DNA of 64,000 nt from Xanthomonas cassavae CFBP 4642 (GTDB lineage: Bacteria; Pseudomonadota; Gammaproteobacteria; Xanthomonadales; Xanthomonadaceae): contig NZ_CM002139.1 of assembly GCF_000454545.1 (NCBI RefSeq), positions 2,243,441 to 2,307,440 on the forward strand, in the 5' to 3' direction. This document shows positions 1 to 64,000 of the stretch, one piece after another. Every line of letters starts with the position of its first letter. Positions within the stretch are counted from its first letter, which is position 1. The position numbers and the translations under genes were made by a program. The notes under the pieces are model-generated. The model searched no databases, was not told where the DNA came from, and was given only the letters and a program-made list of their open reading frames with translations.

Positions 1-41
1 AGGAAGCCAATGATCTGTTCTTCGGAAAAACGCTTCTTCAC
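1..41 (-). CDS. IS3-family transposase OrfA, N-terminal fragment at window edge
   Basis: Only 13 codons are inside the window. A GTG start follows GAGGAG by 7 bases and gives VKKRFSEEQIIGF, the usual N-terminus of the helix-turn-helix protein OrfA of IS3-family elements, which is joined to the OrfB integrase by ribosomal frameshifting. The rest lies to the left of base 1, so nothing can be said about whether the transposase is intact. Confidence 0.75.
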   Translation of the reverse strand, partial: MKKRFSEEQIIGF

Positions 42-107
42 GTCCAATCTCCTCGGGGTAGGGAATTGGACTCCAAACTAAGGCGCTACTCAAACTTGGG
101 GGGACGT
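1..107 (-). mobile_element. IS3-family insertion sequence, one end only
   Basis: The left edge of the window holds the outer end of an insertion sequence whose body lies outside the window. It reads leftwards: an IS-end-like segment (about 66-107), a Shine-Dalgarno GAGGAG, then the start of a transposase OrfA. The right boundary is placed near 104-109 because from there on the sequence codes for the rest of a TspO protein. The exact terminal base and the target duplication cannot be fixed, since the other end is not visible. The OrfA N-terminus is typical of IS3-family (IS407-like) elements that are common in Xanthomonas; the subgroup is inferred. Confidence 0.75.
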
Positions 108-392
108 CGGCGCCGCGGCGGCTGGACTGGGGCGCGGGTGGCACTGGCTCTGTTCGTGGTGCAGCTGGCACTCAATGGTCTGTGGAGCTGGCTGTTCTTC
201 GCATGGCACCTGGGAGCCTGGGCGTTTGCCGACATCGTGGCGTTGTGGCTGGTACTGGCGGCCATGATCGCGGCGTTCGCGAAGAGGCAAGCGCTGGCGG
301 CGTGGGTGCTGGTGCCGTATCTGGCATGGGTGAGCTTTGCGGCGGCGCTTAATTTCTCGGTCTGGCAACTCAATCCTCAGGTGCTCGGCTGA
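108..392 (+). pseudogene. tspO: tspO (TspO/MBR tryptophan-rich sensory protein), N-terminus lost to IS insertion
   Basis: The reading frame from about base 108 to the stop at 392 encodes the C-terminal three-fifths of a TspO/MBR membrane protein, including LNGLWSWLFF and the last three hydrophobic segments ending LNFSVWQLNP. TspO proteins are about 160 residues with five membrane helices and bind tetrapyrroles and other hydrophobic ligands. Here the first one to two helices are missing and the frame runs directly into the insertion-sequence end. An ATG at 66 lies inside the IS and would make a hybrid 108-residue protein, but the native start and upstream signals are gone. I treat it as a disrupted gene. 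Confidence 0.8.
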
Positions 393-853
393 TCCTGGGT
401 TGTTACGCAGATGGTTTGCAGGATCTGCCCTGTCTGCTGGTTCGGAACGCAGGACGACGACCATCTGAGCGGCGCGATGAGAATTCGTTTGGGAAGCGGC
501 ATGTCGGCAGCGCCAAAGGTGGGCAGGGTGTTCGGAGGGAATCACGGCCTCTTAGCCGCCTTCCGCTTCCGCGCTGCGCGGACAGGTGCACACGCGTAGA
601 TAGGCGCCAACCGCGTGTGGGCGCTAGCGATGCGAGTTGAGCCGTTCCGCCGCATGGTGCTGACAGGTGTTGCAAAGCTGCGCACGGCGGTCCGCCGAGG
701 CCGCCATAAAAGTTTCCATAGTAATCAATTACTTGCGGACGCGGAGCCTAAATCCCTGAGCGGCAAGGTTTTCTGTTGCCGGCGTCGCGCGGGTGCGCCT
801 GCCTATTCACGCAACGCTTGACAGGCCTCGTCCCGCTGATGTCTTTTGCAGGC
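393..853. other. intergenic region upstream of the thr leader, no gene seen
   Basis: About 460 bases lie between the tspO remnant and the threonine leader peptide. The short open frames here have no recognisable protein character and overlap on both strands. The thr operon promoter must lie in this stretch, probably in its more AT-rich part around 705-740, but I could not pick a convincing -35/-10 pair. Confidence 0.5.
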
Positions 854-985
854 ATGGATAACGCCTCCGCCACCGTTTCGCTTCTCTGCCAGCCGCTGTT
901 GTGGGCAGGGACGGGCGTGGCCGGTATTACCACCACCATTACCACCGTCACCATTCGCCCGGTGCGGTCCGTCGTCTTCGCGTAA
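854..985 (+). CDS. thrL: thr operon leader peptide
   Basis: A 43-codon ORF ends 91 bases before thrA and contains GITTTITTVTI, eleven residues of which six are Thr and three are Ile. This is the hallmark of the regulatory leader of threonine operons (E. coli ThrL has the same Thr/Ile run). Scarcity of charged tRNA-Thr or tRNA-Ile would stall the ribosome on this run and favour read-through of the hairpin that follows. The start is uncertain: ATG at 839 is in the same frame and neither start has a strong Shine-Dalgarno. The peptide itself is expected to have no function. Confidence 0.75.
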   Translation: MDNASATVSLLCQPLLWAGTGVAGITTTITTVTIRPVRSVVFA

Positions 986-999
986 CTTCCGAAAACAAC

Positions 1000-1031
1000 G
1001 GCCCCGCACCCGGATCAGGATGCGGGGGCTT
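1000..1031 (+). terminator. thr attenuator hairpin
   Basis: CCCCGCA at 1002-1008 pairs with TGCGGGG at 1021-1027 around a 12-base loop, followed by a pyrimidine-rich CTTCCCTCTC tail. It begins 15 bases after the stop of the Thr/Ile-rich leader ORF, the expected place for an attenuator. GGCCCCG at 1000-1006 can alternatively pair with CGGGGCC at 1051-1057, a possible competing structure. Confidence 0.65.
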
Positions 1032-1076
1032 CCCTCTCACCTGATGCGGACGGGGCCTCCCTAACGAGGTCTGTCG

Positions 1077-3584
1077 ATGTCATCGCCTGCTGTTTCGCTC
1101 GACCCTGCCGCCGTCGCGGCGTCCTCCCTGCGCACCGTGGTGCACAAATTCGGCGGCACGTCGGTGGCCGATGCCGAACGCTATCGGCATGTCGCGCAGC
1201 TGCTGCTTGCGCGCGACGAGACGGTGCAGGTCACCGTGGTCTCGGCAATGAAGGGAGTGACCGACGCGCTGATCGCGCTGGCCGAACTTGCGGCGCAGGA
1301 TCGCCCCGAATGGCGCGAGCGCTGGCACGAAACCCGCGCGCGCCATCGCGGTGCGGCTGTAGCCTTGCTCGGTGAGCATTCCGGGCCGACGGTGGAATGG
1401 CTGGACGAACGTTTCGAACACCTGTCGCAGATCCTTGGTGCATTGGCGGTGATCGGCGAATTGCCGCGCGAGGTGCTCGACCGCGTGCAAGGCCTGGGCG
1501 AGGTGTATTCGGCGCAGTTGCTGGGCGATCACTTTCGCGCCATCGGCGAAGACTGCGCGGTGCTGGACGCGCGCGATGTGCTGGTGGTCAACCGCGGGGA
1601 GCTGGGCGTGGATGTGGACTGGGAGGTGAGCGCGCAGCGGCTGGCCACCTGGCGCCAGGCGCATCCCCAGACGCGCGTGGTGGTGACCGGCTTTGTGGCG
1701 CGCGACCGCGCCGATCGCATCACCACGCTCGGGCGCAACGGCAGCGACTATTCCGGTGCGATCTTCGCGGCGCTGTTCAATGCCGATGAGCTGCATATCT
1801 GGACCGATGTGGATGGCGTGCTGTCGGCCGACCCGCGGGTGGTGCCCGAAGCGGTGCAGCTGGAAACATTGAGCTACGACGAGGCTTGCGAGCTGGCGTA
1901 CTTCGGCGCCAAGGTGGTGCACCCGCAGACGATGTCGCCGGCGATCGAGCGTGGGCTTCCGATCATCATCCGCAACACCTTTCAGCCCGAGCATCCGGGC
2001 ACGCGCATCACTGCCAGCAGTGCGGTGAGCGGGCCGATCAAGGGCCTGACCCTGAGCCCGGATCTGGCGGTGCTCAATCTGGAAGGCACCGGCCTGATCG
2101 GCGTGCCGGGCACGGCCGAGCGCGTGTTCGCGGCGCTGCGTACGGCGCAGGTGTCGGTGGTGATGATCTCGCAGGGGTCGTCGGAGCATTCGATCTGTTG
2201 CGTGGTCAAGCAGCATGAGTCCGAGCGTGCTCGCAACGCCTTGCTGCAGGCGTTTGCACATGAGCTCACGGTTGGCCAGGTGCAGCGGGTGCAGCTGACC
2301 ACCGGCATCAGCGTGCTGGCGGCGGTGGGCGATGGTATGGCCGGCCAGCCCGGCGTGGCGGCGCGTTTGTTTGAATCGCTGGGGCGCGCGCAGGTCAATA
2401 TCCTGGCCATTGCGCAGGGCTCGTCCGAGCGCAATATCTCGGTAGCCATCGATGCCGCACACGCGACCAAGGCCCTGCGCGCGGCGCACGCCGGCTTCTG
2501 GCTGTCGCCGCAGACATTCTCGGTGGGCGTGATCGGCCCGGGCAATGTGGGCGCTGCGCTGCTGGACCAGTTACGCATTGCACAACCGCAATTGCTGGGC
2601 AAGGCCAATCTGGATCTGCGCTTGCGCGCAGTGGTCTCGCGCGGTCGCATGCTGCTGGATGAGCGCGGCCTGGTCGGCGACTGGCGCGATGCGTTCGCCG
2701 CCGCCGCCACCGCAACCGATCTGGAACGGTTCACCACGCACCTGTTATCCGCGCATCTGCCGCATACGGTGATCATCGATTGCAGCGGCAGTGCCGAGGT
2801 GGCCGACCGCTATGCCGGCTGGCTGGCCGCAGGCATCCATGTGGTGACGCCGAACAAACAGGCCGGTTCGGGCCCGCTCGAGCGCTTCGAAGCGATTCGT
2901 GCCGCCGCCGATGCCAGTGGCGCGCGCTTCCGCTACGAAGCCACCGTGGGCGCCGGCCTGCCGGTGATCACCACGCTGCGCGATCTGGTCGATACCGGCG
3001 ATGCAGTGACCTCGATCGAAGGCATCTTCTCCGGCACGTTGGCGTGGCTGTTCAACAAATACGACGGCAGCGTGCCGTTCGCCGAGTTGGTGACGCAGGC
3101 GCGTGGCATGGGCTACACCGAGCCGGACCCGCGCGACGATCTGTCCGGTGTGGACGTGGCGCGCAAGCTGGTGATCCTGGCGCGCGAAGCCGGCCGCGCC
3201 ATCAGCCTGGAAGACGTGCAGGTGGAAAGCCTGGTGCCGGAAGCGCTGCGCCAGGCCAGCGTGGACGACTTCATGGCGCGGCTGCCCGAAGTGGATGCGG
3301 TGTTCGCGCAGCGCCTGAGCGATGCGCGTGCGCGCGGCAATGTGCTGCGCTACGTGGCGCAGCTGCCGCCGGACCGCGCGCCCAGCGTGGGCCTGGTGGA
3401 ACTGCCGGCAGATCACGCCTTCGCCAATCTGCGCCTCACCGACAACGTGGTGCAGTTCACCACGCGCCGCTATTGCGAAAACCCGCTGGTGGTGCAGGGC
3501 CCGGGTGCCGGGCCGGAAGTCACCGCGGCCGGCGTGTTTGCCGATCTGTTGCGCGTGGCGGCGGGCGAGGGGGCGCGGTTGTGA
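1077..3584 (+). CDS. thrA: bifunctional aspartokinase I / homoserine dehydrogenase I
   Basis: This protein of 835 residues catalyses the first (aspartate to aspartyl phosphate) and third (semialdehyde to homoserine) steps of threonine synthesis in the cytoplasm. The N-terminal kinase opens with [10 protein letters not shown] (about residues 23-32), followed by two ACT-like regulatory repeats (about 320-470). The C-terminal dehydrogenase has a Rossmann motif GVIGPGNVG (about 483-491) and the catalytic region around [10 protein letters not shown]. Length matches fused ThrA proteins. The start ATG has ACGAGGT 7 bases upstream. It is the first structural gene behind the leader/attenuator and overlaps thrB by 4 bases, so translation is probably coupled. 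Feedback inhibition by threonine is expected from the family. Confidence 0.96.
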
Positions 3585-4564
3585 ATCAGGTGGTTGCAGA
3601 CCAGTCCGCGGAGATGCAACAGGTGGCGATTGCTGCGCGCGAGCTTGGCCAGGCGCGCGCCTTCGCACCGGCCTCGGTGGCGAATGTGGCGGTGGGATTC
3701 GATCTGCTCGGCTATTCCATCGACGGCGTCGGCGACACCGTCACGGTGCGGCGCATCGATGCGCCCGTGGTGCGCATCGCCGCCATCCGCGGCACCACGG
3801 TGGCCTTGCCGCTGGATGCCGAACGCAACACTGCGGGTGCGGCTTTGATGTCGTTGCGCGCGGCGTTGTCGCTGCCGTTCGGCTTTGAAATCGACATCGA
3901 CAAAGGCATCGCCTTGAGTTCGGGCATGGGCGGCTCTGCAGCGTCATGCGTGGCGGCGTTGGTTGCCGCCAACGCGCTGCTGCATGCGCCGCTGAGTAAC
4001 GAGCAGCTGTATCAGCACGCACTCGATGGCGAGGCGGTGGCTAGCGGCAGCCGCCACGGCGACAATCTTGGCCCGTTGTTTTTAGGTGGCCTGGTGTTGT
4101 GCACGCTGGAGCGTCTGGTGCCGATCAGCGTGCCGGCGGCGTGGCACAGTCTGCTGGTGCATCCGGATGCGGTGCTGGAAACGCGCCGCGCGCGCGAAGC
4201 CTTGGCTGGCGACTATCAGCTGCGCGAGTTCGTGGCGCAGAGCACCAATCTGGCCTTGGTGCTGGCCGGTTGCCATGCCGGCGATGCCGGTCTGGTGCGC
4301 GCGGGCCTGCGCGATGTGCTGATCGAACCACGCCGCGCGCCCTTGATCGCCGGCTTTGCCGCTGCCAAGCAGGCCGCGCTGGATCACGGTGCCTTGGGCG
4401 CCAGCATCTCCGGCGCCGGCCCCAGTGTGTTCGCCTGGTTCGCATCGCGCGCGGCCGCCGACGCTGCCGCCGCATCGGTGAAGGCCGCCTTCGCAGACGT
4501 TGGCCTGGATAGCCAGCACTGGGTGTCCCCGATCGCCAGCCCGGCCGCGCGGTTGCTCGCATGA
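3581..4564 (+). CDS. thrB: homoserine kinase
   Basis: Phosphorylates homoserine to O-phosphohomoserine, the substrate of ThrC. It is a GHMP-family kinase: the ATP-binding loop is visible as [10 protein letters not shown] (about residue 110) and the third motif as [12 protein letters not shown] (about 275). The GTG start overlaps the thrA stop (GTGA), with GAGGGG about 9 bases upstream; an internal ATG at 3614 is an alternative. Length of 327 residues is slightly above the usual 310 because of a short N-terminal extension. Co-transcribed with thrA. Confidence 0.94.
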
Positions 4565-4638
4565 GCCATCGCGCGCATGTCGGTGTCGACCGATCGCCCG
4601 CTCACGGCATCCAGGCCGTGCGGCTTGCAACGCAACGT

Positions 4639-4953
4639 TTAACCGACTACCACCTCGCTGATCTGCATCACCGGCGCAAGATCGGTGTAGTTGGCGATAT
4701 CGGCGAGAATCTCCTCGGCGTGCGGCCCGAAGCTGGCACCGAATGCCTCCACCGACTCGCAGAAGATATGGCACATGCCGATGAAGGCCGGGGGGCTGCC
4801 CGGCTCGCCGCCGCTGATGCCCTTGTCCACCGTATAGCGCAGGCAGGTCGCACCCATCCGCGCGCTCACCAGCGGCATGTGCGCGTCGCGGTAGTCGGCA
4901 TGGTCGAAGCGGGCGCCTTCGCGGTACGGATACATCACGCTGACCTTGATCAT
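4639..4953 (-). CDS. EthD-family protein
   Basis: This protein of 104 residues begins MIKVSVMYPYREGARFDHAD and contains the AHMPLVSARMG region typical of EthD domains, ferredoxin-like dimeric alpha-beta barrel proteins. EthD was named for a gene needed in bacterial ether degradation; for most members the reaction is unknown. TGGAG lies 9 bases before the ATG. It is unusual in sitting on the opposite strand between thrB and thrC, so any transcript of the thr operon running through to thrC would be antisense to it. No function can be assigned beyond the fold. Confidence 0.8.
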   Translation of the reverse strand: MIKVSVMYPYREGARFDHADYRDAHMPLVSARMGATCLRYTVDKGISGGEPGSPPAFIGMCHIFCESVEAFGASFGPHAEEILADIANYTDLAPVMQISEVVVG

Positions 4954-5099
4954 CTGCCGGCTCCACTGGAAGGTGCGCGCAGCATAGCGCCGCGCCGCCC
5001 TTGCCGGGCGCCGCCGCAACGCGGCGCGGCCATGCCGCAGTGTTCGGCCCTCTCATCCACGGGCAACGCCCTGTCTTCGTCTTGTCTGGAGTCGTCACC

Positions 5100-6407
5100 A
5101 TGAACTTTCTCTCCACCCGTGGCAGCGCGCCTGCCGCAAGCCTGAGCCAGGCGATTGCCGCCGGCCTGGCGCCCGATGGCGGGCTCTACGTACCGCAGAA
5201 CCTGCCACCGGCACGCACGCTGATGCCCGGCACCACCTTGGCCGCCACCGCCACCACGTTGCTGCAGCCGTTCTTCGACGGCGATGCGCTGGCCGCCGAG
5301 TTGCCGGCCATCTGCGCCGAAGCCTTCGATTTCCCGGCGCCGCTGGTGCCGCTGGCCACGCCCGGCGACTACGCGCTGGAGCTGTTTCACGGGCCGACCG
5401 CTGCGTTCAAGGATTTCGGTGCGCGCTTTCTGGCCGCCTGCCTGACCCGCCTGCGCCGGGCCGAAGACCGCCCGCTCACCATCCTGGTCGCCACCTCCGG
5501 CGATACCGGTGCCGCGGTGGCCGCCGCCTTCCATCGCCAACCCGGCCTGCGCGTGGTGGTGCTGTATCCGGACGGCCGCGTGTCGCCGCGGCAGGCGCAT
5601 CAGCTGGGCTGTTTCGGCGACAACATCCAGGCCCTGCGCGTGGCCGGTTCGTTCGACGACTGCCAGGCGATGGTCAAGCAGGCCCTCAACGATGCGCCGC
5701 TGCAGGCGCAGCTGCCGCTGAGTTCGGCCAACAGCATCAGCCTGGGGCGGCTGCTCCCGCAGATGAGCTACTACGCGCACGCGGCCCTGCAGCATCACGC
5801 CGCATTTGGCAGCGCGCTGAACCTGGTGGTGCCCACCGGCAACCTGGGCAACGGGCTGGCGGCGATCCTGGCGCGTGCGCTGGGCGTGCCGCTGGGCAGC
5901 ATCGCGCTGGCCTCCAACGCCAATCACGTGCTGCCGGACTACTTTGCCGGCGACGACTACGCACCGCAGCCCAGCGTGGCGACGTTGGCCAACGCCATGG
6001 ACGTCGGCGCGCCGAGCAACTTCGAACGTCTGCGCTGGTTGTACCAGGGCGACGACGCGGCGCTGCGCGAGGCCTTCCGCGCCTTGTCGGTAGACGATGC
6101 GGCGATCAGTCACACCATCGCGCAGCGCCATGCGCGCTATGGCGAGGTGCACTGCCCGCACACCGCCACCGCGGTGCATGTGCTGGAACAGCTGCGCGCA
6201 GAAGGGCCGGAAGGCGTGACCGGCGATTGGGCGGTGGCCGCCACCGCGCACCCGGCCAAGTTCGAAGCGGTGGTGGAGCCGCTGATCGGCGCGCCGGTGG
6301 ACGTTCCGCCTGCATTGGCGGCGCTGCTGCAGCGCCCGGCACATGCCGAGGCACTGGCGCCGGAGTACGCCGCGCTGCGGCAGCGGCTGCTTGCCGACGC
6401 CGCCTGA
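5100..6407 (+). CDS. thrC: threonine synthase
   Basis: This is a PLP-dependent fold-II enzyme that converts O-phosphohomoserine to threonine, the last step of the pathway. Length is 435 residues. The PLP-binding lysine is in GPTAAFKDFGARF (about residue 107) and the phosphate-binding loop in ATSGDTGAAVA. Start chosen at MNFLSTRG with TGGAG 8 bases upstream; the frame stays open further upstream but without protein character. It is separated from thrB by 535 bases containing the antisense EthD gene, so thrC may need its own promoter or long read-through. Confidence 0.96.
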   Translation: MNFLSTRGSAPAASLSQAIAAGLAPDGGLYVPQNLPPARTLMPGTTLAATATTLLQPFFDGDALAAELPAICAEAFDFPAPLVPLATPGDYALELFHGPTAAFKDFGARFLAACLTRLRRAEDRPLTILVATSGDTGAAVAAAFHRQPGLRVVVLYPDGRVSPRQAHQLGCFGDNIQALRVAGSFDDCQAMVKQALNDAPLQAQLPLSSANSISLGRLLPQMSYYAHAALQHHAAFGSALNLVVPTGNLGNGLAAILARALGVPLGSIALASNANHVLPDYFAGDDYAPQPSVATLANAMDVGAPSNFERLRWLYQGDDAALREAFRALSVDDAAISHTIAQRHARYGEVHCPHTATAVHVLEQLRAEGPEGVTGDWAVAATAHPAKFEAVVEPLIGAPVDVPPALAALLQRPAHAEALAPEYAALRQRLLADAA

Positions 6408-6507
6408 CCGAACGCGTTCAGCCGCCCGGGGTTGGAAAGTGACGCGCTTGGGGCAATCCTAGACCGGTGCGGCCCCGACGTGGCGCCGCGTTGATGTGGG
6501 TTGCTGC

Positions 6508-7248
6508 ATGTCTTATCGAGTGATTGCCGTTGCCGCCGCCCTCTGCGGGTGGGCAACGGCCGGAGCGGTCCTGGCGGCCGATGCCATGACCGTGTCCCCG
6601 GTATCGCCGCTGGGCGCGCCGCGTGCGGGACTGATCGACGCGCTGGCGCGCCAGGCCCCGGCGCTGGATCGCCAGGTGCTGGCGCTGGCGACCGAGGCCT
6701 TGCACTGCGCGCGGCAGCGGCAGCAGGTGGGCGATGAGCGCGTGCTCAGCGTGATCGACTACAGCCGGCCGTCCACCGAGCGCCGGCTCTGGGTGTTCGA
6801 TCTGGCGCGTCAGCGCTTGCTGTTCAAGGAGTGGGTGGCGCACGGGCGCAATACCGGTCAAAACCTGGCCGCGACCTTTTCCAACACCGATGGCAGCTTC
6901 CAGTCCAGCCTGGGCGCCTTCACCGCGCAGGAGTCCTACACCGGGCAGAACGGCTATTCGTTGCGCCTCAAGGGCCTGGAGCCGGGCTTCAACGACCATG
7001 CGCGCGACCGCGCCATCGTCATCCACGGCGCGCCCTACGTGAGCGAGGCCATCATCCGCAGCCAGGGCCGGCTGGGCCGCAGCCTGGGCTGCCCGGCGGT
7101 GCGTCCGGCGGTGGCCAAACAACTGATCGATACCTTGCGCGACGGTGCGTTCGTGTTCGCCTACTACCCGGATCGCGCATGGCTGCGGCAGTCGCAGTTG
7201 TTGCACGGCGGCTGCGGCGCGGCGGTGGCGGCGGTCGGGGGACGCTGA
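6508..7248 (+). CDS. secreted murein L,D-transpeptidase catalytic-domain protein
   Basis: This protein of 246 residues starts with a clear signal peptide (hydrophobic VIAVAAALCGWA, cleavage near AVLAAD). The C-terminal half contains VIHGAPYVSE and SLGCPAVRP, which match the His and the SxGC catalytic motif of the YkuD-like L,D-transpeptidase superfamily, in the subgroup annotated as murein L,D-transpeptidase catalytic domain proteins. It is expected in the periplasm, acting on peptidoglycan stem peptides or on Lpp-type crosslinks. ATG at 6508 is preferred over an in-frame GTG at 6496 because it places the signal peptide at the N-terminus. It stands alone between thrC and a convergent regulator gene. 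Confidence 0.85.
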   Translation: MSYRVIAVAAALCGWATAGAVLAADAMTVSPVSPLGAPRAGLIDALARQAPALDRQVLALATEALHCARQRQQVGDERVLSVIDYSRPSTERRLWVFDLARQRLLFKEWVAHGRNTGQNLAATFSNTDGSFQSSLGAFTAQESYTGQNGYSLRLKGLEPGFNDHARDRAIVIHGAPYVSEAIIRSQGRLGRSLGCPAVRPAVAKQLIDTLRDGAFVFAYYPDRAWLRQSQLLHGGCGAAVAAVGGR

Positions 7249-7412
7249 CGCGCGTGGTTGCGGCGGCACGCGGTTGCCCGCGTTGTCGCATCGGCAGGTG
7301 TGTGGGGTCAGGCCGAGAGGCAGGGCGCTGTTCGGCGCAGGTGTGGACCACCGTTGCCCGCCGTCATCCACCGCACCTTTCGCGCGGCAGCGAGGTGCGG
7401 CCCGGCCGGATT

Positions 7413-8174
7413 TCAGACCGTTTCGCCGGCCAGGCTGCGCAATGCGGCGTAGTCGAGGATCTGTACCAGGTGCAGCTGCGGCAGCGCGATCAGCTGCTGC
7501 TGCCTGAGCTTGGTGAAGGTGCGGCTCACCGTTTCCATGGTCAGGCCCAGATGGTCGGCGATGTCGCTGCGGCTCATCGGCAGCGCCACGGTGTCGCCAC
7601 TGCTGCCGAGCTGGGTGGAGCGTGCGGCCAACCGCAGCAGGAAATGCGCCAGGCGCTCGCTGGGTTGCAGGCGCGCCAGCAGCAGGCCGGTGTCCTGGGC
7701 GGCGGCCAGCTCCATGCTGGCGCGCTGCAGCAGCTTGCGTTCCAGATACGGGTAGCGCTCGCGCAGCTGGCGCATCTGCGCCATCGGCGTGCGGCACACG
7801 CGGGTTTCGACGATGGCTTCGATATCGTGCCGGTGCTGCGGGGTCTCGGTCAGCCCCACGTAGTCGCCGGGCAGCACGAAACCGGTGATCTGGCGGCGGC
7901 CGTCGGCCAGCGTGCGCACCAGGCGCAAGGCGCCGGAGGTGACGGTATAGACGTGGTGGCGTGGCTCGCCGGCCCGGACCAGGGTGCTGCCGGGCGCATG
8001 GACCGAGCCGCTGGTGGCTTGGTCGAGCGCGTCCATTTCCACTGGCGACAGCGCCGCGCAGATCGCCCGGCCGCGGACCGCGCACAGTGCGCAATCGGAA
8101 TTGCGCGCATCCACGCCGGCTGCCGCGCTGGGCGCCGGGCAGGTCACGCTGGGGTCTGAAAGCTGCCGGTACAT
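7413..8174 (-). CDS. fnr: Crp/Fnr-family regulator with FNR-type cysteines
   Basis: This transcription factor of 253 residues has a cyclic-nucleotide-binding-like domain and a C-terminal winged helix. The N-terminal CALCAVRGRAIC, plus a Cys in VETRVCRTP, correspond in position to the four cluster ligands of E. coli FNR, so an oxygen-sensing [4Fe-4S] cluster is likely. The recognition helix METVSR carries the E..SR residues that in FNR read TTGAT half-sites. It is divergent from hisS, with 111 bases between them. The role (switch to low oxygen) is inferred from the family; target sites were not searched genome-wide. Confidence 0.85.
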   Translation of the reverse strand: MYRQLSDPSVTCPAPSAAAGVDARNSDCALCAVRGRAICAALSPVEMDALDQATSGSVHAPGSTLVRAGEPRHHVYTVTSGALRLVRTLADGRRQITGFVLPGDYVGLTETPQHRHDIEAIVETRVCRTPMAQMRQLRERYPYLERKLLQRASMELAAAQDTGLLLARLQPSERLAHFLLRLAARSTQLGSSGDTVALPMSRSDIADHLGLTMETVSRTFTKLRQQQLIALPQLHLVQILDYAALRSLAGETV

Positions 8175-8234
8175 GGGTCACGCACTGCCTGGAACGCGCC
8201 CGCATGATACGCCATGCGGTCAGCACGGCCGCCC

Positions 8235-8254
8235 AGCCGGTAGAATTACCGGCT
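8235..8254. promoter_or_regulatory. perfect palindrome over probable hisS promoter
   Basis: AGCCGGTA and TACCGGCT are exact inverted repeats separated by GAAT. The central TAGAAT resembles a -10 box, 35 bases before the hisS start. It could be a promoter with an operator or simply a stem; no binding protein is identified. Confidence 0.4.
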
Positions 8255-8285
8255 CGCCCCCCGTCGTCCTGCAGGAGTTTCGCTC

Positions 8286-9722
8286 GTGATCAAGCCCCGT
8301 ACGCCGCCCGGCATCATGGAATTGCTGCCACGCGAGCAGATCGCGTTCCAGCGCATGCTGGACGTCATCCGCCGCAATTACGAGCGGTTCGGGTTCCTGC
8401 CGGTCGAAACCCCGGTGTTCGAGCTGTCCGATGTGCTGCTGACCAAGTCCGGCGGCGAGACCGAGCGCCAGGTGTATTTCGTGCAGTCCACCGGTGCGTT
8501 GGCCAATGCAGCGGCGGCGGTCGACGGTGCCGAGAGCGGCGGCCTGCCGGGGCATTCCCTTCCAGAGCTCGCGCTGCGCTTCGACCTGACCGTGCCGCTG
8601 GCGCGTTACGTGGCCGAGCACGAACACGACCTCAGCTTCCCGTTCCGTCGTTACCAGATGCAGCGCGTCTACCGCGGCGAGCGCGCGCAGCGCGGGCGCT
8701 TCCGCGAGTTCTATCAGTGCGACATCGACGTGATCGGCAAGGATGCGCTGAGCATCCGCTACGACGCCGAAGTGCTGGCGGTGATCCACGCGGTGTTCGC
8801 CGAGCTGGGCATCGGCGACTTCAAGGTGCAGTTGAACAACCGAAAGTTGCTGCGTGGCTTCTTCCACGCGCAGGGTGTGGTCGATGCCGAGCAACAGGCC
8901 CTGGTGCTGCGCGAGGTCGACAAGCTCGACAAGCGCAGCGCCGAGGATGTACGCGCTACCTTGGTGGGGCCGGACTTTGGCCTGGCCGAGGACGCCGTGC
9001 AGCGCATCCTGGATTTCGCCAAAATCCGTTCGGTTTCCCATGCCGATGCGCTGGACAAGATCGAATGGGTGGTCAACGAGGTGCAGTCGCGCAGCGGTGG
9101 CAACGCAGATCTGCATGCTGGCGCGGACGACTTGCGCCACGTGCTGGAGCTGGTCAGGGCGCTGGGCGTGCCGGAGACGGCGTACTGCCTGAATTTCTCG
9201 ATCGCGCGCGGACTGGACTACTACACCGGCACCGTCTACGAGACCACGCTCACCGATCACCCGCAGATCGGCTCGATCTGCTCGGGCGGCCGTTACGAAA
9301 ACCTGGCCAGCCACTACACCAAGTCCAGGCTGCCCGGCGTGGGCATTTCGATCGGCCTGACCCGGCTGTTCTGGCAGCTGCGCGAGGCCGGCCTGATCCA
9401 GGGCATCGCCGAGAGCAGCGTGCAGGCGATGGTGGCGCTGATGGACGAAACGCGCCTGGACGACGCGCTGGATATCGCGCGTCGGCTGCGCATCGGTGGC
9501 ATCAACACCGAGGTGCAGATGGAGCCGAAGAAGGTCGGCAAGCAGTTCCAGTACGCCGCTCGCGCCGGCATCCGCTTTGTGGTGCTGGCCGGCGACGACG
9601 AGCTGGCACGCGGCGTGGTGGCGGTGAAGGACCTGGTGCGCGAACAGCAGTTCGAGGTGGCGCGCGACGAGCTGGCCAGTACGCTGCAGGTAGAACTGGA
9701 GCAGGCCAAGGTGATGCCGTAA
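8286..9722 (+). CDS. hisS: histidyl-tRNA synthetase
   Basis: Class II aminoacyl-tRNA synthetase charging tRNA-His. Visible motifs are motif 2 with [14 protein letters not shown] (about residues 124-137), the histidine-binding [13 protein letters not shown] (about 311-323), motif 3 in [12 protein letters not shown], and the C-terminal anticodon-binding domain. GTG start with GCAGGAG 8 bases upstream. At 478 residues it is longer than the roughly 424 of E. coli HisS, with an Ala/Gly-rich stretch between motifs 1 and 2 (about 80-98) where extra residues sit. It stands alone, followed by a 550-base repeat-rich intergenic region. Confidence 0.95.
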
Positions 9723-9774
9723 GGCGAGGTGGTCGTTGCTGGTTTTCGATTACCGGCGCACGAACTTCAGCCTG

Positions 9775-9853
9775 TGAAGCGGTGGGTGGTGTTGCGCGAG
9801 GTCTCGCCCCCATCCGCCCTCCGGGCACCTTCCCCCGCACGCGGGGGAAGGGC
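9775..9853. repeat. intergenic repeat, copy 1 of 2
   Basis: This stretch of about 79 bases starts TGAAGCGGTGGGTGG and ends in a C-rich/G-rich hairpin (CTTCCCCCGC with GCGGGGGAAGG). A diverged direct copy lies at 10041-10119. The hairpin core (CATCCGCCC..GGGCACCTTC) is a common Xanthomonas intergenic palindrome, also seen near 27280. Confidence 0.7.
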
Positions 9854-9892
9854 GGCGGGTGTCCTGCGCGCCCGAGACGCCTTGTTTTGCTT

Positions 9893-9916
9893 CCTTCTCC
9901 CGTCAACGGGAGAAGG
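9893..9916. repeat. CCTTCTCCCG hairpin of the Xanthomonas intergenic repeat
   Basis: CCTTCTCCCG pairs with CGGGAGAAGG around a TCAA loop. It is followed by GGCGC..GCGCCGGATGAGGG, the standard right part of this repeat family. It may terminate hisS transcription, although no T-run follows. Confidence 0.6.
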
Positions 9917-10040
9917 TGGCGCGCAGCGCCGGATGAGGGCGGCTTCGGGGCTTTCCTGTAGCTCAGCTGAGAAGCGGCACGCAACACGTCACCCGGCCGG
10001 TATTGCTTAGTTGCGGGTGGTAGGGCGAGCAACCCGCATT

Positions 10041-10119
10041 TGAAGCGGTAGACGGTGCTGCACGAAACCTCGCCCCCCATCCTCCCTTCGGGTACCTTCC
10101 CCCGCAGGCGGGGAAAGGG
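10041..10119. repeat. intergenic repeat, copy 2 of 2
   Basis: Direct, diverged copy of 9775-9853: TGAAGCGGT, then a similar GGTG.TGC.CGA block, CTCGCCCCC, and a hairpin CTTCCCCCGC/GCGGGGAAAGG. It lies about 120 bases before the YerC operator. Confidence 0.7.
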
Positions 10120-10236
10120 TCGCTTGTCCGGTTCTCCGTGCAGCAAGGCGAGAGCAGGCGAGCGCAAAGCCGCATGGCTACAGGCCAACCGAGCTGTCCT
10201 GACGTCACCGCCCCAGCAGGTGACAAGCGCCACCGC

Positions 10237-10270
10237 TTGCGTTAATGTACTAACACGCTATTACATTAAC
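10237..10270 (+). promoter_or_regulatory. probable promoter and palindromic operator of yerC/his operon
   Basis: GTTAATGTA (10241-10249) and TACATTAAC (10262-10270) are perfect inverted repeats with 12 bases between them. They overlap a possible promoter: TTGCGT at 10237, 16 bases, TATTAC at 10259. The site sits directly in front of a TrpR-like gene, so autoregulation by that protein is the simplest reading. It shares GTACTA with TrpR-type half-sites. Confidence 0.6.
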
Positions 10271-10273
10271 GCA

Positions 10274-10600
10274 ATGAAACACCGACCTGCCCCCCGCGAA
10301 TCCACCGATGTTGCCGCTTCGCTGCAGATGCTGTCCGAGGCCTTGGCCTGCCTGCATGCGCCTGGCTCGGTCGAGGCCTTCCTGCGCGATCTGTGCACGC
10401 CTGCCGAGCTGGAGGCCATGGCCGACCGCTGGCGGGTGGTGCCGCTGTTGATCAAGGGCGTGCCGTACCGCGAGATCCACGAGCTGACCCAGGTCAGTGT
10501 CACCACCATCGGGCGCGTTGCGCGCACCCTGGAACATGGCGCCGGCGGTTATGCCGCGGCCCTGCGCGAGCAAGCCGCGCGCCCTGTCGAATCCCACTGA
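10274..10600 (+). CDS. YerC/TrpR-like DNA-binding regulator
   Basis: This protein of 108 residues belongs to the YerC/YecD branch of the Trp repressor superfamily. It has the conserved LCTPAELEAMADRW (about residues 38-51) and a helix-turn-helix with YREIHELTQVSVTTIGRVAR (about 65-84). It lies just before hisG, 9 bases apart, so it is the probable first gene of the his operon and a candidate regulator of it, possibly sensing histidine or another amino acid. No Shine-Dalgarno precedes the ATG. The predicted transcription start would be only a few bases upstream, so the message may be leaderless. Confidence 0.88.
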   Translation: MKHRPAPRESTDVAASLQMLSEALACLHAPGSVEAFLRDLCTPAELEAMADRWRVVPLLIKGVPYREIHELTQVSVTTIGRVARTLEHGAGGYAAALREQAARPVESH

Positions 10601-12812
<2,212 letters not shown>

Positions 12813-12816
<4 letters not shown>

Positions 12817-13904
12817 GCACATCCTCGATTCTTGAACTGGTACGCGAGGACTTGCGTGCGTTTGCCGGCTATTCGTCGGCACGTACCAGCGCCTTGCAGG
12901 GCGATGTCTGGCTCAACGCCAATGAGTCGGCCTGGGGCAATCCTGCCGACTCGCAAGGCAGCACGCGCCGCTATCCCGATCCGCAACCCGATGCGCTGCG
13001 CAACGCCTTGGCGGCACTGTATGGCTGCGCGCCGGAGCAGTTGCTGATCGGCCGCGGCAGCGACGAAGCGATCGATCTGCTGGTGCGTGGCTTGTGCGTG
13101 CCCGCGCGCGATGCGGTGGTGGTCACCCCGCCGGTGTTCGGCATGTATGCAGTGTGCGCGCGGCTGCAGAACGCACCACTGGTCGAGGTGCCACTGGTCG
13201 ATGGCAGCGACGGCTTTCATGCCGATCTTCCGGCCATCGTGGAAGCCGCGCTGGCGACGAAGGCCAAGCTGGTGTTCCTGTGTTCGCCGTCCAACCCGGC
13301 CGGTTCGGCGATCGCGCTGCAGGATGTGGAAATCGCACTGCAGGCACTGCAAGGCAAGGCGCTGGTGGTGGTCGATGAAGCCTATGGCGAATTTTCCGAT
13401 ATGCCATCGGCGGTCGGCCTGCTGGAGCGCTACGACAACCTGGCCGTGCTGCGCACCTTGTCCAAGGCGCACGCGCTGGCGGCCGCGCGCATCGGCAGCC
13501 TGATTGCCAATTCAGAATTGATCGCGCTGCTGCGCCGCTGCCAGGCACCGTACCCGGTTCCCACGCCGTGCGCGGCGATGGCCGTGCAGGCGCTATCCGC
13601 GCCGGCACTGGAGGTCACCCGCCGGCGCATTGCCGAAGTGCGCAGCGAGCGCGAGCGCGTTCGTCTCGCCCTGGCGCAACTGCCCGGCGTGCGCCGGGTC
13701 TATGCATCGCAGGGCAATTTCCTGCTGGTGCGCTTCGACGACGCAGAAGCCGCGTTCCAGGCGCTGCTGGAGGCCGGGGTGGTGGTGCGCGACCAACGCG
13801 CGGTGCCGCGCCTCTCGGATGCATTGCGCATCACCCTGGGCACGGTCGAACAGAACGAGCGTGTGCTCGGTGCGCTGCGGCGCGAGCAGGAGGCTGCGGC
13901 ATGA
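12813..13904 (+). CDS. hisC: histidinol-phosphate aminotransferase
   Basis: PLP-dependent fold-I aminotransferase converting imidazole-acetol phosphate to histidinol phosphate. Length is 363 residues. The Schiff-base lysine is in [16 protein letters not shown] (about residue 220), and the [10 protein letters not shown] segment holds the PLP-binding Asp and Tyr. Overlaps hisD and hisB by 4 bases each. Confidence 0.96.
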
Positions 13905-15028
13905 CCCCGATTCTTTTCGTCGACCGCGATGGCACGCTGATCACCGAGCCGGCCGATTACCAGATCGACGCGTATGAAAAGCTGCGCTTGGTCGACAACG
14001 TCATCCCGGCGATGCTCAAGCTGCGCGATGCCGGCTACCAATTCGTCATCGTCAGCAATCAGGATGGGCTGGGCAACGAGAGCTATCCGCGCGCCGCCTT
14101 CGACGGCCCCAATAACCTGATGCTGCAGATCTTCGCCAGCCAGGGCATCGACTTTCGCGAAGTGTTGATCGACTGCAGCTGGCCGGCCGACAATGCACCC
14201 ACGCGCAAGCCGGGCGTCGGCCTGATGGTACCGTACCTGCAGGACCGCAACATCGACTGGGCGCGCTCGGCAATGGTGGGCGACCGTGTCACCGACATCC
14301 AGTTCGCGCAGAACCTCAACATCCGCGGTTTCCAGCTGCGCACTGCCGAATTCGGTGGCGAGTGGGACTGGCCCGGCATTGCGCACGAGCTGGCCGATGC
14401 GCCGCGTCGTGCGCTGGTCCAGCGCACGACCAAAGAAACCAGGATTCGCGTCGAGCTGGACCTGGATCGCGTGGCCGAGCCGCATACCGCCACCGGCCTG
14501 CCATTCTTCGATCACATGCTGGAACAGATCGGCAAGCACGGTGGGTTTGCGCTGGACATCCGTGCCGACGGTGATCTGCACATCGATGAGCACCACACCA
14601 TCGAAGACACCGGCCTGGCGCTGGGTCAGGCGCTGCGCGAGGCGCTGGGCAACAAGCGCGGCATTGGCCGATATGGCTTCGATCCGCCGGAAAGTCCATG
14701 GCTGGCTGCAGGCGAGGGCGCACACCATGGCTTCACCCTGCCGATGGACGAAACCATCGCCAGCGCCGCACTCGATTTCAGTGGCCGGCCGTACTTCGTG
14801 TTCGAAGGCGACTTCAAGCGCGAGCGGGTCGGCGACATGCCCACCGAACTGGTGCCGCATTTCTTTCGCTCGATCTGCGATGCGTCCGGATTGAACCTGC
14901 ATCTGAGCGTGCGTGGCGACAACGACCACCACAAGGTGGAAGCCTGCTTCAAGACGCTGGCGCGTGCGCTGCGCCAGGCGATCCGCCGCGAAGGCACCGC
15001 CTTGCCGTCCACCAAGGGCGCGTTATGA
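13901..15028 (+). CDS. hisB: bifunctional histidinol-phosphatase / imidazoleglycerol-phosphate dehydratase
   Basis: Fused enzyme of 375 residues. The N-terminal HAD phosphatase (FVDRDGTLI at about residues 6-14, with the catalytic Asp pair) hydrolyses histidinol phosphate. The C-terminal IGPD domain has the metal-binding [13 protein letters not shown] and [11 protein letters not shown] repeats characteristic of the dehydratase, repeated later as a His/Asp-rich [13 protein letters not shown]. This fused form is typical of gammaproteobacteria. ATGA overlaps with hisC and hisH. Confidence 0.96.
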
Positions 15029-15627
15029 CCGCCGTTGCGCTGATCGATGCCGGCGGCGCCAATCTGGGCTCGGTGCGTTATGCGCTGGAGCGGCTGGGCG
15101 TGGAGGCACAGGTGGTGCGCGATGCAGCGGGGTTGCAAGGCGCGCAGCGGGTGATCCTGCCGGGCGTCGGTGCGGCGCCGGAGGCAATGTCGCGCCTGCG
15201 TGCGCAAGGCCTGGTCGAACCATTGCAGCAGCTGCAGGTGCCGGTGATCGGCATCTGCCTAGGCATGCAGTTGCTGTTCGAACACTCCGAAGAAGGTGAT
15301 GTCGACTGCCTTGGGCTGCTGTCGGGCATCGTGCGCCACATGACGCCGGCGCTGGGCATCCGCGTGCCGCACATGGGCTGGAATCAGCTGTTGCCGCTGC
15401 GCGAGTCCGCGCTGCTGGCCGGCCTGCCGGAGCGCGCCAGTGCGTATTTCGTGCATGGCTACGCGGCGCCGGTGACCGCCGACACCCTGGCCGCCTGCGA
15501 TCACGGCGGTCTGTTCACTGCCGTGGTGCAACAGGGGCTGCGCTGCGGCGCGCAGTTCCATCCCGAGCGTTCGGCAGACACCGGTGCACGCATCCTGCGC
15601 AATTTTCTCGAGATGAGCTTTCCATGA
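15025..15627 (+). CDS. hisH: imidazole glycerol phosphate synthase, glutaminase subunit
   Basis: Class I glutamine amidotransferase of 200 residues that feeds ammonia to HisF. The nucleophile Cys is in [13 protein letters not shown] (about residue 78) and the His-x-Glu pair in [11 protein letters not shown] near the C-terminus. Overlaps hisB and hisA by 4 bases. Works as a heterodimer with HisF, encoded two genes on. Confidence 0.96.
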
Positions 15628-16358
15628 GTTTTACTGTCTACCCCGCGCTGGATATCCGTGATGGCCGCGTGGTGCGCCTGCTGCAGGGCGATTACGCCCG
15701 CGAAACCCGCTACGGCGACGATGTGCTGCCGCGTGCGCAGGCCTTCGCCGACGCCGGCGCGCAGTGGATGCATCTGGTCGATCTGGATGCGGCCAAGGCC
15801 GGCGGCTACACGCTGGCCACGCTGCTCGGCCAGATCACCCGGCAGACCGGCTTGCAGGTGCAGACCGGCGGCGGCGTGCGTTTGCGCGACGACGTGGCGC
15901 GCATCCTCGACGCAGGTGCGGCGCGCGTGGTGATCGGCTCATTGGCGGTGCGCGAGGCCGACACCGTGATCGCCTGGTTGCAGGAATTTGGCGCCCAGCG
16001 GCTGACCATTGCGCTGGACACGCGCCAGGATGCCGCCGGTGTGTGGCAATTGCCGGTGCATGGCTGGACCGAGGCGGCCGAGGCCACCCTGGATCAACTG
16101 GCGGTGCGTTACGCGCAGGCCGGCCTGCAGCACCTGCTGTGTACCGACATCGCGCGCGACGGCATGCTGTCCGGGCCGAACATGGCGTTGTACGCGCGTC
16201 TGCGTGCGCTTGCGCCGCAGTTGCAGGTACAGGTCTCCGGCGGTGCGCGCAATCTTGCCGATGTGGGTGCGGCCAAGGCCTCCGGCTGCGCCGGCATCGT
16301 GCTGGGCAAGGCGTTGCTGGAAGGCCACCTGAATCTCAACGAGGCAGTGGCATGCTGA
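15624..16358 (+). CDS. hisA: ProFAR isomerase (HisA)
   Basis: TIM-barrel isomerase of 244 residues acting on phosphoribosylformimino-AICAR phosphate. Begins [20 protein letters not shown], with the first catalytic Asp (residue 9) and the later [13 protein letters not shown] containing the second. Overlaps hisH by 4 and hisF by 7 bases. Confidence 0.96.
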
Positions 16359-17128
16359 GCCGGCGCATCATTCCGTGCCTGGACGTGCGCGATGGACGCG
16401 TGGTCAAGGGCGTCAAGTTCCGCGACCACATCGACATGGGCGACATAGTGGAGCTGGCGCTGCGTTACCGCGCGCAAGGCGCCGATGAGCTGGTGTTCTA
16501 CGACATCGGCGCCAGTCCGGAAGGGCGTTCGGTCGATTACACCTGGGTGGAGCGGGTGGCGCGGCTGATCGATATCCCGTTCTGCGTGGCCGGCGGCATT
16601 CGGGATGTCGACACCGCGCGTGCGGTGCTGCATGCCGGTGCCGACAAGATTTCCATCAATTCCCCGGCGCTGGGCCGCCCGCAACTGATCTGCGAACTGG
16701 CCGATGCCTTCGGCGTGCAGTGCGTGGTGGTCGGCATCGATTCCATTCGCGAGGAGGACGGCCAGTGGCGGGTACGCCGCTACACTGGCGACCCCAGCAA
16801 GACCCAGGCGTTGCCGATGCGCACGCTGGACTGGGTGGCCGAAGCGCAACGCCTGGGTGCCGGCGAGATCGTGCTCAATTGCATGGACAACGATGGCGTG
16901 CGGCGCGGTTACGACATCGCGCAACTGCGTCAGGTGCGTGCGCTGTGCCAGGTGCCGTTGATCGCGTCCGGCGGCGCCGGCGAGATGCAGCACTTTGCCG
17001 ATGTCTTCGACCAGGCCGACGTGGATGGCGCGCTGGCCGCCAGCGTGTTCCATAGTGGCGCGATTCCGATTCCCGAGCTCAAGCAGTTCCTGCGCGCGCA
17101 ACAGATCGAGGTACGTGATGGGCAGTGA
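16352..17128 (+). CDS. hisF: imidazole glycerol phosphate synthase, cyclase subunit
   Basis: TIM-barrel cyclase of 258 residues, paralogous to His[19 protein letters not shown] holds the catalytic Asp 11, and [13 protein letters not shown] belongs to the second active-site loop region. Uses ammonia from HisH to form imidazole glycerol phosphate and AICAR. Overlaps the preceding gene by 7 and the next by 11 bases. Confidence 0.96.
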
Positions 17129-17738
17129 CACCGTGACAACCGACGACGTACTGCAAGCGCTGGACTGGAGCAAGGGCGCCGGCCTGCTGCCGGTGGTCGT
17201 GCAGGACGCCGACAACCTGCGCGTGTTGATGCTGGGCTACATGAATGCCGATGCCCTGGCTGTCACGCAGCAGCGCGGCGAGGTGACCTTCTTCAGCCGC
17301 AGCAAGCAGCGCCTGTGGACCAAGGGCGAGAGCTCGGGCAACGTGCTGCGCGTGGTTTCCATCGAAGCCGACTGCGACGCCGATACGCTGCTGGTGCTGG
17401 CGCGCCCGCACGGGCCCACCTGCCACCTGGGCCGCACAAGTTGTTTCCCGAGCGCGCCTGGCCAGTTCCTGGGCAGCCTGGATGCCCTGATCGCCACGCG
17501 CGAGCAGGAGCGCCCGCACGGCAGCTACACCACCACACTGTTCGAGCAGGGTATTCGCCGCATCGCGCAGAAGGTGGGCGAGGAGGGCGTGGAAACCGCG
17601 CTGGCTGGCGTGGTGCAGGGCGATGCCGAGTTGCTTGGCGAGTCGGCCGACCTGTTGTACCACCTGATCGTGCTGCTGCGCGCGCGCGGCCTGGGGCTGG
17701 GCGATGCGGTAGCGCTGCTGGAATCGCGGCACAACTGA
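17118..17738 (+). CDS. hisI: bifunctional phosphoribosyl-AMP cyclohydrolase / phosphoribosyl-ATP pyrophosphatase
   Basis: Fused HisI-HisE of 206 residues, catalysing steps 2 and 3. The cyclohydrolase part has [18 protein letters not shown] and the zinc-binding Cys residues in the DCDAD and [12 protein letters not shown] regions. The pyrophosphohydrolase part carries [16 protein letters not shown]. Last gene of the his operon, so all ten reactions of the pathway are encoded in one uninterrupted run from hisG. A perfect palindromic repeat follows the stop by 9 bases. Confidence 0.96.
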
Positions 17739-17747
17739 GGTGGTCGC

Positions 17748-17813
17748 GTAGGAGCGCACCCGGGCGCGACAGGCGTCATGGGTAACGCCCATCGCGCCCG
17801 GGTGCGCTCCTAC
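17748..17813. repeat. perfect nested REP-like palindrome
   Basis: Two exact 22-base inverted arms, starting GTAGGAGCGCACCCGGG at 17748-17769 and returning at 17792-17813. The 22-base loop itself contains GGCGT..ACGCC. The GTAGGAGCG head is typical of REP sequences mobilised by REP-associated transposases in Xanthomonas and Pseudomonas. It lies just behind hisI and can also stop transcription or protect the his mRNA 3' end. Confidence 0.8.
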
Positions 17814-17906
17814 AGATGTGCCGTTGCGTCTTCCCACCTTCGTACCCGCATCGTGCGCCGTGCCACGACGGGTACAATTTCCGCTGATCTTTCCGCGGGA
17901 AAACGC

Positions 17907-19493
17907 ATGCAACCTCGCTTCGCTTTGTTGGCTCTGGGCTTGCTCGCAGCAAGCGCCTACGCGCGCGCGGCCACCGTCGATGGCATCGTCTACGAAGAGC
18001 GCGACGGGCGCCCCGGTCGCAGTGCCGATGAGCCGGGCGTTGCCGATGTAGCGGTCTCCAATGGCGAGCAGATCGTGCGTACCGATGCGCAGGGCCGCTA
18101 CCGTCTACCGGTACGCGATGGGCAAACAGTGTTCGTGATCAAGCCGGGCGACCGCCGCTTTGTACCCGCTGCCGACGGCTTGCCCGGGTTCTGGCGCCAC
18201 TACGCACCGAACGGGTCCGCCAAGCACAAATATGGTGGTATCGCCGCAACCGGCCGCAACACGCGCAACTGGGATTTCGCACTGACCCCGCGCGCCGGTG
18301 CCGCAGTCGATGGCTTCCAGATGCTGGTGTTTGCCGACAGCCAGACCGCCAGCCTTGCCGACGTTGGCTACTACCAGCGCGACATCGTGGCGCCGATCGT
18401 TGGCAAGACCACCGCCAGGCTGGGCACCACCCTGGGCGACATCGTCAGCGACGATCTGAGTCTGTATCCGGCCCTGAACAAGGTCACCACCCAGCTGGGC
18501 GTGCCGTGGTTCCATGTGCCGGGCAACCACGATCTCAACTTCGATGCGCACGACGATGTGCAGTCGCTCGACAGCTGGCGCGCGATCTACGGCCCGGATA
18601 CCTATGCGGTGGAAGAGGCCAATGCCAGCTTCGTGTTCCTGGACGATGTGATCTACACCCCCGGTGGCAAACCAGCCTATGTGGGCGGCCTGCGCGAACA
18701 GCAGTTTGCATTCTTGCAGGCGTATCTGGCGCAGCTACCGCGCGAGCGGCTGGTGGTGCTGGGCATGCACATCCCGCTGTTCGATGCCGCACCCGGGCAG
18801 GAGACCTTCAGGCATGCGGATCGTCGCCGGCTGTTCGCCTTGCTCAAGGAGTTTCCGCATGTGCTGGTGCTGAGCGCGCACAGCCACACGCAACGGCAGG
18901 TTGAACACGGCGCCGACGAGGGCTGGGCCGGTGCGCAGCCGCTGCACGAGTACAACGTGGGCGCTGCCTGCGGTGCGTTCTGGTCGGGCGTGAAGGATGC
19001 CGACGGCATTCCCGATACGACCATGAGCGACGGCACGCCCAACGGCTACGCGGTGCTGAAGGTGGCGCCCAGCGGCAACTACACGCTGGCCTATCACGCC
19101 GCGCGCGCGGCCGACGATGCGCAGTTGTTGCTGCATGCGCCCAAGGTCTTGCGGCAGGGCGCGTATCCGGCCTGGGGCATCTACGCCAATGTATTGATGG
19201 GCCAGGACGATACCGCGGTGGACATGCGCATCGACGATGGTCCCTGGCAGCCGATGAAGCGGCAAGAGCGCGCCGACCCACGCGTGTTGGCCGAGAATGC
19301 GCGCGACGATGCCGCCGGGGCGCTGCGCGGTTACGACCGCTCGCCCGAGGCTACCCCTTCCACCCACCTGTGGCGCGGCGCACTGCCGACCACGCTGGAC
19401 GTGGGGGAGCATACGGTCGAGGTGCGCGCGCGCCTGCCGACCGGTGAGTACAGTGCACGCACGGTGTATCGCCTGCAGCACGCCGAGCCCTGA
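17907..19493 (+). CDS. periplasmic calcineurin-like phosphoesterase
   Basis: This protein of 528 residues has a signal peptide (LLALGLLAASAYARA) and a carboxypeptidase-regulatory-like N-terminal domain (DAQGRYRLPV, about residues 55-65). Its metallophosphatase core has the metal ligands in VPGNHDLNFD (about 207-216) and SAHSHTQRQ (about 325). The C-terminal domain is the one found in calcineurin-like phosphoesterase C-terminal family members. The first metal motif is atypical (FADSQT where DxH is usual). The substrate is unknown; export to the periplasm suggests phosphate scavenging or cell-envelope work. The ATG at 17907 has no strong Shine-Dalgarno. Monocistronic, with a terminator-like hairpin behind it. 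Confidence 0.85.
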   Translation: MQPRFALLALGLLAASAYARAATVDGIVYEERDGRPGRSADEPGVADVAVSNGEQIVRTDAQGRYRLPVRDGQTVFVIKPGDRRFVPAADGLPGFWRHYAPNGSAKHKYGGIAATGRNTRNWDFALTPRAGAAVDGFQMLVFADSQTASLADVGYYQRDIVAPIVGKTTARLGTTLGDIVSDDLSLYPALNKVTTQLGVPWFHVPGNHDLNFDAHDDVQSLDSWRAIYGPDTYAVEEANASFVFLDDVIYTPGGKPAYVGGLREQQFAFLQAYLAQLPRERLVVLGMHIPLFDAAPGQETFRHADRRRLFALLKEFPHVLVLSAHSHTQRQVEHGADEGWAGAQPLHEYNVGAACGAFWSGVKDADGIPDTTMSDGTPNGYAVLKVAPSGNYTLAYHAARAADDAQLLLHAPKVLRQGAYPAWGIYANVLMGQDDTAVDMRIDDGPWQPMKRQERADPRVLAENARDDAAGALRGYDRSPEATPSTHLWRGALPTTLDVGEHTVEVRARLPTGEYSARTVYRLQHAEP

Positions 19494-19523
19494 GCCAGGC
19501 GCAGCTGCTGCCAGAAACACAAA

Positions 19524-19546
19524 CGCCTCCACGAGGGAGGCGCTTT
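19524..19546 (+). terminator. terminator hairpin behind phosphoesterase gene
   Basis: CGCCTCC (19524-19530) pairs with GGAGGCG (19536-19542), loop ACGAG, followed by CTTTC. It is about 30 bases after the phosphoesterase stop and lies between convergent genes. Confidence 0.7.
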
Positions 19547-19664
19547 CGGAATCCGGGCTGGCAGGCGATGGCGCGCTGGCGGGGATCGATGCTGGCTGGC
19601 GTGGGCTGGCTGGCCGGGCGAGTGTAGCGAGGCTGCGCAAGCGCTGACGAAATGAGAATTAGTC

Positions 19665-20774
19665 TCAGCGTGCCGAGGGTTCCGGCGCGTTCGGTGAACG
19701 GGTGGCGGACGATGTCGTTGCAGGCGCAGCAGTCCTGTCGGTGGCGCGTTCGATGGCACGGGACGAGTTGCCGCCGCCGCTCTGCGGTGCAGCCTCGACG
19801 CCGGCGTCCGTGTCACTGCCGGCATCCGGTGCACGATTCACCGGCGGGTACGGATAGGCCACTGCCGGCCCCGGCTTCAGCCCTGCGCGCCAACGGGCCA
19901 GCACTGGCGCGATGCGTGCGCCGAGCGATTGCTGCGGCAATGAAGGGAGCTCGCCCTCCTGTTTCTCGCGTGCGGTGATGGCCGCTTTGGCCATGACGAA
20001 TGCCGCCAACGGGTCGTCGGTTCGATTCATCGCATCGATCAGCCAGGCCTGGCCGAAGTAGGTTGCATTGGAGGTGTTGCCGCAGCCGAACGAGGGCCGA
20101 TCCGCGCGCGCGGCGGTGAGGATCAACGTGTCCGGCGAACGCAGCGCCGGAATGAAGCCGCCCGAATAGCACGCTGACAGCACGATGATGCGGTTGCCGA
20201 TGCCGGCATCGTCCAAGGCCTGGCGCAGATCCTGCGGGCTGATGACGTCTTCCTCGTCCTGGTTCACCTGCACATACAGGGTGTGGTCTTCGGTGCCGTG
20301 GGTGGTGACGAACAACAACAGCGCGTCGTCCTTGCGATCCATGCGCCTGCCGACCGCAGCGAGCGTGTCGTAGAGATTGTCGTAGGTCGCCAGCGGCGCG
20401 TACGGTTGCTCGCCCAGATTGTCGGGATTGTTGACCAGGGTGACCACGTGGCCGCGCGCATCCAAGCGTTGCTCGAACAACTGTTTGAGGTAGAGCGTTT
20501 CGTTGCGGAATACATCGTCGCTGGCATCGCCGGCAAAGCCGACCACGTAGAGATCGGTCACACCAGGGCGCTGCGGTTGCAACGCAGACAGCGCCTTGGT
20601 CAGTGCGGCCTGATCCACCGGGTCGGCCTCGGCGGTTTGTTGTGCGGCCGGTGCCGGCAAGGCTGCGCCGGCATTGGGATGACAACCACCCAGCAGAACG
20701 ACCAGAGCCAGCAGTGCCGGCACCCGCCGGATCGTGCTCGCTGCGGGCAACCAGGGGGAACGCAATGAGAACAA
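19665..20774 (-). CDS. legumain-like C13-family peptidase lipoprotein
   Basis: This is a predicted caspase-fold cysteine peptidase of the C13 (legumain/GPI-transamidase) family. The catalytic His is in FVTTHGTED and the catalytic Cys in VLSACYSGGF. A lipoprotein signal ends LVVLLGGC, so it should be anchored in the periplasmic leaflet of a membrane. A Ser/Thr/Pro-rich low-complexity tail of about 70 residues follows the peptidase domain. The start is uncertain: TTG at 20774 has GAGAGG 8 bases upstream and gives a compact signal peptide (369 residues). An ATG at 20834 in the same frame would add 20 residues. Substrate unknown. Confidence 0.8.
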   Translation of the reverse strand: MFSLRSPWLPAASTIRRVPALLALVVLLGGCHPNAGAALPAPAAQQTAEADPVDQAALTKALSALQPQRPGVTDLYVVGFAGDASDDVFRNETLYLKQLFEQRLDARGHVVTLVNNPDNLGEQPYAPLATYDNLYDTLAAVGRRMDRKDDALLLFVTTHGTEDHTLYVQVNQDEEDVISPQDLRQALDDAGIGNRIIVLSACYSGGFIPALRSPDTLILTAARADRPSFGCGNTSNATYFGQAWLIDAMNRTDDPLAAFVMAKAAITAREKQEGELPSLPQQSLGARIAPVLARWRAGLKPGPAVAYPYPPVNRAPDAGSDTDAGVEAAPQSGGGNSSRAIERATDRTAAPATTSSATRSPNAPEPSAR

Positions 20775-20875
20775 CGCCGAAGCCTCTCGAAAACGCGTAG
20801 CAACAAGACCGAGATGCTGCGCTTGGAAGCACACCCGGCCGCCGTGCGGCTACCGGGTGTCTTCACTGCGCCGGT

Positions 20876-22143
<1,268 letters not shown>

Positions 22144-22177
22144 GGCGGTCTGGCTCACGAAGGGGGACGGGCAGAAC

Positions 22178-22831
22178 TCAGCGCGGGCCGCGCAATTTCA
22201 GCAGTTCGAGTTCGCAGTGCAGCAGGAATTCGAATGCCTCCAGATGGCGGCGTGCCTCGGCCATGTTGCGGCCCCAGGCGTACAGGCCGTGTCCTTCGAT
22301 GAGATACCCCCACATGCTCCGTTTGTCCAGCAAGGCCTCCACTTGCGCGGCGAGCACCTGCATGTCCTGGGTGTTGGCGAACACCGGTACGTCCACTGCG
22401 GTTTCGTGGGTGGTATTGCCTTCGAGGGCCTTGAGCAGTTCGTAGCCTTCCAGGCGGATCACGCCGCTGCCTGCATACAGGCGGGAAGCAATCGTCTGCA
22501 CCGGAGAGTGGGTATGCAGCACGCAACCGATCTCCGGAAACCGGCGATACAGCTGGGTGTGCAGCAAGGTTTCGGCAGACGGGCGCAGCGGGCGGCCGAC
22601 GGCCAGGCCATCGAAGTCCACCACCATGATGTCTTCTTCGACCAGACGGCCCTTGTCGCGTCCGGACACGGTGATCGCAGCGTGCTGTTCGTCCAGGCGA
22701 TGGGAAAAATTGCTGCTGGTGGCGGGCGTCCAACCGGCCTGGGCCAGCTCGTGGATATTGCCGATCAGCAACTGCGCCAACTCGTGCAGACGGGCGGCGC
22801 TATAGGGCAGGGGGGCAGTGGTCGCATTCAT
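22178..22831 (-). CDS. mtnB: methylthioribulose-1-phosphate dehydratase
   Basis: Class II aldolase-fold zinc enzyme of 217 residues. The zinc-binding HTH is in [11 protein letters not shown] (about residues 103-113), with a further His in [11 protein letters not shown]. It dehydrates methylthioribulose-1-phosphate for MtnC. It opens a three-gene unit mtnB-mtnD-mtnC; mtnA, mtnP and mtnK are not in the window. Confidence 0.94.
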
Positions 22832-23027
22832 GGACCTATTCTACTGCCCCGCTGGATTACGGTCAGGTGCAGCGCAGCAGGGTGTCCTGCAGCCACGGCC
22901 GGACCTAGAGCGGCCGACGGGGATGGAAAGCGCGCGCGTCTGGCAGTGAGCGCAGTGGTTTGGTCAGCCGCCTTTGGTTGGATGCAGTTGGAAGCCTAGG
23001 TCAAACGCTGAGTCGGTCGGGGGGCTC

Positions 23028-23099
23028 GGCGCCCTCACCGCTCGCGGGACACGCCGTGAACCCATCCCTGAGGGCGCGGTGGCGGCATCCATGCCGCCA
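23028..23099. repeat. interspersed repeat module B, copy 1
   Basis: GCGCCCTCACCGCTCG..ACGCC.TGAACCCATCCCTG..GGTGGCGGCAT.CATGCCGCCA, containing the palindrome GCGGCATCCATGCCGC. A second copy is at 52332-52403. It lies in the 670-base gene-free gap between mtnB and a permease gene. Confidence 0.75.
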
Positions 23100-23241
23100 A
23101 CGGTCCCGCAATCGGCGAGGACACCGAGCCAGACTGTTGGTCGGTGGCTGCATGGAAAGCTGCTTGTCGCACGTGTGTGGACGTCGAACCGGCGTACCAG
23201 CACCAAACTACGCGCATCACGCACTGCGCTCAACGAGGCAC

Positions 23242-23370
23242 ACCGACCATCTCGACTCCTCCTTGCCCGCCCACCGTCGGGAGACCTTACGCTGCAAGGA
23301 TGCCGCGTAAGAGCCTACACGGACATGCTTGCGGCGTGTCCTGCGACCATGGGCGGGCAAGGGCCCTGCA
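23242..23370. repeat. interspersed repeat module A, copy 1
   Basis: Begins ACCGACCATCTCG, has long inverted arms (TTGCCCGCCCACCGTCG near 23273 with a CGACCATGGGCGGGCAA partner near 23344) and ends GGCCCTGCA. A better conserved copy is at 52178-52307. The remainder of 22832-23501 shows no gene. Confidence 0.75.
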
Positions 23371-23501
23371 TTCAAGCGACAGATCAGCGCCGTCAAGCCA
23401 AGCGCCAGATCGGCCGCTCTGCAACGAAGACCCGGGTCATCCGCACTGCCATACGCCGACGCGCAGTCTTTGCGTTAGCCACTGCTGGCTCGTGCGTTTG
23501 C

Positions 23502-24932
23502 TCAACGACCGTCGCGCAGGTGGCTATGACGATAGCCGTAGCCGAAATAGACCACCAGCCCGACCAGCGTCCACACCCCCATCAGCATCCAGTTGTGCAG
23601 GGTCATTGCCGACAGCAAGGCCAGGCAGCTCAGCACACCGGCGATGCAGATCGGCCAGGCGAACGGAATGCGGAACGGACGCGGCAATTCCGGATGGGTG
23701 TAACGCAGGATCATCACGCCGGCGCAGACGGCGGCGAAGGCGATCAGCGTGCCCATCGAGGTCAGCTCGCCCAGCACATCCAGCGGGAAGACGGCGGCCA
23801 ACAGTGCGATGCCCACACCGGTGATGACGGTATTGATATGCGGTGTGCGGTACTTGGGGTGGATGCGGGTGAAGATCGATGGCAGCAGACCGTCGCGGGC
23901 GATGATCATGAAGATGCGCGGCTGGCCGATGATCATCACCAGCACCACAGACGACAACCCGATCAACGCGCCCACTTCCACCACCACGCGCAGCCAGGCC
24001 AGCTGCGGATGCGCGGCCACTGCCGTCACCACTGGCTCGTCGGTGCCCAGCAGGGTGTAGGGCACCAGGCCCGTCATCACCGCAGCCATGGCGATGTACA
24101 GCACGGTGCAGATCACCAGCGACAGCATCATGCCGATCGGCAGGTCGCGCTGCGGCCGGTGCGATTCCTGCGCCGCCACCGAGACCGCCTCGAAGCCGAT
24201 GTAGGCGAAGAACACCATCGCCGCGCCACGCAGCACGCCTTCCATGCCGTACTTGCCCGGTGCTTCGTTGGCGGGGATGAAAGGATGCCAATTGGCCGGG
24301 TCCACGTACTTCCAGCCGGCCGCAATGACCAGGATGATCAGACCGGTCTTGAGGATCACCATCGCCATGTTCATCGCCGACGATTTGCGGATGCCGACAT
24401 AGCACAGCCAGGTCAGCAGCAGCACGATGCCGGCGGCGGGCAGGTTGGCGATTGCACCGGTCCGCTGCAGCTTGCCGTCCAGCGGTGCACTGACCAGGGC
24501 GGCAGGGAGATGGATGTTGAAGTGTTCCAGCAGGCTGAGGAAATAGCCGGTCCAGCTGACCGCCACCGCCGAGGCCGAGACGCCGTATTCCAGCACCAGC
24601 ATCCAGCCGATGAACCAGGCCGCCAGTTCGCCGAAGGTGGCGTAGGTATAGGTGTAGGCGCTGCCGGATACCGGCACCATCGCGGCGAACTCGGCGTAGG
24701 CCATCGCGCAGAACGCGCAGCAGACTGCGGCCAGCACGAACGACAGCACGATCGCCGGGCCGGCATGCTCGGCCGCGGCCTGGCCGGTGATGACGAAAAT
24801 GCCGCCGCCGATCACCGCGCCGATGCCGAGTGCGGTCAGCCCCCAGGGGCCGAGCGCGCGTTGCAGGCCCAGCCCGTCGGCCGCCTCATGGCTGGCGTGC
24901 GGGTGTTTGGTGGCCCAGAGTTGCTTGAACAT
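23502..24932 (-). CDS. APC-superfamily amino acid permease (1)
   Basis: Inner-membrane transporter of 476 residues with about 12 hydrophobic segments, in the cationic amino acid transporter/YfnA-like branch of the APC superfamily. The first helix has the substrate-binding GIGAVIGGGIFVITG, and SGSAYTYTYATFGE follows at the helix 3 region. Start MFKQLW with AGGA 8 bases upstream. It is a paralogue of the next permease, with nearly parallel sequence along its full length. The two are separated by 127 bases containing repeated hairpins. Substrate not determinable from sequence. Confidence 0.9.
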   Translation of the reverse strand: MFKQLWATKHPHASHEAADGLGLQRALGPWGLTALGIGAVIGGGIFVITGQAAAEHAGPAIVLSFVLAAVCCAFCAMAYAEFAAMVPVSGSAYTYTYATFGELAAWFIGWMLVLEYGVSASAVAVSWTGYFLSLLEHFNIHLPAALVSAPLDGKLQRTGAIANLPAAGIVLLLTWLCYVGIRKSSAMNMAMVILKTGLIILVIAAGWKYVDPANWHPFIPANEAPGKYGMEGVLRGAAMVFFAYIGFEAVSVAAQESHRPQRDLPIGMMLSLVICTVLYIAMAAVMTGLVPYTLLGTDEPVVTAVAAHPQLAWLRVVVEVGALIGLSSVVLVMIIGQPRIFMIIARDGLLPSIFTRIHPKYRTPHINTVITGVGIALLAAVFPLDVLGELTSMGTLIAFAAVCAGVMILRYTHPELPRPFRIPFAWPICIAGVLSCLALLSAMTLHNWMLMGVWTLVGLVVYFGYGYRHSHLRDGR

Positions 24933-24984
24933 GCAGCGGTTCCTGTTGAATCCTGCACATGGCGGTGCGGGCTTGTGCGAAATA

Positions 24985-25060
24985 TGCGGGCTATTGCGAG
25001 GGACTCGCGTTGTCAAATCCTCGCACACGGATGTGCGGGCTGTTGCGAGGGACTCGCATT
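24985..25060. repeat. two 27-base direct repeats with short hairpins
   Basis: TGCGGGCT.TTGCGAGGGACT followed by CGC.TT occurs at 24985-25011 and again at 25034-25060, with two differences. Each copy contains GCGAGGGACTCGC, a short stem-loop. The unit lies between the stop of one permease and the start of the other, so it may modulate read-through or mRNA stability. Confidence 0.75.
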
Positions 25061-26532
25061 CAGGCCTTGCGGGCCAGACGGCTATGGTGGATGCCGTAGC
25101 CGAAATAAATGAACAGGCCGATCACGGTCCAGCCCACGAACACCTTCCAGTGTTCCTGGAAGGCCTGGAAGAACAGGAACAGGCAGGCCAGTGCGCCCAA
25201 CGGGCAGATCACCATTGCCAACGGCACCCGGAACGGGCGCGGCAGGTCGGGCTTGGTGAAGCGCAGCACCATGACGCCGGCGCAGACGGTGGCAAAGGCG
25301 AGCAGGGTGCCCATCGAGACCAGCTCGCCCAGTACGTTCAACGGGATCATGCCGGCCAGCAGCGCGGCAACCACGCCGACTAAGAGCGTGCCGACGTAGG
25401 GCGTGTGGAACTTCGGGTGCACCTTGCCGAACAGCTTGGGCATCAACCCGTCCTTGGCCATGGTGTAGAAAATGCGCGGCTGCGCCATCAGCATCACCAG
25501 CACCACCGAGGACAAGCCGGCGATCGCGCCGATCTCCACTGCAGTCTTGAGCCAGGTCAACTGCGGGTGCGCTTCCAGCGCGGTCGCCACCGGCTTGGCG
25601 GTGCCCAGCTGGGTGTAGGGCAGCAGCCCGGTCAGCACCGCACAGACGATGATGTAGATGACCGTGCAGATCGCCAGCGACACCAGGATGCCGATCGGCA
25701 TGTTCTTCTGCGGGTCCTTGGTTTCGCCGGCCGAGGTCGAAACCGCGTCGAAACCGATGTAGGAGAAGAACACGATGGACGCCGCGCGGAACACCCCGTC
25801 CCAGCCGAACTGGCCCGGGCCGGTGTTTTCTGGGATGAAGGGGTGCCAGTTGGCCGGGTCGATATAGGCGATGCCGAAGCCGACGAACAGGCAGATCACC
25901 ACCACCTTGATCGCCACCACGATGGCGTTGGCGAATGCCGACTGGGTGACGCCGACGTAGCACAGCATGCTCACTGCAGCGACGATCAGCACCGCCGGCA
26001 GGTTGATGAGGTTGCCGGAGCTGACAAAGTTGTGGCCGTCCCAGGCCAGTGGCGCGCCGGCCAGCTCGGCCGGGAACGGCAATCCAAGCGTGCCGGTCAG
26101 GAAGCTGATCAGGTAGGCCGACCAGCCGACCGCGACGCTGGAGCCGGCAAACAGATATTCCAGTACCAGGCACCAGCCGATGAACCAGGCGATGCCTTCG
26201 CCGAGCGTGGCGTATGAATACGAATAAGCACTACCGGAGACCGGCATCATCGCGGCGAATTCGGCGTAGCACAGGCCGGCGAAGGCACAGGCGATGCCGG
26301 CAAAGACGAAGGACAACATCACCGCCGGGCCGGCATGGTTGGCCGCAGCCTGGCCGGTCAGCACGAAGATACCGGCGCCGATCACCGCGCCGATGCCCAG
26401 CATGATCAGATGCTTGGCGGTGAGGGTCCGTTGCAGCGTGGCTTCGCCCTTCAGGCTGCCTTCGACCGGTTCGCCCGCGTCGACATGTGCGGCGGGCTCG
26501 ATCGGTTTGACCCTCAACAGAGACTTCAGCAT
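25060..26532 (-). CDS. APC-superfamily amino acid permease (2)
   Basis: Inner-membrane transporter of 490 residues, CAT/YfnA-like, with about 12 transmembrane segments. GIGAVIGAGIFVLTG marks helix 1 and SGSAYSYSYATLGEG the helix 3 region, both near-identical to permease (1) downstream. The start at MLKSLLRV is chosen because a GGGG run lies about 9 bases upstream; ATGs at 26541 and 26547 are in frame. An acidic N-terminal extension of about 35 residues precedes helix 1. The tandem arrangement suggests a local gene duplication. Confidence 0.9.
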   Translation of the reverse strand: MLKSLLRVKPIEPAAHVDAGEPVEGSLKGEATLQRTLTAKHLIMLGIGAVIGAGIFVLTGQAAANHAGPAVMLSFVFAGIACAFAGLCYAEFAAMMPVSGSAYSYSYATLGEGIAWFIGWCLVLEYLFAGSSVAVGWSAYLISFLTGTLGLPFPAELAGAPLAWDGHNFVSSGNLINLPAVLIVAAVSMLCYVGVTQSAFANAIVVAIKVVVICLFVGFGIAYIDPANWHPFIPENTGPGQFGWDGVFRAASIVFFSYIGFDAVSTSAGETKDPQKNMPIGILVSLAICTVIYIIVCAVLTGLLPYTQLGTAKPVATALEAHPQLTWLKTAVEIGAIAGLSSVVLVMLMAQPRIFYTMAKDGLMPKLFGKVHPKFHTPYVGTLLVGVVAALLAGMIPLNVLGELVSMGTLLAFATVCAGVMVLRFTKPDLPRPFRVPLAMVICPLGALACLFLFFQAFQEHWKVFVGWTVIGLFIYFGYGIHHSRLARKA

Positions 26533-26709
26533 TCGGTACATCCCCAAGTGGCAAAGCCAAGGCGCTGGCGCCTGGGCAAAGGTGTGCGCCGCGTCCCGAA
26601 GGGACAGGCAAGCGGCCTACCTTGCCAAAGCTACACGCTCACGACAAGCGCGTACGCAGCATGAATGGCGATAATGGTCGCCTGGCCCACGGGCGACCGA
26701 GACCAACAG

Positions 26710-27258
26710 ATGGTGGATGCAACCCTGCGGCAGCAACTGGCTGCCTACCGCACGCGCTGGCCGGACGAGGCCATGGTGGCCGAGCAGTTCGCACAGCTGC
26801 TGGACGATGCCACCAATCCGTTCGTGCGCGCGCGTGTCGAAGGTCATTTCACCGGCTCGGCCTGGGTGGTCAGCGCCGACGGTAACCGCACCCTGCTCAC
26901 GCATCACCGCAAGCTGCAGCGCTGGCTGCAACTGGGCGGGCACGCCGATGGCGACCGCGACCTGGCCCAGGTCGCGCTCCGCGAAGCGGAAGAAGAATCC
27001 GGTTTGCCCGGCCTGAGGCTGGCGGATGCGGACCTATTCGATCTGGACCGCCACTGGATCCCGGCACGCGGCGAGGTGGCAGGCCACTGGCACTACGACG
27101 CGCGCTACGTGGTGGTGGCCGGCGCGGACCAAGACTTCCAGGTCAGCGAGGAATCGCTGGCCCTGGCCTGGCGCCCGATCGTCGAGCTGCTTGCAGAACC
27201 GGAGCTGGATCCGTCGCTGCGGCGCATGGCGGAGAAGTGGATGGCCCGAGGCGTGTGA
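26710..27258 (+). CDS. NUDIX hydrolase
   Basis: This protein of 182 residues has a NUDIX box LGGHADGDRDLAQVALREAE followed by EESGL (about residues 74-98). The REAEEESG metal-binding part is intact, but the position normally Glu after the Gly-x5 of the box is Arg here, as far as can be aligned by eye. The substrate is probably a nucleoside diphosphate derivative; this cannot be narrowed further. The ATG at 26710 is chosen; an in-frame ATG at 26665 would add 15 residues. Divergent from the permeases, followed by a repeat region. Confidence 0.85.
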   Translation: MVDATLRQQLAAYRTRWPDEAMVAEQFAQLLDDATNPFVRARVEGHFTGSAWVVSADGNRTLLTHHRKLQRWLQLGGHADGDRDLAQVALREAEEESGLPGLRLADADLFDLDRHWIPARGEVAGHWHYDARYVVVAGADQDFQVSEESLALAWRPIVELLAEPELDPSLRRMAEKWMARGV

Positions 27259-27267
27259 TGGGTGCTG

Positions 27268-27378
27268 AGGTGTGCGCCCTCATCCGCCCTGCGGGCACCT
27301 TCTCCCGCAAGCGGGAGAAGAGAGCAAGCGGGAGAAGGGAGCAAGCGGGAGAAGGTGGCGCAAAGCGCCGGATGAGGG
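27268..27378. repeat. Xanthomonas intergenic palindrome with 17-base tandem repeats
   Basis: CCCTCATCCGCCCTGCGGGCACC ... CGCCGGATGAGGG is the standard intergenic repeat framework. Its central hairpin part has expanded into three 17-base tandem units, each beginning CAAGCGGGAGAAG, at 27308, 27325 and 27342. It lies between convergent NUDIX and serA genes. Confidence 0.8.
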
Positions 27379-27396
27379 CGCTCGTGCAACAACAGA

Positions 27397-28638
27397 TCAA
27401 TAAAGTACCCGAGTCCGCAAGGTGCCTTCGATCACCGCCAGGCCTTCCTTCAACGCGGTGGCCTGCGCCTCGCTGGCGCTGACGTCGATCACCACGTAAC
27501 CGACCTTGGGGTCGGTGCGCAGGAACTGGCCGTCGATGTTGACGTTGTGGCGCGAGAACAGTTCGTTGAGCTGCGACAGCACGCCCGGCACGTTGCGGTG
27601 GATATGCAGCAAGCGCAGGCTGTCGGGGTGCTCGGGCAGCGTCACTTCGGGGAAATTCACCGCCGACAAGGTGCTGCCGTTATCGCTGTAGCGCACCAGC
27701 TTGGCGGCGACCTCGATGCCGATATTGTCCTGCGCTTCCAGCGTACTGCCGCCCACATGCGGGGTCAGGATCACGTTGTCGTGTGCGGTCAACTTCGATT
27801 CGAACGCATCGCCATTGCCCTTGGGCTCGATCGGGAACACGTCCACCGCCGCGCCGCCGATCTGGCCGGAAGTGAGCGCCGCATCCAGCGCGTCGATGTC
27901 GATGACGGTGCCGCGCGAGGCGTTGATCAGGTGCGCGCCAGGCTTCATGCGGGCGATTTCGGCTGCGCCGATCATGTTCTTGGTCGACGGGGTTTCCGGC
28001 ACGTGCAAGGTCACCACGTCCGAACGCGCCAGCAGGTCGTCCAGGTCGATGGCGGCACGTGTGTTGCCCAGCGACAACTTGGTTTCGATGTCGTGGAAGA
28101 TCACCTGCATGCCTAACGATTCGGCCAGCACGCCGACCTGGGTGCCGATGTGCCCGTAGCCGACGATGCCCAGTACCTTGCCGCGCGTTTCGCGGCTGCC
28201 GGCGGCCGACTTGGACCAACCGCCGCGGTGGCATTGCGCGTTCTTCTGCGGGATGCCGCGCAGCAGCAGGATCGCTTCGGCGATGACCAGTTCGGCCACG
28301 CTGCGGGTATTGGAGTAGGGCGCGTTGAACACCGGAATGCCGGCCAGCTCCGCCGCCTCCAGGTCCACCTGATTGGTGCCGATGCAGAAGCAGCCCACCG
28401 CGATCAGGCGCTTGGCATGCGCCAGCACCTGCGCGCTCAGCTGCGTGCGTGAGCGGATGCCAACGATATGCGCATCGGCGATGCGGGCGATCAACTCGTC
28501 TTCCGGCAACGACTTGGCGTGCAGTTCGATCTGCGAATACCCGGCGGCGCGGAACGCATCCACCGCGGTCGGGCTGATGCCTTCCAGCAACAGCACGCGG
28601 ATGTCCTGCTTGGGAAACGAGGTCTTCTTCGGCGACAT
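27397..28638 (-). CDS. serA: D-3-phosphoglycerate dehydrogenase
   Basis: Oxidises 3-phosphoglycerate, the first step of serine synthesis; family members also reduce 2-oxoglutarate to D-2-hydroxyglutarate. Length is 413 residues. The NAD-binding motif is VLGIVGYGHIGTQVG (about 154-168), the catalytic Arg is in INASRGTVID and the His in LTPHVGGST. A C-terminal ACT domain (about 340-413) is the E. coli-type serine-sensing form. The start MSPKK lacks an obvious Shine-Dalgarno. It is divergent from a D-2-hydroxyglutarate-dehydrogenase-like gene, which fits its side reaction. Confidence 0.95.
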   Translation of the reverse strand: MSPKKTSFPKQDIRVLLLEGISPTAVDAFRAAGYSQIELHAKSLPEDELIARIADAHIVGIRSRTQLSAQVLAHAKRLIAVGCFCIGTNQVDLEAAELAGIPVFNAPYSNTRSVAELVIAEAILLLRGIPQKNAQCHRGGWSKSAAGSRETRGKVLGIVGYGHIGTQVGVLAESLGMQVIFHDIETKLSLGNTRAAIDLDDLLARSDVVTLHVPETPSTKNMIGAAEIARMKPGAHLINASRGTVIDIDALDAALTSGQIGGAAVDVFPIEPKGNGDAFESKLTAHDNVILTPHVGGSTLEAQDNIGIEVAAKLVRYSDNGSTLSAVNFPEVTLPEHPDSLRLLHIHRNVPGVLSQLNELFSRHNVNIDGQFLRTDPKVGYVVIDVSASEAQATALKEGLAVIEGTLRTRVLY

Positions 28639-28850
28639 GGGGGAGCGCAATGCAGCAATCGGGGTTGGCAACTATGCCAGATGGGGTGCCCGATGGGGGG
28701 CGCTCGCAACGCACTGTTCGCAGGCCTGCAGCCCGTGTGCCGCAACGGTTTCAGCTGAATCCAAGGCGCCGGTGGCGGCTGGCGGTATCGCTGGACGAGG
28801 CCGGCGCACGCTGGCACGCTGTGCGGTTCCTATCCGCAGCGCCGCGTGCC

Positions 28851-30269
28851 ATGACCGATCCCCGCATCCTTTCGTTGCAACAGGCCGTGCCGGCGTTGCG
28901 TGTGAAGACCGAGCCGGCCGACCTGGAACATTACGGCCGCGATTGGACGCGCCGCTGGACGCCCAATCCGCTGGCCATTGCGCTGCCCGGGTCGGTGGAG
29001 GACGTGCAGGCCGTGGTGCGCTGGGCCAACGCGCAAGGTGTGGCGGTGGTGCCCTCGGGCGGCCGCACTGGGCTGTCCGGTGGTGCGGTGGCGGCCAACG
29101 GCGAGCTGGTGTTGAGCCTGGAGCGACTGAACAAGCCGCTGGACTTCAACGCGGTGGATCGCACGCTCACCGTGCAGGCGGGCATGCCGCTGGAGGCGGT
29201 GCACAACGCCGCACGCGAGCAGGGCCTGATCTATCCGGTGGATTTCGCCGCACGTGGTTCGTGCTCGATCGGCGGCAACATCGCCACCAATGCGGGCGGA
29301 ATTCGCGTGATCCGTTATGGCAACACGCGCGAGTGGGTGGCCGGCCTGAAGGTGGTGACCGGCGCCGGCGAGCTACTGGAACTCAACAACGCGCTGGTTA
29401 AAAATTCCAGCGGCTACGACTTCCGGCACCTGATGATCGGCTCCGAAGGCACGCTGGGCATCGTGGTCGAGGCGACGTTGCGGCTGACCGATCCGCCGCC
29501 GCCCAGCAATGTGATGCTGCTGGCGCTGCCCTCGTTCGATGTGCTGATGCAGGTGTTCGCCGCCTTCCGCGCGCAGCTGCGCCTGGAGGCCTTCGAATTC
29601 TTCACCGACCGCGCGCTGGAACACGTGCTGGCGCATGGCGCGCAGGCACCCTTCGCGCAGGTGCATCCGTACTACGTGGTCACCGAATTCGCCGCCGGCG
29701 ATGAGGCGCAGGAAGCGGCCGCGATGGCGGCGTTCGAGACCTGCATGGAGCAGGGCTGGGTCAGCGACGGCGTGATCAGCCAGAGCGATGCGCAGGCGGC
29801 GCAGCTGTGGCGCCTGCGCGAAGGCATCACCGAGGCGCTGGCGCGCTACACGCCGTACAAGAACGACGTGTCGGTGCGGATCTCGGCAATGCCGGCGTTC
29901 CTGGCCGAAGCCCAGTCCTTGCTCAAAGCGGCTTACCCGCATTTCGATGTGGTGTGGTTCGGCCATATCGGCGATGGCAACCTGCACATCAATGTGCTCA
30001 GGCCCGATGCCACCAGCCAGGCCGAGTTCGTGGCGGCCTGCGATCAGGTTACCAAGCTGCTGGCGCAGGCGCTGCAGCGATTCGGCGGCAGCATTTCGGC
30101 CGAGCACGGCATCGGGTTGGTCAAGAAGCCGTATCTGTGGAGCACGCGCTCCGGCACGGAGATCGCATTGATGCGTGGCGTCAAACAGGTACTCGACCCC
30201 CATCTTTTGCTGAATCCCGGCAAGCTGTTCGAGATGGACGACGCGCCAGGCAGTGCGCACGCCGGTTAG
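28851..30269 (+). CDS. FAD-binding oxidase, D-2-hydroxyglutarate dehydrogenase-like
   Basis: Flavoprotein of 472 residues in the GlcD/D-lactate dehydrogenase/D2HGDH family. The FAD-binding PCMH domain has VPSGGRTGLSGGAV (about residues 64-77) and GSCSIGGNIATNAGG (about 138-152). The C-terminal half has GHIGDGNLHINV and SAEHGIG, which include the metal-binding His residues of the family. The divergent position to serA supports D-2-hydroxyglutarate as substrate, since SerA makes that compound; D-lactate or glycolate remain possible. ATG at 28851; the long in-frame region upstream is not protein-like. Confidence 0.85.
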   Translation: MTDPRILSLQQAVPALRVKTEPADLEHYGRDWTRRWTPNPLAIALPGSVEDVQAVVRWANAQGVAVVPSGGRTGLSGGAVAANGELVLSLERLNKPLDFNAVDRTLTVQAGMPLEAVHNAAREQGLIYPVDFAARGSCSIGGNIATNAGGIRVIRYGNTREWVAGLKVVTGAGELLELNNALVKNSSGYDFRHLMIGSEGTLGIVVEATLRLTDPPPPSNVMLLALPSFDVLMQVFAAFRAQLRLEAFEFFTDRALEHVLAHGAQAPFAQVHPYYVVTEFAAGDEAQEAAAMAAFETCMEQGWVSDGVISQSDAQAAQLWRLREGITEALARYTPYKNDVSVRISAMPAFLAEAQSLLKAAYPHFDVVWFGHIGDGNLHINVLRPDATSQAEFVAACDQVTKLLAQALQRFGGSISAEHGIGLVKKPYLWSTRSGTEIALMRGVKQVLDPHLLLNPGKLFEMDDAPGSAHAG

Positions 30270-30303
30270 TCTTTCGGAACCTTCACATGGAAACGACGCG
30301 CCG

Positions 30304-30597
30304 ATGATTCGCTCACTCGTGTTTTGTGCACTGCCCCTGCTGCCGCTGGCGGCGTTCGCTTCCAGTCTGGCCGGCACGTCGGCCGGCGCTTCGTCGGCCG
30401 GGTCGTCCAACAGCAGCAGCTCCGGCGATGACAAGGTTTTGGCCGATGCCCGCGAGGATGCCGCCGGCTTCGTCGCCAGCAATGGCGCGATCCGTGGCGC
30501 ACGTCTGGAAGCGGCGCTGCTGCAGCTGCGCACGCGCAGCGATGCAGCGCGCCTGGCCAGCGATCTGGAACTGGCGCAGTCCATCCTGGCGCAGTGA
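30304..30597 (+). CDS. DUF2388 secreted small protein
   Basis: This protein of 97 residues has a signal peptide (VFCALPLLPLAAFASS), a Ser-rich linker, and the conserved DDKVLADAREDAAGFVAS and IRGARLEAALLQLR segments of DUF2388 proteins, which are known mainly from Pseudomonas and xanthomonads. No function is known. It overlaps the next gene by 4 bases (GTGA), implying coupled synthesis with the DUF4105 protein. Confidence 0.8.
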   Translation: MIRSLVFCALPLLPLAAFASSLAGTSAGASSAGSSNSSSSGDDKVLADAREDAAGFVASNGAIRGARLEAALLQLRTRSDAARLASDLELAQSILAQ

Positions 30598-32468
30598 GTC
30601 CACGCCAGCGCTGCGGGTGGTGGTTGGCCGTGGCGATCGCCGCGGCCGCACAGCGTGACGCCGCCGCCGCGCCGGTCTCGCAGATCAACATCGTGGCGTC
30701 GGTATCGGAACCGGCCGACCGCGCGGCCAGCGATGCGCTGGTGCAGCAGGTGGTGCGGCGCCTGTCGCCGCGTTGGGCCGAGCGTTTGAAGGCGCCGATC
30801 GCCTTGCAGTGGCGAGACGATTTGCCGGCCCGGGTGCATGGCCGTGCCATCGGTCAGCGCATTCTGCTCGACCGCGCCTTGTTGCAGGCATGGCGCGCGC
30901 AGCCGGACAGTGCGCGCAGTGATGTCACAGCACCGCCCACACGCGCCGCCATGGCGGCGTTGGTGCACGAGTTGGCGCATGTCCTCGACCGCGGCAGTGG
31001 CAGCGCCTTGTCACGCGATCCGCGGTTGCGCGACCTGGCCGGCTGGCAGGTGCGGCCCTGGCGCATCGGACGTGGTGCCAACCATTTCAGCGACCGCAGC
31101 CCCGACGACTATGAGCGTCGCAGCCCGGCCGAGTTTGTCGCGGTCAATCTGGAACATTTCGTGCTGGACCCGGACTACGCCTGCCGGCGGCCGGCACTGG
31201 CGGCGTGGTTGTCGCAGCAGCTGGGCCCGCCGCAGGGTGCCGCGTCGTGTACGCCAGCGCTGCCCTATCTGCAGGCCGACAACGATGCCGGTGCGATGTC
31301 CTTGCTGACGCTGGACCCGGCGCGCGTCTATGCGGTGGACTACCTGCTTGCCGAGGGCAACGAACAGCCGATGAGCCGCTGGGGCCACAGCATGCTGCGG
31401 CTGGTGATCTGCGCGCCCGGCCGTGCGCTCGGGCCGGCGTGCCGGCTGGATCTGCAGTACCACCGCGTGCTGTCGTTCCGTGCCTTCGTTGGCGATGTGC
31501 AGATTTCCAGCTGGCGCGGGCTCACCGGCTCGTACCCCTCGCGCCTGTTCGTGCTGCCGTTGAACCAGGTGGTGGACGAATACACCAAGGTGGAACTGCG
31601 CGCCCTGTCGTCGGTGCCGTTGGCGTTGACACCGGCGGAGATCGCCGCGCTGCTCGCGCGTGCGGCGCAGGTGCACTGGAGTTACGACGGGCGCTATTAC
31701 TTCATCGGCAACAACTGTGCGGTGGAGACCTACAAGCTGCTGCACGACGGCGTGCCGCGTCTGGCCGCCGCCCGCCTGTCGTCGATCATTCCGCGCGGCG
31801 TGCGCCAGCGCCTGCAACGCGCGGGCATTGCCGACATGGCCGTGCTGGACGATCGCGCGCAGGCCACGCGTCAGGGCTATTACTTCGAATCGGCGGCCAC
31901 GCATTACCAGGCCATGTTCGATGTGCTCCGGCGTGGCCTGCCGGTGCCGCAAACCAGCGTGACGCAGTGGCTGGATGCGGCGCCGCAAGCGCGCGCCCAG
32001 TGGTTCGATCGCGGCGGCCTGCGCGAAACCGCGGCGGCCTTGTTGCTGGAACAGGCGGCGTTGCGGCGCCAGGAGTTACTGGCGCGCGATGCACTCAAAC
32101 GCCTGCTGCAAGCGGGCGTGGTGGGGCGCGAAACAATGCAGGGGCAGCTGCAGTCGCTGTTTGCGCGTGAAGCGCAACTCAGTCATCCCGCGATCCTGTT
32201 GGGGAGCACCGGGTACGGCTTGCCGCAGGCAGACGAGCAGCGACAACTGAGCGCGCGCGTGGCGCAGGACAGCGATGTGCTGGTCGGCGGCTGGAAGCAG
32301 CTGCAGCTCCTGGGCCGCCAGCACTTGCCGGCCAACCTGCGCAGTGGATTGGAGCAGGGCGAGGCGAATGTGGCGCAGTTGCGCACGCGCCTGCGCCTAC
32401 TTGCGCGCGGTGATGCGGCCGCCGAGAACGTGCAGGCGGACATGCGCCTGCCTCTGCAGGTGCAATAG
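30594..32468 (+). CDS. DUF4105 periplasmic protein
   Basis: This protein of 624 residues has an N-terminal signal sequence. The middle region contains VHELAHVLDRG, an HExxH-like pattern suggesting a metal site. The DUF4105 (Lnb N-terminal-like) domain contains SRWGHSMLRLVIC and FIGNNCAVETYKLL, the His and Cys that would form a papain-type pair. The C-terminal 250 residues are alpha-helical and Gln/Arg-rich. Begins with GTG inside the stop of the DUF2388 gene. A hydrolase or amidase acting on lipoproteins or peptidoglycan is possible but unproved. Confidence 0.8.
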   Translation: MSPRQRCGWWLAVAIAAAAQRDAAAAPVSQINIVASVSEPADRAASDALVQQVVRRLSPRWAERLKAPIALQWRDDLPARVHGRAIGQRILLDRALLQAWRAQPDSARSDVTAPPTRAAMAALVHELAHVLDRGSGSALSRDPRLRDLAGWQVRPWRIGRGANHFSDRSPDDYERRSPAEFVAVNLEHFVLDPDYACRRPALAAWLSQQLGPPQGAASCTPALPYLQADNDAGAMSLLTLDPARVYAVDYLLAEGNEQPMSRWGHSMLRLVICAPGRALGPACRLDLQYHRVLSFRAFVGDVQISSWRGLTGSYPSRLFVLPLNQVVDEYTKVELRALSSVPLALTPAEIAALLARAAQVHWSYDGRYYFIGNNCAVETYKLLHDGVPRLAAARLSSIIPRGVRQRLQRAGIADMAVLDDRAQATRQGYYFESAATHYQAMFDVLRRGLPVPQTSVTQWLDAAPQARAQWFDRGGLRETAAALLLEQAALRRQELLARDALKRLLQAGVVGRETMQGQLQSLFAREAQLSHPAILLGSTGYGLPQADEQRQLSARVAQDSDVLVGGWKQLQLLGRQHLPANLRSGLEQGEANVAQLRTRLRLLARGDAAAENVQADMRLPLQVQ

Positions 32469-32728
32469 TGATCGGGCGACGCGAAGGGGCGCAGCACCAG
32501 CCCCTCTCCCGCGGGGGCGAGAAGGCAGGGCTTGCGCGCCACTGGCGCGCGTGCCTTGGAGCGCCCGCGCTGCGAGCGCGAGCCGGGGCGCGGGGGTTGG
32601 GGTGAGGGGACGGGGCGAAGCTCTCGTGTTATTCCAACTGCACGAGGCTTCGCCCGTACCCCCATCCGGCGCTACGCGCCACCTTCTCCCACCAAGGGGA
32701 TCAATGTCCCGAGCGGTGAAGGGATACC
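32469..32728. repeat. repeat-rich gap with bidirectional hairpin
   Basis: A GC-rich stretch between convergent genes that contains Xanthomonas intergenic repeat pieces (CCCATCCGGCGC..GCGCCACCTTCTCCC). It also holds a strong stem at 32611-32658, in which GGCGAAGC..TCGTG pairs with CACGA.GCTTCGCC around a TTATTCCAACTG loop. It probably ends transcription from both sides. No gene is seen. Confidence 0.65.
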
Positions 32729-33115
32729 TCAGCGGGCGGGTTGCAGATCCGCTTGCACCGCATACTGGCGCAGCCATTGGCTGATGCGTGCATCGTTGCG
32801 GTACTGCTGCATCAGCTTGGCCAGACGTGCCGGTGCCGGTGTGCAGAACTGCGCAACTGCCACTTCGATCTCGTGGCGGCGATCGGCGTCGTAGGGTTCT
32901 TCGCCGGCGAAATGCACGCAGGTGTCGTAGTCGTCCACCAGCGCACGCACGTCGTCGGGCATGCCGCACAGGCCGGCCGGGTGCTGCAGCCATTCTTCCT
33001 CCACCTTGGGGTCGGTGCAGGTGGCCGCAGCCGGTGCCGACGCGGGCGTCGGTACGGGTTTGGCGGTGCAGGCCGCCAGCAGCCCCAGCGACAGGGCTGC
33101 GAGCAGGCGCCGCAT
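32729..33115 (-). CDS. putative lipoprotein
   Basis: This protein of 128 residues has a lipobox LLAACT after a short signal peptide, then an Ala/Pro linker and a domain containing three further Cys residues (ATCTDP, AGLCGM, DTCVHF). I do not recognise the family. Its start overlaps the last base of the efpL stop codon, so the two are probably one transcript, although no functional link is evident. Confidence 0.75.
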   Translation of the reverse strand: MRRLLAALSLGLLAACTAKPVPTPASAPAAATCTDPKVEEEWLQHPAGLCGMPDDVRALVDDYDTCVHFAGEEPYDADRRHEIEVAVAQFCTPAPARLAKLMQQYRNDARISQWLRQYAVQADLQPAR

Positions 33116-33681
33116 CAGTCGGCGCGGCCGGCGAATTCGCCGGTGGTGGTGTTGACCAGCACGCGTTCGCCGTTGCTGATGTACTCGGGCACCATGATTT
33201 CCATGCCGGTATTGAGCTTGGCCGGCTTCGGGCGCTTGGTGGCGGTGCCACCCTTGAGTTCGGGCGGGGTTTCCATCACTTCCAGCGTCACTGTCTGTGG
33301 CAGCTGTACCGCCACCGGCTGGTCGTCGATCACCTGCACGTAGATGCCGGTCAGGCCATCGGTGATGTAGCCGGCATCGTTGCCGATCACGTCCGCATCC
33401 AGCGTGTAGGGAGTGAAGTCTTCGTCGTCCATGAACACGAACGCCTCGCCATCCTTGTACGAGAACGTGGACTGACGGCGCAGCAGCTCGACTTCCGGCA
33501 GGTTGTCGTCGGCATCGAAGCTGGCGTCCAGCTTGGCGCCGCCGGGCACGCTGTACATGATGAAGCGGAAGCGCACATTGCCACCGCGCCCCTGCGGCGA
33601 GCTGCGCTCGATGTCGCGGATCTGGTAAATGCCGCCGTTGTGTTCGACGACGTTGCCTTTCTTGATGTCGTTGGCTTTCAT
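33115..33681 (-). CDS. efpL: elongation factor P-like protein (YeiP/EfpL)
   Basis: This protein of 188 residues has the three OB/KOW-like domains of EF-P, which help ribosomes through polyproline and similar stalling sequences. It ends in FAGRAD, and the tip loop reads [10 protein letters not shown] with Arg where canonical EF-P has the modified Lys. Both features match the YeiP/EfpL paralogue rather than EF-P itself. AAAGAAAGG-like purines precede the ATG. Canonical efp is presumably elsewhere. Confidence 0.88.
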
Positions 33682-33689
33682 GGGTCAAG

Positions 33690-33785
33690 TCAGAGATTGG
33701 GGATTCGGGATTGGCAAAACAGGATTCAGAAGGCGGGAAGGGTACGGCGTTTTTGCTGTCACGAATCCCCAATCCCGAATCCCGG
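33690..33785. repeat. inverted GGGATTCGGGATTGG repeats
   Basis: GGGGATTCGGGATTGG (33693-33708) is inverted near 33767-33783 (CCAATCCCGAATCCC). This pair surrounds about 60 bases and is a frequent Xanthomonas intergenic motif; a single GATTCCCGATTCCCGG also occurs near 41960. It may act as a terminator for the SDR gene, read leftwards. Confidence 0.6.
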
Positions 33786-34556
33786 CTACTTGGGTGCCAA
33801 CCGCACGCCGCCGTCCAGGCGGATCACTTCGCCGTTGAGATAGCGATTGCGCAGGATGAAGGCGACGGTGTCGGCGTATTCGTCGGGTTGGCCCAGGCGC
33901 GACGGGAACGGGATCGCCGCGGACAGCGATTGCTGTACCGCTTCGGGCATGCCGTCGACCATCGGGGTCCAGAACACACCCGGTGCGATCGTCATCACGC
34001 GGATGCCGAAGCGCGCCAGCTCGCGTGCCATCGGCAGGGTCATGCCGACCACGCCACCCTTGCTGGCGGCATACGCAGCCTGGCCGATCTGGCCCTCATA
34101 GGCGGCCACCGACGCGGTGTGGATGATGACCCCGCGCTCGCCGTCGTCGCCGGCGGTATTGTGCTGCATCAGATCGGCCGCGGCCTTGGCGACATTGAAG
34201 CTGCCGACCAGATTGACCAGCACGGTGGTGCGGAAGGTCGCCAGTGGCATCGGCGCCTCCTTGCCCAGCACCCGGCCGGCGCCGAGGATGCCGGCACAAT
34301 TCACCACCAGGTTGAGCCCGCCCAGCGCCTGCGCGGCCTGCGCCATGTTGGCGGCAACCTGCGCTTCGTCGGTGACATCGGTGGCGAGGTAATGCGCGTT
34401 GCCGGCGCCGAGCGATGCCAGCGCCGCGTCGGCCTTGTCGGCATTGACGTCGAACAGCGCGACCTTGCCGCCGTCGGCAACGATGCGCTGCGCCACGGCC
34501 AGGCCCAACCCGGAGACGCCACCGGTGATCACGGCAAGGACAGACGTTGGCTGCAT
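33786..34556 (-). CDS. SDR-family 3-hydroxyacyl-CoA dehydrogenase-like
   Basis: Short-chain dehydrogenase of 256 residues: NAD-binding TGGVSGLGLA (about 11-20), NCAGI, and catalytic Ser in HTASVAAYEGQ with YAASKGG (Tyr/Lys). The sequence resembles type II 3-hydroxyacyl-CoA dehydrogenases (HSD17B10-like), which act in branched-chain and fatty acid oxidation. That fits its position behind HMG-CoA lyase. AGGGAA precedes the ATG. Confidence 0.85.
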   Translation of the reverse strand: MQPTSVLAVITGGVSGLGLAVAQRIVADGGKVALFDVNADKADAALASLGAGNAHYLATDVTDEAQVAANMAQAAQALGGLNLVVNCAGILGAGRVLGKEAPMPLATFRTTVLVNLVGSFNVAKAAADLMQHNTAGDDGERGVIIHTASVAAYEGQIGQAAYAASKGGVVGMTLPMARELARFGIRVMTIAPGVFWTPMVDGMPEAVQQSLSAAIPFPSRLGQPDEYADTVAFILRNRYLNGEVIRLDGGVRLAPK

Positions 34557-34680
34557 GGAGGGTTCCCTGAAGAAGCGCTGCGGGCCGACGCAGATCGGCT
34601 CGCGAGCGGGTTGGCGCGCGGCCGGCAATTCTAGCCGAAGCCCTGGCGCGATCGTGGTGGTGGTAACGGCCTTGCGGCCC

Positions 34681-35577
34681 TCAGCCAGCCGCCGCCAGTG
34701 CCCTGCCGGTCTTGCTGCCGGTATCGCGGCCGAGCAGTTGCGCCAGCCAGCGGCCGATGCGGGCCAGGGCGGGCAGGTCGATGCCGGTGGACATGCCCAG
34801 GCCATGCAGCAGGTACACCACGTCTTCGCTGGCGACGTTGCCGCTGGCGCCCTTGGCGTACGGGCAACCGCCGGCACCGGAGACGGCGGCATCGACCACG
34901 CGCACGCCTTCCTCGAGGCAGGCGGCGATATTGGCCAGCGCCTGGCCATAGGTATCGTGGAAATGCACGGCCAGTGCCTCCATCGGCACCTGCTGCGCCA
35001 CCGCGGCCAGCATCTGCTGCGCCTTGCGCGGCGTGCCGACCCCGATGGTGTCGCCCAGCGAGATCTCATAGCAGCCCAGTGCGTACAGCCGTTGCGCGAC
35101 ATCCACCACGTCGGCCACCGGCACCTCGCCCTGGTAGGGGCAGCCGAGCACCGTGGAGACATAGCCGCGCACGCGCACGCCATCGATGGTGGCCTGCTCC
35201 AGGATCGGGCGGAACCGCTCGATCGATTCGTCGATGCCGGCATTGGTGTTGGTGCGGTTGAACGTCTCCGACGCGGCCGTGAACACCGCCACTTCGCGCA
35301 CGCCTGCGGCCTGCGCACGGCTGTAGCCCTGCAGGTTCGGCACCAACACCGGGTAGGCGATGCCTGGCAGCTGGGTGATGCCGGCGAACACGTCGGCAGC
35401 GTCGGCCAGTTGCGGCACCCAGCGTGGGCTGACGAAGCTGGTGGCTTCGATGGTGCGCAGGCCGGTGGCCGACAATTGATCGATCAGCGCGATCTTGTCG
35501 GCGGTGGCGATCGGTTGCGCCTCGTTCTGCAGTCCATCGCGTGGGCCCACTTCGACGATGCGGACGACGTCGCTCAT
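34681..35577 (-). CDS. liuE: hydroxymethylglutaryl-CoA lyase
   Basis: Cleaves HMG-CoA to acetyl-CoA and acetoacetate, the last step of leucine degradation. TIM barrel of 298 residues with EVGPRDGLQNE at the N-terminus (catalytic Arg and metal Asp), FHDTYGQALAN (metal-binding His), and the GAGGCPYAKGASGN loop with the signature Cys. The ATG overlaps the stop of a 38-codon ORF (ATGA), so translation is probably coupled to the genes upstream. Confidence 0.92.
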   Translation of the reverse strand: MSDVVRIVEVGPRDGLQNEAQPIATADKIALIDQLSATGLRTIEATSFVSPRWVPQLADAADVFAGITQLPGIAYPVLVPNLQGYSRAQAAGVREVAVFTAASETFNRTNTNAGIDESIERFRPILEQATIDGVRVRGYVSTVLGCPYQGEVPVADVVDVAQRLYALGCYEISLGDTIGVGTPRKAQQMLAAVAQQVPMEALAVHFHDTYGQALANIAACLEEGVRVVDAAVSGAGGCPYAKGASGNVASEDVVYLLHGLGMSTGIDLPALARIGRWLAQLLGRDTGSKTGRALAAAG

Positions 35578-35690
35578 GCACCCGCGTCCGCACATGCACG
35601 ACCGGATACGGCCGACGCAGCAGCCTTGTTATGTGCGCCCACTTCCGCGCAAGGAGATAACGGGATCAAGGACATCGGAACGGTGCTCAT
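35574..35690 (-). CDS. 38-residue ORF coupled to both neighbours
   Basis: This short ORF starts inside the stop codon of the VOC gene (ATGA) and ends inside the start codon of liuE (ATGA). The predicted peptide MSTVPMSLIPLSPCAEVGAH... is Ala-rich at its end and matches nothing I recognise. The double 4-base overlap is the usual arrangement for true operon genes. It could be a small protein, a translation bridge for liuE, or the scar of a deleted gene such as the biotin-carboxylase subunit expected in a leucine cluster. Confidence 0.45.
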   Translation of the reverse strand: MSTVPMSLIPLSPCAEVGAHNKAAASAVSGRACADAGA

Positions 35691-36076
35691 GCGGCGCGGT
35701 GACAGACCGCTTCGAGGTTGTTGCCATCGGGGTCGAGCACGAAGGCGCTGTAGTAGTGCGGGTGGTAATGCGGGCGCAGGCCGGGGGCGCCGTGATCGCG
35801 GCCGCCGGCGGCGAGCGCCGCCTGATGAAAGGCCTCCAGGCTGGCGCGGTCGGTCGCCGTCAACGCTAGATGCGTAGCGCCCAAGGCTTGCGCCTGGGAA
35901 CCCAGCCACAGGAATGGCCGTTCGATGCCGAAACCGGCGTGCGCGCGGCCGCCGGTGTCGGCTGCGGTCAATTCGGCCAGCAGCGTGATGCCCAGCGGCG
36001 CCAGCGCCACGCGGTAGAACGCCACACTGGTCTGCAGGTCGCTGCAGGCCATGCCCACGTGGTCGATCGCGCTCAC
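35687..36076 (-). CDS. VOC-family (glyoxalase/bleomycin-resistance fold) protein
   Basis: This protein of 129 residues has the glyoxalase-like repeat: N-terminal IDHVGMACSDLQTSVAFY and C-terminal YYSAFVLDPDGNNLEAVCH, where His and Glu would bind a divalent metal. Family members include lyases, dioxygenases and CoA epimerases; the reaction here is unknown. The GTG start overlaps the liuC stop (GTGA), placing it in the leucine-catabolism transcript. Confidence 0.85.
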   Translation of the reverse strand: MSAIDHVGMACSDLQTSVAFYRVALAPLGITLLAELTAADTGGRAHAGFGIERPFLWLGSQAQALGATHLALTATDRASLEAFHQAALAAGGRDHGAPGLRPHYHPHYYSAFVLDPDGNNLEAVCHRAA

Positions 36077-36870
36077 GCCACGCTCTCCGGCACCCAGGCA
36101 GGAGCGCGCTTGTCCAGGAACGCGCCAAGGCCTTCCTGGCCTTCGGGCGACACGCGCAGACGGGCGATCCAGGCCGCGTTGGCGGCATCGATGGCATCGC
36201 GGTCGGCGGGCGGCATGACCGAGCGCACCAACGCCTTGGCATGGCTGGTGGCCAGCGGCGCGGCGGCCAGCAGCAGGCGAACCTGGCGTTCCACCGCCGT
36301 ATCCAGTTGATCGGCCGCCACCAGCTGGTGCAACAGGCCCAGCAACTGCGCGGTGCCGGCGTCGAAGATTTCGGCGGTGGCGAACCAGCGCCGTGCCTGG
36401 CGCGCACCGATGGCGGCAATGACATAGGGCGAGATCACCGCCGGCAATAGCCCCAGCTTGCTTTCGGTCAGGCCAAAGCGCGCCTCGGTGCAGCCGATGG
36501 CGATATCGCAACAGGCCACCAGGCCCACGCCACCACCGAAGGCCGCGCCATTGACGCGGGCGATGGTGGGCTTGGGCAGTTCGTCCAGCGTGCGCATCAG
36601 CCGCGCCAGCGTCAGTGCATCGGCGGCGTTCTCTGTTTCGCTGGCACCGGCCATGCCGCGCATCCAGTTCAGGTCCGCGCCCGCGGAGAATGCATCGCCG
36701 GCACCGGTCAGCACCACCACGCGGATCTGCGGTGCGCTGCCGACGTGCTGCAAGGCCTCGGTGAGCGCGGCGATCAACGTCGCATCGAAGGCGTTGTGCA
36801 CGGTAGGGCGATGCAACCGCAAGGTGCGGACCGGTCCCTGGTCCTCGACGATCAAGCCGGTGTCCTGCAT
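36073..36870 (-). CDS. liuC: enoyl-CoA hydratase/isomerase family, probable methylglutaconyl-CoA hydratase
   Basis: Crotonase of 265 residues. AFGGGVGLVACCDIAIGC and FGLTESKLGLLPAVISPYV correspond to the two active-site segments; the first catalytic Glu of typical hydratases is replaced (GGGVGL), while the second (TESK) is present. The PAVISPYV pattern is shared with LiuC-type proteins. With liuE downstream it would hydrate 3-methylglutaconyl-CoA to HMG-CoA. First gene of the leftward group, divergent from feoA. Confidence 0.82.
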   Translation of the reverse strand: MQDTGLIVEDQGPVRTLRLHRPTVHNAFDATLIAALTEALQHVGSAPQIRVVVLTGAGDAFSAGADLNWMRGMAGASETENAADALTLARLMRTLDELPKPTIARVNGAAFGGGVGLVACCDIAIGCTEARFGLTESKLGLLPAVISPYVIAAIGARQARRWFATAEIFDAGTAQLLGLLHQLVAADQLDTAVERQVRLLLAAAPLATSHAKALVRSVMPPADRDAIDAANAAWIARLRVSPEGQEGLGAFLDKRAPAWVPESVA

Positions 36871-36943
36871 TGCGTACGTCCATGAATGGGATGCGAACCA
36901 TCATAGCGGCACGGGTCGCCAGAGCCATGACGCGGTGCGTCGA

Positions 36944-36972
36944 TGCTAGAATTGAGAACCATTCCTATCAAT
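36944..36972 (+). promoter_or_regulatory. feo promoter -10 with overlapping Fur box
   Basis: An extended -10 (TGCTAGAAT at 36944-36952) runs into AATTGAGAACCATTCCTATC followed by AAT (36950-36972), which resembles the 19-bp Fur box with its GAGAAC/ATTC/TATC pattern. It ends 13 bases before the feoA start. Iron-replete Fur would cover the transcription start and repress feoAB. Confidence 0.65.
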
Positions 36973-36984
36973 CAGGCCGTCTTT

Positions 36985-37233
36985 GTGACGTTGTCCGACA
37001 TGCCCCTGCATTGCGCCGCCATCGTGGATTCCGTGGAGGATCGTCTCCCTAACGACACGATCGCCCGGCGCCTGCGTGAACTGGGGTTTGTCGCGGGCGA
37101 GGAAGTCACCGTGCTGGCAATGGGGCCGGTCGGTCGCGAACCCTTGCTGGTCCAGGTCGGTTATACGCGTTTTGCCTTGCGCCGTAGCGAGGCCGCACGC
37201 GTGCACGTGCGCGAAGAAGAGGTGTCGGCATGA
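36985..37233 (+). CDS. feoA: ferrous iron transport protein A
   Basis: Small SH3-like cytoplasmic protein of 82 residues that supports FeoB. ARRLRELGFVAGEEV and the Arg-rich ALRRSEAARVHV are typical. GTG at 36985 is chosen because it gives the usual family length and starts just after the Fur box; upstream codons would lie inside the operator. Overlaps feoB by 4 bases (ATGA). Confidence 0.9.
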   Translation: MTLSDMPLHCAAIVDSVEDRLPNDTIARRLRELGFVAGEEVTVLAMGPVGREPLLVQVGYTRFALRRSEAARVHVREEEVSA

Positions 37234-39089
37234 GCGCGGCCATCGTCCCGTTGCGTCTGGCGTTGGTGGGCAATCCCAACAGTGGCAAGACCGCGCTGTT
37301 CAATCAGCTGACCGGCAGCCGCCAGAAGGTGGCCAACTACACCGGGGTCACCGTCGAGCGCAAGGAAGGCCACTTCCGCGCGCCGTCCGGACGCGATTTC
37401 GCGGTGCTGGACCTGCCAGGCGCCTACAGCCTGCAACCGGCCAGCCTGGACGAGGCGATCACCCGCGACCTGTGCCGCGGGTTCTATCCGGGCGAGCCGG
37501 CACCGGATGTATTGGTGTATGTGATGGACGCGACCAATCTGCGCCTGCATCTGCGCTTTGCGCTGGAGCTGCGCGAACTGGGCCGGCCGATGATCGTGGC
37601 GCTGAACATGATGGACGCCGCACAGCGACGCGGCATCGTGATCGACCTGCCGGCACTGGAACAGGCGCTGGGCGTGCCGGTGGTGGAAACGGTGGCGGTG
37701 CGGCGCGGCGGCGCCAGGGTGCTGGTGGAACGGCTCGATGCGCAGGCGGCCAGCCTGGCCGCGCCGACGGCCACGCCCCCGGCCGATGGCAACTACCACG
37801 CGCAGGTGCGGCAGATCCTGAGCGCGGCGGTCACCATGCCCACGCGCACCTCGCGCGTGGACGATGCGCTGGACCGCTGGCTGCTGCATCCGGTCTGGGG
37901 GCTGGTGACGCTGGCGGTGGTGATGTTCCTGATCTTCCAGGCGGTGTATGCCTGGGCCACGCCGGTGATGGACCTGATCGATGTCGGCACCGCTGCGCTG
38001 GGCGAGTGGGTGGGGAGCACCATGCCGGAAGGGCCGCTCAACAGCCTGCTCAAGGATGGTGTCATCGCCGGACTGGGCGGGGTGATCGTGTTCTTGCCGC
38101 AGATCCTGATCCTGTTCGCCTTCATCCTGGCATTGGAAGAATCCGGCTACCTGCCGCGTGCTGCGTTCCTGCTCGATCGCATGATGGCGGCGGCCGGGTT
38201 GTCCGGGCGTTCGTTCATTCCGTTGCTGTCGAGTTTTGCGTGTGCGGTGCCGGGCATCATGTCCACCCGCAGCATCCAGGACCCGCGCGACCGGCTGGCC
38301 ACCATCATGGTCGCGCCGCTGATGACCTGTTCGGCGCGGTTGCCGGTGTATGCGCTGCTGATCGGGGCCTTCATTCCGCAGAGGACGGTATGGGGCATCT
38401 TCAACCAGCAGGGGCTGGTGTTGTTCGGGTTGTATGCCGCGGCCATCGTCAGTGCACTGCTGGTGTCGTGGACGATGAAGAAGTGGCGCCGCGACAAGAG
38501 CGAGCACCCGCTGATGCTGGAGTTGCCGTCCTACCGCGTGCCGCAGGTGCGCGACCTGGCGCTGGGGCTGTGGGAGCGCGCCTGGATCTTCCTCAAGCGC
38601 GTGGGCGGCATCATCCTGGCGCTGACCATCCTGTTGTGGTTCCTGTTGTCGTTCCCGGCGGCGCCGGCAAATGCCACCTTGCCGGCAATCGACTACAGCT
38701 TTGCCGGCCGCATCGGCCATGCGATGGCGGCGTTCTTCGCACCGCTGGGCTTCAACTGGCAGATCTGCATTGCACTGATTCCCGGCCTGGCTGCGCGCGA
38801 AGTGGCGGTGGCCTCGCTGGCCACGGTGTACGCGCTGTCGTCCGCCGACGACGATGCCGCAGCGCAGGCCCTGTCCCCGCTGATCAGCGATGGTTGGTCG
38901 CTGGCCACCGCGCTGTCGCTGCTGGTCTGGTACATCTACGCGCCGATGTGCATCTCCACGCTGGCCACGATCAAGCGCGAAACCAATTCGTGGAAGCAGA
39001 TGACCATCAGCGCGGTGTACCTGTTCGCGCTGGCCTACCTGGCCTCGCTGGTGACCTACCAGCTGGCAGTCGCGCTCGGGGCTGGCTGA
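37230..39089 (+). CDS. feoB: ferrous iron transport protein B
   Basis: Inner-membrane Fe(II) permease with an N-terminal G-protein domain. Length is 619 residues, the shorter FeoB form. G1 motif is LVGNPNSGKTALFN (about 10-23), G3 is LDLPGAYSL, G4 is ALNMMD. Two Gate motifs with conserved Cys follow in the membrane part (SFACAVPGIMSTR and MTCSARLPVYALL). GAAGAAGAGG lies before the ATG. Second gene of the Fur-controlled operon. Confidence 0.95.
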   Translation: MSAAIVPLRLALVGNPNSGKTALFNQLTGSRQKVANYTGVTVERKEGHFRAPSGRDFAVLDLPGAYSLQPASLDEAITRDLCRGFYPGEPAPDVLVYVMDATNLRLHLRFALELRELGRPMIVALNMMDAAQRRGIVIDLPALEQALGVPVVETVAVRRGGARVLVERLDAQAASLAAPTATPPADGNYHAQVRQILSAAVTMPTRTSRVDDALDRWLLHPVWGLVTLAVVMFLIFQAVYAWATPVMDLIDVGTAALGEWVGSTMPEGPLNSLLKDGVIAGLGGVIVFLPQILILFAFILALEESGYLPRAAFLLDRMMAAAGLSGRSFIPLLSSFACAVPGIMSTRSIQDPRDRLATIMVAPLMTCSARLPVYALLIGAFIPQRTVWGIFNQQGLVLFGLYAAAIVSALLVSWTMKKWRRDKSEHPLMLELPSYRVPQVRDLALGLWERAWIFLKRVGGIILALTILLWFLLSFPAAPANATLPAIDYSFAGRIGHAMAAFFAPLGFNWQICIALIPGLAAREVAVASLATVYALSSADDDAAAQALSPLISDGWSLATALSLLVWYIYAPMCISTLATIKRETNSWKQMTISAVYLFALAYLASLVTYQLAVALGAG

Positions 39090-39090
39090 G

Positions 39091-39345
39091 ATGGACCTGT
39101 CGCTCACCCTGCAATACCTGGTCATCGCCGTCGCGGTGCTGCTCAGCCTGTGGGTGGTGATGAAGAAGCAGTTTCCCGGTCCCTTGCGCCGCCTGCGCGG
39201 GGCGCTTGCGCTCGCTCTGCTGCGCGCCGGCCGGCCGGCCTGGATGCACGTACTCGGCCGCGGCATCGCACCGCCGGCCACGCAGGGTGGCGCGTCCTGT
39301 GGCGGTTGCGACAGTTGCGGCCCGACGCCGCCACGCAAGCACTGA
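39091..39345 (+). CDS. small Cys-rich membrane protein of the feo operon (DUF6587-like)
   Basis: This protein of 84 residues starts one base after the feoB stop. A single transmembrane helix (LQYLVIAVAVLLSLWVVM) is followed by a basic segment and a C-terminal SCGGCDSCG cluster of four Cys. This resembles FeoB-associated Cys-rich proteins, in the position where other bacteria have FeoC. Metal binding is likely from the Cys pattern; its role in iron uptake is inferred from context. Confidence 0.78.
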   Translation: MDLSLTLQYLVIAVAVLLSLWVVMKKQFPGPLRRLRGALALALLRAGRPAWMHVLGRGIAPPATQGGASCGGCDSCGPTPPRKH

Positions 39346-39405
39346 GGCACGCAACCTACGCTACACCTGCGCGGCCGCAGGACGCGGCATGGCAGGGGGA
39401 TGGGA

Positions 39406-39615
39406 ATGCGTTTGCTGGTGTTGCTGGCGATTCTGGCCGCGGTGGCCGAGATTGCGCCCAACGAACAGTCGGCGATGGTTGAAACGCGCGCCACGCTCGG
39501 CCTGCCGGGCATGCGCATGACCTTCCGCTCGCGTGACAAGCTGATCCGCAAACGCTGGAAAACGCTGATTGCGCGCAGCGAGGACACCGTCTGGGTCGGG
39601 CCGGCTTACCAATAG
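39406..39615 (+). CDS. small hypothetical protein with signal-like N-terminus
   Basis: Unrecognised ORF of 69 residues. A hydrophobic start (RLLVLLAILAAVAEIAP) is followed by a short basic domain with MRMTFRSRDKLIRKRWKTL. ATG at 39406 has AGGGGG 6 bases upstream; an ATG at 39400 is too close to that site. It lies 60 bases after the feo operon in the same orientation, so it may be its last gene. Confidence 0.5.
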   Translation: MRLLVLLAILAAVAEIAPNEQSAMVETRATLGLPGMRMTFRSRDKLIRKRWKTLIARSEDTVWVGPAYQ

Positions 39616-39979
39616 CCGTGCCCGCAATAGCGGCGGAGCTGCGGATCTACGGTGTGGATCCATGCCTGCCGCTGCGGCTTGGGCGCAGGGACTTCATGCC
39701 ACCTGCAGATGCGGCAGGCGGCGGTTGCTTTCACCGGATTGAATGCTTGTGCAGAAAGCCGATTCCGAGCGCAGGCAGCGCCCGTCTGGCCGCTGCGCAG
39801 CATGCTTGCAGCTATTCTTGTTCAAATCGTCGTCAGTTCAGCCATTGCAACCCGCTGACGCACATGGCCGCTGCAGACGGTGCCGAACGTTTCCCCGCTG
39901 CCGCCTGACGGGTCCGGCGATGCCAGCGCACGCTGCAGTGCACAGCATCTGCGCAGCGGCCGTTGGGTATGCTTATGCC
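39616..39979. other. gene-free stretch
   Basis: About 360 bases between the small ORF and the aminotransferase gene. Short frames exist on both strands but none has protein-like composition or a ribosome binding site. It presumably holds the aminotransferase promoter. Confidence 0.5.
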
Positions 39980-41182
39980 ATGACCACTTCCTTCCAGATT
40001 TCCCGACGTGCGCAGGCGCTGACCAGTTCGGCGATTCGCGAAATTCTCAAGGTGACCGAGCGCCCGGAGGTCATTTCCTTCGCCGGTGGCCTGCCATCGC
40101 CGGCCACCTTTCCGGTGGAGCGCATGCGCGCGGCCAGCGACCAGGTATTGCGCGACGCGCCGCAGGCCGCGCTGCAATACGGCCCGACCGAAGGCTATGC
40201 GCCGCTGCGCGAGTGGGTGGCTGCGCGCCTGAGCTGCGATGGCGCCAGCATCCGGCCCAGCCAGGTGCTGATCACCACCGGGTCGCAGCAGGGCCTGGAC
40301 CTGCTGGGCAAGGTGTTCATCGACGAAGGCAGCAAGGTGCTGGTGGAGACGCCGAGTTACCTGGGCGCATTGCAGGCGTTTTCGCTGTTCCAGCCCAGCT
40401 TCGTCGGCATGCCCTCGGACGAGGAGGGCGTGGTGGTGGACGCGCTGGATCCGGCCCTGCTGGCCGATGCGCGCTTTCTGTATTGCCTGCCCAACTTCCA
40501 GAATCCCACCGGCCGCCGTCTGCCGCTGGCCCGGCGCCAGGCGCTGGTGGAGCGTGCTGCGCAGGCGGGTGTGCCGATTGTCGAAGACGATCCGTATGGC
40601 GAGTTGTATTACAGCGGTGAGCCGCTGCCGAGCCTGTTGTCGATGAACCCCGAAGGCGTCATCTACATGGGCTCGTTCTCCAAGGTGCTCGCGCCGGGCC
40701 TGCGGCTGGGGTACGTGGTGGCGCCGGAGGCGGTGCTGGGCAAGCTGATCCAGGCCAAGCAGGCAGCCGATCTGCATACGCCATCGTTCACCCAGCGCGT
40801 GGTGTACCAGACCTTGCAGGACGATTTTCTCGACACCCATATCCCGCAGATTCGCGCGCTCTACGCGCGCCAGTGCAGCCTGATGCTGGAAGCGCTGGAC
40901 CTGCACTTCCCGGAACAGGTGCAATGGAACCGCCCCGAAGGCGGGATGTTCCTGTGGGTCAGCCTGCCGCCGGGGTTGGACGGCACGGTGCTGCTAGCGC
41001 GGGCCATCGCACGCAACGTGGCCTTTGTGCCGGGTGCGCCGTTCTTCGCCACCTTGCCGCAGGCCAACACCTTGCGCCTGTCGTTCGTGACCGTGCCGGC
41101 CGAAAAGATCGATGCCGGCATCCAGGTGCTGGGCGAGGTGTTGCGCGAGGCATTGGCCGAGCTGCCGGGGCAGGGTGCATGA
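39980..41182 (+). CDS. PLP-dependent aminotransferase, 2-aminoadipate aminotransferase-like
   Basis: Fold-I aminotransferase of 400 residues in the LysN/MocR-catalytic-domain group. EVISFAGGLPSPATFP and ALQYGPTEGYAPLREWVA are characteristic of the N-terminal region, and the PLP lysine is in MGSFSKVLAPGLRLGYV (about residue 236). There is no DNA-binding domain, so it is an enzyme rather than a MocR regulator. Such enzymes act on aromatic, branched or alpha-aminoadipate substrates; the choice cannot be made here. The stop overlaps the MOSC gene by 4 bases (ATGA). Confidence 0.88.
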   Translation: MTTSFQISRRAQALTSSAIREILKVTERPEVISFAGGLPSPATFPVERMRAASDQVLRDAPQAALQYGPTEGYAPLREWVAARLSCDGASIRPSQVLITTGSQQGLDLLGKVFIDEGSKVLVETPSYLGALQAFSLFQPSFVGMPSDEEGVVVDALDPALLADARFLYCLPNFQNPTGRRLPLARRQALVERAAQAGVPIVEDDPYGELYYSGEPLPSLLSMNPEGVIYMGSFSKVLAPGLRLGYVVAPEAVLGKLIQAKQAADLHTPSFTQRVVYQTLQDDFLDTHIPQIRALYARQCSLMLEALDLHFPEQVQWNRPEGGMFLWVSLPPGLDGTVLLARAIARNVAFVPGAPFFATLPQANTLRLSFVTVPAEKIDAGIQVLGEVLREALAELPGQGA

Positions 41183-41898
41183 CGGCATCGGCGATGACCG
41201 CGCAGATGCCATCGTCCACGCCGATCGATAGCGTGGCCATTGGCGTGGCGCGCGATTTCAGCCGCCCCGGCACGCGCAGCGCCATCGACAAGCGTGCCGT
41301 ACCCGGACCGGTACGGGTGGGTATCGACGGGCTGGATGGCGACGAGCAGGGCGACCGCCGTGTGCATGGCGGGCCGGACAAGGCCATCCACCATTATCCG
41401 CGCGAGCACTACGCCGCCTGGCGCAGCGAACTCGGTGCGCATGCCTTGCTGGAGAGCGCTGGTGCCTTCGGCGAGAACCTGAGCACCGTCGGGCTGACCG
41501 AAGCCGATATTTGCCTGGGCGATCGCTTCGCGTTGGGCACGGCGGTGGTGGAGGTGTCGCAAGTGCGCCAGCCATGCTGGAAACTCTCGGACCGCTTCGG
41601 CGTGCGCGACATGGCGCGCCGGGTGCAGGACACCGGCCGCACCGGCTGGTATTACCGCGTGCTGCAACCCGGCGCCGTGACTGCAGGCGATATCCTGGCC
41701 TTGCAGGCACGTCCGCATCCGCACTGGTCGCTGTCGCGCCTGCAACAACTGCTCTACGCACGCGCGGTGGACGAAACCGCCATCACGGAGGTTCTGACGC
41801 TGCCGTTGGTGCCGTCGTGGCGCATCCTATTCGAACGCCGCCTGCAACGCAGCCAGGTCGAAAGCTGGAGCAAACGTCTGGATGGCGTGGAAGACTGA
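41179..41898 (+). CDS. MOSC-domain protein (YiiM-like)
   Basis: This protein of 239 residues has a MOSC domain (about 15-170) carrying the conserved Cys in VRQPCWKLSDRFG, followed by a three-helix C-terminal extension (SLSRLQQLLYARAVDE) as in YiiM proteins. MOSC proteins bind molybdenum cofactor or pyridoxal-like ligands and transfer sulfur or reduce N-hydroxylated compounds. Coupled to the aminotransferase gene by a 4-base overlap. Confidence 0.85.
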   Translation: MTASAMTAQMPSSTPIDSVAIGVARDFSRPGTRSAIDKRAVPGPVRVGIDGLDGDEQGDRRVHGGPDKAIHHYPREHYAAWRSELGAHALLESAGAFGENLSTVGLTEADICLGDRFALGTAVVEVSQVRQPCWKLSDRFGVRDMARRVQDTGRTGWYYRVLQPGAVTAGDILALQARPHPHWSLSRLQQLLYARAVDETAITEVLTLPLVPSWRILFERRLQRSQVESWSKRLDGVED

Positions 41899-42016
41899 GT
41901 GCAGCTGACAGCACGGTGACTTGGCAGCCATGCGGGCACGGCGGCCGGCCTCATGCTTTCCGATTCCCGATTCCCGGCACCTTGTACAACCCCCGCAGCC
42001 TCGCTAGCCTGCGCGC

Positions 42017-42733
42017 ATGACAAGCTCCCCTGTAAAAGTGTTGATCCACGGCGCCTCCGGGCGGATGGGCAAGGCCTTGCTGCGCCTGTCGGCCGAAGAC
42101 GAGGCCTTGCAGGTCGTCGGTGCGGTGGTGGGGCGCTCGCCTGCGCAGCGGGTGGTGGACGGCGTGCCGTTCTTCGCCGCCAGCGAGCTGGGCGGCGCGC
42201 CGGCCTTCGATGTGGCGGTCGATTTCAGTTTGCCGCAGGGCTTTGCGCCGATCCTGGCGTTGTGCGCGCAGCGCGGCAGACCGCTGGTGTCCGGCACCAC
42301 CGGGCTGGACGAGGCGCAGCGGTCGGCATTGCTGCAGGCGGCACAACAGATTCCGCTGGTGTGGGCGTCCAACTTCAGCCTGGGCGTGGCGGTGCTCACC
42401 GAGCTTGTCGAGCGCGCCGCCGGTACCTTGCCGGGCTGGGATTGCGACATCGTCGAAGCGCATCACGTCCACAAGCAGGACGCGCCGTCGGGGACTGCCC
42501 TGACCCTGGGTGAAGCCGCCACCGGCAGCGGTGCGCAGCCGCGTTTTGCCAGCCTGCGTGCCGGCGATATCGTCGGCGAGCATACGGTGCAGTTCACCGG
42601 GCTGGGCGAGCGGCTGGAGCTGGTGCATCGGGCCACCAACCGCGACATTTTCGCGCGTGGTGCGTTGCATGCTGCCAAGCGCCTGATCGGCCGGCCTGCC
42701 GGCAGTTACCGGGTGCGCGACCTGGTGTTGTAG
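42017..42733 (+). CDS. dapB: 4-hydroxy-tetrahydrodipicolinate reductase
   Basis: Enzyme of lysine and diaminopimelate synthesis, 238 residues. The nucleotide-binding motif is VLIHGASGRMG (about 8-18) and the active-site signature EAHHVHKQDAPSGTAL (about 146-161). It is shorter than E. coli DapB (273). Lies upstream of carA, as in many gammaproteobacteria, but with a strong hairpin between them. Confidence 0.95.
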   Translation: MTSSPVKVLIHGASGRMGKALLRLSAEDEALQVVGAVVGRSPAQRVVDGVPFFAASELGGAPAFDVAVDFSLPQGFAPILALCAQRGRPLVSGTTGLDEAQRSALLQAAQQIPLVWASNFSLGVAVLTELVERAAGTLPGWDCDIVEAHHVHKQDAPSGTALTLGEAATGSGAQPRFASLRAGDIVGEHTVQFTGLGERLELVHRATNRDIFARGALHAAKRLIGRPAGSYRVRDLVL

Positions 42734-42737
42734 CGCC

Positions 42738-42771
42738 GCGCAACCGCGTGTGAACGCACGCGCGGTTGCGC
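42738..42771 (+). terminator. strong hairpin behind dapB
   Basis: GCGCAACCGCG (42738-42748) and CGCGGTTGCGC (42761-42771) are perfect 11-base arms around a 12-base loop, 5 bases after the dapB stop. No T-run follows, so it may be a weak terminator or a stability element. Confidence 0.6.
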
Positions 42772-42967
42772 TGCGTATGCATGCGGGTGCGCCGCCGGGC
42801 ATGCTCGTCTCGCTTGTCAGGCTGGCAAGCCGGAGCACTTGCCATTACAATTCTCGCTTGCCCGAACCAGCGTCGGACCGGTCCTCAGCACCGCGTCCGC
42901 GCTTTGCTGCAACCGGAATTTGGCCGGAAGCGCATCGGAGTCCCAGGCAGCCAGAGCGAGACCCCAC

Positions 42968-44095
42968 GTGACCCAACCCGCAATCCTTGTCCTCGAAGAC
43001 GGTACCGTGTTCGAGGGCGAATCCGTAGGCGCCAACGGGCTTTCCGTCGGCGAAGTGGTGTTCAACACCGCCATGACCGGTTACCAGGAAGTCCTGACCG
43101 ACCCCTCCTACGCCCGCCAGATGGTCACGCTGACCTATCCGCACATCGGTAACACCGGTTTTACCGATCAGGACGATGAGGCCCGCAAGATCTGGGCCGC
43201 CGGCCTGATCGTGCGCGATGTGCCGCGCCGTCCCAGCAGCTGGCGCAGCCAGGTGGCCTTGCCGGAATGGCTGCAGGCGCGCGGCGTGGTGGCCATTTCC
43301 GGCATCGATACCCGCAAGCTGACCCGTCTGCTGCGCGAAAAGGGCGCCCAGAACGGCGCGCTGATGGCCGGCGAGATCGACGTCGACACCGCACTGGACG
43401 CCGCGCGCAAGTTCCCCGGCCTGAAGGGCATGGACCTGGCCAAGGTGGTCTCGACCGAGACCAGCTACACCTGGCAGGAAGGCCAGCTGGACTTGGACGC
43501 CAATGCGTTCGTGCGCGCCGAGCTCAAGTACCGCGTGGTGGCGTACGACTACGGCGTGAAGCTCAACATCCTGCGCATGCTCGCCGAGCGCGGTTGCGAC
43601 GTCACCGTGGTGCCGGCACAGACCCCGGTGGCCGAAGTGCTGGCGATGAATCCGGATGGCGTGTTCCTGTCCAACGGCCCGGGCGACCCGGAACCCTGCG
43701 ACTACGCCATCGCCGCGATCAAGGAGCTGGTGGCGAAGAAGGTGCCGACTTTCGGCATCTGCCTGGGCCATCAGCTGCTGGCGCTGGCTGCCGGTGCGAA
43801 GACGCTGAAGATGACCACCGGCCACCACGGCGCGAATCACCCGGTGCAGGACCTGGACGGCGGCCGGGTGATGATCACCTCGCAGAACCACGGCTTTGCG
43901 GTAGACGAACGCACGCTGCCAGCCAATGTGCGCGTCACCCACCGTTCGCTGTTCGATGGCACCAACCAGGGCATCGCGCTGACCGACGCGCCGGCCTTTT
44001 CGTTCCAGGGCCACCCGGAAGCTTCGCCGGGGCCGCGCGATGTGGGGCCGTTGTTCGATCGGTTTGTGGCGTTGATGGCTGAAGTGAAAGCTTGA
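42968..44095 (+). CDS. carA: carbamoyl-phosphate synthase small subunit
   Basis: Glutaminase subunit of 375 residues, supplying ammonia to CarB for pyrimidine and arginine synthesis. N-terminal domain with [14 protein letters not shown]; class I amidotransferase with the nucleophile Cys in [13 protein letters not shown] (about residue 264) and the His/Glu in [14 protein letters not shown] start. In relatives carB follows directly; here a two-gene cassette separates them by about 1.6 kb. Confidence 0.96.
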
Positions 44096-44164
44096 ACCCC
44101 GTCCAGGGCCACATGCTCGCTCTGATGACTGCATGGCATACCGTCGGCCCCAGTGGAGGTCCTA

Positions 44165-45313
44165 ATGCTTGATCGCATCGACATCGAAGGTTTGAAGGGA
44201 GTCGGCAAGGTGGAGCTGCGGTTCGACGCAGCCTGCCGGGCGCGTGTGCTTTTTGGCGTCAATGGCGTTGGCAAAACGAAGTCTTTAGAAGCCATCTATT
44301 GCGTATTGCTTTTTACCAATGAGGAGTTCTTGCGAGTCAAGGGTGATCGGGGAATCAATCCAGACAAGTGCGTGCCCGCGTCCAACGTCCTTATCGATGA
44401 CTCGCGATATCTTATTGATGAGCCTTTGCAAAAGCTCGTGCAGGCAAGAGATGTTGCCTCACATGCTGTTCGTCATTCGCGTCCCTTGGTTTACATCGGT
44501 GCGGGTGGGCGATCGTCGATGGGAAGTCAGCCCACATCCATTGCAGCATTGGGAAATTTTGAGGAACGTAGGTCTCAGCATTTTGAGTTGCTGTTAGATA
44601 AGTGCAGAGAAGGCTCGTTGCGCTCTGCCGGCATGGATGCGGACATCCGCGTGTGGTTCATACAGCGTGCGCAGTCGGTCAACCCTTTTCAGGTTGAAAA
44701 GGACAACCTGCGCAACGAGATCGAGTCGGTATTGAAGCTGTTGCATCGCATCGATCAGCGTGTGGATGCCGAGCGCCTGCAGATCGACGGCTCGCAGCGT
44801 GTTTACCTGAGTGTGGAGGGCCGCATGATTGAGCTGGGTGAACTCAGTTCGGGATTTGCCTCGGTAGTGAAGCTGTTTCAAGCCATCGTCTCCGGGTACG
44901 CAGGCTTCAGTAACTCCAAGGATCTGCAGAACCTGCCAGGCGTGGTGCTGATCGACGAGATCGAAAGTCACCTCCATGTCGGTTGGCAGGTCAGCATCGT
45001 CAGACATTTGAAGGCGCTGTTCCCAAACACGCAGTTCTTCATTAGCACCCACTCGCCGCTGGTACTGACCCAGCTCGAGCAGGGAGAGGCCTATCTCCTG
45101 GAGCGCGACGCGGCAGACGGAGTCGTCAGGTCGTCTGTGATCGACTCGCCCAACATGAAGGCATTCGCGGATGTGCTTGAAGAGACCTTTGGTGTCGATC
45201 TCAATGCACTCAAGCGCGAGGCGCTGGTCAGCGAAGACCAGTCCGCTACCAAACGTGCATTGCTGGACCTGGTCAAGCAGCGCCGCGATCGGCAGGGTGG
45301 GGAGCAAGCATGA
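44165..45313 (+). CDS. AAA/ABC-type ATPase of an ATPase-PIN cassette
   Basis: This protein of 382 residues has Walker A GVNGVGKT (31-38), an ABC-like signature GELSSGF (225-231), Walker B VVLIDEIESHLH (260-271) and the switch His in STHSPLVL (294-301). This is the layout of SMC/OLD-like AAA_15/AAA_21 ATPases used as sensors in anti-phage and toxin-antitoxin modules. TGGAGG lies just before the ATG. Codon use is visibly less GC-biased than in carA and carB, especially in the first half, suggesting transfer. The downstream PIN gene overlaps its stop by 4 bases. A housekeeping role is unlikely; the defence role is inferred from architecture. Confidence 0.85.
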   Translation: MLDRIDIEGLKGVGKVELRFDAACRARVLFGVNGVGKTKSLEAIYCVLLFTNEEFLRVKGDRGINPDKCVPASNVLIDDSRYLIDEPLQKLVQARDVASHAVRHSRPLVYIGAGGRSSMGSQPTSIAALGNFEERRSQHFELLLDKCREGSLRSAGMDADIRVWFIQRAQSVNPFQVEKDNLRNEIESVLKLLHRIDQRVDAERLQIDGSQRVYLSVEGRMIELGELSSGFASVVKLFQAIVSGYAGFSNSKDLQNLPGVVLIDEIESHLHVGWQVSIVRHLKALFPNTQFFISTHSPLVLTQLEQGEAYLLERDAADGVVRSSVIDSPNMKAFADVLEETFGVDLNALKREALVSEDQSATKRALLDLVKQRRDRQGGEQA

Positions 45314-45717
45314 CCCGTCTGGTACTGCTCGATGCCAACCTCTTGATCGGCGCGCTGGATGGGGAGGAGAGCAATGCTGCTCACCAAGCGTCGCTGTCGA
45401 CATTCGAGGCGCTGGTCGCCGATCCGGATGTCAAGATCGCGATCTCCCCGCTGATTCGATACGAAGTGTTGCGCGGTATGGACGAGGCGGATTTCGAGGC
45501 GGTGAACGCCATCCTCAACGACATGAAGGAGTTCGAGGTGCGGGGTCAAGAGGCCATACGTGCCGCGTAAGTCTTCCGGAAGGCTCGCCAGACCAATGTA
45601 AAGCTGGATAAGCGCAGGTTCGACGTGTTCCATTGCGTCTGCGCAGAAATCAATGATCTCGAAATCCTAAGTAAAGATGGGGATATCGCGAAGATTCAAG
45701 AACTCATGAAGGCCTGA
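45310..45717 (+). pseudogene. PIN-domain nuclease, interrupted by an in-frame TAA
   Basis: The frame starts with ATG in the ATPase stop (ATGA). It encodes a PIN domain with Asp8 in LLDANLL and Glu52 in RYEVLRG, then meets TAA at codon 87 (45568-45570). The same frame continues without further stops for 48 codons, containing RFDVFHCVCAE and ILSKDGDI with the remaining acidic residues, and ends at 45717. Total length of 135 codons is normal for a PIN toxin. A single CAA or GAA to TAA change explains the break. The 86-residue product would lack half of the active site. Stop-codon readthrough is possible but nothing supports it. Confidence 0.75.
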
Positions 45718-45725
45718 ATAAGACA

Positions 45726-48964
<3,239 letters not shown>

Positions 48965-48968
<4 letters not shown>

Positions 48969-49441
48969 GAGCACCCATGACATCCAAGGGCGCGCAGCGC
49001 TTGCGCGAGGAACTGGATCAACTGAAATCGGTCAAGCGTCCGGCGGTGATCGCCGCGATCGCCGAGGCGCGCGCACACGGCGATCTGAAGGAAAACGCCG
49101 AGTATCACGCCGCGCGCGAGCAGCAGAGCTTCATCGAAGGCCGTATCAAGCAGCTGGAAGGCGAGCTCTCGCATGCCGAGATCATCGACATCACCAAGCT
49201 GGGCGCCGGCAGCAAGATCGTGTTCGGTGCCACGGTAACGCTGGCAGACGTCGAGACCGACGAGGAAAAGCGCTACCAGATCGTCGGCGACCTGGAAGCC
49301 GACATCAAGATGGGCCTGATCGCGATTTCCTCGCCGCTGGCACGCGCGTTGATCGGCAAGCTGGAAGGCGATGCAGTGACCATCGACGCGCCGGCTGGCC
49401 AGCGCGAATACGAAGTGGTCAGCGTCGCGTATCTGGATTGA
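48965..49441 (+). CDS. greA: transcription elongation factor GreA
   Basis: 158 residues: N-terminal coiled coil with [20 protein letters not shown], the acidic tip that enters the RNA polymerase secondary channel to stimulate transcript cleavage, and a C-terminal FKBP-like domain ([13 protein letters not shown]). ATG at 48965 overlaps the carB stop; MTSKG at 48977 is an alternative start giving the usual GreA N-terminus. Confidence 0.95.
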
Positions 49442-49460
49442 TCGCAGGCACGCCTGAGCG

Positions 49461-50381
49461 ATGACCACCGCAACGCTGCTGCTGCCGGAAAAACGCCGCC
49501 TGCCCGGGACCCTGGACAATGCGGTGGTGACGCGTGCGCTGGCGCGCGCCGACCAGCACACCGGCGAGGCGGGCGAGGTGGCGCAGCTGCAGCGCCACTT
49601 CACCCTGACCCCGTCGCACTGGCCGGTGGCCGCGTTGACGCGGCAGCTGGATACCGGCGATGCCGCCGGCGCCACCTGGGTGCGCGCCGACCCGGCCTAC
49701 GTGGTGCCGGACATGCAGGGCGCGCGGCTGATGGGCTATGGCGAGGCGCTCGGCGCCACCGCCGAAGACCTGGCGATGCTGCTGCCGATCCTCAAGCCGA
49801 TGTTCGGCGACGCCGGATTCCTGCTCGATGCCCCCACGCCGTCGCGCTGGTATCTGCGGCTCTCGCCCGATGCCAAGCTGCCCGAGTTCGTGCCGCCGGA
49901 TGTGGCGATCGGCGACGACTTGTTCGACCATTTGCCGGCCGGCGATCTTGGCCGGCGCTGGCGCGCGCTGCTGACCGAGGCGCAGGTGATGCTGCACCAA
50001 CATCCCTGGAATGAGGGGCGGGTGGCCAGCGGCAAACCGGCGATCAACTCGCTGTGGTTCTGGGGCGGCGGCGTGTTGCCGCAGGCAGTGACATCGCCGC
50101 ACCGCCAGGTGCGCAGCCGCGAATCGCTGCTGCGTGCGCTGGCCCTGGCGGCGGGCGCCGATGCACAGGGCGAGCAGCGCGTGGATGCGCTGGTGGACCT
50201 GCGCCATCTGCGCTCGTTGCAGCAATTCGGCGACGACGCAGTGGCACCGCTGCTGGCGGCGATGACCCGCGGCGAGCTGGATCGGCTGGTGCTGGATTTC
50301 CAGGACGGCGAAACGCTGTCGCTGGCACGCACGCAACGCTGGCGGTTCTGGCGGTCGCCGCGGTTGCAGCTGGCGCAATGA
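49461..50381 (+). CDS. rpfE: RpfE-like protein (COG4255 type)
   Basis: This protein of 306 residues has the conserved WVRADPAYVVPDMQGARLMG and NSLWFWGGG segments of a family often labelled phosphoglycerate mutase but without demonstrated mutase activity. Its place between greA and recJ matches rpfE of the X. campestris rpf cluster, mutants of which have changed extracellular enzyme and polysaccharide levels. No membrane segments are seen. Overlaps recJ by 4 bases (ATGA). The name is by position and recollection; biochemical function is unknown. Confidence 0.78.
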   Translation: MTTATLLLPEKRRLPGTLDNAVVTRALARADQHTGEAGEVAQLQRHFTLTPSHWPVAALTRQLDTGDAAGATWVRADPAYVVPDMQGARLMGYGEALGATAEDLAMLLPILKPMFGDAGFLLDAPTPSRWYLRLSPDAKLPEFVPPDVAIGDDLFDHLPAGDLGRRWRALLTEAQVMLHQHPWNEGRVASGKPAINSLWFWGGGVLPQAVTSPHRQVRSRESLLRALALAAGADAQGEQRVDALVDLRHLRSLQQFGDDAVAPLLAAMTRGELDRLVLDFQDGETLSLARTQRWRFWRSPRLQLAQ

Positions 50382-52117
50382 CGGGCAGTCCACGGATTGT
50401 CCGGCGCCCGGCAGGCCAGGTCGGAAGCTGGCCCGATGCCATGTTGCCGCTGCTGCGCCGCCTCTACGCTGCGCGTGGGGTGACCGACGCGCAAGGCGCG
50501 CAGCCGCGGCTGGGGCAGCTGTTGTCGCCGGAGCGGCTGCACAACAGCACCGTGGCTGCGAGCCTGCTGGCCGATGCGATCGCGCAGCAAGGTCGCATCC
50601 TGGTGGTGGGCGATTTCGATTGCGATGGCGCTACCGCCTGCGCCGTGGGTGTGCGTGGCCTGCGCATGCTTGGCGCGCTGGATGTGCATCACGCCGTGCC
50701 CAATCGCATGGTGCATGGCTATGGCCTGTCGCCGGCGTTGGTGGACGAGCTGGCCGTGTTGCAGCCGGATGTATTGGTCACCGTCGATCACGGCATCGCC
50801 TGCCATGCCGGCGTGGCTGCGGCCAAGGCGCGCGGCTGGACGGTGTTGGTCACCGACCATCACCTGCCGGGCGAGGTGCTGCCGCCGGCCGATGCGATCG
50901 TGGACCCGAACCTGGCCGTTGACGATTTCCCGAGCAAATGCCTGGCCGGGGTGGGCGTGATCTTCTACGTGCTGCTGGCCTTGCGTGGCGTGCTGCGCGC
51001 GCGGGGCGCGTTCGCCGACCGCACCGAACCGGACCTGTCGACGCTGCTGGATCTGGTGGCGGTGGGCACGGTGGCCGATCTGGTGCCGCTGGACACCAAC
51101 AACCGTGCGCTGGTGTCGGCCGGCCTGCGGCGCCTGCGCGAGGGGCGCGGCTGCATCGGCCTGCGCGCCTTGATCGACGCCAGTGGCCGCGATGCGGCGC
51201 GGTTGAGCGCCAGCGATATCGGGTTCGCGCTCGGCCCACGCCTGAATGCGGCCGGCCGTCTCGAAGACATGGCGCTGGGCATCGAATTGTTGCTCTGCGA
51301 GGACTGGAACCGCGCACGCGAGATCGCCGCCGCCCTTGAAGAGATCAACGCCGAACGCCGTGCGGTCCAGCAGCTGATGACCGACGACGCCGAGCAGGCG
51401 GTGGCGAAGGTGGTGCTGGATGCCGACGGCGCCTTGCCGATCGCCGCCTGCCTGTTCGACCCGGACTGGCACCCGGGCGTGATCGGCTTGGTGGCCTCCA
51501 AACTCAAGGACCGCCTGCATCGCCCGGTGATCGCGCTGGCCCCGGCCGAGCCGGGCAGCAGCCAGTTGCGCGGTTCGGCGCGCTCGATTCCGGGCCTGCA
51601 TATTCGCGATGTGCTGGCAGCGGTGGATGCCCGGCATCCCGGCGTCATCCAGAAGTTCGGCGGCCATGCGATGGCGGCCGGGCTGAGCATTGATCGTGAC
51701 GCGTTGCCGACCTTCGAGCAGGCGTTTGGATCGCAGGTACAGACGATGGTGGATGCTTCGCTGCTGCATGCCGAACTGCATAGCGATGGCGAACTGGCCG
51801 CGCACGAACTCGACCACGTGCATGCCGAAGCGCTGCGCGTGGCCGGCCCATGGGGGCAGGGTTTTCCCGAGCCGCTGTTCGATGGGCAGTTCGAGGTGCT
51901 GCAATACCGCGTGCTCAAGGAGCGCCACCTCAAGCTGACCCTGCGCTGCGCCGGCCGCGCCGAGCCGCTCAATGCCATCCACTTCAACGGCTGGCACGGC
52001 AGCGAGCCGGCGCGCATGGTGCGGCTGGCCTATCGGCTGGTCAGTGATGACTATCGCGGCGGCACGGCAGTGCAGTTGATCGTCGAGCATTGCGAGCCGG
52101 CGATAGGCATGGGTTGA
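50378..52117 (+). CDS. recJ: single-stranded-DNA-specific exonuclease RecJ
   Basis: DHH-superfamily 5'-3' exonuclease used in recombination and mismatch repair, 579 residues. Metal-binding motifs visible: VVGDFDCDGATA (about 74-85), VTVDHGIA (DHH, about 134-141) and TDHHLPG; the later DHHA1 domain contains FGGHAMAAGLSI. Start overlaps rpfE stop. Last gene of the run carA-carB-greA-rpfE-recJ. Confidence 0.96.
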   Translation: MTGSPRIVRRPAGQVGSWPDAMLPLLRRLYAARGVTDAQGAQPRLGQLLSPERLHNSTVAASLLADAIAQQGRILVVGDFDCDGATACAVGVRGLRMLGALDVHHAVPNRMVHGYGLSPALVDELAVLQPDVLVTVDHGIACHAGVAAAKARGWTVLVTDHHLPGEVLPPADAIVDPNLAVDDFPSKCLAGVGVIFYVLLALRGVLRARGAFADRTEPDLSTLLDLVAVGTVADLVPLDTNNRALVSAGLRRLREGRGCIGLRALIDASGRDAARLSASDIGFALGPRLNAAGRLEDMALGIELLLCEDWNRAREIAAALEEINAERRAVQQLMTDDAEQAVAKVVLDADGALPIAACLFDPDWHPGVIGLVASKLKDRLHRPVIALAPAEPGSSQLRGSARSIPGLHIRDVLAAVDARHPGVIQKFGGHAMAAGLSIDRDALPTFEQAFGSQVQTMVDASLLHAELHSDGELAAHELDHVHAEALRVAGPWGQGFPEPLFDGQFEVLQYRVLKERHLKLTLRCAGRAEPLNAIHFNGWHGSEPARMVRLAYRLVSDDYRGGTAVQLIVEHCEPAIGMG

Positions 52118-52177
52118 TCTGAGAGCTTGCGCGCGTCGTCATCCAGGCACCGCAATCAGTATCGCCTGCCCTGACAA

Positions 52178-52307
52178 ACCGACCATCTCGCCTGGTCCTT
52201 ACCCGCCCACCGTCGCGGGACCCTTGGCGGCATGGATGCCGCCACGGAGCTTACAAGGACGTACTTGCAGCGTGTCCCGCGATGGTGGGCGGGCAAGGTC
52301 CCTGCAG
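52178..52307. repeat. interspersed repeat module A, copy 2
   Basis: ACCGACCATCTCG at the left end; arms CCCGCCCACCGTCGCGGGAC and GTCCCGCGATGGTGGGCGGG form a long near-perfect stem. GGCGGCATGGATGCCGCC is a second palindrome inside. Same module as 23242-23370. Confidence 0.8.
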
Positions 52308-52331
52308 CAACTGCGAAAAGCCCGAGGGTGC

Positions 52332-52403
52332 GACGCCCTCACCGCTCGAGGAGCACGCCATGAACCCATCCCTGGGGGCTTGGTGGCGGCATTCATGCCG
52401 CCA
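52332..52403. repeat. interspersed repeat module B, copy 2
   Basis: GACGCCCTCACCGCTCGAGG..CACGCCATGAACCCATCCCTG..GGTGGCGGCATTCATGCCGCCA, a close copy of 23028-23099. Here it follows module A, whereas at 23 kb it precedes it. The 350-base gap 52118-52469 between convergent recJ and the DUF1176 gene contains no other feature. Confidence 0.8.
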
Positions 52404-52469
52404 CGCGCACCCACCAGCGCCATTGGTCCTCGCGCAAGACAGCGCAGGCATGCGCTGTGTTTGCTTCAA

Positions 52470-53507
52470 TCAAGGCGACTGCTTGACCTCGGTGACCAGG
52501 GTCGGCAGCTCCCACGCGCCGCCAGCGGCGACCAACCGGCACAGGCCGGAAGTGGAGTCGGAGGTCTGTACGAAACGTCGGCCATCCCAGGTCCACGCGG
52601 CCTGGCGGTAGCAATCGCCCAGGCCGCGCCCCTTGTGCGAGGCCACGATGGTGGAGCCATCCAGGTCGCTGGCCTGCAGGGTGACCAGAGTCGGGACGAA
52701 CGGTGCGCGGGCATTGACCACCCAGAACCCGCTGCCAGCGTTGTAGGCCCCCGCCCAGCAGTCGGTGGAGACCAGCAGCTTGTCGCTGCTCAGGCGGGTG
52801 ATGGTCAGCGGTTCGGAGGCTACGCTGGTGTCGAGTCCCTTGCACCGCTCGTCGGCGGGAAGCGTGGCACGCAGCGCCTGATACAGCGCCGGCAACGTGC
52901 CCAGGCGCGCATCGCCTGGCTGCGCTGCGACAAGCCTGGCTTCGCGGACCTGCGGTATCGGCAATGGCGGCAGCACGGCGGATTCGTCGCGGTCGCCCTT
53001 GCGCACCAGCGCGCCGCGCGTGCCGAGCCGACCCTGGAACTCATCCATCTTCAACAGCACGGCCGACGCGCCCTTGTCGGACAGCTGCCAGCGGCGGCCA
53101 TCGTTGCCGAGTGCGACGATCGTGCTGCTGCGTGGCAGCGCCGCCAGCAGTGCGGCGACCTGGGCGCTGCCCAGCGACGCGGTGCCGCTGTTGCCGTCCA
53201 GCGCCAGCTTGCCCAGGTTGCGCTGATCGATCTGCAGGCTGAGCGACGCCGGCAGCTTGACCTTGTCGTACTGCCCCAGCATCAGCTCCGCGGTAACCGC
53301 CTCACCGGCACCGGCCTTGCGGGTCAGCAACACCGATACAGGCAGGTGCTCGCCTTCGTCCGGCTGATAGCCGGCCGCGCGGCAGGTGCGGGTGTTGTCG
53401 CAGGCGATGGTCCAGTCGTCGTGGGTGAAGTCGACGCCGGTGGCCGGTGCGGCCTGGGCGATCACGGGGCTGAGCAGCAATGCCGCAGCGAGCAGGGCGG
53501 GACGCAT
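52470..53507 (-). CDS. DUF1176 secreted protein
   Basis: This protein of 345 residues has a signal peptide (LLAAALLLSPVIAQAA) and the DUF1176 pattern: DDWTIACDNTRTCRAAGY near the N-terminus, paired Cys residues, and a C-terminal DCYRQAAWTWDGRRFVQT. Periplasmic or exported; function unknown. AAGGAA lies 7 bases before the ATG. Monocistronic, convergent with recJ. Confidence 0.82.
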   Translation of the reverse strand: MRPALLAAALLLSPVIAQAAPATGVDFTHDDWTIACDNTRTCRAAGYQPDEGEHLPVSVLLTRKAGAGEAVTAELMLGQYDKVKLPASLSLQIDQRNLGKLALDGNSGTASLGSAQVAALLAALPRSSTIVALGNDGRRWQLSDKGASAVLLKMDEFQGRLGTRGALVRKGDRDESAVLPPLPIPQVREARLVAAQPGDARLGTLPALYQALRATLPADERCKGLDTSVASEPLTITRLSSDKLLVSTDCWAGAYNAGSGFWVVNARAPFVPTLVTLQASDLDGSTIVASHKGRGLGDCYRQAAWTWDGRRFVQTSDSTSGLCRLVAAGGAWELPTLVTEVKQSP

Positions 53508-53780
53508 CGTGGTTCCTTCATTGCAGGTCGGGCTGGCATCTTGCGACGCCATCTGCAATGCGTCCAGCCAGGCCGGCGACGGACGGCGAACACCATTCAT
53601 CGTGTGGGAGCACGTCGCTTCCAGCAGCACTGGATGCGGGCGGTGGTGGCACTCGATTCATGGTGCACCACGCATGCGCATGTTCGTCGATAAGTGCTCC
53701 ACCGCGCCTGATGGCCGCTGTATGCGGTGTCGCGCATGCCAACGCGTTTGCACGACGACGCAGGACAGTACCGCGCGCCA

Positions 53781-54992
53781 TTACAACGTCATCGCTGGTG
53801 TGGTCTGGCGCGTGCGGGCCTGGGGCGCGCGCATCGGCATGCCGAACAACGGCCGCAACCAGCGCACGCGGCGGATCAGGGTTTCGTGCAACAGCAGGCA
53901 ACCTGCCACGGTGGCAAGCAACACCAGCGCCGGCTCCAGCCAGGGGCCCAACTGCAGCGGTGCCAGCCAGTACAGCGCCAGAATGATCAGGCTCTGGTGC
54001 AGGATGTACCAGGGGAACACCGCCTGGGTGCAATACGGCAGCCAGGCGAACGGGCGGTTCAGACGATGCCGTGCCCACCCCAGCAGCGCCAGCAAGGCCA
54101 GCCAGGTATAGGCTGCGCGCGCCAGCCGTTCGATCACATCCCAGCGCACGCTGGCCAGCATCGCACCGAGCTGGGCCGTATCGAGGGTACGGCCCAGGTG
54201 ACGAATGCTCAGCTCGGTGGCGATCGCCAGCAGCGCGGCAAGCAGTGTCGGCCAGCGCAACTGCACCACCCACGTCCAGAACCGGGTGGCGTGGGCCAGC
54301 GCATACCCAAGCACGAACAGCGGGAACGATTCGGCATGCACGAACCAGTCGCCGACCAGGGCATGGCTCGGTGGATGACGTGGCAACACCCACAGCACAC
54401 AGAAGGCTTCCCACCCGATCGGCACCAGCAGCAGGGCAGGGGTCGCCATGGAGGCGCGCAGCTGCGGCAGGGCGACCGGCAGGGCGCGGCGCAGTGCAAT
54501 CATCGCCATCAACACCAGGGTATACGGCAGCAGATAGGCCAGGTACCACAGGTGGTTCCAGGTGATGCCCTGTTCCTAGCCATCGAAGCTGCCGGCCGGC
54601 CACGGCTGTACCTGCCAGTAGCGCAGCAGGAAGCTGCCAAAGCCGGCGACCACCTTGCCGTTGCTCACGCCCTGGCAGTAGGCCTGCACCGACACCACCA
54701 CGAACATGCCGAACACCAGGGGCGGCAGCAAGCGCCCGCAGCGCCGCCAGGCGAACTGCCAGGGCGCACGCTCGGCACGCGCCAGGCCGATCGCGATGCC
54801 GGAGATCATGAACAGCAGCGGCATCCGCCAGCGGTTGAGCGCGATCATCGGCGGCTGCAGCCAGTCGGTGGTGTAGGCACTCTTTAAATGGAACTCCCAG
54901 CCGGCCACGTAGGCCATGCCCACGTGATAGAGGATCAGCAGAGCAAAGGCGAAGACGCGCAGGGCATCGATATCGTGGCGGCGCTCGGTCAT
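53781..54992 (-). pseudogene. acyltransferase-3 / OpgC-like membrane protein with an amber stop
   Basis: The frame from MTERRHDIDALRVFAFALL encodes an integral-membrane acyltransferase-3 (OpgC-like) protein. The N-terminal active-site region includes LILYHVGMAY with the conserved His, and many membrane helices follow to the end at 53781. After 138 codons it is cut by TAG at 54576-54578 inside SFDG-stop-EQGITWNHLWYL, where TGG (Trp) is the probable ancestral codon. The downstream 264 codons remain open and well conserved, so the lesion looks recent. Relatives succinylate periplasmic glucans or O-acetylate polysaccharides. Divergent from rpfD. Confidence 0.78.
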
Positions 54993-55184
54993 GGTCGGCG
55001 GTTGCTGGAGGAGTGGACGCATCCTGCCCGCCAGCCCTTGCCGCAGATGGGGCCAGGGGTGGAAACCACCGCTCGCAGTGACCAGTCGCGCCCACCCAGG
55101 GACGAATGGGGACGGCTGGGGTGGCGGTTTCGCCTTGCTGCGCGGGCCTCTATGATCGGCACCTGCCAACTGCGGACGTGTGCA

Positions 55185-56099
55185 ATGGAATCGACCGGGT
55201 CGCGCCCGCCAATCGCCCGGGACGGGGCCGGACGTGCCGCTATGCGCTGGGCCGTCGTGATCTGGTCGCTGGTGTTCTACCTGAGTGCGCTGGGCAACGT
55301 CTGGACCGCCTGGCTTGCCGCGCGCCGCGACGGCCAGCCGGTCGTGCTGTGGCAGTTGCTGAGCTGGGAGCTGAGCAGCGCCACCGCCGCGCTGTTGCTG
55401 CTGCCAGGCGTGTTGTGGCTGTGCGCACGCTGGCCGCTGCATGCCGATGCCTGGCCGCGACGTGTGCCGCTGTACCTGGCCGCGGCCCTGGGGTGGTGGC
55501 TGGCGCACGTCGCCGCCATGGTGCTGGTGCGCAAGCTGGTCTACGCACTGGCCGGCGCGCACTACGATTTTGGCGGCTGGCTGCAGTGGGTGTACGAGCT
55601 ATCCAAGGACCTGCGCACCTTTGCGCTACTGGTGGCGGTGCAGCACGCGCTGGGCTGGTATGCGCGGCGGCGTCAGGGCGAGGCGCATCTGCTCGCTGCG
55701 CCGGACGAGGGGCCGCCCGTGGAGCCGCTGGATCGCCCGGAACGCTTTCTGGTGCGCAAGCTCGGCCGCGATTTTCTGGTGGCCACCGCCGACATCGAAT
55801 GGATCCAGGCCTCCGGCAACTACGTCAACCTACGCGTCCGCGGTCACGACTATCCCCTGCGCAGCACCATGGCGGCGATCGAGGCCAGGCTGGATGCGGC
55901 TGTCTTCGTACGGATCCACCGCAGCTATCTGGTCAATCTGGGCCAGGTGCAGGCGATCGAACTGGTCGATTCCGGCGACGCGCGCGTGCACCTGCGCGAC
56001 GCCACGGTGCTGCCCTGCAGTCGCAGCCATCTGGCCGGCCTGCGGGCGCGTGCCGGGCAGGTGGCCGGCACGCCCAGGCCGGACCCGGTGACGGTCTGA
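55185..56099 (+). CDS. rpfD: membrane-bound LytTR regulator RpfD
   Basis: This protein of 304 residues has about four transmembrane helices in the first half (AAMRWAVVIWSLVFYLS onward) and a C-terminal LytTR DNA-binding domain starting near residue 190: FLVRKLGRDFLVATADIEWI, ASGNYVNLRV, FVRIHRSYLVNL. In X. campestris the LytTR gene in this part of the rpf cluster is rpfD, which affects expression of virulence enzymes. The start is uncertain between ATG 55185 and ATG 55152. Membrane anchoring together with DNA binding is unusual and suggests direct sensing at the membrane. Confidence 0.8.
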   Translation: MESTGSRPPIARDGAGRAAMRWAVVIWSLVFYLSALGNVWTAWLAARRDGQPVVLWQLLSWELSSATAALLLLPGVLWLCARWPLHADAWPRRVPLYLAAALGWWLAHVAAMVLVRKLVYALAGAHYDFGGWLQWVYELSKDLRTFALLVAVQHALGWYARRRQGEAHLLAAPDEGPPVEPLDRPERFLVRKLGRDFLVATADIEWIQASGNYVNLRVRGHDYPLRSTMAAIEARLDAAVFVRIHRSYLVNLGQVQAIELVDSGDARVHLRDATVLPCSRSHLAGLRARAGQVAGTPRPDPVTV

Positions 56100-56265
56100 A
56101 GCAGGCGCCCGCGAGTGGCGCGGTGTTGCGCGCTGGATGAGGGGTGGATGTCGCTGCTTGGCCAATGGGATGGTGCCGGGCCACGGCGCGCGTGCCGGCC
56201 ACTGCTGCGTTCCGCGCATGCGGCCCGCTTGCTAAACTAGCCAGCTTGTTTGCCGGAAATCCGTC

Positions 56266-57391
56266 ATGATCGAAACCAATCCGATCCGCCAGCGCATCAC
56301 CGATCTCAACGATCGCGTGCTCTCGCTCAGGGGGTATCTTTGACTACGACGCCAAGAAAGAGCGTCTAGAGGAAGTCAGCCGGGAGCTCGAGAGCCCGGA
56401 CGTGTGGAACGACGCCGAGCGTGCCCAGGCCCTGGGGCGTGAACGGTCCATGCTCGAGAAAACCGTCATCGGCATCGCCGATGTGCTGGCCGGCCTGGCC
56501 GATGCCGGCGATCTGCTGGAGCTGGCCGACAGCGAGCAGGACGAAGACACCGCAGTGGCGGTGATCGCCGATCTGGACAAGTACCAGGCGCACGTAGAAA
56601 AGCTGGAATTCCAGCGCATGTTCTCCGGGCAGATGGACGGCGCCAATGCGTTCGTCGACATCCAGGCCGGCGCCGGTGGTACCGAGGCGCAGGACTGGGC
56701 CGAAATCCTGTTGCGCATGTACCTGCGCTGGGCCGAGTCGCGTGGGTGGAAAACCGAGCTGATGGAAGTCTCCGGCGGCGAAGTCGCGGGCATCAAGTCG
56801 GCCACGGTGCGCATCGAGGGCGAGTACGCCTATGGCTGGTTGAAGACCGAGATCGGCGTGCACCGGCTGGTGCGCAAGTCGCCGTTCGACTCGGACAACC
56901 GCCGGCATACCAGCTTCACCTCGGTATTCGTGTCGCCGGAAGTGGACGACAACATCGAGATCGACATCAACCCGGCGGACCTGCGCACCGACGTGTATCG
57001 CTCCTCCGGCGCCGGTGGTCAGCACGTCAACAAGACCGAATCGGCGGTGCGCATCACGCACATCCCGACCAACACGGTGGTGGCCTGCCAGACCGGCCGC
57101 AGCCAGCACCAGAACCGCGACAACGCGATGAAGATGCTGGCCGCCAAGTTGTACGAGCTGGAAGTGCAGAAGCGCAATGTCGAACGCGACGCGCTGGAAG
57201 CGACCAAGTCCGACATCGGCTGGGGCAGCCAGATCCGCAACTACGTGCTCGACCAGAGCCGCATCAAGGATCTGCGCACCGGCATCGAGCGCAGCGACAC
57301 CCAGAAAGTGCTCGACGGCGACCTGGACGACTTCGTCGAGGCCAGCCTGAAGGCCGGCCTGGCGGCAGGCTCCAAACGCCTGGACGCCTGA
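56266..57391 (+). CDS. prfB: peptide chain release factor 2, programmed +1 frameshift
   Basis: RF2 recognises UGA and UAA. The gene is read as 56266-56340 and, after a +1 shift, 56342-57391, giving 374 residues. The first part ends LRGYL at CTT TGA (stop at 56341); the second continues [12 protein letters not shown] in the next frame. The GGQ catalytic loop is in [13 protein letters not shown] (about residue 250) and the SPF stop-recognition tripeptide in RKSPFDSDN. The stop and shift are the normal autoregulatory device of prfB, not a mutation: low RF2 lets ribosomes slip and make more RF2. Confidence 0.95.
56329..56343 (+). promoter_or_regulatory. prfB +1 recoding site
   Basis: AGG GGG TAT CTT TGA: an internal Shine-Dalgarno-like AGGGGG three bases before the CTT slip codon and the UGA stop, followed by C. 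The order is the same as in E. coli prfB. Confidence 0.93.
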
Positions 57392-57597
57392 CCGCCGCGC
57401 CAGGCGGCCGTCGCTGAGACGGCATCCTGGCGCACCGCTGCGGTGCCTGTATCGCAGCGGCGGCAATGCACGCAGCCCCGGGCGATCCGGGCACAGCGTG
57501 CGTTCGTCACACCGCCGACGTAAAAGAGAGTGCCGGCGCTGCCGGTTGTTCACTTCCCACCGGGCACCGCCCGACCTATTGCAGACCGATTCCCGCC

Positions 57598-59115
<1,518 letters not shown>

Positions 59116-59122
59116 TCTTTTT

Positions 59123-59148
59123 TGTGCCGTCGGCGTGCCGACGGCACA
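59123..59148 (+). terminator. perfect 12-base hairpin behind lysS
   Basis: TGTGCCGTCGGC and GCCGACGGCACA are exact inverted arms separated by 2 bases, 7 bases after the lysS stop. The T-run (CTTTTTT) lies before rather than after the stem, so intrinsic termination would be atypical. Confidence 0.5.
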
Positions 59149-59255
59149 GATACTGCATATGCTAGAGCGGAGCCCCGAATGGCGTATCGTCGGGGGAGTC
59201 GGCACAGCGGCTGGCGTCATCGCTTTTCCGTTCTCGGGATAGAGGAGCAACGGCT

Positions 59256-60392
59256 ATGCAGGATGTTTTGGGTAATCTTGCCGGCGTATCGTCGGCGGAT
59301 CCATCGGGAAGCTGGTCGGAAAAGGCGGATCTGGGATTGAACATCGTCATTGTCGATGACCAGATGTCTGCGCGGACGATGCTGCGCCACGTCATCGAAG
59401 ACATCGCACCGGAGTTGAAAGTCTACGATTTCGGTGACCCGCTCGACGCGCTGGCGTGGTGCGAGGCCGGACGGGTGGATCTGTTGCTGCTCGACTACCG
59501 CATGCCCGGCATGGATGGGCTGGAGTTCGCCCGGCGTCTGCGCCGGCTGCCCAGCCATCGCGATATTCCGATCATCCTGATCACCATCGTCGGCGACGAG
59601 CCGATCCGCCAGGCGGCGCTGGAAGCGGGCGTGATCGATTTCCTGGTCAAGCCGATCCGCCCGCGCGAACTGCGTGCGCGCTGCGCCAATTTGCTGCAGC
59701 TTCGTCAGCAGAGCGAAAGCGTCAAGCAACGCGCACTGTCGCTGGAGCAGCGTCTGCTGGCCAGCATGAACGAGGTCGAGGAGCGCGAACGCGAGACGCT
59801 GTCACGGCTGGCGCGCGCCATCGAGTACCGCGACTCGGGCACCAGCGCCTTCCTGGAGCGCATGTCGCACGTGGCCGGCCTGATCGCCGAGCAGCTCGGC
59901 TTGTCGGAAGAAGAAGTGCGCATCATCGAGATGGCCGCACCGCTGCACGACATGGGCAAGATCGCCATTCCCGATGCGGTGCTGCTCAAGCCGGGCAAGC
60001 TCACCGACGACGAGATGAGCATCATGAAGCGGCATCCGCGGATCGGCTACGAGCTGCTCAGCGGCAGCCAGAACCGCTTCATCCAGGTCGGCGCCCTGAT
60101 CGCGCTGCGTCACCACGAGCGCTACGACGGCACCGGCTATCCGGATGGACTGGTGGGCGAGGCGATTCCGCTGGAAGCGCGCATCGTGGCGGTGGCCGAC
60201 GTCTTCGACGCACTGTTGTCGCCGCGCCCGTACAAGGAGGCCTGGACCATGGACGCCGCGCTGGCTTATCTCTACGCACAACGCGGTCGCCTGTTCGACC
60301 CACGCTGTGTGGATGCGCTGCTGCGCGGCCGCGCGCAGCTGGACCAGATCTGCGGCGAATTCTCGACCGCATCGGCACGACCCGGGGTGTAA
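59256..60392 (+). CDS. rpfG: HD-GYP cyclic-di-GMP phosphodiesterase response regulator RpfG
   Basis: This protein of 378 residues degrades cyclic di-GMP when phosphorylated by RpfC, relaying the DSF signal to virulence genes. Receiver domain: IVIVDDQMSART (about 30-41) and phosphoacceptor Asp in LLLLDYRMPGMDG (about 80). HD-GYP domain: APLHDMGKIAIPD (HD, about 229-241) and HHERYDGTGYPDG (GYP, about 288-300). Length and sequence are, as I remember it, almost the same as X. campestris RpfG. It is followed after 4 bases by rpfC, with no rpfH. Confidence 0.96.
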   Translation: MQDVLGNLAGVSSADPSGSWSEKADLGLNIVIVDDQMSARTMLRHVIEDIAPELKVYDFGDPLDALAWCEAGRVDLLLLDYRMPGMDGLEFARRLRRLPSHRDIPIILITIVGDEPIRQAALEAGVIDFLVKPIRPRELRARCANLLQLRQQSESVKQRALSLEQRLLASMNEVEERERETLSRLARAIEYRDSGTSAFLERMSHVAGLIAEQLGLSEEEVRIIEMAAPLHDMGKIAIPDAVLLKPGKLTDDEMSIMKRHPRIGYELLSGSQNRFIQVGALIALRHHERYDGTGYPDGLVGEAIPLEARIVAVADVFDALLSPRPYKEAWTMDAALAYLYAQRGRLFDPRCVDALLRGRAQLDQICGEFSTASARPGV

Positions 60393-60396
60393 GGCT

Positions 60397-62577
60397 ATGA
60401 ATCCGTTCGGAAGGATCCGGCAGCGGTTGATGAATCGACCTGACAGCGAACATGGCCAGGCGATCGTCCGCATCGTTCTGATCAGCCTGATCCTGTCGTA
60501 TGTCCTCGTGCCGAGTGTCCGGCATAGTTTGCCGCTGCACCAGCACACCGGTGTCTTGGTGATCGTGCTGACAGGTCTCGGGCTTGGCCTGGCGTTGTTT
60601 GGATGGCTGCTGTGGCGACCCGACCGCTCGGATGCGCGTCGCATCCTGGGCATGCTGGCCGATTACGGGTTGATGGCGGCCGGCATGATCCAGATGGGCG
60701 AGCCGCTGGCCTGGGTCTATGTCGTGGTGATGTGGGTCACCGTCGGTAACGGCCTGCGCTACGGCAACCGCTATCTGTATCTTGCGGTGGCAATGGCGGT
60801 GGTGAGCTTTTCCACGACGCTGTCGATGACCGAATACTGGCAACGCAACCAGCGCCTTGGGGTCGGGCTTGCGGTTGGTCTGGCCGCCGTTCCGCTGTAT
60901 TTCTCCAGTCTGCTGCGGCAGTTGACCCGTGCAACCGCCGAGGCGCGCCGCGCCAGCGAGGCCAAGAGCCGCTTTCTGGCCAACATGAGTCACGAGTTTC
61001 GGACACCGTTGAACGGTCTGTCCGGCATGACCGAGGTATTGGCAACGACGCAGCTGGACGATGAGCAGCGCGAATGCCTGAAAACCATTCAAGCCTCCAC
61101 ACGCAGTCTGCTGGCGCTGGTGGAGGAGGTGCTGGACATCTCGGCCATCGAAGCTGGCAAGCTCTGCATCAATGCGTCCGACTTTGCTGTGCATGACACC
61201 TTGCAGGCAATCGGTCTGATCCTGGAGCCGCAGGCCAAGGCCAAGGGCTTGCGTTATCAGGCAACTATCGCCGCAGATGTCCCTCCCCGTGTGCACGGGG
61301 ATGCGGGACATCTGCAGCAGATCCTACTCAATCTGGTCGGCAATGCGGTCAAGTTCACCGACCACGGCAGTGTCCAGTTGAAGGTGGCGGCCACCGAGGC
61401 CAGTGGCCGCGCTGGTGTGCTGCTCCGTTTTGAAGTGCTCGATACCGGGATCGGTGTGCCGGTCGATATGCGTCCGCGTTTGTTCGAGGCGTTCGAACAG
61501 GCGGACACCGGACTGGCGCGCCGCTTCGAAGGCAGCGGCCTCGGAACGACGATCGCCAGGGGGCTGGTGCAGTCGATGGGTGGCGCGATCGGGTTTGAGG
61601 AAAATCCCGAAGGCGGCAGCTTGTTCTGGTTTGAACTGCCGTTCGGCCTGGCGACCGCCAAGCCTGCAGCAACTCCGCCGCCTGTGCTGCATGAGACGGA
61701 GTCCACCACGATACCGGGCAACGTGATTGCGTTTGCCGATCCGTTCCTACGTCACCGTGCCCGCGTGCGTAGCATGCAGATCCTGGTGGCAGACGACCAT
61801 CTGGCAAATCGCCTCGTGCTGCAGCGGCTGCTGCAAAAAGCAGGGCATCGCGTCACCTGTGTTGATGGCGGCGAAGCCGTCCTGGATGCGTTGGCCGAAG
61901 CCGACTACGACGCGGCCATCGTCGACCTGCATATGCCTGGTGTCAGCGGTCTGGACATGCTGAAGCAGCTGAGGGTCATGCAGGCCGGTGGTAAGCCGGG
62001 AACCCCGATCGTGGTATTGAGCGCTGATGTCACCCCCGAGTCGATTCGCAGCTGCGAACAAGCGGGCGCCTATGCATTCCTGGCCAAGCCGGTGGCGGCG
62101 ATCAAGTTGCTGGATACGCTGGCCGAAATCGCGGTCAACCAGAAGCTGCGTCAGACCGATCTGAGCATTGGTACCCGTAGCGCGGCGCCAAGCGGCGCAG
62201 TCCTCGATCCTGCCGTGCTCGACGAGCTGGCGGAACTGGGGATGGGAAATGAGTTCGAACGCGAGTTCATTCAACAATGTCTCAGCGATGCTGCAGCATG
62301 TGTTGTCCAGCTCGGTAAGGCGGCGGCGGACGGAGACTGGGCACGTCTACGCGAGCATGCTCACGCGGTCAAAGGTGTTTCCAGCAATCTCGGGCTGGTG
62401 ATGTTGGCCGAACAGGGTGGTGAGTTAATGCGCCTGCCGGAAGCGCAGCTGCGAGCAGAATGGAGTCAAAGACTGGAGCAGCTGAAGAATGGTTTGAAGC
62501 TTGGGCGCGAGGCGCTCGCCCAGCGTGCTCAAAATAAGTCCGACGGAGGCGTCAGCGGGAATGGCGACCGTGGGTAA
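60397..62577 (+). CDS. rpfC: hybrid sensor histidine kinase RpfC (DSF sensor)
   Basis: This protein of 726 residues, the standard RpfC length, senses DSF and both phosphorylates RpfG and binds RpfF to restrain signal synthesis. It has five to six membrane helices in residues 20-175. The HisKA phosphoacceptor is His199 in RFLANMSHEFRTPLNG. The HATPase has NLVGNAVKF and GSGLGTTIA. The receiver (from about 467) has Asp in AAIVDLHMPG. The HPt domain has His in REHAHAVKGV near residue 657. The sensor region appears very different from the X. campestris protein as remembered, unlike RpfG. Confidence 0.95.
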   Translation: MNPFGRIRQRLMNRPDSEHGQAIVRIVLISLILSYVLVPSVRHSLPLHQHTGVLVIVLTGLGLGLALFGWLLWRPDRSDARRILGMLADYGLMAAGMIQMGEPLAWVYVVVMWVTVGNGLRYGNRYLYLAVAMAVVSFSTTLSMTEYWQRNQRLGVGLAVGLAAVPLYFSSLLRQLTRATAEARRASEAKSRFLANMSHEFRTPLNGLSGMTEVLATTQLDDEQRECLKTIQASTRSLLALVEEVLDISAIEAGKLCINASDFAVHDTLQAIGLILEPQAKAKGLRYQATIAADVPPRVHGDAGHLQQILLNLVGNAVKFTDHGSVQLKVAATEASGRAGVLLRFEVLDTGIGVPVDMRPRLFEAFEQADTGLARRFEGSGLGTTIARGLVQSMGGAIGFEENPEGGSLFWFELPFGLATAKPAATPPPVLHETESTTIPGNVIAFADPFLRHRARVRSMQILVADDHLANRLVLQRLLQKAGHRVTCVDGGEAVLDALAEADYDAAIVDLHMPGVSGLDMLKQLRVMQAGGKPGTPIVVLSADVTPESIRSCEQAGAYAFLAKPVAAIKLLDTLAEIAVNQKLRQTDLSIGTRSAAPSGAVLDPAVLDELAELGMGNEFEREFIQQCLSDAAACVVQLGKAAADGDWARLREHAHAVKGVSSNLGLVMLAEQGGELMRLPEAQLRAEWSQRLEQLKNGLKLGREALAQRAQNKSDGGVSGNGDRG

Positions 62578-62582
62578 GCGAA

Positions 62583-62603
62583 GCCCGGCAATAGGCCGGG
62601 CCT
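62583..62603. terminator. bidirectional hairpin between rpfC and rpfF
   Basis: GCCCGGC and GCCGGGC arms around AATAG (62583-62601), followed by CTGATT. It separates convergent rpfC and rpfF, whose stops are 53 bases apart. Confidence 0.7.
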
Positions 62604-62630
62604 GATTCCCCAGTATTGGATCCACCAAAA

Positions 62631-63500
62631 TCAGGCGACACCCGCGCCTGCGCGGCGGTTCTGTGCTTTGACCAAACGGTCCATCGTGCGCAGTGATTTC
62701 TCACTGAGTGCCAGGGCCGTGTCTACCCAGACTTCGGTGATGCGCAGCAATTCCTCGTAAGGCACCGCCTGCGCGAGGTTGCGTGCGGCGTTCATCGCCA
62801 GATAGGAGTGGGAGATGCGCTTTTGCTGGCGAATCAGCGTTTCTGTGGCAACCACGCCTTGGCCCTTCGGTACGAGTACGTCCACGATCCCCATCGCATG
62901 CATTTCTTCGCTGCTGTAAATGCGTCCATCGAGAATGATTTTTTCCGCCAGATGGGGCGAAACGCGGCGGCACAGGAAGGAATACGCGCCCATGCCCGGA
63001 AACAGGCCGAACAGGACCTCGGGCAGTCCCATGCCGATGCCTTCCTCGGCCACGATGGTATGGCAGGCCAGGGCCATCTCCAGCCCGCCTCCCAATGCAT
63101 CGCCCTGCAGCAGCGCAATGCTGCGCACGTCCCCACCGAAGCCGGTATGCAGGTGATGGACGCCTTCCACGCAGCGAATCGCATACCGCATGAGTTGCTC
63201 GCGATTCTGTTCGCGGATCAAGCGTGCGAACAGGTCCAGATCGCCACCGAGATTGAAGGCGTCCGCGTCGGAGGCGAGTACGAAATGGCGCAGTTCCCCG
63301 CTGCGTCGCTCATGCGGGGCGCGGGTGATGGAGCCCATGACATCCCAGATGTCTTCCAGTAACTCAGGACTGCAGCAGGGACGTATGCCAAAAGGCGCAT
63401 CGGCATGCATGAACAACCAGTGGGTGCCGTCAGCAGCCGAAGAATCGACCCGAATGGTGGAGTGGGGACGACCGAGGGAAATCTTTTCAATCGTGTTCAT
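62631..63500 (-). CDS. rpfF: DSF synthase RpfF
   Basis: Crotonase-fold enzyme of 289 residues with both dehydratase and thioesterase activity, making cis-2-unsaturated fatty acid DSF signals from acyl-ACP. The two catalytic glutamates are present: Glu141 in GGGLEMALACH and Glu161 in GLPEVLFGLFPGMGAY. Length equals X. campestris RpfF, but the N-terminal 70 residues (MNTIEKISLGRPHSTIRVDS onward) and many surface positions differ from that protein as I remember it. It has its own 470-base upstream region and a terminator after rpfB, so it is probably transcribed from its own promoter. Confidence 0.95.
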   Translation of the reverse strand: MNTIEKISLGRPHSTIRVDSSAADGTHWLFMHADAPFGIRPCCSPELLEDIWDVMGSITRAPHERRSGELRHFVLASDADAFNLGGDLDLFARLIREQNREQLMRYAIRCVEGVHHLHTGFGGDVRSIALLQGDALGGGLEMALACHTIVAEEGIGMGLPEVLFGLFPGMGAYSFLCRRVSPHLAEKIILDGRIYSSEEMHAMGIVDVLVPKGQGVVATETLIRQQKRISHSYLAMNAARNLAQAVPYEELLRITEVWVDTALALSEKSLRTMDRLVKAQNRRAGAGVA

Positions 63501-63888
63501 GGGCGTGATCCTGGAAAAGCCCGCAGTGGGAGAGTGAACGCCGGCGGGCGCGCGCGATCCACTCCGAATCGATGCTACACCGGCACTATCTCCATGAACG
63601 CAGAGGCCTTCCTTTCTATCCGGTGAGCCCTATGACCTGAATCTTTCAGTGAATTTCCGCAAGCAAAAGTAGTTTATTGTGAATTGCACATTCTTGAAAT
63701 TATGTGTTCCGTGATTCTGCGTTCCGGTTCCACCGAAGTACTCCCTGGGGGACTGTCATGAGCTTTAAAAACGCATGGTATTTCCATGCATCGGAACGGC
63801 GCAGATAACCAAGTGCAAATCGGCCCTTATTCCGGCGCGCGCGTCGTCGCACGCTGGCCGTCCGAAACGAACGTTCCGTCCGAAGCGT
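63501..63888. other. rpfB-rpfF intergenic region with AT-rich core
   Basis: This gap is long for this genome and contains the most AT-rich stretch of the window (about 63640-63720). The rpfF promoter, read leftwards, should lie here, but no clear -35/-10 pair stands out. On the plus strand there is one short ORF with a good Shine-Dalgarno (63758-63808). Confidence 0.5.
63758..63808 (+). CDS. possible 16-residue ORF opposite rpfF leader
   Basis: ATG with GGGGGA 5 bases upstream opens MSFKNAWYFHASERRR and ends TAA. The ribosome binding site is better than that of many real genes nearby, and the region is divergent to rpfF. There is no homology to judge by; it could be a leader peptide, part of a small RNA, or chance. 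Confidence 0.25.
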   Translation: MSFKNAWYFHASERRR

Positions 63889-63927
63889 GCAAAAACAAAC
63901 GCCCGCAAGCCTGGCGGCAGTACGGGC
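63889..63927 (-). terminator. intrinsic terminator of rpfB
   Basis: Read leftwards: GCCCG..GCC.GCCA.GGC..CGGGC stem (63927-63901) followed by GTTTGTTTTTGC. It lies 48 bases after the rpfB stop and would separate rpfB from rpfF transcription. Confidence 0.75.
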
Positions 63928-63974
63928 ATCGGATGACAGCCGGGTGGCTGTCGATCTGCGCTGGCGTAGGTGGA

Positions 63975-64000
63975 TTAGCCCTTGGGCGTATCCCGCAATT
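63975..64000 (-). CDS. rpfB: RpfB long-chain acyl-CoA ligase, last codons at window edge
   Basis: Only the last seven codons are visible: LRDTPKG and a TAA stop at 63975-63977, preceded by the end of a codon that would complete ELRD. RRELRD near the C-terminus is typical of FadD-type acyl-CoA ligases, and rpfB is the known neighbour of rpfF in this orientation. The bulk of the gene is outside the window. Confidence 0.7.

What the first reader, a model, noticed from the sequence alone, without database searches (positions are those of the whole stretch)
44096..45725. ATPase-PIN nuclease cassette inserted between carA and carB
carA and carB are normally adjacent and co-transcribed. Here 1.6 kb holds an ABC-type ATPase (Walker A, signature, Walker B, His switch) and a PIN nuclease with a 4-base overlap. 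The design, an SMC-like sensor ATPase plus a small nuclease, parallels defence pairs such as PARIS (AriA/AriB) and Septu, but with a PIN effector. The lower-GC codon use supports horizontal gain. Placement inside an essential biosynthetic operon ties its expression to pyrimidine and arginine demand and may protect it from loss, making it a candidate new defence or toxin-antitoxin type.
Basis: partly seen in the sequence, partly recalled or inferred. Interest (0 to 1): 0.75.

Follow-up and report, generated by a model that had tools for sequence, protein, structure and literature searches.

The report
Toxin-like gene pair in exchangeable operon slot
Between two pyrimidine and arginine biosynthesis genes of a Xanthomonas sits a gene pair that looks like a phage-sensing ATPase and an RNA-cutting partner (the partner broken in this genome), in a spot whose contents differ again and again between related species.

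Summary
The 1,630 bp between carA and carB encode an intact PtuA-type ATPase (382 aa) overlapping by 4 bases a VapC-like PIN gene. Here the PIN gene is cut by an in-frame stop at codon 87, before two of its four catalytic acids; the other 7 Xanthomonas copies are open there.

The site is the larger finding. In 35 Xanthomonas genomes the carA-carB gap holds five unrelated cassettes, with 15 parsimony changes on a flanking-gene tree; 10 of 27 other loci read in the family have gaps of 7-28 bp. A broken relative of the pair lies between nuoL and nuoM in one gonococcal strain, where a second strain has a restriction-nuclease-like gene. This resembles Neisseria minimal mobile elements. Protection from loss by the operon is not supported.

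The parts
42965..44095 (+). carA (small subunit of carbamoyl-phosphate synthase), conserved left flank; true start not determined, the ORF is open from 42839
   Evidence: Pfam CPSase_sm_chain and GATase; its last codons differ by slot type
44096..44164 (+). 69-bp spacer between carA stop and ATPase ATG, with GGAGG before the ATG; no promoter-like site found
44165..45313 (+). PtuA-type ABC/SMC-like ATPase, 382 aa, intact
44255..44278 (+). Walker A GVNGVGKT (residues 31-38)
44840..44860 (+). ABC signature ELSSGFA (residues 226-232)
44942..44968 (+). Walker B VVLIDEIES (residues 260-268)
45041..45058 (+). His switch ISTHSP (residues 293-298)
45310..45717 (+). VapC-like PIN gene, interrupted by an in-frame stop at 45568-45570
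   Evidence: the seven other Xanthomonas copies are open
45571..45717 (+). second part of the PIN gene after the stop (48 residues), carrying the last two catalytic acids
   Evidence: weak PF01850 match, 0.082; conserved positions
45726..48968 (+). carB (large subunit), conserved right flank; the cassette ends at the base before its ATG

Best explanation
The insert is a two-gene toxin-antitoxin/abortive-infection module: a PtuA-type ATPase (sensor and antitoxin) and a VapC-like PIN RNase (toxic effector), carried as one of several interchangeable cassettes in a slot between carA and carB. Proposed action of intact copies: the ATPase, as a dimer or higher oligomer, binds the PIN protein (perhaps through its C-terminal helices 331-379, which are modelled with low confidence) and keeps it inactive; a phage- or damage-derived trigger changes the ATPase state and frees PIN, which cuts tRNA or rRNA and halts growth. 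Cassettes probably move by homologous recombination in the conserved flanks. In this genome PIN is broken, so the module can hardly act through it. Shown by computation: the pair, its conservation, the folds, the broken frame, the varying slot content. Inferred: neutralisation, trigger, RNA target, defence role, and the route of exchange.
Against: No toxicity, binding or phage assay. Defence islands around the Xanthomonas copies were not tested for; representatives of the other slot types show no clear defence match. Few copies on mobile elements: 1 match in 72,556 plasmid records, a gonococcal chromosome filed there (limits 1e-30 and 1e-25); 4 matches in 50,697 phage records, of which the two KS9 records are one Septu-like ATPase with an HNH gene and two partial matches were not examined. 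Rare: 2 of 369 class genomes (own genome and one fragment) and 4 of 247 family genomes at 1e-20. G018-G019 show PIN dN/dS 0.91 and ATPase 0.39, and the G019 PIN lacks D8. Exchange with flanks: slot changes are 12 for the first 400 nt of carB and 13 for one carA segment, but 17 for the carA segment nearest the slot, against 14-17 for more distant segments, so co-transferred flanks are not clearly seen.
Confidence: 0.6

Rival explanations
1. A Septu-like direct nuclease: the ATPase recruits PIN to cut phage nucleic acid in a stable complex, without an antitoxin role.
For: ATPase closest to PtuA of Septu and retrons, which is solved in complexes with the PtuB nuclease (titles).
Against: The PIN group resembles VapC toxins; the partner is not HNH. 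PIN lesions beside an intact ATPase (window, G019) fit a toxin whose loss is tolerated, but they also fit this rival.
Confidence: 0.2
2. A housekeeping or regulatory RNA-processing pair that tunes carAB or translation, not defence.
For: Located inside the carAB operon; purifying selection on both genes; few matches on plasmids and phages.
Against: Absent from 27 of 35 Xanthomonas genomes, where unrelated genes fill the gap; in other genomes the pair lies elsewhere (nuo, before purC, near miaA).
Confidence: 0.1
3. A decaying, now inert remnant in this genome with no present function; the slot is neutral.
For: PIN stopped at codon 87; other damaged copies: gonococcus, G090 ATPase fragment without PIN, G008 ATPase frame runs on and G019 PIN lacks D8, P0160 lacks its first part.
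Against: The ATPase is intact here with its motifs; 5 of 8 Xanthomonas copies show no lesion, and substitution ratios are low. This rival is about this strain, not the module.
Confidence: 0.1

Closest known systems
Septu (PtuA + PtuB) and retron Ec78/Ec83/Eco7 PtuA
   Different: Partner is a PIN protein, not HNH; no reverse transcriptase or RNA family match recognised; ATPase 382 aa against 434 in KS9, 465 in 8ee4 and 542-552 in full-length retron entries
PARIS (AriA + AriB)
   Different: AriB is a Toprim nuclease (title of PMC12409363 in the listing); here PIN
AAA-ATPase-neutralised toxin-antitoxin pairs (NetFlax node D29)
   Same: ATPase antitoxin paired with varied nuclease toxins, including an RNase-like one (PMC10440598, passages)
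   Different: The passages seen name HNH, HEPN, Toprim, RloB and AarT partners and do not name PIN with D29. Supplementary data were not seen
ptuXYZ
   Same: PtuA-like ATPase beside a protein with a PIN-like domain (PMC11980606, passages)
   Different: There the PIN-like domain lacks catalytic residues and is fused to a YoeB-like domain, and a DUF262 nuclease is a third gene
VapBC
   Same: PIN of VapC type (NF047959 2.3e-5 for the first piece, below its cut-off; VapC11 by profile; VapC15 and VapC11 by fold)
   Different: No small VapB-like ORF recognised; the ATPase stands in its place
Neisseria minimal mobile elements (Saunders and Snyder 2002, seen only in the reference list of PMC1538595; definition recalled)
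   Same: Unrelated alternative genes between two conserved genes, no mobility gene recognised in the insert
   Different: Described for Neisseria; here a Xanthomonadaceae slot inside one operon

Membership tests
Septu | PtuA-type ATPase | tested here: met
Septu | PtuB HNH nuclease gene next to it | tested here: not met
   The adjacent gene is PIN. The two same-strand ORFs fill the interval; overlapping ORFs in other frames were not profile-searched
Retron Ec78-type system | reverse transcriptase and ncRNA beside PtuAB | tested here: not met
   The interval is filled by ATPase and PIN; no Rfam match at 42700-45800 up to E 0.1
PARIS | AriB Toprim nuclease partner | tested here: not met
   Partner matches PF01850 PIN and the VapC fold
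VapBC | PIN with four conserved acids | tested here: met
   98 of 102 family sequences; in the window copy the stop precedes D105 and D123
VapBC | small VapB antitoxin gene | tested here: not met
   The gene before PIN is the ATPase; no small same-strand ORF between carA and the ATPase
AAA-ATPase-neutralised TA (NetFlax D29) | ATPase gene adjacent to a nuclease gene | tested here: met
AAA-ATPase-neutralised TA (NetFlax D29) | ATPase neutralises the toxin | not testable with these tools
   needs an expression assay
ptuXYZ | DUF262 nuclease and PIN-YoeB fusion | tested here: not met
   Two genes between carA and carB; the intact PIN is 135 aa with one PIN domain
Minimal mobile element | unrelated alternative cassettes, or none, between the same conserved genes | tested here: met
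Minimal mobile element | exchange by homologous recombination of flanks, no integrase | tested here: inconclusive
   No mobility gene recognised and no end repeats in the window's insert; flank co-transfer not clearly seen

The most novel reading that the evidence does not exclude
Core metabolic operons act as chromosomal docking slots for toxin-antitoxin and nuclease cassettes, exchanged without a mobility gene, and this PtuA-like ATPase/PIN pair is a recurrent tenant. It lies inside carAB (Xanthomonas, probably at least two separate imports), inside nuo (gonococcus, alternating with a restriction-nuclease-like gene), and 30 nt before purC-purF-purM (G758). The gonococcal carA-carB gap holds a ShosT/PsyrT-like phosphoribosyltransferase beside a 182-aa ORF. 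The tails of 23 of 101 PIN proteins are compatible with overlap on a gene starting MPKR, as carB does (2.1% in internal stretches), which suggests that the pair abuts carB far beyond Xanthomonas. Against it: G1036 and the G090 fragment are not visibly in an operon, and other Xanthomonas cassettes are not recognisably defence genes.
Probability: 0.35. Interest if true: 0.78.

Novelty: new variant of a known kind. Interest (0 to 1): 0.6.

Why it matters
Searches for defence systems look largely near other defence genes and mobile elements (general knowledge). A toxin-antitoxin-like pair embedded in a biosynthetic operon, with no mobility gene recognised and few matches on plasmids and phages, could be missed that way. 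If operon slots such as carA-carB and nuoL-nuoM are regular exchange sites, they can be mined directly: compare the gap between two adjacent core genes across strains. The ATPase-PIN combination would also add an effector type to the PtuA/AriA group of sensor ATPases.

Tried and rejected
Retron: rejected, interval filled by ATPase and PIN and no RNA family match. Septu proper, PARIS, VapBC, ptuXYZ: rejected as memberships (see tests), kept as likenesses. Integron or transposon insertion: no mobility gene recognised, no end repeats. Carriage by phage or plasmid: little support; the one viral-contig locus, L080, has no PIN match; two partial phage matches were not examined. Weak ATPase hits in G006, G020 and a second one in G018 show no PIN in their loci and are not counted as pairs.

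Led nowhere: sampling other orders for more loci (searches turned out to cover one order, 1 of 399 each, the same genome G758). The family of G090 held 2 genomes. Ten paper searches gave no paper on this pair or this slot in the listings seen; of the papers, passages were read in PMC10568477, PMC10440598, PMC10853773, PMC1538595 and PMC11980606, none in full. Open-licence papers only, so absence from print is not claimed. The Lawson 1995 report of a variable gonococcal carA-carB gap is recalled, not read.

Weak spots of my own analysis: the carA and greA queries were translated in a wrong frame; the trees did not use them, but the carA columns come from there, and nothing rests. One search used raw segments instead. 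In one search the recJ frame was wrong, corrected. The flank tree had feoB for 32 and aminotransferase for 33 of 35 genomes. Slot types were first assigned by length, then checked by blastn; Pfam and PADLOC were run on one representative of each type. dS could not be estimated for the 7 pairs with G004.

Full report
What is there. carA ends at 44095 and carB begins at 45726. Between them lie a 69-bp spacer, an ATPase ORF (44165-45313, 382 aa) and a PIN gene that begins at 45310, overlapping the ATPase stop by 4 bases, with its final stop at 45715-45717, 8 nt before carB. In the window the PIN frame meets a TAA at 45568-45570. The two parts were searched apart: each matches part of PF01850 weakly (0.015 and 0.082); the first part matches the NCBIfam VapC model at 2.3e-5, below its cut-off. 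The seven other Xanthomonas copies are open through this place, with PIN products of 135 aa (six) or 147 aa (one). The intact X. cucurbitae copy matches PF01850 at 6.5e-9.

A dedicated pair. The ATPase search found 1,167 relatives, of which 120 were listed; the PIN search found 101. Of the 101 PIN clusters, 26 have exactly the same longest-contig length as one of the 120 listed ATPases; shifting lengths by 1 to 5 gives 1 to 3 matches. On those 26 pairs the two distance matrices correlate at r 0.641; the highest of 2,000 permutations was 0.289. Shared host phylogeny may add to this. In two distant genomes the ATPase and PIN genes are adjacent: G758 (11-nt overlap) and G1036 (6-nt gap). Among seven Xanthomonas copies (21 pairs), dN/dS is 0.09-0.20 for the ATPase in 20 pairs and 0.10-0.26 for PIN in 20; the exception in both is G018-G019 (0.39 and 0.91), the closest pair, where G019 also lacks D8. 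Lesions in the eight Xanthomonas copies: the window (PIN stop), G019 (D8), G008 (ATPase frame runs on); 5 of 8 show none.

The slot in Xanthomonas. In 35 of 35 genomes carA and carB lie on one contig and strand. The gap, measured from the end of the carA match, is 444-488 in 26, 614 in one and 1,631-1,662 in eight. The eight carry the pair. The others hold four unrelated contents: a 118-aa ORF (13 genomes), a 147-aa ORF (9), a 134-142-aa ORF (4), and a 183-aa ORF (1). One representative of each was scanned: no Pfam family above cut-off, DUF6973, 23S_rRNA_IVP, and none; PADLOC gave nothing for three and a weak DrmC match (9.2e-4) for the 183-aa ORF. No content type matches another by blastn at 1e-5. 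The last few codons of carA go with the content type, and the cassettes end at the base before the carB ATG. On a tree of four flanking genes (5,502 columns) the content changes 15 times by parsimony; the minimum possible is 4, shuffled labels give a mean of 18.8 and a minimum of 13. The carB tree also gives 15. By segment the count is 12 (first 400 nt of carB), 13 and 17 (two nearer carA segments), and 14-17 for the others, so a co-transferred flank is not clearly seen. The G004 copy is only 61% identical to the window's ATPase at the DNA level, although recJ is 87% identical, which suggests a separate import into the same slot. The window and G013 differ more in the ATPase (dS 0.50) than in recJ (0.26).

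The slot in the family. Of 69 genomes searched with carB, 65 matched and 30 loci were read, 27 of them outside Xanthomonas. Ten have gaps of 7-28 bp, two have 84 and 129, and fifteen hold larger inserts, among them ORFs like the 147-aa, the IVP-type and the 183-aa genes of Xanthomonas by my reading of the sequences, and in three a 634-645-aa gene; the one scanned is a Peptidase_S9 (1.8e-49). The ATPase search of 247 family genomes had found no match outside Xanthomonas.

Elsewhere. A gonococcal chromosome filed as a plasmid (NZ_CP119142.1) carries a broken ATPase-PIN pair between nuoL and nuoM. A second strain (NZ_CP119140.1) has the same flanking genes, no pair, and a 387-aa ORF that matches RE_NgoFVII (PF09565, 30.5 bits, cut-off 23.8). 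The gonococcal carA-carB gap is 3,286 bp and contains, next to carB, a 182-aa ORF and a phosphoribosyltransferase matching PADLOC PsyrT at 1.3e-19 and ShosT at 1.8e-7. In G758 the pair lies 30 nt before purC-purF-purM and two ORFs from a type IIG restriction enzyme. In G1036 it precedes a miaA-like gene (named by my reading of the sequence) by 492 nt and is not visibly inside an operon. G090 has only an ATPase fragment, opposite to its neighbours. So operon placement is frequent but not universal in this small set.

A hint of a wider carB link. Of 101 PIN proteins, 23 end in a way that would let their last codons overlap, in another frame, a gene starting MPKR, as carB does; 3 of 120 ATPase ends and 224 of 10,837 internal stretches do. 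For one of the 23 (P0157, genome G004) the DNA shows the overlap with carB. The 23 are related to each other, so this is not 23 events; for the rest no DNA was read.

How it most likely works. AAA-ATPase antitoxins that neutralise nuclease toxins have been validated (PMC10440598, passages), and a PtuA-like ATPase has been described with a protein that carries a dead PIN-like domain (PMC11980606, passages). By analogy I propose that the ATPase restrains PIN and releases it on a trigger, and that PIN then cuts RNA. The restraint, trigger and target are inferred. In this genome the effector is broken; the intact ATPase that remains has no known role alone.

Verdict. A real, conserved module with a history of horizontal exchange; a PIN-armed variant of a known sensor-ATPase kind, broken in this genome; in an exchange slot that deserves study in its own right.

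Noticed in passing
L159 16293-17757 (NZ_CP119140.1) and L078 8832-10723 (NZ_CP119142.1): The nuoL-nuoM gap of two gonococcal strains holds different contents: an NgoFVII-like PLD nuclease ORF in one, a broken ATPase-PIN pair in the other.
   Followed up: partly
L160 3757-7042: The gonococcal carA-carB gap (3,286 bp) holds a ShosT/PsyrT-like phosphoribosyltransferase and a 182-aa ORF with a sub-threshold SLOG-type match, possibly another toxin-antitoxin-like pair.
   Followed up: partly
L084, L102, L107, L115 (G012, G026, G025, G014), carA-carB gap: The slot gene of 23S_rRNA_IVP type (PF05635 for the G012 copy) is flanked by short G+C-rich repeats that extend into the end of carA.
   Followed up: no
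L089 and L094 (G007, G006): carB of these two groups with G001/G005/G015, while their flanking genes group with G028: likely recombination across carB.
   Followed up: no
L006 / L014 (G008, X. axonopodis DSM 3585 contig 137): The ATPase frame does not stop at its usual place and runs on to 516 codons; PIN is open.
   Followed up: no
L101 (G004) end of PIN and start of carB: The PIN gene overlaps the carB start in another frame, its stop lying inside carB.
   Followed up: partly
L153, L155, L156 (G046, G462, G435): Three genera of the family carry a gene of 634-645 aa between carA and carB; the G046 copy is a Peptidase_S9.
   Followed up: partly
NZ_CP119142.1, NZ_CP119140.1: Two records of about 2.17 Mb filed as N. 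gonorrhoeae plasmids carry nuo and car genes and are evidently chromosomes.
   Followed up: no
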